Notes under the pieces: model-generated | The model's database searches: none | What the model saw: only the letters and a program-made list of their open reading frames with translations | What the model was told of the DNA's origin: nothing | Assembly (NCBI RefSeq): GCF_003382365.1 | Contig: NZ_QTSU01000002.1 | Location: 124,001-188,000, forward strand | Reading direction: 5' to 3' | Source: Lysobacter silvisoli | GTDB taxonomy: Bacteria > Pseudomonadota > Gammaproteobacteria > Xanthomonadales > Xanthomonadaceae | Length of the DNA: 64,000 nt | Made by a program: the position numbers and the translations under genes | In this document: one piece after another, positions 1-64,000 of the stretch | How the letters are laid out: each line of letters begins with the position of its first letter | Numbering within the stretch: the first letter of the stretch is position 1

Positions 1-1632
<1,632 letters not shown>

Positions 1633-1654
1633 GCGCGGAGAGCTGCAGCAAAAG

Positions 1655-1756
1655 CAAATCCCCCCTAGCCCCCCTTTTCAAAGGGGGAACCACAACCAAG
1701 GGGGTGACATGCGTGGCTTCCCCTGCTTGTCTTCCCCCTTTGAAAAAGGGTGAGAA
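1655..1756. repeat. Paired CCCCCTTT/AAAGGGGG palindromes
   Basis: Two short palindromic blocks sit between recQ and the aldolase gene. One is near 1669-1687 (CCCCCTTTTCAAAGGGGG) and the other near 1734-1749 (CCCCCTTTGAAAAAGGG). The same signature recurs at about 17199-17220 and 59380-59410, so it is a dispersed element rather than a local terminator. No gene is supported between 1633 and 1880. Confidence 0.6.
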
Positions 1757-1880
1757 CGTGCGCTTGCGAACCGCAGGTTCGCGCACGATCGAACGCCAGC
1801 AAGCTGTGCTTGCTGGCCGGAGGACCGATAGGGATTTGCTTTCCGCCGCGCACTCACCAAGAACCCTCAGCCCACAAACA

Positions 1881-1909
1881 AAAACGCCGGCCCTAGGCCG
1901 GCGTCTTCG
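1881..1909 (-). terminator. Rho-independent terminator of the aldolase gene
   Basis: The arms ACGCCGGCC (1884-1892) and GGCCGGCGT (1896-1904) form a perfect 9-bp stem with a CTA loop. Read on the minus strand, it is followed by a T-rich stretch (TTTTTG) and lies 27 bp past the aldolase stop codon. Confidence 0.8.
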
Positions 1910-1930
1910 CTACCGCAGGAGCGCTCTACC

Positions 1931-2941
1931 TCAGGCCGCCTTTTCCCACTGGCCCAGCGCGGCCAGGCCGTTGTCGCGCGCACGCGCGAACACGGTCTGC
2001 TGCGCGGCGGCGATGTTGCCAACCAGGTCCTGCGACCACAGCTTCAGCGCGGCCGACTGCATGGCGCGGCCGTAGGAGAACGACAGCGGCCAGGGGTTCG
2101 GGCCCATGCGGTTCATCATGTCCAGGTGCGCGGTGGCGTCCTCGTCGGACTGGCCGCCGGACAGGAACACGATGCCCGGCAGGGTCGCCGGCACGGTCGA
2201 CTTCAGGCACTGCAGGGTGGCGGCGGCGACTTCCTCGACCGAGGCCTGCTCGTCGCAGGTGGTGCCCGGCAGGACCATCGAGGCCTTGAGGATGGTGCCT
2301 TCCAGCATCACGCTCTGCTCGTACAGCGCGCCGAACAGCGAACGCAGCACCACTTCGGTGACCTCGAAGCAGGTGTCGATATCGTGGCTGCCGTCCATGA
2401 TGACTTCCGGCTCGACCATCGGCACCAGGCCCTGCTCCTGGCACAGCGCGGCGTAGCGCGCCAGCGCGTGGCTGTTGGCCTCGATGCAGGTGCCCGACGG
2501 GATGTCGTCGCCGATGTTGATGACCGCGCGCCACTTGGCGAAACGGGCGCCGAGCTTGTAGTACTCCTCCAGGCGGCCGCGCAGGCCGTCCAGGCCCTCG
2601 GTGACCACTTCACCGGGGAAGCCGGCCAGCGGCTGCGGGCCCTTGTCGACCTTGATGCCCGGGATGATGCCGTTGTCCATCATCAGCTTGGTGAACGGCA
2701 CGCCGGCCTTGGTCGACTGGCGCAGGGTTTCGTCGTACAGGATCGCGCCGGAGATGTAGTCGCCCAGCTTGGGCGTGCTCAGCAGCAGCTCGCGGTAGCC
2801 GCGGCGGTTCTCTTCGGTGTTCTCGATGCCGACACCGGCGAAACGCTTGGCGATGGTGGCGGTGGACTCATCGATGGCGATGATGCCCTTGCCCGCGGCG
2901 ACCATGGCCTGGGCGGTTTCGGCAAGCTGTTCGATGCTCAT
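1931..2941 (-). CDS. fba: Class I fructose-bisphosphate aldolase
   Basis: This cytosolic enzyme reversibly cleaves fructose-1,6-bisphosphate to dihydroxyacetone phosphate and glyceraldehyde-3-phosphate. The 336-residue protein is the length of the classical class I family (eukaryote-like, Schiff-base type). The N-terminal signature GKGIIAIDES is at 17-26, and the Schiff-base lysine is expected at about Lys219 in LEGTILKASMV. A late GGQSDEDAT motif (about 267) also fits the class I barrel. There are no zinc-binding class II motifs. The ATG is preceded by an AGGA Shine-Dalgarno sequence. It lies downstream of pyk and pgk on the same strand, in the scattered glycolytic block typical of Xanthomonadaceae, and ends at a strong terminator. 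Confidence 0.95.
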   Translation of the reverse strand: MSIEQLAETAQAMVAAGKGIIAIDESTATIAKRFAGVGIENTEENRRGYRELLLSTPKLGDYISGAILYDETLRQSTKAGVPFTKLMMDNGIIPGIKVDKGPQPLAGFPGEVVTEGLDGLRGRLEEYYKLGARFAKWRAVINIGDDIPSGTCIEANSHALARYAALCQEQGLVPMVEPEVIMDGSHDIDTCFEVTEVVLRSLFGALYEQSVMLEGTILKASMVLPGTTCDEQASVEEVAAATLQCLKSTVPATLPGIVFLSGGQSDEDATAHLDMMNRMGPNPWPLSFSYGRAMQSAALKLWSQDLVGNIAAAQQTVFARARDNGLAALGQWEKAA

Positions 2942-3105
2942 GGAGATCCTGCGGCAGCGGTGGGAAGCCGCAAATTATAGCCGCTGCCGATGAAGCCTGC
3001 CCGTCGCGCCGCGAATGGAATCAGGCACTTGCGAGCCACCGGACAGGTAATCGTTTTCAGCCCACCGCCGCCCCCGGCCCCCGTCGGCGCCCCGTCGAAC
3101 CGGAC

Positions 3106-3659
3106 TCAGGCCTCGGGCTTGGCCTCGGTATAAGCGCCGTAGCGCATTCGGTGCACCCAGCCGGCCAAGCCTTTGCCGCGCAGCAGGCAGATCAGGCCCA
3201 GCACGCCCTGCAGCGCGGTGGACGCGACATCGGCGATCAGCTCGGGCTGCATCGACGGGTCCATACCGGGATGATCGCGGGCGATGACCCGCATCGCCAT
3301 CCAGCGCATCGCCCAGTAGACGCCGTCGACCAAGGCGTCGAACAGGTGCCAAAGGCGCCGATGATCGAGATCGCCAGCCCCAGCCATACCGCCGGCTCCA
3401 GATCGCTGTCGAAACTCTGGTCCTGCGGCCGCGCCAGGGTCAGCCGGGCAATCTTGTCGGCGAACAGCCACAGCAAGGCCACCGCCCCCAGCGCCAGCAT
3501 GAAGGCCGCGCCGGCCATCAGCAGCCAGCCGCCGTCGTCGACCATCTGACGCAACCCGAAAATCCGGCTCACGCCCACGACCAGCAAGGAGATCAGGCTC
3601 CACAGCGCGACCGCGCGGATTGCCACCGAGAGCAGGCTGAAAGCGTTGGTGCGGGTCAT
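3106..3659 (-). pseudogene. Conserved-looking membrane protein, interrupted by a 1-nt frameshift
   Basis: From the ATG at 3659 one minus-strand frame encodes about 100 residues with hydrophobic segments: VALWSLISLLVV, LLMAGAAFMLALGAVALLWL, then an amphipathic stretch and LGLAISIIGAF. After the Phe codon near 3351-3353 this frame turns into low-quality sequence. The neighbouring frame then continues as coherent protein: WHLFDALVDGVYWAMRW, a charged loop, a further hydrophobic segment and a hydrophilic C-terminus to a TGA at 3106. Restoring one T in the run read CTTTGG on the minus strand gives a continuous protein of about 184 residues. I therefore read one gene with a single-base deletion, either a true pseudogene or a sequencing error. 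Function is unknown. It lies between pyk and the aldolase gene. Confidence 0.75.
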
Positions 3660-3723
3660 GCGAGATCCTACCGGTCGCAGTTGTCAGGGAAATCGCCGGA
3701 AGGCGCCATGCCGGGACAGCGCC

Positions 3724-5190
3724 TCAAAGCTCGCCCAGCCCCTGCGCGCAACCGCCCTCGCCCACCTGCAGCAAACGCAGGGTGTTGGTGGCGCCGTGCT
3801 GTTCCATGGTGTCGCCGCTGGTGAAGATCACCCGCTCCTCGATCGCCAGCTTGCCGGCGTCGAACAACTGCTTGACCGCGCTGCGTGCGGCGTCGCGCGA
3901 GGCCAGGCCACGGCTGTCGAACTCGATCGGGTACACGTCGCGCATCAACGCCATGCGCCGGCGCGCGCCGTCGTGGCGCGAGAAGGCGTAGATCGGCGCG
4001 TTGGAACGGAACCGCGACAGGAAGCGCGCGGTGCCGCCGGACTCGGTCATGGCGACGATGGCGCGCACGCCGATGTGCTCGGACAGGAACATGGCCGCCA
4101 TGGCGATGGCCTGGTCGGCGCGCTCCAGGTTGCGCGGCGCGGCCTCGAAATCGGTGTCGTGGTCGAACTGGCGCTCGGCGCCCAGGCAGATGCGCGCCAT
4201 CGCCTCCACCGCCTTGATCGGATAGCGGCCGGCGGCGGATTCCTGCGACAGCATCACCGCGTCGGTGCCGTCGATGACCGCGTTGGCCACGTCCAGCACC
4301 TCGGCGCGGGTGGGGATGGGGCTGTCGACCATCGACTGCAGCATCTGCGTGGCGGTGATGACCACGCGGTTGCGCGCCAGCGACTCGCGGATGATCTTCT
4401 TCTGCAGGCCGGGAAGTTCGGCGTCGCCGATCTCCACGCCCAGGTCGCCGCGCGCGACCATGACCACGTCGCTGGCCTCCACGATCTCGGCCAGGTTCTC
4501 GATCGCCTCGGCGCGCTCGATCTTCGACACCAGGGCCGCGTCGCTGCCGGCGGCGCGGGCGATGCGGCGCGCCTCGTTCATGTCCTCGGCATTGCGGCAG
4601 AACGAGACGGCGATGAAGTCCACGCCAATCTCGGCGGCCACGCCGATCAGTTCCTTGTCGCGCTCGGTCAGCGCGCCCAGCGACAGGCCGCCGCCCTGCT
4701 TGTTCAGGCCCTTGCGGTCCGACAGCGCGCCGTCGTTGAGCACGGTGGTGACGATGCGCTGGCCCTCGACCGCGGTCACCCGCAGCTGCAGCAGGCCATC
4801 GTCGAGCAGCAGCACGTCGTCGGTGCGCACGTCGTCGGGCAGGCCCAGGTAGCTCACCCCGACCTCGCGCAGGTTGCCCGGCGGCGCGTCGGCGCTGGCG
4901 ACCAGGTCGAAGCGGTCGCCGGCCTTGAGCAGCACCCGGCCTTCGGCGAAGCGTTCGATGCGGATCTTGGGGCCGGGCAGGTCGGCCAGGATGCCGACTT
5001 CCACGCCTACCCGCTGCGCGGCCTCGCGCACCGCAGCGGCGCGCGCGACCTGCGAGGAAGGATCGCCGTGCGAGAAATTCAGGCGAACCACGTCGACGCC
5101 GGCGGCGAACAAGGCGTCGAGCACGCCCGGCGGATCGGTGGCCGGGCCCAGGGTGGCGAGGATCTTGGTACGGCGCGGGCTGTTGGACAT
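3724..5190 (-). CDS. pyk: Pyruvate kinase
   Basis: This enzyme transfers phosphate from phosphoenolpyruvate to ADP, the last step of glycolysis, as a cytosolic tetramer. At 488 residues it has the normal bacterial length. The protein opens with RRTKILATLGPATDPPGVLD and has NFSHGD for the nucleotide and metal site near residue 38. The family signature is around 240-265, with MVARGDLGVEIG carrying the Mg/K-binding Glu and Asp, and is followed by a TATQMLQSM segment. The C-terminal regulatory domain from about 350 ends with EHGATNTLRL. The ATG at 5190 fits the family N-terminus. It is transcribed in the same direction as pgk upstream and the aldolase downstream. Confidence 0.97.
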   Translation of the reverse strand: MSNSPRRTKILATLGPATDPPGVLDALFAAGVDVVRLNFSHGDPSSQVARAAAVREAAQRVGVEVGILADLPGPKIRIERFAEGRVLLKAGDRFDLVASADAPPGNLREVGVSYLGLPDDVRTDDVLLLDDGLLQLRVTAVEGQRIVTTVLNDGALSDRKGLNKQGGGLSLGALTERDKELIGVAAEIGVDFIAVSFCRNAEDMNEARRIARAAGSDAALVSKIERAEAIENLAEIVEASDVVMVARGDLGVEIGDAELPGLQKKIIRESLARNRVVITATQMLQSMVDSPIPTRAEVLDVANAVIDGTDAVMLSQESAAGRYPIKAVEAMARICLGAERQFDHDTDFEAAPRNLERADQAIAMAAMFLSEHIGVRAIVAMTESGGTARFLSRFRSNAPIYAFSRHDGARRRMALMRDVYPIEFDSRGLASRDAARSAVKQLFDAGKLAIEERVIFTSGDTMEQHGATNTLRLLQVGEGGCAQGLGEL

Positions 5191-5264
5191 GGCAGACTCT
5201 CTGGACTGCGGGCCACGCTAGCACAGCTTGCCGATCGCCACGCGCACCATGACGGAGCCATGAC

Positions 5265-5864
5265 ATGTCGCTGTCGGAAAAGAGTGCGGCCATCGCCGCC
5301 GCATTGCAGGCCCAGAGCGAATTCCCGCGGCTGCGCGGCGAGCGCGTGAGCTTGCGCGGGCCGCGCGACGAGGACGCCGAGGGCCTGTACGCGTTGTTCT
5401 CCGATCCGCAGGTGATGCGCTACTGGAGCCGCCCGGCCATGCGCGAGCGCACGGAGGCGCAGGCCATGATCGACAGCATCCGCCAGAACCAGCAGCAGCG
5501 CAGCGCGTTCAACTGGGTGATCGCCGACGGCGCGGACCAGGTCGTGGGCAGCTGCACGCTGTTCCGCTTCGACGCCAACCACCGCCGCGCCGAACTGGGT
5601 TATGCCTTGCACCCCTCGCAATGGGGGCGCGGGGTCGCGCGCGAGGCGACCTCGCTGGCGCTGGAGTGGGCCTTCGCTGCGCTGGGCCTGCACCGCGTGG
5701 ACGCGAGCATCGACCCGGACAACGACGCCTCGCGCACGCTGCTGCACCGGCTGGGCTTCGTCAGCGAGGGCCGGCTGCGCGAGAGTTTCTTCGTCGGCGA
5801 CAAGGTCACCGACAGCGAACTGCTGGGCCTGCTGGCCTCCGACTGGCGCACGCGCAAACCCTAG
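5265..5864 (+). CDS. GNAT-family N-acetyltransferase (RimJ/RimL-like)
   Basis: This is a predicted acetyl-CoA-dependent acetyltransferase of 199 residues. The fold begins at about residue 20 (PRLRGERVSLRGPRDEDAEG). It has the RimJ/RimL pattern with AELGYALHPSQWGRGVAREAT at about 108-128, which contains the pyrophosphate-binding motif A (QWGRGVA in place of the usual Q/RxxGxG/A). It continues with LHRVDASIDPDN and the LHRLGFVSEGRLRES signature. The substrate could be a ribosomal protein N-terminus or a small amine; the sequence cannot say. It is divergent from pyk, with 74 bp between the two starts. Confidence 0.85.
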   Translation: MSLSEKSAAIAAALQAQSEFPRLRGERVSLRGPRDEDAEGLYALFSDPQVMRYWSRPAMRERTEAQAMIDSIRQNQQQRSAFNWVIADGADQVVGSCTLFRFDANHRRAELGYALHPSQWGRGVAREATSLALEWAFAALGLHRVDASIDPDNDASRTLLHRLGFVSEGRLRESFFVGDKVTDSELLGLLASDWRTRKP

Positions 5865-5965
5865 GATGCGGTAGGCCGCAGGGCGCAGCCCATCTATGCG
5901 GGCTGCGAAGACCGGCGTGGGCGATGCGGCAGGCCGTCACGCGCACCGCATCGCGCATCACGAAC

Positions 5966-6196
5966 TCAGTCGCAAATCCAGGTCCGGCGCACGTAATTGT
6001 CGGTGCGTTCGCCCCAGGACACGTACTGGCCGCCGCAGTTGGCGGTGGCGCCGCCGACTTCGTTGCCGGCGTCGTCGAAATAGATCACCGAATAGGCTTC
6101 GCCGGCGCGGCCGGCGACGGCGGCGCCGGCGAGCAGCAGCCCCAGCAGGGCGGCGGCGATCGACGCGTTCTTCAGCACACTTGCGTTGCGTTGCAT
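5966..6196 (-). CDS. Small secreted protein, DUF6289-like
   Basis: This 76-residue protein has an N-terminal signal peptide (hydrophobic run IAAALLGLLLAGAAVAG, probable cleavage near AVAG). The mature part of about 45 residues carries YSVIYFDDAGNEVGG and two cysteines, one in NCGGQYVSWG and one in the final WICD, which could form one disulfide. The pattern (aromatic strand, asymmetric Asp-rich turn, Cys, WG, terminal Cys) resembles the small DUF6289-type secreted proteins that are numerous in Lysobacter. Function is unknown. The ATG at 6196 follows a purine-rich leader. The gene stands alone between two unrelated genes. Confidence 0.65.
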   Translation of the reverse strand: MQRNASVLKNASIAAALLGLLLAGAAVAGRAGEAYSVIYFDDAGNEVGGATANCGGQYVSWGERTDNYVRRTWICD

Positions 6197-6344
6197 GGCG
6201 GGCTCCGTGGGCTAGCGGTCGGGCGACCGCAGCCGGACGCTACGCCCGGACCCCGCCGCAAACCATGACCCGCTTCACAGCCGGCGGCGCCGCGCCCGCG
6301 AATTGCGCGCGGGCGCACATCCCGATGCCGATGCGGAGTCGGGC

Positions 6345-6995
6345 TCAGGCCGCCAGCAAGCCCGGCAGCTGCGCCGGCGCCGCGGCCAGCCGCTGCGCGC
6401 CGGCCTGACGCAACTCGTCCTCGCTGCCGAAGCCCCACAGCACGCCCACGCCGGTCATGCCGTGCTGAGCCGCGCCTTCGATGTCCATGCGCCGGTCGCC
6501 GATCATCAGGCACTGCGCGGCCTGCAGCCCCAGGCGCTGCAGCGCCTCGGCGATCAGATCCACCTTATGGGTCAGGCGGCCGTCGCGGGTGGAGCCGATC
6601 ACGTCTTCGAAGTAGGCGCCGAACGGCAGGTGCGCGAGGATGCGGCGCGCGTTGTCCTCGTTCTTGGCGGTGACCACGGCCATGCGGTAGCCGGCCGCGC
6701 GCAGCCCTTCCAGGGTCTCGGCGATGCCGTCGTAGACGGTATGCTCGGTCCAGCCTTCGCGGCTGTAGCGTTCCAGGTAGAACGCCACCGCTTGTTCGAC
6801 CTTGTCGTCGTCGCGCAGCAGCGGCTGGAAACTGGTGCGCAGCGCCGGACCGATCCAGGCGCGCAAGGCCTGTTCGTCGGGCACCGGGTGCTGCAGCCGC
6901 TCGAACGCATAGGCGATGGAGCGGTGGATGCCCAGCGAGGAATCGATCAGGGTGCCGTCGAGATCGAAGAACAGGGTGGGCGCGGCCGCGGCCAC
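6345..6995 (-). CDS. HAD-superfamily phosphatase, phosphoglycolate phosphatase-like
   Basis: This is a predicted 216-residue haloacid-dehalogenase phosphatase. Motif I is FFDLDGTLIDSS near the N-terminus, with nucleophile Asp and acid/base Asp. A helical cap follows, with motif II VVTAKN, the motif III Lys in THKVDLI, and motif IV MIGDRRMDIEGA. No ATG fits. I start at a GTG two bases after the pgk stop codon (TGA-GC-GTG), which places motif I directly at the N-terminus as in the family. Translational coupling to pgk is likely. The substrate could be 2-phosphoglycolate, a nucleotide or a sugar phosphate. The pairing with glycolytic genes suggests metabolite repair, but that is inference. Confidence 0.85.
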   Translation of the reverse strand: MAAAAPTLFFDLDGTLIDSSLGIHRSIAYAFERLQHPVPDEQALRAWIGPALRTSFQPLLRDDDKVEQAVAFYLERYSREGWTEHTVYDGIAETLEGLRAAGYRMAVVTAKNEDNARRILAHLPFGAYFEDVIGSTRDGRLTHKVDLIAEALQRLGLQAAQCLMIGDRRMDIEGAAQHGMTGVGVLWGFGSEDELRQAGAQRLAAAPAQLPGLLAA

Positions 6996-6997
6996 GC

Positions 6998-8173
6998 TCA
7001 GGCCGCCCGCTGCTTGAGCGCGGTCACCGCCGGCAGTTCCTTGCCCTCCAGGAATTCCAGGAAGGCGCCGCCGCCGGTGGAGATGTAGCTGACGTCGTCG
7101 GCGATGCCGTACTTGTCCACCGCCGCCAGGGTGTCGCCGCCGCCGGCGATGGAGAAGGCCTTGGACGCAGCGATCGCGCGCGCCATCGCTTCGGTGCCCT
7201 TGCCGAAGGCGTCGAACTCGAACACGCCCACCGGACCGTTCCAGACCACGGTGCCGGCCTGCTTGATCAGTTCGGCGTAGCGCGCGGCGGTGTCGGGGCC
7301 GATGTCCAGGATCATGTCGTCGGCGCCCACCGCGTCCACCGCCTTGACCGTGGCCGGCGCGTCGGCGGCGAAGGCCGGCGCGACGACCACATCGGTCGGC
7401 ACCGGAATGTCGGCACCGCGCGCCTGGGCGTCGGCCATGATCTGCTTGGCCGTGCCGATCAGATCGTTCTCGACCAGCGACTTGCCCACGTTGTGGCCCA
7501 TCGCGGCGATGAAGGTGTTGGCGATGCCGCCGCCGACGATGAGCTGGTCGACCTTGCCCACCAGCGAGGACAGCAGTTCCAGCTTGGTCGAGACCTTGGA
7601 GCCGGCGACGATGGCCAGTAGCGGCCGCGCCGGGTTGTCCAGCGCCTTGGCCAGCGCGTCCAGTTCGGCCATCAGCAGCGGGCCGCCGGCGGCGACCTTG
7701 GCGTGGCGGATCGCGCCGTGGGTGGAGGCCTGGGCGCGGTGCGCGGTGCCGAAGGCGTCCATCACGAACACGTCGCACAGCGCCGCGTACTTGGCCGACA
7801 GCGCGTCGTCGTCCTTGCCCTCGCCCACGTTCATGCGGCAGTTCTCCAGCAGCACCAGCTGGCCCGGCTGCACGTCGACGCCGTCGACCCAGTCCCTGAC
7901 CAGCGGCACCTCGATGCCCAGCAGCTCGGACAAGCGCGCGGCCACCGGCGCCAGCGAGTCGGCGTGGCTCCACACGCCTTCCTTGGGCCGGCCCAGGTGC
8001 GAGGTCACCATCACCGCCGCGCCCTTGTCCAAGGCCAGCTTCAGGGTCGGCAGCGCGGCCAGGATGCGCTGCTCGGAGGTGATGCGGCCGTCGTCGATGG
8101 GCACGTTCAGATCTTCGCGGATCAGCACGCGCTTACCGGACAGATCGAGATCGGACATGCGGACGATGGACAC
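6998..8173 (-). CDS. pgk: Phosphoglycerate kinase
   Basis: This enzyme catalyses the first ATP-forming step of glycolysis, 1,3-bisphosphoglycerate plus ADP to 3-phosphoglycerate plus ATP. The 391-residue protein has the usual length. Diagnostic features are [10 protein letters not shown] near residue 20, the substrate-binding [10 protein letters not shown] at about 57, [19 protein letters not shown] in the hinge region and the C-terminal nucleotide loop [13 protein letters not shown] with [15 protein letters not shown] use the GTG at 8173 because AGGAGG lies five bases upstream of it. The next Met (8158) has no ribosome-binding site. It is followed two bases later by the HAD phosphatase gene. 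Confidence 0.97.
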
Positions 8174-8278
8174 GGAGGCCTCCTGGGCGCGAAAGGGGAA
8201 AAGGCGGCGCGCGCAGGCGGGCGGCCGCGAGCCGCCTATTGTACCGGGCCGGGCGCGGCGATCCGCCGCGCGAATAGA

Positions 8279-9691
8279 TCAAGTGGCCGGCGAATCCGGC
8301 CCCTGCGGCTTGGGCGTCTGGTTCTTGAGCAGGCTGAAAGCGAAGCCGGCCACGATCAGCGCACCGGCCACCAGCACCGCCCACAGGATCCAGGTGCGCC
8401 AGTTGCGTTCCGGCTCCGGCGGCTGCAGCGCGGCGGTGCCGGCGAGCACGCTCATCGCGCCCAGGCTGGCTTCGGCCGGCTGCCAGTTGGGGCCGCGCTC
8501 GGCCTGCAGCGCCAGAATGGTCTGCGGCAAGGGCAGATCGGCGCGCTCGGCGCGCGCGCTGCCGGCGACCAGGGTGTAGGGCGGCGCGCCCTGGGCGATG
8601 AACACCAGGGTTTCGGGTTGGTAGGCCAGGCGCAGCACCGGCTGGGCGGCGACCGCGCCGCCGGCGCTGAGCCGCCAGTAGCGGTCGTCCACGCGCACCG
8701 ACAGCGGCCGCGAGGCCGAATGCCCGCCGGCGGCGACGCGGAACGCGGTCCACGGCGACAGTCGCGGCTGCCACGGCGAGTCCTGGCTGTCGCGGCTTTC
8801 CAGGGTCCAGTTGACCGCGTAGTTGCCCGGCAGCGACACGTCCACGCGCTGGATCGGGTAGCGCCCGTCCAATTGGAATTCGAAACGCACCGCCTCGCCG
8901 TCGCCTTCGACGCGGCGGCCGTTGAGCTCGCGCCAGCGCAGCGGCGACAGGTCTGGGGCGGTGCCGAATTCGGCGCTGACCGCGCGGATCGGCGCCACCG
9001 CGTTGGGGTTCTGCGGGGTCAGGCGCAGGTAGCGCGCGCGCAGGCCGCCGGCTTCGAAGGCGATGCGCCGCTGCACTAGGCGGCGCCCGCCCTGCTGCAG
9101 GTCGACCAGGCGGCCGCTGGCGGCGACGTCGCGCCAACGCTCCAGGTTGTCGCTGGCCTCGACCCGGTAAGCCGCGTCCAAGGCGGTGCCCGGGGTCCAA
9201 TCCAGTTCCAGCGCCAGGATCGGCGAACGCAGCGCGCTGGCGTCCACCAGCAAGGCGGTTTGCGGGCCGGTGGCGGTGGCGCGGCCGATGCCGCGCGCTT
9301 CCACCCGGCGCAAACGGCCGTCGGCTTCGACTTCGCTGACCAGTTCCCAATCCGGCGCGGTGCCCGCGGCGCGCGCGGGCAACGCGAACCAGGGCAGGCT
9401 CACCCGGGTCGCGGTGCGCGCGGCGGCGCCGGCATCGGGCCGGTACAAAGCGGCCGGCACCGGGTAGCCGGTGCCGTCGAGCACGTCCACGTCGCGCAGG
9501 CCGCTCTGCCGCGCCTGCTGGTACACCGCATCGCTCAAGTCCACGCGGTAGGCGCCGGCATCGGCGCGGACCAGTTGCAGCGGCCATTGCTGGGCGTAGT
9601 CGTCGCGCGGCGCGGACACGGCTGAGGTGGACGCGGCCAGCGCGGGCAGGCCCGCCAAGGCGAGCGCGGCGATCGTGCGCAACAGGGTCAT
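8279..9691 (-). CDS. DUF3999 family membrane-anchored protein
   Basis: This 470-residue envelope protein has a cleavable signal peptide (LLRTIAALALAGLPALAAS) and a large predicted periplasmic beta-rich region. Repeated strands such as YRVEASDNLERWRDVA, RYLRLTPQN and VNWTLESRDS resemble galactose-binding-like sandwiches. One transmembrane helix lies close to the C-terminus (TWILWAVLVAGALIVAGFAF), followed by a short Pro-rich tail. It matches the DUF3999 family as I know it, whose function is unknown. Its ATG overlaps the stop of the DUF2339 gene by four bases (ATGA). The two families are usually found as this pair, so they probably form one envelope complex. Confidence 0.8.
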   Translation of the reverse strand: MTLLRTIAALALAGLPALAASTSAVSAPRDDYAQQWPLQLVRADAGAYRVDLSDAVYQQARQSGLRDVDVLDGTGYPVPAALYRPDAGAAARTATRVSLPWFALPARAAGTAPDWELVSEVEADGRLRRVEARGIGRATATGPQTALLVDASALRSPILALELDWTPGTALDAAYRVEASDNLERWRDVAASGRLVDLQQGGRRLVQRRIAFEAGGLRARYLRLTPQNPNAVAPIRAVSAEFGTAPDLSPLRWRELNGRRVEGDGEAVRFEFQLDGRYPIQRVDVSLPGNYAVNWTLESRDSQDSPWQPRLSPWTAFRVAAGGHSASRPLSVRVDDRYWRLSAGGAVAAQPVLRLAYQPETLVFIAQGAPPYTLVAGSARAERADLPLPQTILALQAERGPNWQPAEASLGAMSVLAGTAALQPPEPERNWRTWILWAVLVAGALIVAGFAFSLLKNQTPKPQGPDSPAT

Positions 9692-12432
9692 GCCGTCATC
9701 TCCGGACGTCGTTCTGGGCCGGCCTCGTCGCGCGCCGGAGGCGCCGGCGCGAGGTAACCCACCAGGGTGCAGAGCAGACCGTAAGCGATGAAGGACGCGA
9801 TGCCCAGCAGGTTGCCCAGATGGGTGCGGTCCACCAGCACCAGCTTGGCCAGCACCACCGCCATCAATACCGCGCCGGCCAGCCACAGGCCGCGCTGGCC
9901 GCGGCGCGAACCCACCACCCAGCCCAGCACGCCCAGCAGGCTCCAGACCACGGTCAGCGCGGTCTGCACCACACCGCTGCCGAACATGCCCTCGCCCCAG
10001 CCCACGCCGCCCCAATGGTGGGTACCGCGCAGGGTGATCGCGGTGATCAGGGCGAAGCCGGCCGCGGCCAGCACCGGCACCCGCCGCGCGCGCAGGTCGT
10101 CGGGCGACGAGGGCGAAGCCATCCAGAACGCGAACAGCGCCAACGCGGCCAACTGCGCCAGGTCCAGCGGATTGAGCAGCGGCAGCCAGGGCAGCGGCGC
10201 GCTCGCGCCGGGCTGGAACAGCGCGGCGAACGCGCCCACCGCCAGCGCGAACACGAACGTGCCCTGCACCGCGCCGCGCCATTGGCCGAAGCGCTCGCCC
10301 ATCGGCGGCGCCAGCCAGCGCGGGCGCCATTGCAGCATCGCGGCCACGGCCAGGAACGGCAGCGCCAGCGCGGCCCAGGTCCAGCCGTCGCCCAGGGTGA
10401 CCCGGCCGGTCCATTCGTGCAGCGACAAGGACGCCGCCAGCGGCCACGCCCACAGCCAGCCGCCGTGTGCCAGCGCCGGCTGCAAGCCCGGCTGTTCGCG
10501 CAGACCTTGCAGGGTGCGCAGCCCGGCCAGCGCGTACACCAACCAAGCCAAGGCGCCGTAGCCGGCGAAGGGATGCAGATGCGCGCTTTCTTGGGCGAAG
10601 GCCAGGGGAATCGCCGCGACCAGGCCCAGGGCCGAAGTCCAGGCCAAGGCGCTGGCCGGCAGGCGACGATGCGCCTCGGAGGCCAGCCAGGCGCTGATCG
10701 CGACGAAGGCCAGCACCGCGTCGATGCGCACGTCGGCCAGCACGAAGCGGTCGATCTCGCCCAGCGCATTGCCGCACCACCAGGCCAGGCCCCACAGGTA
10801 GTACAGCAGCGCCGGCCCGCGCTGCTCGGCGCGGCGGTAGCTCCAGGCGCTGGCGAAACCGGCCAGGGCGATCAGCAGCGCGCCCATGAAGCGCGCGTTG
10901 AGCAGCGCGCTCAGCGGCTCGCCGCCGTCGGCCACGCCGATGGCGAAGCCGGCCGCGGCCATCAGCTGCAAGGCCACGCCGGCCAGCTGCGGCAGCAGGC
11001 GCTGCTGGCGCAGGCCCAGCCAGGCCAGCGCCGCGCCTTCCACCGCGAACACGCAGGCTGTGCTGTGCGCCGACAGCGCCAGCGGCACCGCCAGCGTGGC
11101 GAAGCCCACCGCCAGCAAGGCGTACGGCGTGGACAAGGCGACGAAATGCTCGCGCCGGCGCAGCCACCAGGCCAGCGCCGCGTACAGCACCGCCACGCCC
11201 AGCGCGCAGTACGCCAGCGGCATGCGCTCGCCCTGCAGCAAACCGGCCTGCAGCGAGAACGCGATCAGCGGCGTGCCGAACACCAGGCAGCCGTCGATCA
11301 GGTCGCGGCGCCCGGCCGCGCGGCGCCAGGCGTACAGGATCGGAATCAGCAGATAGAAACCGAAGAACAGCAGCAGGAACGGCTCGGTGGTCGCGTAGTG
11401 CTCGGGCTTGTAGCTCAGTACGCCCCAGGCGGTGCCGATGCCGAAGGTGAAGACGAAACCGAGCAGGTTCAGCGCGCGCCACGGGCGCCACCAGGCGATG
11501 GCGAAGATCGCCGCGTTCAACACCGCGTAATAGCCGAACAGCGCGACGTGGTTGCCCTGCCCCGTCGACAGCCAGATCGGCGCCAGGAAGCCGGCCAGGA
11601 TGCCCAGCAAGGCCAAGGCGATCGCGTTCTGCCGCACCGCCAGCACGCCGGCGCCGGCCACCAGCGCCACGCTCAAGGCGAAGGCCGGCCCGGCTTCGAT
11701 CAGGCCGTAGCGTTTGAACGCGGCGAACACCACCAGCAGCAGCACGCCGATCGCGCCGCCCTGCAGGCTCAGGGCGAAACTGCGCCGGCGCTCGCGCTGG
11801 CGCCAGCCGAACACCAGGCCGGCCAGCGCGCCCAGGGCCACGCCGGCCAGGCGGAACTCGATCGGGAAGCGCATCCAGCCCTGGTCGGTGGCGTACTTGA
11901 GCAGCGCGGCCACGCCGGCGAACAGCACCAGCATGCCGACCTTGACCGGCACGTTGCCCTCGGTGAACCAGCGCCGCACCGCGCGCAGCGCCAGCGTGGC
12001 CGGGTCCGGCGCCGCCGGGCGGCGCGCGGCCGCGGCCGGCGCGCGCTCGGGCAGCGGGCGCGGCGGCTGCGCGTCGAAGATCGGACGCGGCGGCAACGGC
12101 GGCGGCGACGGCGGTGCGCCGGCATCGGTGGCGGCGGGCGCGGGCGCGACCGGCGCGACCGGCGGCGTCGCCACCGGCCGGACGGGCGTAGGCGCGGGGG
12201 GCGGCTCAGCGCGCAGGATCTGCTCCAGCGTCGGCGCATCGTCGGCCGGCGCTGGCGCGGCGGTCGCAGCGGCAGCGGCAGGCGCCTCGCGCTCGCGGCG
12301 GTGCAGCGACGCGACCTGGTCCTCCAGCGTCGACACCCGCGACTTCAGCCCCGCGATCATCACCAGCGCCGCGATCAGCAGCACCGGCACCGCCAGCAGC
12401 ACCAGCACCAGCAAGGCCACCAGTCCCTCCAT
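9688..12432 (-). CDS. DUF2339 family polytopic membrane protein
   Basis: This very hydrophobic 914-residue protein starts with one transmembrane helix (residues about 5-28, VALLVLVLLAVPVLLIAALVM). A short coiled-coil heptad region (LKSRVSTLEDQVASLHRRE) follows, then a Pro/Ala-rich linker of roughly 90 residues. After that comes a long array of more than 20 predicted membrane helices that runs to the C-terminus. This is the DUF2339 architecture; function is unknown. It is the first gene of a two-gene unit, coupled by a 4-bp overlap to the DUF3999 gene. No signs of transfer: base composition equals its neighbours. Confidence 0.85.
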   Translation of the reverse strand: MEGLVALLVLVLLAVPVLLIAALVMIAGLKSRVSTLEDQVASLHRREREAPAAAAATAAPAPADDAPTLEQILRAEPPPAPTPVRPVATPPVAPVAPAPAATDAGAPPSPPPLPPRPIFDAQPPRPLPERAPAAAARRPAAPDPATLALRAVRRWFTEGNVPVKVGMLVLFAGVAALLKYATDQGWMRFPIEFRLAGVALGALAGLVFGWRQRERRRSFALSLQGGAIGVLLLVVFAAFKRYGLIEAGPAFALSVALVAGAGVLAVRQNAIALALLGILAGFLAPIWLSTGQGNHVALFGYYAVLNAAIFAIAWWRPWRALNLLGFVFTFGIGTAWGVLSYKPEHYATTEPFLLLFFGFYLLIPILYAWRRAAGRRDLIDGCLVFGTPLIAFSLQAGLLQGERMPLAYCALGVAVLYAALAWWLRRREHFVALSTPYALLAVGFATLAVPLALSAHSTACVFAVEGAALAWLGLRQQRLLPQLAGVALQLMAAAGFAIGVADGGEPLSALLNARFMGALLIALAGFASAWSYRRAEQRGPALLYYLWGLAWWCGNALGEIDRFVLADVRIDAVLAFVAISAWLASEAHRRLPASALAWTSALGLVAAIPLAFAQESAHLHPFAGYGALAWLVYALAGLRTLQGLREQPGLQPALAHGGWLWAWPLAASLSLHEWTGRVTLGDGWTWAALALPFLAVAAMLQWRPRWLAPPMGERFGQWRGAVQGTFVFALAVGAFAALFQPGASAPLPWLPLLNPLDLAQLAALALFAFWMASPSSPDDLRARRVPVLAAAGFALITAITLRGTHHWGGVGWGEGMFGSGVVQTALTVVWSLLGVLGWVVGSRRGQRGLWLAGAVLMAVVLAKLVLVDRTHLGNLLGIASFIAYGLLCTLVGYLAPAPPARDEAGPERRPEMTA

Positions 12433-12524
12433 CGCTCCCCACCCCTGTCCTTAGTCGCAGGCACGTTAACACCAAGCGCGGCGCCGTGAAGACCGCTGCG
12501 ATGGATTTGCGATTCTGCGGCGAC

Positions 12525-12572
12525 TCACCACATATCGTGTTGACGGATCAGGGCACCCCTAATATGTTGTGT
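12525..12572. promoter_or_regulatory. Tandem NrdR boxes upstream of nrdA
   Basis: Two 16-bp sites resemble the NrdR consensus acaCwATATawGtgt-type palindrome. They are TCACCACATATCGTGT (12525-12540) and CCCTAATATGTTGTGT (12557-12572). Their equivalent positions are 32 bp apart, about three helical turns, which is the known arrangement for the tetrameric, ATP/dATP-sensing repressor NrdR. They overlap the -35 and -10 elements of the promoter that I propose for nrdAB. Confidence 0.75.
12540..12568 (+). promoter_or_regulatory. Putative sigma70 promoter of nrdAB
   Basis: A -35 element TTGACG (12540-12545) is followed after 17 bp by TATGTT (12563-12568). Transcription would start near 12575, just at the P1 stem of the riboswitch. 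The element is embedded in the NrdR boxes, which fits repression by occlusion. Confidence 0.6.
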
Positions 12573-12574
12573 CC

Positions 12575-12830
12575 GTCGGTGCCGATCGCGAGATCGGCTT
12601 AAAAGGGAAGCCGGTGCGGAGCCGCCTCTAGAGAGGGTCTCCAAGGCCGGCGCTGCCCCGCAGCGGTATGGGAAACGAACGTGGTCTATGCACTGGGCGC
12701 CCGGCGCCTGGGAAGCGGCCACCAGTAGGCGAATCCGGGGCGAGCGCAGAGCGGTGAGGCGGCCATGGGCCTCCCACCGCTCTCCACTCGCTCCGGGCGA
12801 TGGTCCCGAGCCCGAAGACCTGCCGACAGC
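12575..12830 (+). ncRNA. Cobalamin (vitamin B12) riboswitch in the nrdA leader
   Basis: The leader contains the conserved pieces of an adenosylcobalamin aptamer in order. P1 is closed by GTCGGT (12575-12580) with GCCGAC (12822-12827). Then come TTAAAAGGGAAGCCGGTGCGG (about 12599-12619), CTGCCCCGCAGCGGTATGGG (about 12653-12672), CACTGGGCGC and GCCTGGGAAG, CCAGTAGGCGAA, and the B12 box AGCCCGAAGACCTGCC (12809-12824), which matches the family consensus. It precedes nrdA by about 255 bases. In other bacteria such a switch turns off the B12-independent reductase when cobalamin allows use of the class II enzyme. Confidence 0.93.
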
Positions 12831-12852
12831 CGCGCGTCGCACATCGCGCGGT

Positions 12853-12887
12853 ACCGGCTAGGGAGTCTTCGGGGGAAGACGGCCGGT
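12853..12887 (+). promoter_or_regulatory. Hairpin downstream of the aptamer, possible expression platform
   Basis: ACCGGC (12853-12858) pairs with GCCGGT (12882-12887), and inside it GTCTTC (12865-12870) pairs with GAAGAC (12875-12880). No U-tract follows, so this is not a simple intrinsic terminator. A further 200 bases of GC-rich leader, including a second hairpin (GGCCTTC/GAAGGCC near 13032-13049), lead to the nrdA start. The sequence suggests control by folding or Rho rather than by a canonical terminator. Confidence 0.45.
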
Positions 12888-13084
12888 GTCGATGCCGTCG
12901 CGGTCCGCCGCGGCGGTTCGCGGTCCGTCTCGGCCTGCGCGACACCCCGTCTCCATCCTTACCGACTCCGCGCCCGCGGGGGCGCAGCCGCAACGCCGGA
13001 GCCCCCGGCCTTGCGAGCGTGCCCGCGCGTCGGCCTTCGAGGGGAAGGCCGGCGACCCGTGCGTCCCTGCCTACGGAGTCCACC

Positions 13085-15577
13085 ATGAGCACCCTGACCC
13101 CCGCACCCGACGCGGCCGCCGCCCTCGTCTCCACACCCGACGCGGCCCCCGTCCCCGTCGCGCGCGCGCCCGAGCGCGCCGCCGAAGCCGCGCCCGGCTT
13201 CGCCCTGACCCCGCCGGCCGCCAACCTGACCATGAGCGTGACCAAGCGCAGCGGGCGCCGCGAACCGGTCGACCTCAACAAGATCGTGCGCGCGGTGACG
13301 CGCAGCGCCGAAGGCCTGTACTCGGTGGACCCGATGCGCGTGGCCACGCGCACCATCTCCGGCCTGTACGACGGCGCGACCACGCGCGAGCTGGACGAAC
13401 TGTCGATCCGCACCGCCGCCCTGCTCACCGCCGAGGAACCCGAGTACGGCCGCCTGGCCGCGCGCCTGCTCAGCGGCGTGATCGAGAAGGAAGTGGCCGG
13501 GCTGGAAATCCACGCCTTTTCGCAATCGGTGGTGCGCGGCCATGAGCTGGGCCTGATCAACGAACGCCTGCTCGCCTTCGTGCAGGCCAACGCACGCAAG
13601 CTCAACGACGCCATCGACCGCAGCCTGGACGCGCGCTTCGACTACTTCGGCCTGCGCACCCTGTACGACCGTTACCTGCTGCGCCACCCCACCGCGCGCA
13701 CCGTGATCGAAACCCCGCAGCAGTTCTTCCTGCGCATCGCCTGCGCGCTGAGCGAAGACGTGGGCGACGCGCTGGCGCTGTACCGGCGCATGGCCCAGCT
13801 GGACTACGTGCCCTCCTCGCCCACCCTGTTCAACGCCGGCACCACCCACGAGCAGCTGTCCAGTTGCTTCCTGCTCGACTCGCCCGAAGATTCGCTGGAG
13901 TCGATCTACAAGCGCTACATGGACGTGGCCAAGCTCAGCAAGTTCAGCGGTGGCATCGGCCTGAGCTACACCCGCATCCGCTCGCGCGGCTCGCTGATCC
14001 GCTCCACCAACGGCCTGTCCAACGGCATCGTGCCCTGGCTGAAGACGCTCGACGCCTCGGTGGCCGCGGTCAACCAGGGCGGCAAGCGCAAGGGCGCGGC
14101 CTGCGTCTACCTGGAGCCCTGGCACGCCGACGTCGAGGAGTTCCTGGAACTGCGCGACAACACCGGCGACGAGGCGCGCCGCACCCACAACCTCAACCTG
14201 GCCAACTGGATCCCCGACGAATTCATGCGCCGGGTCGAGGCCGACGGCGAGTGGTCGCTGTTCGATCCGCACAAGGTGCCGCAGCTGACCGACCTGTGGG
14301 GCCCGGCGTTCGAGCAGGCCTACCACGCCGCCGAAGCCGCCGGCCTGGCGGTCAAGCAGGTCAAGGCGCGCGAGCTCTACGGCCGAATGATGCGCACCCT
14401 GGCGCAGACCGGCAACGGCTGGATGAACTTCAAGGACAAGTCCAACCGCGCCTGCAACCAGACCCTGCGCGAAGGCAACGTGGTGCACCTGTCCAACCTG
14501 TGCACCGAGATCCTGGAGGTCACCTCGCAGGAGGAGACCGCGGTGTGCAACCTGGGCTCGATCAACCTCTCGCACCACGTCGAGCTGTTCGAGGACGGCC
14601 AGGGCGCGTTCGATTTCGACAAGCTCGCCGAAACCGTGCGCCTGGCCGTGCGCCAGCTCGACCGCGTCATCGACCTCAACTTCTACCCGATCGAGACCGC
14701 GCGCCGCGCCAATCTGAAGTGGCGGCCGGTGGGCCTGGGCACCATGGGCCTGCAGGACGTGTTCTTCAAGCTGCGCCTGCCCTTCGACTCGGACGCGGCG
14801 CGCAAGCTGTCGCAGGAAATCGCCGAGGCGATCTACTTCCATGCGCTGTGCGCGTCCAACGAACTGGCGCTGGAGCACGGCCGCCACCCCGGCTTCGAGG
14901 ACACCCGCGCCAGCCTGGGCGAGCTGCAGTTCCAGGCCTGGGGCGTCACCCCGTCGCAGCCCGAGCGTTGGGACGCGCTGCGCGCGCGCATCGCCGAGCA
15001 CGGCCTGCGCAACTCGCTGCTGATCGCGATCGCGCCCACCGCCACCATCGCCTCGATCTCCGGCTGCTACGAGTGCATCGAGCCGCAGGTGTCCAACCTG
15101 TTCAAGCGCGAGACCCTGTCCGGCGACTTCCTGGTGGTCAACCGCTACCTGGTCGAGGAGCTGAAGAAGCTGGGCCTGTGGACGGCGGAGATGCGCGACC
15201 GGATCAAGATGGCCGAGGGTTCGATCCAGTCGGTGCAGGAAATCCCCGAGTCGCTGCGGCAGATCTACCGCACCGCCTGGGAACTGCCGATGCGTTCGCT
15301 GATCGACATGGCCGCCGACCGCGGCGCCTACATCGACCAGAGCCAGTCGCTGAACCTGTTCATCGAGAGCCCCAACATCGGCCAGCTCAGCTCCATGTAC
15401 ATGTACGCCTGGAAAAAGGGCCTGAAGACCACCTACTACCTGCGCTCGCGCCCGGCCACCAAGATCGCCAAGAGCACGGTCAGCGCGCCGGCCGCGGCGG
15501 CCCAGCCGGTGTACACGGCGGACGAGGCGATCGCGTGTTCGCTGGAGAACCCCGAGTCCTGCGAAGCCTGCCAGTAA
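13085..15577 (+). CDS. nrdA: Ribonucleoside-diphosphate reductase class Ia, alpha subunit
   Basis: This is the catalytic large subunit that reduces NDPs to dNDPs together with NrdB. The 830-residue product has a low-complexity Ala/Pro N-terminus of about 45 residues. An ATP-cone allosteric domain (SGRREPVDLNKIVRAV...) covers about 55-140, followed by the ten-stranded catalytic barrel. Visible catalytic residues are the paired cysteines in EQLSSCFLL and TAVCNLGSIN, and the thiyl-radical site NLCTEI (Cys and Glu). The C-terminus carries the thioredoxin-exchange CEAC. I start at ATG 13085, which has GGAG upstream and ends the structured leader. A cobalamin riboswitch and NrdR sites precede it; nrdB follows after a repeat-containing gap of 165 bp. 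Confidence 0.97.
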   Translation: MSTLTPAPDAAAALVSTPDAAPVPVARAPERAAEAAPGFALTPPAANLTMSVTKRSGRREPVDLNKIVRAVTRSAEGLYSVDPMRVATRTISGLYDGATTRELDELSIRTAALLTAEEPEYGRLAARLLSGVIEKEVAGLEIHAFSQSVVRGHELGLINERLLAFVQANARKLNDAIDRSLDARFDYFGLRTLYDRYLLRHPTARTVIETPQQFFLRIACALSEDVGDALALYRRMAQLDYVPSSPTLFNAGTTHEQLSSCFLLDSPEDSLESIYKRYMDVAKLSKFSGGIGLSYTRIRSRGSLIRSTNGLSNGIVPWLKTLDASVAAVNQGGKRKGAACVYLEPWHADVEEFLELRDNTGDEARRTHNLNLANWIPDEFMRRVEADGEWSLFDPHKVPQLTDLWGPAFEQAYHAAEAAGLAVKQVKARELYGRMMRTLAQTGNGWMNFKDKSNRACNQTLREGNVVHLSNLCTEILEVTSQEETAVCNLGSINLSHHVELFEDGQGAFDFDKLAETVRLAVRQLDRVIDLNFYPIETARRANLKWRPVGLGTMGLQDVFFKLRLPFDSDAARKLSQEIAEAIYFHALCASNELALEHGRHPGFEDTRASLGELQFQAWGVTPSQPERWDALRARIAEHGLRNSLLIAIAPTATIASISGCYECIEPQVSNLFKRETLSGDFLVVNRYLVEELKKLGLWTAEMRDRIKMAEGSIQSVQEIPESLRQIYRTAWELPMRSLIDMAADRGAYIDQSQSLNLFIESPNIGQLSSMYMYAWKKGLKTTYYLRSRPATKIAKSTVSAPAAAAQPVYTADEAIACSLENPESCEACQ

Positions 15578-15589
15578 ACGCATCGCCTT

Positions 15590-15720
15590 AGCCCCTCTCC
15601 CGCTTGCGGGAGAGGGGTTGGGGTGAGGGCGCGCGGGCAAACCCACTCGCGCCGACACCTGCGTTTCGCGCGCCCTCATCCGCCCTTCGGGCACCTTCTC
15701 CCGCGAGCGGGAGAAGGGAA
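15590..15720. repeat. CCCTCTCCCG palindromic repeats between nrdA and nrdB
   Basis: The gap holds one palindrome CCCCTCTCCCGCTTGCGGGAGAGGGG (15593-15618) with the tail TTGGGGTGAGGGCGCG. A second copy runs in inverse orientation (GCGCCCTCATCC ... CTTCTCCCGCGAGCGGGAGAAGG, to 15718). The two form an inverted pair. The same family recurs at 27.9-28.1, 54.3-54.6 and 59.0-59.1 kb. Sitting inside an operon, it could act in mRNA processing or stability, but that is inference. Confidence 0.8.
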
Positions 15721-15742
15721 GCATCAGCATCCAAGGAACCCC

Positions 15743-16759
15743 ATGTCCATCGCCACCTCCCGCCTCCTCGATCCCGGCTTCGATCTCACCCTGCGCCCCA
15801 TGCGCTACGCGCAGTTCTACGAGATGTACCGCGACGCCATCCGCAACACCTGGACCGTGGAGGAAGTGGATTTCTCCCAGGACGTCAACGACCTCAAGCA
15901 TAAGTTCGGCCCGGCCGAGCGCCACCTGGTCGAGCGCCTGGTCGCGTTCTTCGCCACCGGCGACAGCATCGTGGCCAACAACCTGGTGCTGAACCTGTAC
16001 CAGCACATCAACGCGCCCGAGGCGCGCATGTACCTGTCGCGGCAGTTGTACGAAGAAGCGCTGCACGTGCAGTTCTACCTGACCCTGCTCGACACCTACC
16101 TGCCCGACCCGAACGAGCGCGCCAAGGCCTTCGCCGCGATCGAGAACATCCCCTCGATCCGGGCCAAGGCCGAGTTCTGCTTTCGCTGGATCGACTCGAT
16201 CCAGGGGCTCAAGCGGGTGGAGACGCGCGAGCAGCGGCGCCAGTTCCTGCTCAACCTGATCTGCTTCGCCGGCTGCATCGAGGGCCTGTTCTTCTTCGCC
16301 GCCTTCGCCTACGTCTACTACCTGCGCTCGCGCGGCCTGCTCAACGGCCTGGCCTCGGGCACCAACTGGGTGTTCCGCGACGAGAGCGGGCACATGGGCT
16401 TCGCCTTCGAGGTGATCCGCACCGCGCGCGAGGAGGAACCGGATCTGTTCGACAACGACCTGCGCGCGCAGGTGCTGCGCATGTTCGAGGAGGCAGTGGA
16501 CTGCGAGTACCAGTTCGCCCAGGACGTGCTGTCCGGCGGCGTGGTCGGCCTGTCGCTGAAGGACATGCGCCAGTACCTGGAGTACTGCGCCGACCAGCGT
16601 CTGGTCCAGCTGGGCATGACCCGCCACTTCGGCGCCAGCAACCCCTTCGCCTTCATGGATCTGCAGGACGTGCAGGAAGTGACCAACTTCTTCGAGCGCC
16701 GCGTTTCGGCCTATCAGGTCGGCGTGCAGGGCGAGGTCGCCTTCGACGAAGCGTTTTGA
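15743..16759 (+). CDS. nrdB: Ribonucleoside-diphosphate reductase class Ia, beta subunit
   Basis: This 338-residue di-iron protein generates the tyrosyl radical for NrdA. In the stretch YEEALHVQFY the Glu and His metal ligands are followed, four residues after His, by a Tyr in the place of E. coli Tyr122. That supports class Ia rather than a Tyr-less class Ic protein. Further ligands are in the later ESGHMGFAFE segment (Glu, His) and EGLFFFAAFAY. The start ATG at 15743 has AAGGAA six bases upstream; longer in-frame extensions run into repeat sequence and are rejected. It is cotranscribed with nrdA and so subject to the same riboswitch/NrdR control, unless the intergenic repeats interfere. Confidence 0.96.
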   Translation: MSIATSRLLDPGFDLTLRPMRYAQFYEMYRDAIRNTWTVEEVDFSQDVNDLKHKFGPAERHLVERLVAFFATGDSIVANNLVLNLYQHINAPEARMYLSRQLYEEALHVQFYLTLLDTYLPDPNERAKAFAAIENIPSIRAKAEFCFRWIDSIQGLKRVETREQRRQFLLNLICFAGCIEGLFFFAAFAYVYYLRSRGLLNGLASGTNWVFRDESGHMGFAFEVIRTAREEEPDLFDNDLRAQVLRMFEEAVDCEYQFAQDVLSGGVVGLSLKDMRQYLEYCADQRLVQLGMTRHFGASNPFAFMDLQDVQEVTNFFERRVSAYQVGVQGEVAFDEAF

Positions 16760-16770
16760 GCGGCCCCGCC

Positions 16771-17139
16771 ATGACCGAAGCACGCATGACCGAGATCGTC
16801 TTCCCCGACCACACCAACCACCTGGGCACGCTGTTCGGCGGCCAGGCGCTGGCGTGGATGGACAAGGCCGCCTTCGTGGCCGCCTCGCGCTATGCCCGAC
16901 GCACCGTGGTCACCGCACGTTCGGAGCAGATCGACTTCCACACCGCCGTGCCCAAGGGCGCGCTGGTGGAACTGGTCGCGCGCGTGGTCGAGGTCGGCCG
17001 CACGTCCATGCAGGTGGAGGTGGAAATGCGCAAGGAAGACCTGCTCACCGGCGCCAGCGAACTGGCCACGCGCGGCCGCTTCACCATGATCGCGCTGGAC
17101 GCGGGCGGCCGGCCGACGCCCGTGCCCGCACTGCCCTAG
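16771..17139 (+). CDS. Hotdog-fold acyl-CoA thioesterase
   Basis: This 122-residue cytosolic protein is of the YciA/BACH type, hydrolysing acyl-CoA thioesters. The characteristic HTNHLGTLFGGQALAWMDKAA region has the catalytic Asp in WMD and the Gly-Gly turn. SEQIDFHTAVPKGALVEL and the VEVGRTSMQVEVEM strand follow. I use ATG 16771, 11 bases after nrdB; an in-frame TTG at 16756 overlapping the nrdB stop and an ATG at 16786 are alternatives. It is probably cotranscribed with nrdB but has no known functional link to it. Confidence 0.85.
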   Translation: MTEARMTEIVFPDHTNHLGTLFGGQALAWMDKAAFVAASRYARRTVVTARSEQIDFHTAVPKGALVELVARVVEVGRTSMQVEVEMRKEDLLTGASELATRGRFTMIALDAGGRPTPVPALP

Positions 17140-17197
17140 CTCTTGCATTTACCCCCGGCGCAGCCACTACAACGCCCATCGAGCACCTTCGGCGCCA

Positions 17198-17221
17198 GCC
17201 CCCTTTTTCAAAAGGGGGGGC
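17198..17221. repeat. CCCCCTTTT/AAAAGGGGG palindrome
   Basis: A near-perfect palindrome with a two-base centre lies downstream of the thioesterase gene. It is of the same family as at 1.66-1.75 and 59.4 kb. Confidence 0.6.
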
Positions 17222-17238
17222 GAATTGCCCGGCAAAGA

Positions 17239-17264
17239 AAAAGCCCCGCAAACGCGGGGCTTTT
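17239..17264. terminator. Bidirectional terminator between thioesterase and gap
   Basis: AAAAGCCCCGC (17239-17249) and GCGGGGCTTTT (17254-17264) form a stem flanked by A- and T-runs. It can therefore stop transcription from nrdAB-thioesterase (plus) and from gap (minus), which converge here. Confidence 0.9.
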
Positions 17265-17288
17265 CAGTAACGCCAAGACCGCCGCGGC

Positions 17289-18344
<1,056 letters not shown>

Positions 18345-18490
18345 CTAGCAAGCGGGGCACCGCCCCGGCCGGGGGGCGTCCGTGGCGGCGATATTGCTAC
18401 CAAAGTCAAGGATCGGTAGCCAAATGAGCTACTAAAGTGCCCCCGGATGCACCCGGACGCTCGCTCCGGACCACTCAGGGGACCAAAGGA

Positions 18491-19120
18491 ATGAACATCA
18501 AGCGCATGCAGCGCGGCGCCATCGCCGCCCTCGTCCTGGCCTGTCTGGCCTCTCCCGCCTACGCCCAGCAGGCCGGCACCTGGACCCTGGGCATCGGCGC
18601 CCATCAGGTCTCGCCCAAGTCGGACAACGGCACCGTGCTGAGCGGCACCGCCGATCTGGAAATCGACAAGGCCGCCCAGCCCACGATCACCTTCGAATAC
18701 TTCGTCCACGGCGACATCGGCATCGAGGTGCTGGCGGCGCTGCCGTTCAAGCACGACATCGACGTGGTCGGCGCCGGCCGGGTGGCCAGCACCAAGCAGC
18801 TGCCGCCGACGGTGTCGGTGCAGTACCACTTCAACAGCCACGGCGTGGTCTCGCCCTTCATCGGCGTGGGCCTGAACTACACCGCCTTCTTCGAGGAAGA
18901 GACCCGCGGCGCGCTGGCCGGCACCTCGCTCAAGCTCAAGGACTCCTGGGGCCCGGCGGCGCACGCCGGCATCGACATTCCCATCGGCGACCACGGCGCG
19001 GTGCGCGTGGACGTGCGCTGGATGGACATCGACAGCGAGGTCCAGCTCAACGGCGTCAAGATCGGCACCGCCGAGATCGACCCGCTGGTATACGGCGTGG
19101 CCTACGTGATGCAGTTCTGA
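18491..19120 (+). CDS. ompW: OmpW family outer-membrane protein
   Basis: This 209-residue small beta-barrel porin starts with a signal peptide (IAALVLACLASPAYAQQ, cleavage after AYA). The mature part alternates amphipathic strands: WTLGIGAHQVSPKSDNG, PTITFEYFVHGDIGIEVLAALPF, PTVSVQYHFNSHGVVSPFIGVGLNY. It ends with an aromatic C-terminal residue (YVMQF), the outer-membrane assembly signal. The internal PFKHDI and VASTKQLPPTV signatures are those of OmpW. ATG 18491 is preceded by AAAGGA; a longer upstream frame lacks a signal peptide. OmpW proteins are thought to carry small hydrophobic molecules. A GC hairpin follows at 19165-19190. Confidence 0.9.
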   Translation: MNIKRMQRGAIAALVLACLASPAYAQQAGTWTLGIGAHQVSPKSDNGTVLSGTADLEIDKAAQPTITFEYFVHGDIGIEVLAALPFKHDIDVVGAGRVASTKQLPPTVSVQYHFNSHGVVSPFIGVGLNYTAFFEEETRGALAGTSLKLKDSWGPAAHAGIDIPIGDHGAVRVDVRWMDIDSEVQLNGVKIGTAEIDPLVYGVAYVMQF

Positions 19121-19164
19121 CGGCCGCGAACCGAGCGGACGCAAACGGACAACATCGGCACCGT

Positions 19165-19190
19165 CCCCCGGCCCGGTACACGGCCGGGGG
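19165..19190 (+). terminator. Possible terminator hairpin of ompW
   Basis: CCCCCGGCC (19165-19173) pairs with GGCCGGGGG (19182-19190), 44 bp after the ompW stop. No T-run follows, so intrinsic termination is uncertain. Confidence 0.4.
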
Positions 19191-19217
19191 CGGCGCCGTC
19201 TCCGGTACAGTGCGCGC

Positions 19218-20012
19218 ATGATCCGCGCCCTCCTCCTCGCCCTGCTGCTGACCCTGCCGCTCAACGCCCTGGCCTGGGGCCCGCTGGGCCACCGCCTGGT
19301 CGCCCTGCTGGCCTGGGACGAGCTGACCCCGCAGGTGCGCGCCGACATCCAGGCGCTGTTGGCCGGCGAAGCCGACCCGACCCTGGCCGGCGTGGCCAAC
19401 TGGGCCGACGAGTTGCGCGCCAACGATCCGGAACTGGGCAAGGCCAGCGCCAAGTGGCATTACGTCAACATCGCGCAGGACGGCTGCGTCTACGACGCCG
19501 CGCGCCACTGCCGCAACGGCGACTGCGTGGTCGAGGCGATCCGCGCCCAGACCGCGATCCTGGCCGACCGCAGTCGCCCGCGCGAGCAGCGCCTGCAGGC
19601 GCTGAAGTTCGTGGTCCATTTCGTCGGCGACGTGCACCAGCCGCTGCACGCCGGCTACGGCCACGACAAGGGCGGCAACGACCTGCAGATCAACCTGGAC
19701 GGCCGCGGCAGCAACCTGCACGCGCTGTGGGACAGCGGCATGCTCAACCGCGAGCGCCTGGACGAGGCCGCCTGGCTGGACCGCCTGCGCGCCCTGCCGC
19801 TGGCGGTCACGCTGAGCCGGCCGGCGCTGCCGCCGGACGCGGCCGCCTGGGCCGAGGCTTCGTGCCGGATCGTGCGCGAGCCGGGTTTCTATCCGCCCCA
19901 GGCGGTCATCGGCGACGAATACGTGCAAACTTGGCGTCCGCAGGCCGAAGCACAGTTGCGCCGCGGCGGTAGCCATCTGGCCGCCGTGCTCAACGCCGCG
20001 CTCGCACGCTGA
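19218..20012 (+). CDS. S1/P1-family zinc nuclease, secreted
   Basis: This 264-residue protein has a signal peptide (LLLALLLTLPLNALA) whose cleavage would leave Trp as residue 1 of the mature enzyme (WGPLGHR). In S1/P1 nucleases that Trp is a ligand of the trinuclear zinc cluster. Other ligand motifs are visible: WADE, KWHYVNI, KFVVHFVGDVHQPLHAG (HxxxD...H) and GNDLQINL with LHALWDSG (His and Asp). The enzyme cleaves single-stranded DNA/RNA and 3'-nucleotides. It most likely works in the periplasm or outside the cell to scavenge phosphate or nucleosides. It stands alone, 68 bp before the metallohydrolase gene. Confidence 0.9.
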   Translation: MIRALLLALLLTLPLNALAWGPLGHRLVALLAWDELTPQVRADIQALLAGEADPTLAGVANWADELRANDPELGKASAKWHYVNIAQDGCVYDAARHCRNGDCVVEAIRAQTAILADRSRPREQRLQALKFVVHFVGDVHQPLHAGYGHDKGGNDLQINLDGRGSNLHALWDSGMLNRERLDEAAWLDRLRALPLAVTLSRPALPPDAAAWAEASCRIVREPGFYPPQAVIGDEYVQTWRPQAEAQLRRGGSHLAAVLNAALAR

Positions 20013-20079
20013 GCGCAACGCGCGCCATGAACGGCGCGCGCACGGAAACGCAGGGACGCCGAAAATTCTAAGGAACCCG

Positions 20080-20955
20080 ATGTCCCCGCAGCCACAGCCG
20101 CAGGTGCAGTGCTTCCATCATGCCGACACCGGGACCTGGAGCTACCTGGTGGTGGACCCGGCGACGGCGCAGGCGGCGATCGTCGATCCGGTGCTGGACT
20201 ACGACGCGCGCTCCGGCCGCACCGGCGGCGCCAGCGCGCAGCGCCTGCTCGACGCCGCGGCCGCCTGCGGCGCGCAGGTGGTCTGGCTGCTGGAAACCCA
20301 CGCCCACGCCGACCACCTCAGCGCCGCGCACTGGCTCAAGCAGCGCCTGCCGCAGGCGCGTGTGGCCATCGGCCGGCGCATCCGCGAGGTGCAGCGCACC
20401 TTCGTGCCGGTGCTGGGCCTGGACGGCAAGGTCGCGCCCGACGGCAGCCAGTTCGACCACCTGTTCGAGGACGAGGAAGAATTCGCGATCGGCCAGCTGC
20501 GCGCGCGCACCATCGCCGTGCCCGGACATACCCTGGACAGCCTGGCCTACCTGATCGGCGACGCGCTGTTCACCGGCGACTCGCTGTTCATGCCCGACAG
20601 CGGCACCGCGCGCTGCGATTTCCCCGGCGGCGACGCGGCCATGCTCTACGCCTCGATCCGGCACCTGTACGAGCTGCCCGACGCCACCCGCGTGTACGTC
20701 TGCCACGACTACGGCCCCGACGGCCGCGAGCCGCGCTGCGAAACCAGCATCGGCGAGCAGAAGCGCGCCAACATCCACGTGCGCGGCGACACCGCCGAGA
20801 CCGAGTTCGTGCGCATGCGCGAGGCGCGCGACGCGACCCTGGCCGTGCCCGAACTGATCCTGCCGGCGCTGCAGGTCAACCTGCGCGCCGGTGCCCTGCC
20901 CGAGGCCGAGGACAACGGCGTACGCTACCTGAAGATCCCGCTGGACCAACTCTGA
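20080..20955 (+). CDS. MBL-fold metallohydrolase, persulfide dioxygenase-like
   Basis: This 291-residue cytosolic protein of the ETHE1/Blh branch of the metallo-beta-lactamase superfamily carries the metal motif ETHAHADHLSAAHWL (HxHxDH), then PGHTLDSLAYLIGD (His) and FTGDSLFMPDSGTARCDF (Asp), and VCHDYGPDG (His). The SGTARCDFPGGDA stretch and CHDY are typical of Fe(II) persulfide dioxygenases, which oxidise glutathione persulfide to sulfite. ATG 20080 has AAGGAA upstream. A sulfur role is the best family-based guess. A glyoxalase II-like activity is the main alternative, but the protein lacks glyoxalase-specific C-terminal features. Confidence 0.82.
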   Translation: MSPQPQPQVQCFHHADTGTWSYLVVDPATAQAAIVDPVLDYDARSGRTGGASAQRLLDAAAACGAQVVWLLETHAHADHLSAAHWLKQRLPQARVAIGRRIREVQRTFVPVLGLDGKVAPDGSQFDHLFEDEEEFAIGQLRARTIAVPGHTLDSLAYLIGDALFTGDSLFMPDSGTARCDFPGGDAAMLYASIRHLYELPDATRVYVCHDYGPDGREPRCETSIGEQKRANIHVRGDTAETEFVRMREARDATLAVPELILPALQVNLRAGALPEAEDNGVRYLKIPLDQL

Positions 20956-20962
20956 GGCCGCC

Positions 20963-21496
20963 ATGCTCCGTCGCCGCATCGCCCTGGCATTCGCGCTGAG
21001 CGCCGCGTTCGCGGCGCAGGCCCAGCAAACGCCCGCGCCGGCGGAGAAGACGGCAGCGGACAAAAGCCCGCATGCCCACGCCTCCGATCCGCCGCAGCGT
21101 TTCGCGCCGGTCGATGTGGCCCTGGACGTGGACCGGATCGCGGCGCTGCCGCGCCTGGACGCGGTCGGCACCGCCCACGGCAAGACCCTGCACTGCCAGG
21201 GCGTGTCGCTGGCGGCGCTGCTGCGCGCGGCGGGCGCCATGCCCGCCGAGCCGCTGCGCGGCGCGCAACTGGGCCGGGTGCTGGTGGTGACCGCGCGCGA
21301 CGGCTACCGCGCCGCGTTCGCGCTGGCCGAACTGGACCCCAGCCTGGGCGCGCGCGAGGTGATCCTGGTCGACCGCTGCGACGGCGCCGCCCTGGACGCC
21401 GACGACGGCCCTTGGCGCCTGCTGATTCCCGCCGAATCGCGCCCCGCGCGCTGGGTCCGGCAGGTGGAGTCGCTGCGCGTGATCGATGCGCCTTGA
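20963..21496 (+). CDS. Secreted molybdopterin-oxidoreductase-like (SUOX-fold) domain protein
   Basis: This 177-residue protein has a signal peptide (IALAFALSAAFAAQAQ). After a Pro/Ala-rich spacer the mature domain contains GKTLHCQGVSLAALLRAAGAM and LGRVLVVTARDGYRAAFALAELD, ending in GPWRLLIPAESRPARWVRQV. This order is that of small periplasmic proteins related to the molybdopterin-binding domain of sulfite oxidases, although the molybdenum-ligating Cys cannot be assigned with confidence. It lies seven bases after the metallohydrolase and just before modABC, so a link with molybdenum or molybdoenzymes is plausible. No enzyme activity can be claimed. Confidence 0.65.
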   Translation: MLRRRIALAFALSAAFAAQAQQTPAPAEKTAADKSPHAHASDPPQRFAPVDVALDVDRIAALPRLDAVGTAHGKTLHCQGVSLAALLRAAGAMPAEPLRGAQLGRVLVVTARDGYRAAFALAELDPSLGAREVILVDRCDGAALDADDGPWRLLIPAESRPARWVRQVESLRVIDAP

Positions 21497-21500
21497 AGCA

Positions 21501-21580
21501 GGAGGCAGCGGGCAGGAGTTAGGAGATAGCGGAGGGGCCTCGCGGCTCTTACTATCTCCTAACTCCTGCCCGCTACCTCC
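21501..21580. repeat. 28-bp inverted repeat before modA
   Basis: The left arm 21501-21528 begins GGAGGCAGCGGGCAGGAGTT. The right arm 21553-21580 is its reverse complement with a single mismatch (27 of 28). The loop is 24 bases. It occupies most of the 92-bp gap between the molybdopterin-fold gene and modA. Confidence 0.9.
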
Positions 21581-21588
21581 CTGCCCCT

Positions 21589-22398
21589 ATGCCGCTGTCG
21601 CGCCGCCGCTGGATCGCCGCACTGTTCGCGCTGACCTTGTCGCTGGGCGTGCAGGCCGCACCGCCGCCGGCGGCGCCCCCGGCCGAACCGATCACCGCCG
21701 CCCCTATCACTGTGTTCGCCGCCGCCAGCCTCAAGGAAGCGCTGGACGAAGCCGCGGTGGCCTACCAGGCCCAGACCGGGCAGACCCTGCGCCTGTCCTA
21801 CGCCGCCAGTTCGGCGCTGGCGCGGCAGATCGAACAAGGCGCACCGGCGGACGTGTTCGTATCGGCCGACCTGGATTGGATGGACTACCTGCAGCAGCGC
21901 CAGCTCATCGACACCGCCAGCCGCCGCAACCTGCTGGGCAACACGCTGGTGCTGGTGGCGCCGCGCGACAGCGCCGCCAAGCCGCTGTCGCTGCAGCGCG
22001 GCACCGACCTGCGTCCGCTGCTGGGCGAAGGCCGGCTGGCGCTGGCGCTGACCGCCAGCGTGCCCGCCGGCAAGTACGCGCGCGCCGCGTTCGCTTCGCT
22101 GGGCATGTGGGAGCAATTGCAGCCGCGCGTGGCCGAAGCCGAGAACGTGCGCGCCGCGCTGATGCTGGTGGCGCGCGGCGAAGCGCCGCTGGGCGTGGTC
22201 TACGGCAGCGACGCGCGCGCCGAACCCAAGGTCAAGGTGCTGTCGACCTTCCCGGCCAAGACCCATCCGCCGATCGTCTATCCGGTGGCGCGCGTGGCCG
22301 CCAGCCGCCATCCGCAGGCGGCCGCGTTCGTGCGCTGGCTGCAGACCGCGCCGGCGGCCACGCTGTTCCGCCGCCACGGTTTCCGCGTGCTGGATTAA
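21589..22398 (+). CDS. modA: Molybdate ABC transporter, periplasmic substrate-binding protein
   Basis: This 269-residue protein has a signal peptide ([17 protein letters not shown]) and a type II periplasmic binding fold. The ModA signature is seen as [43 protein letters not shown] and WMDYL. Late segments [24 protein letters not shown] and [10 protein letters not shown] contact the oxyanion in known ModA proteins. It binds molybdate or tungstate and delivers it to ModB. It is first of modABC, 28 bp before modB. ATG 21589 directly follows the long inverted repeat and lacks a clear Shine-Dalgarno sequence. Confidence 0.95.
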
Positions 22399-22426
22399 GC
22401 CGCGCCACTGCCTGCTCTACGACGGT

Positions 22427-23119
22427 ATGTTCGACTTCAGCCCAGCCGAACTGACCGCGATCGCGCTGAGCCTGAAGGTGGCCTGCGTGGCGGTGCTGGC
22501 CAGCCTGCCGCTGGGCATCGCCATGGGCTGGTTGCTGGCGCGCACACGGTTCCCCGGCAAGCTGCTGCTGGACGCGCTGCTGCATCTGCCGCTGGTGTTG
22601 CCGCCGGTGGTCACCGGCTACGTGCTGCTGATCCTGTTCGGCAATCAGGGGCCGGTCGGGCGCTTCCTATCCGAGCACCTGGGCCTGAGTTTCGCCTTCC
22701 GCTGGACCGGCGCCGCGCTGGCCTGCGCGATCATGGGCTTTCCGCTGATGGTGCGCGCGATCCGCTTGTCGATCGAAGCCGTGGACCCACGCCTGGAACA
22801 GGCAGCGGCCACCCTGGGCGCGAACCGCTGGCGGGTGTTCTTCGGCCTGACCCTGCCGCTGGCCCTGCCCGGCGTGATCGCCGGCGCGGTGCTGGCCTTC
22901 GCCAAGGCCCTGGGCGAGTTCGGCGCCACCATCACCTTCGTTTCCAACATTCCCGGCGAAACCCAGACCCTGTCGTCGGCGATCTACGGCATGTTGCAGG
23001 TGCCCGGCGCCGAGTCCGGCTTGTGGCGGCTGACCGTGGTGGCCATCGCGCTGTCGTTCGCCGCGGTGCTGCTGTCGGAATGGCTGGTGCAGCGCCAGCG
23101 CCGCGAGCGCGCGGCATGA
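22427..23119 (+). CDS. modB: Molybdate ABC transporter, permease
   Basis: This 230-residue inner-membrane permease has five to six helices. The binding-protein-dependent transport signature is EAAATLGANRWRVFFGLTLPLALPG in related proteins, read here as EQAAATLGANRWRVFFGLTL at about residues 124-143, and forms the coupling helix to ModC. The N-terminal WLLARTRFPGKLLLDALLHLPLVLPP and GYVLLILFGNQGP are typical of ModB. The stop overlaps the modC start (ATGA). Confidence 0.95.
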   Translation: MFDFSPAELTAIALSLKVACVAVLASLPLGIAMGWLLARTRFPGKLLLDALLHLPLVLPPVVTGYVLLILFGNQGPVGRFLSEHLGLSFAFRWTGAALACAIMGFPLMVRAIRLSIEAVDPRLEQAAATLGANRWRVFFGLTLPLALPGVIAGAVLAFAKALGEFGATITFVSNIPGETQTLSSAIYGMLQVPGAESGLWRLTVVAIALSFAAVLLSEWLVQRQRRERAA

Positions 23120-23754
23120 GCGGCGCGCCCATCCATGTGCTGGATTTTTCGCTGCGCCGCGGCGCGTTCGAGCGCAGCGTGCGCATCCTCAGCCCGCACC
23201 GGGTGATCGCCCTGGTCGGCGCCTCGGGCGCGGGCAAGACCTCGCTGCTGCACGCCATCGCCGGGCTGCTGCGGCCGCAGCGCGGACGCATCGAGATCGA
23301 CGGCCGCTGCCTGTACGACGGCCAGGCCGGCATCGACCTGCCCGCGCACCGGCGCCGCATCGGCTACGTGTTCCAGGACGCACGCCTGTTCCCGCACCTG
23401 GACGTACGCCGCAATCTGCTCTACGGATTGCGCGGGGAAGCGCGGCAGTCGCCGCGCTTCGAGTTCGAGGCGGTGGTGGACCTGCTGGGCATCGGCGCCC
23501 TGCTCGCGCGCTCCACCGCCGGCCTGTCCGGCGGCGAGACCCAGCGCGTGGCGCTGGGCCGGGCGCTGCTGTCGCAGCCGCGCATCCTGCTGCTGGACGA
23601 GCCGCTGTCGATGCTGGACATGGACCGGCGCGACGAACTGCTGCCCTACCTGCAGCGCGTGCGCGACGAGATCGCGCTGCCGATGATCTACGTCAGCCAC
23701 TACCCGGACGAAGTCAAACGCATCGCCGACGAAGTGCATACCGTCGGCGATTGA
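23116..23754 (+). CDS. modC: Molybdate ABC transporter, ATP-binding subunit (short form)
   Basis: This 212-residue ATPase has Walker A GASGAGKTS (about residues 36-44), a Q-loop in GYVFQDARLFPHL, the ABC signature LSGGETQRVALGRALL, Walker B ILLLDEPLSMLD and the switch His in YVSHYPDE. Typical ModC proteins are about 350 residues and carry a C-terminal TOBE/Mop oxyanion-binding domain. Here the protein stops right after the ATPase domain, so that domain and its possible molybdate sensing are absent. The start ATG overlaps the modB stop by four bases. The assignment depends on the operon context as well as on the sequence. Confidence 0.9.
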   Translation: MSGAPIHVLDFSLRRGAFERSVRILSPHRVIALVGASGAGKTSLLHAIAGLLRPQRGRIEIDGRCLYDGQAGIDLPAHRRRIGYVFQDARLFPHLDVRRNLLYGLRGEARQSPRFEFEAVVDLLGIGALLARSTAGLSGGETQRVALGRALLSQPRILLLDEPLSMLDMDRRDELLPYLQRVRDEIALPMIYVSHYPDEVKRIADEVHTVGD

Positions 23755-23763
23755 GCGGCCGGC

Positions 23764-25554
23764 TCAGCGCCCGACCTGGATCAGGTCCAAGGTGGTGGGG
23801 CCCGAAGTGGGGCCCGACGTGGGACCGGAGGTGGTGCCGGACTCGACCGCGCTCAGGCTCAGCTCCACCGCATCGGCCGGCCGCTGCGGCGCGAACTGCA
23901 CCGGCACCCGCACCCACGAGGCCGTGGCCTGGCCGCCCTGCACCGCCGGTTCGAAGCGCCACTGGCGCGCGGCGGTCACGGTGCTGGCATCGAGTTCGGC
24001 ATCGCCGGAGCTGCGCGCCAGCTTGACCTCCTCGACCCGGCCGTCGGCGCCGACCTTGAGATCCAGCAGCACCAGCGCCTCCACTTTGCGGCCCTTCGGA
24101 TACGGCGGCGGCGTCAGCGCGCGATAGGCGGCGACCGGGCGGTCGGACGGCGGCGCGGCGGGCGTGGCCTGCACCGCGGGCATCGCCTGCGCGGCAGGCC
24201 GGGGCGCGGTGGCGGGCCGCGATGACGTCGCCGGCTGCGGCGCGATCGCAGGTTTGGGCGCTGCCGCGGCCTGCGGCGCGGCGGATGGCTGGGGCGCCGG
24301 TGCGGCGGCGCGCGCCTTATCGCTGGTGACCGTCACTTTCACGTCGATGCCGTCCAGCATCTGCGCATCGCGCGAGCCCTGCACGCTGCCGATGCTGATG
24401 CGCGCCGGCACGCCGTCGCGCACCTTCAGCATCGGCTTGCCCACCACAGCGCCGCCACGCTGCAGCGTGGCTTGCAGCAGCATCAGACCTTCGCCGCTGG
24501 GCGTGACCTTGCCCTGCATCGACCAGGGCGAACCGCCGTCGTTGCCGCTGATGCCGAAGTCCTGGCCGTAGCGTTCGAGCACGCGGAAGCGGCTGGGGTC
24601 GCTGCCGTCGATACGGACTTCGAACTCCAGCCAGGCATGGCCCGTGGGCGCCGCGGCCACCGCGCGCTTGGGCTGCGCGGTCCAGGCCAGCGCGCCGCTG
24701 GCGGCGGCCAGCAAACCCACCAGAGCCGCGCCGGCGAGCCAGCGCGTTTTCGATACCGGTGCCTGCTTGAGCATTTCGATTCTCTCCTTGAGCGGATGGC
24801 TGTAGCCCCAGTGACAGCCCAACGGCGCGGGGCGCGACGCCAGCAGGGTCTTGAGCATGGCCTCGCCATAGGCGCGCCGCGCCTGCGGGTGGCGGCGGAT
24901 CACGCGCGCGTCGCAGGCCAGTTCCTGATCGTGGCGGTAGTGGCGCGCGGCGTAATGGAACAGCGGGTTGAACCAGTACAGGCAGCGCAGCAGGGCGACG
25001 GCGGCGTTGAGTTGCAGATCGCCGCGCACGATGTGCTGGCGCTCGTGCTCGCGCATCAAGGCGCGTTCGGCTTCGCTGTAGCGGGTGTCGAAGTCCTGCG
25101 GCAGCACCACCGCCGGGCGCAGCAGGCCGATCGCGGCCGGCAGGCCGGCCACCGCCTCCGCCTGGCGCGCGCCGTCGGCGCGCAGGTGCGTGCGGCCCAG
25201 CGCGCGCACGAAGCGGCGTTGCTGCCCCAGCAGGGCGAAGGCGGTGGTCAGCGCGCCGGCCAGCCACAGGCTCAATGCGAGCGCCGCCCACGGCAGCGGC
25301 GCGGCCTGCGGCGCGACGGCAACGGGCGCCTGCAGCAACACCGCGGCCGCGCGCGCCGGCACCGGCACCGTCACGCTCGCGGCCGGCAGCAGTACCGCCA
25401 GCATCGCCGCCGGCACCATCGCCCACAACGCGTAGGCCACAACCGCACCGAAGCGCGCGCGCAGCGGCCGCCGCAGCAGCAACGCCAGCGCGATCGCGGC
25501 GCTGCCGGCCAGGGTGGTTTCCAGCAACAGGCCCAGCCCCTCAGCGCTGCTCAT
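23764..25554 (-). CDS. BlaR1/M56-type membrane metallopeptidase with TonB-like C-terminus
   Basis: This 596-residue inner-membrane protein has about four N-terminal helices. Between helices lies the zinc-protease motif HERQH (about 170-174) in a cytosolic loop with ELACDARVI, as in BlaR1/MecR1. After the last helix (about 280-300) a large periplasmic part follows. It has a beta-rich region, an Ala/Pro-rich linker, and a TonB C-terminal domain with PPYPKGRKVEALVLLDLKVG and WRFEPAVQGG. The end carries a short SGPT repeat tail. It is paired with a BlaI-type repressor, with which it overlaps by 14 bases. The system is likely a signal sensor that cleaves the repressor. There is no penicillin-binding sensor domain, so a beta-lactam ligand is not indicated. 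Confidence 0.85.
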   Translation of the reverse strand: MSSAEGLGLLLETTLAGSAAIALALLLRRPLRARFGAVVAYALWAMVPAAMLAVLLPAASVTVPVPARAAAVLLQAPVAVAPQAAPLPWAALALSLWLAGALTTAFALLGQQRRFVRALGRTHLRADGARQAEAVAGLPAAIGLLRPAVVLPQDFDTRYSEAERALMREHERQHIVRGDLQLNAAVALLRCLYWFNPLFHYAARHYRHDQELACDARVIRRHPQARRAYGEAMLKTLLASRPAPLGCHWGYSHPLKERIEMLKQAPVSKTRWLAGAALVGLLAAASGALAWTAQPKRAVAAAPTGHAWLEFEVRIDGSDPSRFRVLERYGQDFGISGNDGGSPWSMQGKVTPSGEGLMLLQATLQRGGAVVGKPMLKVRDGVPARISIGSVQGSRDAQMLDGIDVKVTVTSDKARAAAPAPQPSAAPQAAAAPKPAIAPQPATSSRPATAPRPAAQAMPAVQATPAAPPSDRPVAAYRALTPPPYPKGRKVEALVLLDLKVGADGRVEEVKLARSSGDAELDASTVTAARQWRFEPAVQGGQATASWVRVPVQFAPQRPADAVELSLSAVESGTTSGPTSGPTSGPTTLDLIQVGR

Positions 25555-25912
25555 CGTCGATCTCCTCCAGCAGCTTGCGCAGTTCGGCGATGTCCTTGCG
25601 GCTGAGCTTGCGGTGTTCGCTGAAGTGAGCGACCAGCGGTGCGACGCGGCCGTCGAACAGGCGCTTCAGCAGGCCCTGGCTCTCGTCCAGCACCCAGTCC
25701 TCGCGCTTGAGCACCGGCGCGTACAGATAGCGCCGGCCCTGCTTTTCCGCACGCACCGCGCCCTTGTTCAACAGCCGGTTGAGCAGGGTCTTGATGGTCG
25801 CCTCCTGCCAGTCCTGGCGGTCGGAAAGGGCCGCGACCACGTCCTCCGCGGCCAGCGGATGCGCGCGCCAGAGCACGTCCATCACCACCGATTCGGCTTC
25901 GCTGATCTGCAT
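25541..25912 (-). CDS. BlaI/MecI/CopY-family transcriptional repressor
   Basis: This 123-residue winged-helix repressor carries ISEAESVVMDVLWRAHPLAAEDVVAAL and QEATIKTLLNRLLNKGAVRAEKQGRRYLYAPVL, the DNA-binding domain of BlaI. The C-terminal dimerisation helices (LLKRLFDGRVAPLVAHFSEH and IAELRKLLEEIDDE) contain the region cut by M56 sensors in other species. The start lies next to two TTAC-N4-GTAA dyads, which suggests autoregulation. It is transcribed first, with the M56 gene overlapping its end. Signal and regulon are unknown. Confidence 0.92.
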   Translation of the reverse strand: MQISEAESVVMDVLWRAHPLAAEDVVAALSDRQDWQEATIKTLLNRLLNKGAVRAEKQGRRYLYAPVLKREDWVLDESQGLLKRLFDGRVAPLVAHFSEHRKLSRKDIAELRKLLEEIDDEQR

Positions 25913-25915
25913 CGT

Positions 25916-25953
25916 TTACATCCGTAATTTTTCTCCAGATTACGCCTGTAATC
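25916..25953. promoter_or_regulatory. Two operator-like dyads for the BlaI-type repressor
   Basis: TTAC-ATCC-GTAA (25916-25927) and GATTAC-GCCT-GTAATC (25938-25953) share the same half-sites and spacing. They lie 24 bp apart, in the 85-bp gap between the divergent repressor and acetyl-CoA hydrolase genes. BlaI/CopY proteins bind TAC-A/GTA dyads of this kind. The first site starts three bases from the repressor ATG. Confidence 0.65.
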
Positions 25954-25997
25954 GATATTGTCAAGCGCCTGTCCGCACCGGTGCGATACTCCGGGCC

Positions 25998-44277: not shown

Positions 44278-45315
44278 TCAAGGCAGCGGCACCCGCTGCA
44301 GCAGTTCGCCGACCAGGCGCTCGCCGTCCCAGCCTTCGGCCGTGGCTTCGTAGCTGGGCAGGATGCGATGGCGCAGCACGTCGTGGGCGATCGCGCGCAC
44401 GTCGTCGGGGGTGACGAAATCGCGGCCGGCCAGCCAGGCGTGCGCGCGTGCGCAGCGCTCCAGCGCGATCGAGCCGCGCGGGCTGGCGCCCCAGGCGATG
44501 CGGCGCGCGAGCGCGGCGTCGTAACGCGCAGCGTCGCGCGAGGCCAGCACCAGTTCGATCAGATAGCGCTCCACCGCCGGCGCCACGTGCAGGCCCAGCA
44601 CCGCCGAGCGCGCGGCGAACACGTCGGCCAGCGGCAAGCGCTGCGCCGCCGGCGCGGCCGCGCGCAGGCTGTCGCGCGCGCGTTCGCGCGCCAGGCGCAG
44701 GATCTCGGCCTCGGCCGCGGCTTCGGGGTAGCCGATGCGCACGTGCATCAGGAAACGGTCCAGCTGCGCCTCGGGCAGCGGGAAGGTGCCTTCCTGCTCG
44801 ATCGGGTTCTGCGTGGCCATCACCAGGAACAGCGGCGGCAGCGCATAGGTCGCGCGGCCCACGGTGACCTGGCGTTCGCCCATGGCCTCCAGCAGCGCCG
44901 ACTGCACCTTGGCCGGCGCGCGGTTGATCTCGTCGGCCAGCAGGATGGGATGGAAGATCGGGCCGGCCTGGAATTCGAAGCGGCCGTCCTGCGGGCGCCA
45001 AACCTCGGTGCCGGTGAGGTCGGCCGGCAGCAGGTCGGGGGTGAACTGCACGCGCGCGAAGTCCGCTTCCAGCCGCGCCGCCAGCGCGCGCACCGCGCTG
45101 GTCTTGGCCAGGCCGGGCGCGCCTTCGACCAGCAGGTGGCCATCGGCCAGCAGCGCGATCAGCAGCCGCTCGATCAGCGCCGACTGGCCCACGATTTCGG
45201 CCGACAGCGCCTGGCGCAGTTCGCGGAAGGCGTCGTGCAGGCGCGCGTGCTCGGCATCGGCCAGGACGGGCGGCGTATCCGGCATGGCGCCGGCGGGGCT
45301 GTCGGGGGTCTGCAT
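44278..45315 (-). CDS. MoxR-family AAA+ ATPase
   Basis: This 345-residue AAA+ protein has Walker A in the variant LVEGAPGLAKTSAVRALA (about 70-87). Walker B is LLADEINRAPAKVQSALLEAM, shown as ILLADEINRAPAKVQSALLE, and it also has sensor 1 VMATQNPIEQEGTF and sensor 2-like YDAALARRIAWGASPRGS. It likely remodels the VWA proteins coded downstream. I start at ATG 45315; an ATG 30 codons further in (MPDTPP) is an alternative because no strong Shine-Dalgarno sequence is visible. It is the first gene of moxR-DUF58-DUF4381-batA-batBC-batD; 49 bp separates it from DUF58. Confidence 0.92.
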   Translation of the reverse strand: MQTPDSPAGAMPDTPPVLADAEHARLHDAFRELRQALSAEIVGQSALIERLLIALLADGHLLVEGAPGLAKTSAVRALAARLEADFARVQFTPDLLPADLTGTEVWRPQDGRFEFQAGPIFHPILLADEINRAPAKVQSALLEAMGERQVTVGRATYALPPLFLVMATQNPIEQEGTFPLPEAQLDRFLMHVRIGYPEAAAEAEILRLARERARDSLRAAAPAAQRLPLADVFAARSAVLGLHVAPAVERYLIELVLASRDAARYDAALARRIAWGASPRGSIALERCARAHAWLAGRDFVTPDDVRAIAHDVLRHRILPSYEATAEGWDGERLVGELLQRVPLP

Positions 45316-45416
45316 CGGAGGTCCGGCGCGGGGGCTATGGACCGATTTTGACCGAACTTGGCTGCCGGGGTTCACCCAACCGATGGCACGTTCAGGCGCG
45401 GTCGCCGGCGCCTAAA

Positions 45417-45446
45417 ACGCGAAGAGGGCCCGTAGGCCCTCTCGCG
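45417..45446 (-). terminator. Terminator of pilMNOPQ
   Basis: GAGGGCC (45424-45430) and GGCCCTC (45435-45441) pair, extended by CGCGA/TCGCG flanks. On the minus strand it is followed by TTTTAGG. It lies just past the pilQ stop. Confidence 0.8.
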
Positions 45447-45467
45447 GACTGCATGGCGCCGGCGCGA

Positions 45468-47456
45468 TCAGCGCTGGGCGACCTTGAGCACCTTGGGGGT
45501 GACGAAGATCAGCAGTTCGGCCTTTTCCTTGGAACGGCCCTTCTTCTTGAACAGGTTGCCCAGGAAGGGGATGTCGCCCAGGAACGGCACCTTGGTGACG
45601 TCGCTGCGGTCGCGGAACTCGTACACGCCGCCCACCACCACGGTCTGGCCGTCCTCCACCAGCACGGCGGTGTTGACCGAGCGCTTGGCGATGATCGGCA
45701 CCTGGCCGATGGAGGTGTTCAGGTTGCCGTCGACCTCGTCCTTCTTGACGTTCATGTTCAGGAACACGCGGCCGTCGTTGGTGATGGTCGGGGTGACTTT
45801 GAGCTCCAGCAGCACGTCCTTGAACTGCACGTTCGGGATCGGCGTGTTGTTGCCGCCCTGCTGCGGGGAGATGGTCACGTAGCCCACTTCCTGGCCCTGG
45901 CTGATCACCGCTTCGCGCTGGTTGCTGGTGACCACGCGCGGGTTGGAGATGACTTCGCCGCGGCCTTCTTCCTGGATCGCCGACAGCTCGATGTCGAGCA
46001 GGTAGCCGGCGTTGAGGATGGACAGCGCCAGCGAACCGGCCGGATTCTCCACGCCCAGGTTGCTCATCAGGCCGCGGGTGATCGAACCCAGGGTGCGCAC
46101 CGGCGGCGCGCCCACCGAGCCGCCGTTGACCCACTCGCGCAGTGCATTGGCGTAGGCGGTGTCGGCGGCGACCTGCGAGTTGCGGGTCGCGGTGTTGGCG
46201 TCGAGGTTGCCGCTGAAGTAGGAGTTGTCCTTGTTGCCGCTGATGCCGAACTTGGCGCCCAGCTCGCGCGACACCGACTCGGTGGCGATCACGATGCGCG
46301 CTTCGATCACGACCTGGTCGACCGGACGGTCGATCACCCGAACCAGTTCGCGCATCTGCTGAACCTTCTTCGGGATGTCGCTGATCATCAGCGTGTTGGT
46401 GCGCTCGTCGGCGACCAGGCGGCCGCGCGGCGAGAGGAAGCCGTTGTCGTTGTTGTTGGAATTGCCGCCGCCCTGCCCACCCTGGCCACCGATTCCCTTG
46501 GCTTCGGTCAGCGCTTTGAAGATGGCGCCGGCGTTGTGGTAGTTGATCTGGATGTACTCGGTGACCAGGTCGACGCGGTTGTCCAGCGCGATGCGCGCGT
46601 CTTCCTTGTCCTGCTCGTACTTGGCCACTTCGGCCTGCGGCGCGATCCACACCACGTTGCCGTGGCGGCGCTTATCCAGGCCCTTGGCCTGCAGCACGAT
46701 GTCCAGGGCCTGATCCCAGGGCACGTTGACCAGGCGCAGGGTCACGTTGCCCTGAACCGTGTCGGCGGCGACCACGTTGAGGTTGGACTCCTCGGCGATC
46801 AGCTGCAGCACGGTGCGCACCGGCACGTCCTGGAAGTTGAACGTGACCGGGCGGCCGCTGTAGCCGCGCTTGCTGGCGTCGGTGGTGCTGCTGATGGTGC
46901 TGGCGCCGACCGCGCGGTTGCCGGCGGCCGAGGCGGCCTTGGGCACGATCTCGACGATGTACTCGCGACCGGTCTGGTAGGCCAGCGACTCGTAGCCGCC
47001 GTTGGTGTTGAGCACCAGCTGGGTGCCGTTGCCGCTGGAGCGCGCGTCGATGCGCTGCACCGGAGTGGCGAAGTCGGTCACGTTCAGCGGGCGCTGCAGC
47101 GCCGCCGGCAACTGCGCGTTGCCGACGTTGATGATCACGCTGGAGCCCTGGTTGCGCAGGTCCGGCGCGGCGCCGTCGCCGCTGAACTTGAGGATCAGCT
47201 TGCCCGAGCCGCCATCGCCGCGCTTGAAGTCGATGTTGGCCACCGAGATCGCGCCCGGCAGCTGCTTGGCCGGATCGGGGTTATGGGCGGGGGCCACCAC
47301 CGGCGCGGCCGGCATCGCCGCGGGCGCGGCGTCGGGCGGTGCGGCGTGGGCGGCGCTGAAGCCGGCGATCAGGCCGATCATCAGACCGGCGCTGCGCGTG
47401 CTGATAGCCAAGGGGCGCCGGGCCGGCCGCGAGCTGTTGGCGTTGAAAACGGTCAT
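45468..47456 (-). CDS. pilQ: Type IV pilus secretin PilQ
   Basis: This outer-membrane secretin of 662 residues is the exit pore for the type IV pilus. It has a signal peptide (SAGLMIGLIAGFSAAHAA) and an AMIN domain (about 60-170, SVANIDFKRGDGGSGKLILK). A secretin/TonB short domain follows at about 190-280 (VTFNFQDVPVRTVLQLIAEE), then an N1 domain (VDLVTEYIQINYHNAGAIFK) and the secretin core from about 400. This has GRGEVISNPRVVTSNQREA and the terminal GDIPFLGNLFKKK. An Asn/Gly-rich loop (GGQGGQGGGNSNNND) lies in the N1 region. ATG 47456 has GGGGAT upstream; it is the last gene of pilMNOPQ. Confidence 0.96.
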   Translation of the reverse strand: MTVFNANSSRPARRPLAISTRSAGLMIGLIAGFSAAHAAPPDAAPAAMPAAPVVAPAHNPDPAKQLPGAISVANIDFKRGDGGSGKLILKFSGDGAAPDLRNQGSSVIINVGNAQLPAALQRPLNVTDFATPVQRIDARSSGNGTQLVLNTNGGYESLAYQTGREYIVEIVPKAASAAGNRAVGASTISSTTDASKRGYSGRPVTFNFQDVPVRTVLQLIAEESNLNVVAADTVQGNVTLRLVNVPWDQALDIVLQAKGLDKRRHGNVVWIAPQAEVAKYEQDKEDARIALDNRVDLVTEYIQINYHNAGAIFKALTEAKGIGGQGGQGGGNSNNNDNGFLSPRGRLVADERTNTLMISDIPKKVQQMRELVRVIDRPVDQVVIEARIVIATESVSRELGAKFGISGNKDNSYFSGNLDANTATRNSQVAADTAYANALREWVNGGSVGAPPVRTLGSITRGLMSNLGVENPAGSLALSILNAGYLLDIELSAIQEEGRGEVISNPRVVTSNQREAVISQGQEVGYVTISPQQGGNNTPIPNVQFKDVLLELKVTPTITNDGRVFLNMNVKKDEVDGNLNTSIGQVPIIAKRSVNTAVLVEDGQTVVVGGVYEFRDRSDVTKVPFLGDIPFLGNLFKKKGRSKEKAELLIFVTPKVLKVAQR

Positions 47457-47471
47457 CGTGCTATCCCCCAA

Positions 47472-48014
47472 TCAATTGTCTTCTAACGCCACGGTAGCCG
47501 GCCGTTCCAGCCAACCACCCGCGCCATCTGGCACCAGTTCCACCAACTCGATCCGGTCTTCGGACACGCTGGTCACCCGACCGTCGTTCTGCCCCATGTA
47601 CGCGCCCGGCCGCACCCGGTAGGTCACCTTGTCGGGCGCCATCACCAGTGCGACCACGCCGGGACCGCGGCCGAGCGTGCCGACCATGTCCAGGCTGTCG
47701 AGCGGGAACTGTTCCAGGGTCTGCTTGCGCCGCGTCGAATCCGGGCGCGGACCGCTGCCGCCCTGATCGGTGAACGCGTTGCTGAAGGGATCGCGCAGCG
47801 CCTGCGCCGCGTACTCGAAGGTCTCGAACTGCTGCATCACCGGCAGCGGGTCCAGCGGCGGCGCCGGACGCGCCTTCACTTCCGCCACCCACTTCTCCAG
47901 GTTCGGCGCGTCGCCGGGCGTGGAGGTGATGCTGCGTCCGCAGCCGGTGATCGCCAGCAGCAGGACCGCGGCGGTCAGCGTGCGGCCTGCGCTATTGAGG
48001 TATGCCTTGCGCAT
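47472..48014 (-). CDS. pilP: Type IV pilus assembly lipoprotein PilP
   Basis: This 180-residue lipoprotein has the signal AAVLLLAITGC with lipobox ITGC. A flexible mature N-terminus follows (KARPAPPLDPLPVMQQFETF) with YAAQALRDPFSNAF, then a C-terminal beta-domain (FPLDSLDMVGTLG, VALVMAPDKVTYRVRPGAYMGQNDGRV). It connects the PilM/N/O inner-membrane complex with PilQ. The gene begins right after pilO (1 bp apart), and pilQ starts 15 bp after its end. Confidence 0.95.
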   Translation of the reverse strand: MRKAYLNSAGRTLTAAVLLLAITGCGRSITSTPGDAPNLEKWVAEVKARPAPPLDPLPVMQQFETFEYAAQALRDPFSNAFTDQGGSGPRPDSTRRKQTLEQFPLDSLDMVGTLGRGPGVVALVMAPDKVTYRVRPGAYMGQNDGRVTSVSEDRIELVELVPDGAGGWLERPATVALEDN

Positions 48015-48015
48015 C

Positions 48016-48735
48016 TCAGCCGCCCTCCTTCTTGTCGCCCGCGGGCGCGGCGGGAGCGGTGTTCTGGGCGTCGCCGCCGCCGTTGGCTGCCTTTTCCTGC
48101 GCCGACACTTCTTCTTCGTCCAGGTAACGGTAGGTCTTGACCGTGCCGGCCAGCTCCAGCGGGCTGTTGGGCGTGATCACCGCGGTCTTGTCGCCGGCCG
48201 CGGCGCCGCGCGGGCGCAGCGAGATGTCGTGCATGGTCATGATGACCACGCGCGGCAGCGAGGCCACGCCGCTGACGAAACCGCCGAACTGGTGGTAGGT
48301 GCCGACCATGCGCAGGGCGATGGGCTTCTCTGCGTAGAAGTCCTTGGGCTGCTCCGGACCGGGCTGGAACAGCTCGTTGCTGATGCCGGTGGCCAGCGCG
48401 GTCTGCGAGATGTCGACGATCAGGTCGGGCATCTCGGTCTTGCTGGGCAGCTGACGCAGCATCTGCTGCAGTTGCTGTTCCATCTGCGCCAGCTGCTGCT
48501 TCAGCGGTTCCAGGTTGGCGGCGCGGCCCTGCTTGGTCTCGAACTCGGTGCGCAGCTCGGCTTCCGTGCGCTCCAGTCCTTCCAGCATCTGCCGCTTGTC
48601 ACTGACGAACAGGTACCAGGCCAGGCCCACGATGACCAGGCCGACGATCACGCAGAAGCCGATTTTGGCCTGCTGCGGCCACGACCCCATGTTGTTGAAG
48701 TCGAGGTCCTTGAGCGACATCTTCTTCTGGCTCAC
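48016..48735 (-). CDS. pilO: Type IV pilus inner-membrane protein PilO
   Basis: This 239-residue protein has a short cytosolic N-terminus (KMSLKDLDFNNMGSWPQQAK), one membrane helix (IGFCVIVGLVIVGLAWYLFV) and a coiled coil (LEGLERTEAELRTEFETKQG). A ferredoxin-like periplasmic domain ends in VKTYRYLDEEE, followed by an Ala/Gly-rich tail. It makes a heterodimer with PilN. The start is a GTG that overlaps the pilN stop (GTGA). Confidence 0.95.
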   Translation of the reverse strand: MSQKKMSLKDLDFNNMGSWPQQAKIGFCVIVGLVIVGLAWYLFVSDKRQMLEGLERTEAELRTEFETKQGRAANLEPLKQQLAQMEQQLQQMLRQLPSKTEMPDLIVDISQTALATGISNELFQPGPEQPKDFYAEKPIALRMVGTYHQFGGFVSGVASLPRVVIMTMHDISLRPRGAAAGDKTAVITPNSPLELAGTVKTYRYLDEEEVSAQEKAANGGGDAQNTAPAAPAGDKKEGG

Positions 48736-49591
48736 GATTCGGCCCCCTTGTTGTTGCCTGCGGCAGCCGGCTGCTGAGCCGGCTCCTGCGCCGGGGTCGG
48801 CACGCCGTTGGCGTTGGTGCCGCCCTGCGGGGCGGGCGCCGCCGCCGGAGCGGCGGGCGCGACGGCGGGGGCAGCGGCCGGAGCGGTGCCGGCGGCCGGA
48901 GCGATCGCGGCCGGAGCCGGAGCGGCGGCGGCCGGTGCGCTAGCGGCAGCCGGGGCACCGGCCGGCGCCGCGGCTGCGGCCTCGGCGGTGGCGGCGTCGC
49001 CCGCGGCCGGAGCGTCGGGCTGGCCGTCGCCGTCCTCGTCCTTGGGCGCGTTCGGGTTGGCCAGCTTCACGCTGAGCTTGAACTCGTAGGGCAGGCCCTT
49101 GTCGGTGCCCTTGGCCTCGATGATCGACAGGTCCGGATTGGTCATCCAGCCCGAGCCCTCGAGGTTGCGCATGTAGGTACTGACGCGGGCGTTGGACTGC
49201 GCGCGGCCTTCCAGGGTCAGGGTGTCGGAATCCTGCTTGATCGTGGTCAGCACCGCGCCGTCGGGAATGGTGCGCACCAGCGAATCGAACAGGTGCACCA
49301 TCTGCGAACGGTTGGACTGCAGTTGCTCGATCACTTCCTTGCGCGCCAGGAGCTTGGCCTTCTTCTTGTCCAGCTCCTCGATCTCGGTGATCTGCTTCTC
49401 GACCTCGGCGATGCGGTCCTTGAGGAAGGCGTTGCGGGTGTTCTGGCCATCGATCTGGCCGTTGTAGAAGCTCACGATCAGGAACGACAGCACCACCGCG
49501 CCCAGGGCCGACAGGCCGAGCATGGTGGCGAACTCTTTCTGCCGCTGCTTACGGCGTTCTGCGCGCCACGGGAGGAGATTGATCCGTGCCA

Positions 49592-49592
<1 letters not shown>
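48732..49592 (-). CDS. pilN: Type IV pilus inner-membrane protein PilN with Ala/Pro-rich tail
   Basis: This 286-residue protein has the conserved cytosolic INLLPWR at residues 4-10, which binds PilM. A membrane helix (LSALGAVVLSFLIVSFY), a coiled coil and a ferredoxin-like periplasmic domain follow, up to about residue 190. From there to the end runs an Ala/Pro-rich low-complexity tail of about 95 residues, longer than in usual PilN proteins of about 200 residues. It may span the periplasm or bind peptidoglycan; that is inference. The start ATG shares its A with the pilM stop (TGATG). Confidence 0.95.
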
Positions 49593-50701
<1,109 letters not shown>

Positions 50702-50702
50702 T

Positions 50703-50731
50703 TAGATAACGGACTTTTCACAGGCTGGCAA
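50703..50731 (-). promoter_or_regulatory. Putative sigma70 promoter of pilMNOPQ
   Basis: Read on the minus strand, TTGCCA (50726-50731) and TATCTA (50703-50708) are separated by 17 bp. The pilM start lies 53 bases downstream. The 230-bp divergent region to mrcA shows no other gene. Confidence 0.5.
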
Positions 50732-50880
50732 CCATTTCTTTCAGGAATGCCAACCTAGACCGCCTTTTTTGCGTAACGGCCTTAGCGGAACCTACCGGCC
50801 GCAGCCCCCCGGGGCGGTCCCTCCCCCCGGCTCCTCTATACTCCACGGCCACTACTACCCGCAAACCGGAACCCGCTTCG

Positions 50881-53397
50881 ATGCCCCGTCTCCGCCGTTT
50901 CCTGCGCTGGGCGCTCTACGCGTTCGCCGGCCTGGCCCTGCTCGGGGTCGTGACCGCCGGCACCCTGTACTACCTGATCGCCCCCAAGCTGCCGGACGTG
51001 GAGACCCTGCGCACGATCGAGCTGCAGGAACCCATGTACGTCTACGCCGCCGACGGCCGCCTGATGGCCATGTTCGGCGAGACCCGGCGCTACCCGGTGG
51101 CGATCGAGGACGTGCCGCTGCGGCTCAAGCAGGCCTTCATCGCGATCGAGGACGCGCGCTTCTACAAGCACCACGGCGTGGACTACAAGGGCATAGCGCG
51201 CGCGGTCTGGCTGCTGGCCACCACCGACGACAAGCGCGTGCCGGGCGGTTCCACCATCACCCAGCAGGTCGCGCGCCAGTACTTCTTGAGCGCCGAATAC
51301 AGCTACAAGCGCAAGCTCGGCGAGATGCTGCTGGCCATGCGCATGGAGCGCGAGCTGAGCAAGGACGAGATTTTCGAGCTGTACTTGAACAAGAGCTTCT
51401 TCGGCAATCGCGCCTACGGCGTGGGCGCCGCGGCCGAGTTCTACTACGGCAAGAAGATGAGCGAGTTGAGCCTGGACGAGATGGCCTCGCTGGCCGGCAT
51501 CCCCAAGTTCCCCTCCAGCGGCAACCCGCTGAGCAACCCCGACCGCGCCAAGATCCGTCGCGACTACATCCTGGACCGCATGGTCGAGCAGCGCTTCATC
51601 GGCGCCGCCGAGGCCGCCGCGGCCAAGGCCGTGCCCATGCACGCCAGCCCGCACGAGCGCCCGATCGAGGTCTATGCGCCCTACGTGGCCGAAATGGTCC
51701 GCCAGCAGATGGTCGAGCGCTACGGCGCCGAGGCCCTGACCAAGGGCTACCACGTGACCACCACCATCGACCCGACCCTGCAGGCCGCGGCCGACAAGGC
51801 GGTGCGCGACGGCCTCAAGGTCTACGACCGCCGCCACGGCTGGCACGGCGTAGAGGAACACTTCGACCTGGCCCCGAACGAGGACGCCGCCACCGCCAAG
51901 CAGCGCCTGCGCTCGACCCCGGCCCAGGCCGGCCTGCTGCCGGCCATCGTGCTCGCCACCGACGGCGCCGGCGCGCGCTTGGCTCTGGCCGACGGCAGCG
52001 AGATCGCCCTGGCCGGCAACCAGGGCTGGGGCGGCCGCAGCCCGTCCAGCCTGCTCAAGCGCGGCGACCTGGTGCGGGTGGAGAAGATCGAGCCGCCGGC
52101 GCCCAAGGTCGAAGCGGGCAAGCCGGCGCCGCCGCCGGCCCCGGTGGCCGACCTGGGTTACCGCCTGGAGCAGCTGCCGCAGGCGCAGGCCGCGCTGGTC
52201 TCGCTGGAGCCCACCAATGGCGCCCTGCGCGCCCTGTCCGGCGGTTTCAGCTTCGCCGGCGCCAAGTTCAACCGCGCCACCCAGGCGCGCCGCCAGCCGG
52301 GCTCCAGCTTCAAGCCCTTCGTCTACGCGGCCTCGTTCGAGCGCGGCTACAACCCGGCCTCGATCGTGCTCGACGCGCCGGTGGTGTTCCGCGACCGCCG
52401 CGGCCACATCTGGCGCCCGCAGAACGACGGCGGCAACTTCGCCGGCCCCATGCGCGTGCGCGAGGCCATGGTGCAGTCGCGCAACCTGGTCTCGGTGCGC
52501 CTGCTCGACGCGATGGGCGTGGACTTCGCACGCAAGTACATCGCCAACTTCGGCTTCGACATCGAACAGCTGCCGCCCAATCTGTCGATGTCGCTGGGCA
52601 CTGCCTCGCTGACCCCGCTGTCGGTCGCGCGCGGCTACGCCACCTTCGCCAACGGCGGCTTCCGCATCACCCCCTGGTTCATCGACGAGATCAAGGACCG
52701 CGCCGGCGCGGTGGTGTTCAAGGAAAAGCCCGCCACGGCCTGCCGCGAATGCGTGGGCCGCGGCGCCACCTCGTCCGGCGCCGGCCATAGCGCGGGCGCG
52801 GTGGTCGACGGCTTCAACTTCGGCCCCAGCGGCGGCCCGGCCAAACCCGAGCCCAAGAAGCCGGCCGAAGCGGTCAAGCCCGCCACGCCGCCGCCGGCCG
52901 ACCTGGTGGTCGCGCCGCGCGCGATCGACGACCGCATCGCCTACCAGATCGTGTCCATGCTGCGCGACGTGGTCCTGCGCGGCACCGGCACCGCGGCCAA
53001 GGTGCTGGGCCGCGAGGACGTGGGCGGCAAGACCGGCTCCACCAACGACCACCGCGACGCCTGGTTCTCCGGCTTCGGCGGCCCCTACGTGACCACGGTC
53101 TGGGTCGGCCGCGACAACTACAAGTCGCTGGGTTACCGCGAGTACGGCGGCAAGGCCGCGCTGCCGATCTGGATCGACTTCATGCGCGCGGCGCTGAAGG
53201 ACAAGCCGGTGGCGCCGAACGAGCCGCCGGAAGGCATGGTCAAGGTCTCGGTGGGCGCCAACGGCAGCCTGATCCCCGACGGCGTCGGCGGCATCGTCGA
53301 ATGGGTCAAGGCCGAGGACCTGGACAAGATGCAGTCCTACATCGACTACGGCACCGACGAAGCGGCGCCGTCGGAAGAGTCCTTCGACATCTTCTGA
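50881..53397 (+). CDS. mrcA: Penicillin-binding protein 1A (bifunctional peptidoglycan synthase)
   Basis: This 838-residue class A PBP is anchored by an N-terminal helix ([19 protein letters not shown]). It has a GT51 glycosyltransferase domain with catalytic Glu in [15 protein letters not shown] (about residue 87), [35 protein letters not shown] and the later [15 protein letters not shown]. An OB-like insertion (residues about 325-430) and the transpeptidase follow. The latter has motif SSFK in [15 protein letters not shown] (about 476), QSRNLVS (SxN) and GKTGST (about 716). It makes peptidoglycan strands and cross-links. It is divergent from pilMNOPQ, an arrangement widespread in gammaproteobacteria. 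The Pro/Lys-rich loop at about 655-680 ([18 protein letters not shown]) is unusual. Confidence 0.96.
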
Positions 53398-53604
53398 TCC
53401 GCATGCGACCGGTTGCGGCGGCCACGCCGCCGCAACCGTCATCCCCGCGAACTCGGGGAGCCGGGCGCCCGTACTGCCGCAGCATCGCGGCCATTCGCCC
53501 CACGTGATGATCCCCGCCACGCCCTCGTGCTAGCGTTGCCTGGCCGGCTCCCGCGCCGGCCGCGGCGCGTCGGCGCCGTCGCTGGGCCCGCCGCGGAGGT
53601 CGTC

Positions 53605-54264
53605 ATGTCGCATCACGCCCGTCAGCACGCCCACCAGCACGCCGAAACCCGCACCCGCGAACGCCGCCGCCGGCTCGCCCACGAAGCCGCGCGGCTCATG
53701 GCCGAAAGCGGCATCCGCGACTATCACCAGGCCAAGCTCAAGGCCGCCGAACGCCTGGGCATCCACGACGATGCGTCGCTGCCGCGCAACCGCGAGATCG
53801 AGGACGCGCTGCGCGAGTACCAGCGCCTGTTCCAGCGCGACAGCATCGACGGCCTGCGCCAGCGCCGCGAGGCCGCGCTGCGGGCGATGGAGTTCTTCGC
53901 CGAATTCGAGCCGCGCCTGGTCGGCCCGGTGCTGGAGGGCACCGCCGACACCCGCACGCCCGTGGCCCTGCACCTGTACAGCGACGACCCCGACGCCGCC
54001 GCGCGCCATCTCGACCAGCACGGCATCCCCGCCGAAGCCCGCAGCCGCCGCCTGCGCCTGGACCGCGAACGCAGCGACGACTTCCCGGTCTGGGTGTTCA
54101 GCGCCGAAGACCTGGCCTTCGACCTCACCGTGCTGCCGCTGGACGTGCTGCGCCAGGCGCCGCTGTCCAGCGTGGACGAGAAGCCGATGAAGCGGGCTTC
54201 CGCATCGCAGCTGCGGCAGATGCTGGCCGAGGAAGAGATCGCCGGGTATGAGGTGGGCGAGTAG
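53605..54264 (+). CDS. Conserved-looking cytosolic protein of unknown function
   Basis: This 219-residue protein has no signal peptide or membrane helix. It starts with a His/Arg-rich helix (SHHARQHAHQHAETRTRERR) followed by RRRLAHEAARLMAESGIRDYHQAKLKAAERLGI, a helical arrangement. The second half (FEPRLVGPVLEGTADTRTPVALHLYSDDPDAAARHLDQHGIP) resembles a nucleotidyltransferase-type core with a lone G and the D...D pattern (SDDPDA), but the normal catalytic GS motif is absent. GGAGG lies eight bases before the ATG. I do not assign a function; a degenerate nucleotidyltransferase is one possible reading. Confidence 0.55.
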   Translation: MSHHARQHAHQHAETRTRERRRRLAHEAARLMAESGIRDYHQAKLKAAERLGIHDDASLPRNREIEDALREYQRLFQRDSIDGLRQRREAALRAMEFFAEFEPRLVGPVLEGTADTRTPVALHLYSDDPDAAARHLDQHGIPAEARSRRLRLDRERSDDFPVWVFSAEDLAFDLTVLPLDVLRQAPLSSVDEKPMKRASASQLRQMLAEEEIAGYEVGE

Positions 54265-54296
54265 GTTCGCAGCTCGCACCGCGATTTGTTGCTGCG

Positions 54297-54420
54297 GCTG
54301 CCCTCACCCCAACCCGCACCCCGGCCCGACCGCATAGCGGCCGGGCGTTCAGTGCAGCGCGAGCCAGTGGCTCGCAAGCGCTGCCCCTCACCCCGCAAGC
54401 GGGAGAGGGGCTAAAGCAGC
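54297..54420. repeat. Palindromic repeat remnants after the unknown gene
   Basis: This region has a CCCTCACCCC start, a broken palindrome and CCGCAAGCGGGAGAGGGG near 54393-54411. It is the edge of the composite repeat that follows. Confidence 0.6.
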
Positions 54421-54422
54421 AG

Positions 54423-54764
54423 CGTCGGATCAGTCCTCTCTCCCGTTTACGGGAGAGGGCTAGGGTGAGGGGGTGAGCGCAGCGAATGCTCTTGATCCCC
54501 GCTCGGGCACCGAACTCGCCGTACCAATAGAAGATCCGGAGAGCCTGCCCCCGCGAAGGCGGGGGGCGGCGCACAGGAGGTGCGCCGTTTTTCGTCGGAT
54601 CAGTCCCCTCTCCCGTTTACGGGAGAGGGCTAGGGTGAGGGGGTGAGCGCAGCGAATGCTCTTGATCCCCGCTCGGGCGCCGAACTCTCCGTCCCAACAG
54701 CAGGCCCGGAGAGCCTGCCCCCGCGAAGGCGGGGGGCGGCGCACAGGAGGTGCGCCGTTTTTCG
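54423..54764. repeat. Tandem 170-bp direct repeat with REP and hairpin parts
   Basis: Two units (54423-54592 and 54593-54764) repeat with a period of 170 bases and differ at few positions. Each has a palindrome (CTCTCCCG TTTA CGGGAGAGG), the tail CTAGGGTGAGGGGGTGAGCG, GCGAATGCTCTTGATCC, a CCCCCGC/GCGGGGG stem and a terminator-like GGCGCACAGGAGGTGCGCC-GTTTTT. No coding signal: open frames in it change between the copies and have no start context. Confidence 0.85.
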
Positions 54765-54925
54765 CTGGCACAGGGATGTGATGTGCCATCGAAAATCCCG
54801 GCGCGCGCATCGATCTCGCAGGGGAGCTCTGGCGAAGCGCTTTTCTTTGGTTACTTTCTTTTGACGCTTATCGAAAGAAAGTAACCCGGCCGCTTGCGGA
54901 CGGAAGCTGTTGCTGTCGCTTAAAC
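54765..54925. repeat. Composite module with GGTTACTTTCTTT stem
   Basis: This continues unit 2 with GAAAATCCCGGCGCGC, CGATCTCGCAGGGGAGCTCT and a stem GGTTACTTTCTTTT / AAAGAAAGTAACC (54847-54886), then CGGCCGCTTGCGGACGGAAG. The same order of pieces is found at 59225-59350. Small frames reading KKVTKEK across it are artefacts of the repeat. Confidence 0.85.
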
Positions 54926-54956
54926 CAGCACACCACACACCTTCGCGAGTTCGGAG

Positions 54957-55137
54957 CGGATCGCGGCTCACGCCGCTCCTACCCAAGGCGCCAGCGCAGA
55001 CTCCACGCCGACCGAGGGCTTGGTCGCAACTGTGGATTCGCGGTCGCAGCTTGCGCAGCTACTACAGGGGTCAAGCGTGGCGCTCGTCGCAGGTGCGGAT
55101 TCGCGGTCGCGGCGTATGCCGCTCCTACCCAAGCCAC
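54957..55137. repeat. GGATTCGCGGTCGCAGCTTG-type repeats
   Basis: At least three related units (GATCGCGGCTCACGCCGCTCCTACCC and variants GTGGATTCGCGGTCGCAGCTTG...CTACTAC, and GCGGATTCGCGGTCGCGGCG...CTCCTACCC) lie before the citrate synthase terminator. They belong to the same family as at 38.2 and 59.5 kb. Confidence 0.8.
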
Positions 55138-55148
55138 AGTGCGCAAAA

Positions 55149-55180
55149 CGAAAACGCCCCGCGGATGGCGGGGCGTTTCG
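55149..55180 (-). terminator. Terminator of gltA
   Basis: AAACGCCCCGC (55152-55162) pairs with GCGGGGCGTTT (55168-55178) with a five-base loop. On the minus strand it is followed by TCGTTTTGCG. It lies 20 bases after the gltA stop. Confidence 0.85.
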
Positions 55181-55199
55181 TGCGGTGCGGCGCTGGCGA

Positions 55200-56507
<1,308 letters not shown>

Positions 56508-56712
56508 AAACAGCTCCTCATGTCTGCGCGCCGCAGGGATGGCCGCGGCGCGAGGTGGGGACAGGAATTCGCGGGCGTGCCGCGTTCGTGAATTATCGCA
56601 CACCGGCGTGGAGCACCGGCTCTGACTTTGGTCGTGGCGATGGACCGCGCCGTTGCACGGGCACGACGACGCCCGGCCGGTGCTGCGGCCGCGGCGGGCG
56701 GTTCGGAGGCGA

Positions 56713-56800
56713 CGGGGGAACGCAAATGCGAACGGCCGCCCGGTAAGGGGCGGCCGCGGGCCGGGAACGCGAACGGCCGCCCGGAGGCGGCCGTCGGCTG
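56713..56800 (-). terminator. Two GC-rich hairpins downstream of rpmE2
   Basis: GGCCGCC-GGCGGCC stems: CGGCCGCC near 56731 with GGGGCGGCCG, and ACGGCCGCC (56773-56781) with GGCGGCCGT (56786-56794). Both follow the sequence GCGAACGGCCGCCCGG. They lie past the rpmE2 stop and could terminate it, but no long T-run follows. The rest of the region 56508-56830, between gltA and rpmE2, shows no gene. Confidence 0.5.
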
Positions 56801-56830
56801 GCGGCGCGGGCGGATGCCCGCAGCGCGCGA

Positions 56831-57073
56831 TTACTTCTGCGCGTAGCGCTTGCGGAACTTGTCGACGCGGCCGCTGGTGTCCATGATCTTGTGCTTGCCC
56901 GTGTAGAACGGGTGCGAGGCCGAGCTGATATCGACCTTGATCAGCGGATACTCGTTGCCGTCGAGCGTGATCGTTTCCTTGCTCGACAGGGTCGAACGGG
57001 TAACGATCTGGAAGTCGGTGGTGACGTCCTGGAACACGACTTCACGGTATTGGGGATGGATGCCTGCCTTCAT
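56831..57073 (-). CDS. rpmE2: Ribosomal protein L31, type B (zinc-independent)
   Basis: This 80-residue 50S protein has the sequence [41 protein letters not shown] and [22 protein letters not shown]. This is the B-form without the four-cysteine zinc motif. Type B paralogues replace the zinc-binding L31 when zinc is scarce in several bacteria; whether this genome has the other form cannot be seen here. AAGG lies upstream of ATG 57073. Confidence 0.95.
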
Positions 57074-57199
57074 GGCACTCAACCTTAAGGTGTGCGGGAA
57101 AGTCGCGCAGTATAGCGGCCATCCTGGACCGGGTGCAAGTCCGGCCTGCCTGGCCCCAGCGGCGCGCTGCCCTGCCAGGACCCGGCGATCCCCCCTTTA

Positions 57200-57309
57200 C
57201 CGTCATTCCGGCGAAAGCCGGAACCCATTTGCTGCTAAGGGCTCCGGGGAAGCGCGGCCCGGCGGGAGGCCAAGATCAAAATGGGTTCCGGCTTTCGCCG
57301 GAATGACGG
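57200..57309. repeat. 31-bp perfect inverted repeat
   Basis: The left arm 57200-57230 begins CCGTCATTCCGGCGAAAGCC. The right arm 57279-57309 is its exact reverse complement, with a 48-bp loop. Each arm also holds an internal CCGGCGAAAGCCGG-type palindrome. This is a known type of dispersed repeat in Xanthomonadaceae. No gene is supported between 57074 and 57359. Confidence 0.9.
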
Positions 57310-57359
57310 AGGGGGTCAGGGCGAGAGCGTCCTGAGTCGCGCCTCACCCCACCCTCGCC

Positions 57360-58295
57360 TCAAATCGCCGCCAGCGCCGCCTGGATCAGCCCCTCGAAAC
57401 GGGCCTGGTCGTAGCGCATCAGGATCGACACCCGGGCCGCCTCGCCGCCCTCGCCGCGCCAGTCCACGATGGTCGCGCCGCGGCCATGGCGGCCGTCCAG
57501 CTCGATCGCCAGGGCGCGGTCCAGCACTTCCGTCGCGCCGTCCGGGTCCAGGGCGTAGGCCATGGCCAGGGCGTCGGCGGCATGCCAGTGGTCGCCGCGG
57601 CGGTCGGCCGACCACAGCCGGGTTTTCTCGGAGATGCGTTGGTAGAAACGCGCGCGCGCGCTGTCGGCCTGCAGCCAGCGCTCGACCTCGTCGTGCAGGA
57701 AGCCGTGCGCGATCACCGCCTCCCAGTCGGCCAGGTCGATGTGCGGGAAGGCCTCGAACACGATGTGCGCGGCCTCGGGATCGAAGTAGATGTTGAACTC
57801 GGCGGCCGGGGTGATATTGCCGCGGCAGGTGACCGCGCCGCCCATGACCACGAACCGGGCCACGCGCTCGGGCAGGGTCGGGTCCAGCTTCAGCGCCAGG
57901 GCGATGTTGGTCAGCGGGCCCAGCGCCACCAGCAGCAGCTTGCCCGCGTGCTCGTGCGACAGGCGCAGGATCGCCAGCGCGGCGTGCTCGGCCTCGACTG
58001 CGCGCGCGGGTGCGTCGTAACCCACGTCGCCGAAGCCGTCGCGGCCGTGCACGTAGCCGGCGTCCGGCGAGGGGTGCAGCAGCGGCGCGGCGGCGCCGGC
58101 GTAGACCGGCGCGTCCACGCCGCAGACTTCGCACAGCTTGAGCGCGTTGCGCACGGTATGTTCCAGGCCGACGTTGCCGGCGGCGATGGTCAGGCCGACC
58201 AGCTCGTGGCGCGGGTCGTTGAAGGCCATCAGCAGGGCGAGCGCGTCGTCCACGCCCGGGTCGGTGTCGATCAGCAGGGGAATGCGGTCGGTCAT
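57360..58295 (-). CDS. Inosine/uridine-preferring nucleoside hydrolase
   Basis: This 311-residue hydrolase has the family's calcium-binding motif DTDPGVDDALAL at about 9-20, AGNVGLEHTVRN, VMGGAVTCRGNITPAAEFNI (with Asn/Glu) and LADWEAVIA. The His in the ALAMAYALDP region (about 231-240) is the general acid zone. It splits nucleosides to base and ribose. It is downstream of the DUF4166 gene with the start overlapping by four bases, so it is probably cotranscribed. Confidence 0.93.
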   Translation of the reverse strand: MTDRIPLLIDTDPGVDDALALLMAFNDPRHELVGLTIAAGNVGLEHTVRNALKLCEVCGVDAPVYAGAAAPLLHPSPDAGYVHGRDGFGDVGYDAPARAVEAEHAALAILRLSHEHAGKLLLVALGPLTNIALALKLDPTLPERVARFVVMGGAVTCRGNITPAAEFNIYFDPEAAHIVFEAFPHIDLADWEAVIAHGFLHDEVERWLQADSARARFYQRISEKTRLWSADRRGDHWHAADALAMAYALDPDGATEVLDRALAIELDGRHGRGATIVDWRGEGGEAARVSILMRYDQARFEGLIQAALAAI

Positions 58296-58888
58296 GTAAC
58301 CACTCTTTCTACAGGGACGGCCGATGCGGCCGGGATGGCGTGCAGCGCGCCTTCGTAGCGCAGCAGTTCGCCGAAGGGAAACAGCGAGAAGGCGACGGCG
58401 AAGCGGTAACGCTCGCCGTCCTCGATACGTTTGTAGGCGTCGGTGCGCGGGAACAGGAAACGCGGCAGCGGCAGGCCGCGCAGCGCGACCGAGCGCAGCC
58501 GCCAGCGCCAGCCGCCGCCGTCCAGATCCACGCCCAGGTGCAGTCGAACCGGGCCGGTGTCCTCGCGCCAGTAGCCGTCCGGGTAGCGCCCGACCGGGCG
58601 GAACACCGACACCAGTTCGCTGCCGTCGTCGAAGCGCCGGCGCCAGTGCATGGCCTGGCCGTCGTGGACGATGCGGACCTGGAACCCGCGCCGCGGCGTG
58701 TCGACAGGGATGCCCAGGCGGCGCGCCAGGCGCCTGCCCAGGCGCCCGGCCAGGCCGCTACCGGTGGCGATCGCGACGTCGCCGCTCAGGGTGCCGCCGC
58801 TGCGGTGCAGCGCTTGCAGCAAGGGGTGCAGCCGCTCGTAGGCGGGGCCGAACCACTGCGTAGCCGCGTTGTGAGGGGCTCCCGGCAT
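58292..58888 (-). CDS. DUF4166 family protein
   Basis: This 198-residue protein starts with WFGPAYERLHPLLQALHRSG and has FQVRIVHDGQAMHWRRRFDDGSELVS. It ends with FAVAFSLFPFGELLRYEGAL, the pattern of DUF4166 domains found alone or fused to saccharopine dehydrogenase-like proteins. Function unknown. ATG 58888 is chosen because the upstream frame runs into repeats. It overlaps the nucleoside hydrolase start, so it comes first in the unit. Confidence 0.8.
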   Translation of the reverse strand: MPGAPHNAATQWFGPAYERLHPLLQALHRSGGTLSGDVAIATGSGLAGRLGRRLARRLGIPVDTPRRGFQVRIVHDGQAMHWRRRFDDGSELVSVFRPVGRYPDGYWREDTGPVRLHLGVDLDGGGWRWRLRSVALRGLPLPRFLFPRTDAYKRIEDGERYRFAVAFSLFPFGELLRYEGALHAIPAASAVPVERVVT

Positions 58889-59007
58889 CCGGGGGGTGCG
58901 CTCCTGGCGGCGGGACACTATAGCCAGAGTTTTGACGGTTTGTGTGGCGGGCGGGGCTGGGAGGCGGGCTTTGGCCGGATTGCCGCCGTGGTGTGTGGGG
59001 GCGCGTG

Positions 59008-59352
59008 CCCTCACCCCAACCCCTCTCCCGCAAGCGGGAGAGGGGCTAAAGCAACAGCGGCGGCTCTGTCCCCTCTCCCGCTTGCGGGAGAGGGCTAGGG
59101 TGAGGGGGTGAGCGCAAAGCGCGAATGCTCTTGATCGGGCCCCGAACTCGCCACGCAAATAGAAGACCCAGAGGGCGGCGCACAGGACGTGCGCCGTTCT
59201 CCGCTCGGGCAGGAGGCCCGATCGGAAAATCCCCGCGCCCACTCCGATCTCGCACGGGAGCTCTGGGGCAGCGTTTTTCTTTGGTTACTTTCTTTTGACG
59301 CTTATCAAAAGAAAGTGACCCGGCCGCTTGCGGACGGAAGCTGTTGCTGTTG
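59008..59352. repeat. Second copy of the composite repeat module
   Basis: This region starts with CCCTCACCCCAACCCCTCTC and a palindrome, then CCCTCTCCCGCTTGCGGGAGAGGG, CTAGGGTGAGGGGGTGAGCG, GCGAATGCTCTTGATC, a GGCGCACAGGACGTGCGCC stem and GGAAAATCCCCGCGCC. It ends with CGATCTCGCACGGGAGCTCT, the GGTTACTTTCTTTTG/CAAAAGAAAGTGACC stem and CGGCCGCTTGCGGACGGAAG. It matches 54.4-54.9 kb in order. The 678-bp gap 58889-59566 has no gene that I can support. Confidence 0.85.
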
Positions 59353-59368
59353 CTTGAAGGCAAGAGTT

Positions 59369-59566
59369 AAAGAGCAAATCCCCCTCAATCCCCCTTTGTC
59401 AAAGGGGGACGACAAGCAAAGGCGGAAGCAGGGGAGACGAGGTTGCGGCGTAGGTGTGGATTCGCGGTCGCAGCTTGCGCAGCTCCTACAAGGGGCAGTC
59501 GCGGCATTCGTCGTAGTTGTGGATACGCGGTCGCGGCTTACGCCGCTCCTACCCCAAGGTGGGATG
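59369..59566. repeat. CCCCCTTTG palindrome and GGATTCGCGGTCGCAGCTTG repeats
   Basis: A palindrome CCCCCTTTGTCAAAGGGGG (about 59390-59408) is followed by GTGGATTCGCGGTCGCAGCT-TGCGCAGCTCCTACAAGG and GTGGATACGCGGTCGCGGCT-TACGCCGCTCCTACCCC (to 59562). The two are head-to-tail units of the 38.2/55.0-kb family. They end at the stop of the GH99-like gene. Confidence 0.8.
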
Positions 59567-60670
59567 TCAGGGCGCTGGTGCCGTTGGGAAACGCGAGAGC
59601 CAGTAGCGGGTACGGCGCAGGTAGTGGTCGGGCGGCAGCGGGGCGTAGTCGGAATAGCGGCCGGCACCGTCTCTGGGCGCCGCAGGCTCCAGCTGCGTGC
59701 CCTCATGCCATTCGTTGAACGAGGTGATCGAGACCCACTGCGCGCCGCTGTCGGCGGCCGCGGCGAACATCGCGTCGTAGTAGGCGCCGTCCTGCCGACC
59801 GCGCTCGTTGGCGCGGTTCCAGGGCCGCACCCGGCGGTCGCTGTAGCCCGGCCCCACCGAGGGAATGAAGCGCAGGCCGTGCTCGTCGGCCCAGCGCTGC
59901 AGCTGCGGCCAATGCTCGGGCGTGGAACCCCACGTGAAGCCGCGGCTGGCGAAGTAGGTGTAGACGCCATCGAAGCCCGAGGCGAGGAAGTACGGGCCCT
60001 CGCCGGCCTGCACCCACAGGCCGATCACATCGGCGTCGTAGGCGCCGCCGCGGATCGACTCGGCGCCGCCCGCGCGCAACAACCTGGCCCAGTCCGATGC
60101 GGGCAACTGGTAGGAGTCGTAGACGAAGAACAGCGGCCGGCCCGTGCCCGGGTCGCGGTAGAACGCCGGGTGGCGGCCGAAATCGTCGACCGCGGCGAGC
60201 AACTGCGCGCGCGCGGCCGCCAGCGTCGGCCGCGACGCCGGTTCGATCTGGAAGCAGATGCGCAAGCCATGCCGCGCCGCGGCGTCGAACAAGGCCCGCA
60301 GGCTGCGGTAGCTCGGGTCCTCACGACCCAGCCAGGTCACCGCGACCACGCCGATGCCGGCCTGCGCGATCATCGCCATATGCCGCTCGGCCACGGCCGG
60401 ATCGGCGCTGCTGTACTCGCCCAGTGCCGGATAGAAATCGGCGGCGATGTCGCCGCCGCCGGGGATCTCGGGCGAATCCGGGTCCTGCGGCCGCAGCTTG
60501 AGCACCGGATGCGCCCAATGCAGGCGCGCGCCGTCGTGTTCGGGGCTGCCGTACCAGTTGTAGTAGAAGACGATCGCGCGCGGATGCGGCGCCGGCAGCG
60601 CGTCGCGCTGCGGAGCGGCGCAGGCCGCCAGCCACAGCGCGCACAGCGCCAGCGCCGCGCGCAGCCTCAC
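59567..60670 (-). CDS. GH99-like glycosidase, putative endo-alpha-mannosidase lipoprotein
   Basis: This 367-residue protein has a lipoprotein signal (LALCALWLAAC, lipobox LAAC). It then starts with AIVFYYNWYGSPEHDG, has GEYSSADPAVAERHMAMIAQAGIGVVAVTW and the C-terminal SITSFNEWHEGTQLEPA. This last is the signature of GH99/GH71-type barrels, with the catalytic Glu in EWHEGTQ. GH99 cleaves internal Glc/Man-alpha-1,3-Man or mannan side chains. The GTG at 60670 overlaps the GH47 stop (GTGA) and puts the signal peptide at the N-terminus; no ATG would do so. It is downstream of GH47 and GH2 genes and likely the last step of this operon. The exact substrate is inference. Confidence 0.85.
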   Translation of the reverse strand: MRLRAALALCALWLAACAAPQRDALPAPHPRAIVFYYNWYGSPEHDGARLHWAHPVLKLRPQDPDSPEIPGGGDIAADFYPALGEYSSADPAVAERHMAMIAQAGIGVVAVTWLGREDPSYRSLRALFDAAARHGLRICFQIEPASRPTLAAARAQLLAAVDDFGRHPAFYRDPGTGRPLFFVYDSYQLPASDWARLLRAGGAESIRGGAYDADVIGLWVQAGEGPYFLASGFDGVYTYFASRGFTWGSTPEHWPQLQRWADEHGLRFIPSVGPGYSDRRVRPWNRANERGRQDGAYYDAMFAAAADSGAQWVSITSFNEWHEGTQLEPAAPRDGAGRYSDYAPLPPDHYLRRTRYWLSRFPTAPAP

Positions 60671-62100
60671 TGCGGCTTGGCCGCCGGCAGATGCAGCGGA
60701 TGCGCCTCGGTGTTGAAGGTCACCGTCTTGAAGTCCAGCGTCTGCGCCGGCGCGAACAGCAGGTAGTAGTACTTGAAGGTCTCGGCGAAGAGGAAGCTCT
60801 CCATCGAGTCGTCCTGCTGCTTGCTGGTCACGTCCTTGAGCGCGGCGTAGCCGGCCTCGGTGCGGCAGTGGCGGACGAAGTCCTCGAAGAACTCGCGGCC
60901 CATGGCCCGGTACTGCGGCTCGCCGGTGAGCACGTGCAGGTAATAGGCCGACTCGACGATCTCCGGCCGCAGCGCATAGCCCGGCGAGGCCACCTGCATC
61001 TTGGCGTAGTCCAGCGACTCCGGCTCGATGCCGTGCAGGCGCCACATCTTCAGGCCCGAATCCTGCAGCCGGCGCGCGCGGTCCAGGTCGCCGCCCAGGG
61101 CCAGCAGCGCCGGCATGAACGCGTCCAGCGCGCCGTAGCGGGTGGCGGTGCGCTTGCCGGTGGTCATGTCGGCATGGCCGTACCACAGCTCGCGCTCGCG
61201 CACTTCGTCGGCCAGGTGCTGGTTGACGGCGACGATGCTCTGGTCCCACATGGCCTTGCACTCGGCGTCGCCGAACAGACGCCAGCACTTGTACAAGTAC
61301 TCGTAGTAGGAATCGATGCCGCCGCCGATGTGCGAGCCGGTGTCGGTCCAGCGGCCGCTTTCCACATCGATCCAGGAGCCGACCAGGCCGGTCTTGGGAT
61401 CGCGGCGATTGTAGGTTTCGACCAGCGCGCGCTTGGCCTTGTCGTAGTAGACCGGATTGCCGGTGAACTTGGACAGCATGCCGAACTCGATCAGCAAGGT
61501 GCCGGTCTCGGCCGGGTTGCTGACCTTGCCGCGGGTCTTGCCGGTGCGCAGGTTGACGTGGGTGTACGGCAGGCCGGTGGGCGAATCGAACACCGGCAGC
61601 AGGCGCCTGCCCAGGTCGTCGGCGAGCTTCAGCAGGCGCTCATCGCCCGTCATCTGGTAAGCCGACAGCAGGCCACCGAGCAGGCGGATGGTGACTTCGA
61701 AGTTCTGCACGTACATGTCGTGGTCGAAACCGAGCTGGGTCGCGATCAGCTCGCGCGCCTCGTCCGCCTCGGTCTTCAGGCCCATCAGCACCAGGGTGTC
61801 CAACGCATCCACGGGGGTCATCAGCAGCGAATGCGCGTACCAGTCGTGACCGCTCTTGCTCAGCGGCTTGAGCGCGTCGCGGCCCCAGGCGTAGCGCTTG
61901 TAGCCCTGCCAGGCATGCCGGGTTTCCTGCTTGACCTGTTCGGCCAGGCGCGCGGCTTCGGCCTCGTCGACGGTGGCGGCGGGCGCGACGGTGGCGGTGG
62001 GCGCGGGCGTCGACGGCGTTGCAGCGCTGTCGGCGGCGGGCTGGGCGCAACCGGCGATCAGGGCGGCGGCGATGAGGCAGGCGAGCGTGCGTAGTTTCAT
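60667..62100 (-). CDS. GH47-family alpha-1,2-mannosidase, lipoprotein
   Basis: This 477-residue lipoprotein (LACLIAAALIAGC, lipobox IAGC) has an Ala/Thr/Pro-rich spacer followed by an (alpha/alpha)7 barrel. GH47 features are HAWQGYKRYAWGRDALKPLS, SLLMTPVDALDTLVLMGLK (Asp), FEVTIRLLGGLLSAYQMTGD (Glu), GGGIDSYYEYLYK (Glu/Asp), RPEIVESAYYLHVLTG (Glu) and the terminal TFNTEAHPL (Ca-binding Thr region). Such inverting calcium enzymes trim Man-alpha-1,2-Man. They are common in eukaryotes and rarer in bacteria. The gene lies 68 bp after the GH2 gene and overlaps the GH99 gene by four bases. Confidence 0.93.
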   Translation of the reverse strand: MKLRTLACLIAAALIAGCAQPAADSAATPSTPAPTATVAPAATVDEAEAARLAEQVKQETRHAWQGYKRYAWGRDALKPLSKSGHDWYAHSLLMTPVDALDTLVLMGLKTEADEARELIATQLGFDHDMYVQNFEVTIRLLGGLLSAYQMTGDERLLKLADDLGRRLLPVFDSPTGLPYTHVNLRTGKTRGKVSNPAETGTLLIEFGMLSKFTGNPVYYDKAKRALVETYNRRDPKTGLVGSWIDVESGRWTDTGSHIGGGIDSYYEYLYKCWRLFGDAECKAMWDQSIVAVNQHLADEVRERELWYGHADMTTGKRTATRYGALDAFMPALLALGGDLDRARRLQDSGLKMWRLHGIEPESLDYAKMQVASPGYALRPEIVESAYYLHVLTGEPQYRAMGREFFEDFVRHCRTEAGYAALKDVTSKQQDDSMESFLFAETFKYYYLLFAPAQTLDFKTVTFNTEAHPLHLPAAKPQ

Positions 62101-62168
62101 CAGGGTCACCAAGGGTCGTGGGGGCGCCGCGCCGGGAGCGGCGGGCGCTGCGGGGTTCGCTAGCGCCA

Positions 62169-64000
62169 TCAGGGCGCGCCGAGCCAGCGCAGGCGCAGGC
62201 TGCGGCGCAGGCGTTCCAGGTCGGCATCGGCGCGCACGCGCAGTTGCACGCTCTCGCCGGGCAGCAGGGTCAGGGCGTTGTCGGACAACTGGGCGTCCAG
62301 GCCGTCGAACTCGATCCACAGCGCGCGCGTCAGCGCGCCGGCCTGCAGCGTCAGTACCGCGGCGTCGCCGTCGCGGCGCCACTGCGTGCGCAGCTGCGGG
62401 TCGGCCAGGGCCAGGGACTTGGCCTCGTCGAAATAGACCACGCGGCGCGAGACCGGCTCGCCCGCGACCTGCAGTTCGAACACCGCGGCGGTGCGGCGCG
62501 GGTCGGCGCCGCGCAGCAGCTCGGCATCGCTCCAGGCGCCGGCGGCGGTGGCCGCCAGCGGCGCCAGCGTGACCTGGCCCTGGTCGCGCCAGTGTTCGCG
62601 GCCGTCGAAATCGATGACCCGCAGCGTCCATTGCGCGGGCTTTGCCTGGGTGCGGTCCGACAGCAGGTTCAGCGCGGTGCGGCCGTCCTTGCGCAGCGCC
62701 GACGCCGCCACCGGAGCGAAGAAGCGCCGGGCGTGGAACTGCAGCGCCTTCCAGCGGCCGTAGTAGTCGATGCTGGACCAGGACGCGCCTGGCCAGACGT
62801 CGTTGAGCTGCCAGTACAGCGAGCCCATGGTGTGCGGCCGGCTGGCGCGGTGGTGCAGTGCGGCCAGCTCGATGCCCTCGGCCTGCATGACCTGGCTGAG
62901 GTAGACGAAGTCGGCGAAATCGCGCGGCTCGCCGTAACCGGCGCGGATGTACAGCAGCAGGCGCTCGTTGCCGGCGCCGGCCAGGAACTTCTGGTGCGCG
63001 CGCACCACCGGCGTGGCTAGGCCCTGCTCGGCCTTGCTCGCGAACGTGTCCACCGTGCGCAGCACCGGCCAGGCCTGCAGGCCGAACTCGGACATGAAGC
63101 GCGGCGACTCGCCCAGGTAGGCGGCGATCGGCTTGGAGCCGGCCCACACGTCCCAGTAGTGCTTGTCGCCCTTGGCCGAGTCGTTGGCCTTCTCGTCCAG
63201 GTCGTTGCTGGGCGAGCTGGACCAGTACGGCACCTCGCCCGACTCGCGCGCCACCACGTCGCGCAGGTCGCGGCCGAACAGCTGCACGTAGCCGTCCCAC
63301 ACTTCTTGCGCGAACGCGGGATCGGCCTGGGTCAGGGTGCGCCGGTGGCCCCAGTCCTTCCAGGCGGTCTCCTCTTCGTTGTTGCCGCACCACAGCACGA
63401 TGCTGGGATGGCGGCGCAGGCGCCGCACCTGATCGCGCGCCTCGGCCACGGCGTTGGCGCGGAAGCCCGCGTCGTAGCCCGGCTGCATGCCGCCGCCGTA
63501 CATAAAGTCCTGCCACACCATCAGGCCCAGCTCGTCGGCCAGGTCGAAGAAGGCGTCGCTCTCGTAGTAGCCGCCGCCCCAGTTGCGCAGCATGTTCATG
63601 TTGGCCGCGCGCGCGTCTTCCAGGGTCTTGCGCAGGCGCTGCGTGGACACGCGTGCCGGAAACATGTCGAAGGGAATCGCGTTGGCGCCCTTGGCGAAGA
63701 TTTCGATGCCGTTGACCGCGAAGGCGAAGCCCTGCCCCGCCGCATCGCGCGGGCGGCGCAGTTCGACCCGGCGCAGGCCGGTGCGCTGCTGCACCTGGGC
63801 CTGTTGACCGCCCTCGCCGCGCAGGCGCGCGCGGAAGGTGTACAGCGCCTGTTCGCCGTAGCCGTACGGGTACCAGCGCCGCGGCCGTTCGATGCGCAAG
63901 GGCAGGCTCAGCGTCTGCTCGCCCGCCCGCAGCGTGATCTTCTGGCGCAAGCTACGCGCGCGCCGGCCGTCGGGGTCCAGCCAATCTACTTCCAAGGTCG
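62169..64000 (-). CDS. GH2 beta-mannosidase (5' end beyond window)
   Basis: The visible C-terminal 609 residues are of a GH2 beta-mannosidase, which removes beta-1,4-linked mannose from glycan cores. They include the jelly-roll/Ig part (RWYPYGYGEQALYTFRARL), FAVNGIEIFAKGANAIPFDM and MLRNWGGGYYESDAFFDLAD. The acid/base is in VLWCGNNEEETAW (Asn-Glu). The nucleophile Glu is in FMSEFGLQAWP, followed by SLYWQLNDVWPGASWSSIDY. The C-terminal Ig-like domains end in GLDAQLSDNALTLLPGES. The frame is open at base 64000, so the N-terminus with the sugar-binding domain and signal is missing. It is first of the visible glycosidase cluster, followed by GH47 and GH99. Confidence 0.95.
   Translation of the reverse strand, partial: TLEVDWLDPDGRRARSLRQKITLRAGEQTLSLPLRIERPRRWYPYGYGEQALYTFRARLRGEGGQQAQVQQRTGLRRVELRRPRDAAGQGFAFAVNGIEIFAKGANAIPFDMFPARVSTQRLRKTLEDARAANMNMLRNWGGGYYESDAFFDLADELGLMVWQDFMYGGGMQPGYDAGFRANAVAEARDQVRRLRRHPSIVLWCGNNEEETAWKDWGHRRTLTQADPAFAQEVWDGYVQLFGRDLRDVVARESGEVPYWSSSPSNDLDEKANDSAKGDKHYWDVWAGSKPIAAYLGESPRFMSEFGLQAWPVLRTVDTFASKAEQGLATPVVRAHQKFLAGAGNERLLLYIRAGYGEPRDFADFVYLSQVMQAEGIELAALHHRASRPHTMGSLYWQLNDVWPGASWSSIDYYGRWKALQFHARRFFAPVAASALRKDGRTALNLLSDRTQAKPAQWTLRVIDFDGREHWRDQGQVTLAPLAATAAGAWSDAELLRGADPRRTAAVFELQVAGEPVSRRVVYFDEAKSLALADPQLRTQWRRDGDAAVLTLQAGALTRALWIEFDGLDAQLSDNALTLLPGESVQLRVRADADLERLRRSLRLRWLGAP

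Follow-up and report, generated by a model that had tools for sequence, protein, structure and literature searches.

Two predicted NrdR boxes and a cobalamin riboswitch in one leader suggest a two-level off-switch of class Ia nrdAB in Lysobacter silvisoli

The regulator NrdR responds to the deoxynucleotide/ATP state, operons under NrdR are recognised by two boxes lying about three helical turns apart and overlapping the promoter, and nrdABS of Streptomyces coelicolor is under NrdR control. The same class Ia operon is under a B12 riboswitch (Borovok et al. 2006, cited in PMC4991794), and an NrdR box together with a cobalamin riboswitch was described in 2013 for nrdAB of Propionibacterium (Cutibacterium) acnes (PMC3848588). 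A comparative study indicated that isozymes alternative to B12-dependent enzymes come under cobalamin riboswitches (PMC3766115), and corrinoid riboswitches such as those of P. megaterium metE and E. coli btuB rely on kissing of the loops L5 and L13 (PMC10653944). In P. aeruginosa, B12 was reported to lower nrd expression slightly, in a way that did not depend on a riboswitch (PMC5962746). All articles cited in this text are drawn on as excerpts. Among the literature matches listed, in which subscription journals are thinly covered, no paper was found on NrdR plus B12-riboswitch control of nrdAB in Lysobacterales.

Analysis of the window, the whole 64-kb stretch of DNA studied here, indicated that NrdR and a cobalamin riboswitch very probably act from one leader as a two-level off-switch of the B12-independent class Ia operon nrdAB. 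The features on which this reading is built are the following.

12525 to 12540, + strand: predicted NrdR box 1, TCACCACATATCGTGT, touching the -35 element; found with a weighted consensus, with similar pairs in related loci
12540 to 12568, + strand: sigma-70-like promoter TTGACG-17-TATGTT, found by promoter scan and covered by both NrdR boxes
12557 to 12572, + strand: predicted NrdR box 2, CCCTAATATGTTGTGT, overlapping the -10 element, exactly 32 bp after box 1
12574 to 12841, + strand: cobalamin riboswitch aptamer as transcribed, from the Rfam match and a predicted transcription start
12656 to 12660, + strand: aptamer loop L5, CCCCG, the aptamer side of the kissing loop
12809 to 12824, + strand: B12 box AGCCCGAAGACCTGCC, read from the sequence and common to related loci
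13085 to 15577, + strand: nrdA, class Ia ribonucleotide reductase alpha subunit (TIGR02506, 724.6 bits, cut-off 341)
15737 to 16759, + strand: nrdB, beta subunit with Tyr-radical motif (best match NF005550, 265.5 bits, under the cut-off of 309)

The genes had been read as class Ia with a Tyr-radical NrdB, and this was borne out by the TIGR02506 match of NrdA and by the motif YEEALHVQFY of NrdB, in which ExxH is followed at +4 by Tyr, a pattern that we take to be the Tyr-radical (class Ia) motif; the family match of NrdB itself is below its cut-off. A class II enzyme had been predicted elsewhere in the genome (4.54 Mb, 99.99% complete), and a B12-dependent NrdJ was located at G000:C2:582900-584810 (TIGR02504, 583 bits, cut-off 400; G and L numbers are our labels for genomes and loci), so the B12-independent isozyme under putative B12 control has its B12-dependent counterpart in the same genome. 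NrdR is also encoded (TIGR00244, 195.6 bits). The genome carries four cobalamin riboswitches in all, the other three preceding two TonB-dependent receptors and a CobN-type chelatase frame.

The NrdJ of this genome is split into a 717-aa NrdJ and an ORF of about 254 aa (L010:2048-5943; G000:C2, about 581.0-584.9 kb), the latter matching the C-terminal part of a B12-dependent RNR model at a sub-cut-off 45.6 bits, and a Lys/Ala-rich repeat protein frame lies between the two. The nrdJ gene seemingly has its own leader of about 300 nt, on the minus strand upstream of position 5886 of L010. A single strong NrdR-like box, ACACTACATCTTGTGG, sits some 300 nt before the start and, paired with a weak second box, scores 1.38; no Rfam match at the gathering threshold was found in this leader. 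An in-frame insert of about 1.1 kb is present near profile position ~281 in the NrdJ genes of G006, G023, G060, G079, G088, G135, G170, G216 and G220; inteins have been reported in NrdJ (PMC4465626).

The sequence-only reading had placed two NrdR boxes exactly 32 bp apart over the -35/-10 pair, and the scan agreed: the NrdR-like pair at 12525 and 12557 is the best in the window, scoring 1.54 of a maximum of 2.0 on a weighted, presumed NrdR consensus. The next distinct pair scored 1.21, and five Markov control sequences of 64 kb peaked at 1.17-1.42. The promoter inside the pair is the sole promoter-like site in 12440-13120 (shuffle mean 0.0), and its TTGAC is invariant in 21/21 aligned related promoters. 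The predicted boxes, 32 bp apart over a promoter, thus have the arrangement expected of an NrdR operon.

The cobalamin aptamer claimed for the leader was recovered by a check set beforehand, the covariance model RF00174, which matched 12560-12841 on the + strand over its full length (1-189) with 87.3 bits and an E-value of 3.6e-20 (Rfam cmscan), against the curated gathering cut-off of 31.5 bits that defines membership of the family. It is the sole Rfam match at the gathering threshold across the whole window. The aptamer had also been said to begin where transcription begins, which fits the aptamer proper and fails for the start of the Rfam span: judging from the position of the -10 element and from conservation in the aligned loci, the predicted transcription start is at about 12574-12576, where the P1 5' strand GTCGGT lies, and the first ~14 bases of the span would therefore be promoter DNA. 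A variable stem of the aptamer (12744-12797 in the window) carries long lineage-specific hairpin inserts in L011, L016, L018, L027 and L036 (alignment A5); those of L016, L027 and L036 are GTAGGAGCGGC-type palindromes, with GCGGGAGCGGC in L027, and in our view resemble REP elements.

Downstream of the aptamer the leader contains three hairpins and the ribosome-binding site.

12865 to 12880, + strand: P13/L13 hairpin GTCTTC-GGGG-GAAGAC, with a loop complementary to L5 and a covarying stem
12970 to 12985, + strand: second hairpin GCGCCC-GCGG-GGGCGC, whose loop GCGGGG is a 6-nt perfect complement of L5 CCCCGC; an alternative L13 candidate
13028 to 13054, + strand: third hairpin CGTCGGCCTTC-GAGG-GGAAGGCCGGCG, ending 30 nt before the start codon, with a loop partly complementary to L5
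13075 to 13078, + strand: Shine-Dalgarno GGAG of nrdA

A hairpin of the type C-GNGG-G tetraloop occurs in 60/66 leaders (Markov mean 1.5, maximum 5, 50 runs), and the P13 stem covaries, column pair 65-73 for example being changed on both sides in 9/25 sequences. L5 is CCCCGC in all 66 Lysobacterales leaders, so within this order it is invariant and covariation of the kissing loops can be seen only between clades. There, both loops differ together: each of 11 leaders, from as many other families, has ACGCG or TCGCG as L5 and a CGCG-type hairpin loop. The mean L5 x L13 duplex energy for the Lysobacterales L5 was -8.9 with own-clade and -4.2 with other-clade partners, and for the other-family clade -7.3 within and -3.9 between clades. 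The L13 finder returned a loop bearing GGGG or CGGG in 51/66 leaders; GGAGGG, GAAGGG or GAGGG loops occur in some of the remaining 15, and for some a different hairpin had been picked. The L5-L13 complementarity typical of kissing-loop cobalamin riboswitches is therefore present, and by loop complementarity the first hairpin after the aptamer is assigned as P13/L13. The other gammaproteobacterial nrdA leaders (L092, L094-L103) have a distinct post-aptamer hairpin with a loop of the CTCGCGTCAAGG / TTCGCGTAACAGG type.

A protein- or sRNA-binding reading of the C-GNGG-G hairpins (RsmA-like, or for a C-rich-loop sRNA such as sX13; PMC3771888) was considered and dropped because L5 and the other-family leaders show that the first hairpin is L13. 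Four further C-GNGG-G hairpins on the + strand of the window were taken as chance occurrences, those at 5170, 58000 and 58206 lying inside likely minus-strand genes and that at 6304 between the 3' ends of two likely genes.

The two-level off-switch would then work as follows. NrdR bound to the two boxes 32 bp apart, which cover -35 and -10, would block initiation, and RNA that is nevertheless transcribed would start at P1 of the aptamer; binding of adenosylcobalamin would favour kissing of L5 (CCCCG) with L13 of the adjacent downstream hairpin, this kissing would lower nrdAB expression, possibly through translation control or Rho/RNase-mediated RNA loss, and the cell would depend on the B12-dependent class II NrdJ encoded elsewhere. 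We infer both the binding of NrdR and the off-with-B12 direction. The two signals had been described as AND-type logic in one leader; the logic would be that of two repressing inputs (NOR), both of which must be absent for expression.

The long GC-rich leader had further been taken to imply an unusual mode of expression, a claim that is only partly right because the first leader hairpin is an ordinary P13/L13 kissing-loop element. Some 200 nt separate L13 from the Shine-Dalgarno. The terminator scan revealed no terminator-like site in 12440-13120, which is in keeping with Rho-dependent termination or RNA decay, a possibility that we hold tentatively, in which kissing would expose the conserved C-rich sequence that follows the GCGACACC arm; such a C-rich, G-poor stretch (CACCCCGTCTCCATCCTTACC in the window) has similar counterparts in the alignments, although the argument is drawn from the appearance of the sequence.

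Action at translation, with the pyrimidine-rich GACTCCG (12964-12970) pairing with the Shine-Dalgarno region CGGAGTC (13074-13080) and P13 formation deciding the pairing, seems rather unlikely. The seven-base complementarity is present in the window, and across 25 species the energies of the species' own anti-SD x SD and P13 x B12-box combinations were slightly better than permuted ones (41/2000 and 26/2000 permutations as good, respectively, in permutations that ignore the relatedness of the species), but the proposed competitor, P13 5' flank x anti-SD, gave no signal (806/2000), the thermodynamic contrast was flat or wrong in sign, and in L011 the anti-SD x SD pairing is weak (-4.8 kcal/mol). 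The control pairing, P13 flank x SD, likewise gave no signal (1580/2000 permutations as good). A three-way competition of P13 flank, anti-SD and SD was rejected, its first leg being the unsupported pairing just given. An antisequestor switch between the B12 box and the Shine-Dalgarno was also modelled and found unsupported, the Shine-Dalgarno being no harder to open with the B12 box blocked as a stand-in for the ligand-bound state: across 62 leaders the opening energy changed by a mean of -0.6 kcal/mol, with 2 leaders above +1 and 18 below -1.

At least two L5-complementary hairpins were found in 38/66 leaders (Markov mean 11.4, maximum 19, 60 runs), with a loose key that includes GAGGG, which offers only GGG. 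One such hairpin lies within 75 nt of the nrdA start in 30/66 leaders (mean 16.6, maximum 27), and in 25 of the 30 its end is 26-38 nt from the start codon, the distance in the window being 30 nt. One aptamer might accordingly serve several competing kissing partners, cobalamin-bound L5 choosing among the hairpins so that kissing near the Shine-Dalgarno would repress translation from afar, with the upstream hairpins tuning or buffering the response; we regard this as improbable. The distant L13 and the extra L5-complementary hairpins permit a clean reporter test of long-range kissing-loop control.

Comparison of the leader across relatives showed that the arrangement is conserved and tracks the presence of NrdJ. 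The B12 box lies upstream of nrdA in 65/80 related loci, of which 79 are usable, L089, whose contig starts with nrdA, being left out of the riboswitch counts. Rfam searches at the gathering threshold covered ten loci: nine with the box (L012, L020, L026, L031, L034, L051, L064, L073 and L084) scored 104-123 bits as cobalamin riboswitches, the box-less L058 gave no cobalamin riboswitch, and the remaining 56 box-bearing loci were called from the B12 box alone. The best NrdR-like pair scored at least 1.33 in 78/80 loci, box-less ones included, the exceptions being L062 (1.25) and L089 (0.92); this search covered spacings of 30-33 in 300-700 nt per locus and had no shuffle control for such short regions, and in a few loci (e.g. 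L028, L075) the top-scoring pair may not be the true one. L018 and L089 are Lysobacterales-type nrdA loci in assemblies named Tolypothrix and Nitrospira, probably through contamination or mixed bins.

NrdJ was above cut-off in 61/65 box-bearing genomes versus 1/14 evaluable box-less ones (L048). Among the four box-bearing exceptions, NrdJ is spread over two frames in L059 and partial in L050; NrdJ was not found in L018 (mixed Tolypothrix assembly) or L088 (metagenome bin). No probability is attached to this co-occurrence because the genomes are related rather than independent and most losses fall within Stenotrophomonas.

The wider sample comprised 143 Gammaproteobacteria, with RF00174 in 97 and a class Ia-type NrdA above cut-off in 83. 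When coordinates were compared by eye, the riboswitch lay directly upstream of nrdA on the same strand in 13/143 genomes of 12 labelled families (G000 and G092 (f1), G081, G115, G135, G144, G151, G161, G170, G178, G207, G208 and G218). NrdJ exceeds its cut-off in 12 of the 13; in G115 it is present as two pieces on contigs. Among the other 70 class Ia genomes, 67 were examined, G156, G091 and G180 being dropped from the NrdJ search with nrdA at contig edges; NrdJ exceeded its cut-off in 12 of these 67, and G206 has it as two pieces. The initial search (E <= 1e-100) misses genes split by inserts; three of the riboswitch-adjacent genomes were rechecked, as were 20 of the 67 others that had no class II match and at least two candidates, which raised the latter count from 9 to 12 (G088, G216 and G220 added). 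Nine genomes reaching the NrdJ cut-off only through their own NrdA (400-409 bits) were not counted. Thirteen genomes thus combine NrdJ, in two pieces in one of them, with a class Ia NrdA whose gene has no adjacent riboswitch, so NrdJ does not require the riboswitch. An NrdR-like pair 31-32 bp apart was present in 12/12 fetched leaders (of the 13) with scores of 1.42-1.67, five of which (L093, L095, L096, L099 and L103) are 1.42, equal to the best Markov control. These data suggest that joint control of class Ia nrdAB by NrdR and a B12 riboswitch serves widely as a choice device among those Gammaproteobacteria which also keep the class II NrdJ.

Among the 15 loci named Stenotrophomonas, 12 lack the B12 box and L051, L060 and L071 keep it. 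All 12 box-less loci retain an NrdR-like pair (scores 1.50-1.54), and TTGACG is kept in 8/8 of the box-less leaders inspected. The P1 5' strand GTCGGT and the GCGAC-CC arm are each kept in 11/12 and a P13-type hairpin in 6/12; in the other two box-less loci, L053 and L058, all three are absent. Seven Stenotrophomonas loci searched against Rfam with E up to 5 gave no cobalamin match. The simplest reading is that the aptamer was lost from inside a pre-existing leader. All box-less Stenotrophomonas genomes except that of L048 (11/12) carry another RNR-like frame with partial NrdJ-model matches, the best piece at 122-157 bits being well under cut-off; in the one genome tested, G018 (via L043; L104:344-2731, G018:C16), this frame is a second class I alpha subunit (NF006665, 1457 bits, cut-off 1057). 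Similar frames were seen in G015-G017, G019-G021, G026, G028, G029 and G031, and none in the genome of L048, which retained NrdJ. Many Stenotrophomonas, without NrdJ and without the aptamer but with the NrdR pair, therefore constitute a natural experiment.

That nrdA and its NrdR pair persist in the 12 box-less loci is also what would be expected if the Lysobacter aptamer were a non-functional relic and NrdR alone mattered; the high-scoring aptamer, the invariant L5, the covarying P13 stem and the co-occurrence with NrdJ in 12 families make this very improbable.

Control of nrdAB by NrdR and a B12 riboswitch is already known in P. acnes, and the Lysobacter case is not the first of its kind. 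According to the excerpts of PMC3848588, the nrdAB promoter of P. acnes likewise lies under an NrdR box, the leader contains an annotated cobalamin riboswitch and NrdJ is encoded elsewhere; the species belongs to another phylum, a single NrdR box lies over nrdAB whereas Lysobacter has a pair at 32 bp, and much transcription apparently terminates before the first gene, whereas no terminator-like site was found in the Lysobacter leader. The excerpted PMC4991794 shows a similar likeness for S. coelicolor nrdABS, a class Ia operon with a B12 riboswitch and a class II NrdJ partner, the difference being the actinomycete host. In comparison with the kissing-loop corrinoid riboswitches of PMC10653944, as excerpted, the L5 consensus there is UCCCG and L5 in Lysobacter is CCCCG, both being complementary to L13 of the next hairpin, while in Lysobacter L13 is positioned about 200 nt before the Shine-Dalgarno and is followed by further L5-complementary hairpins downstream.
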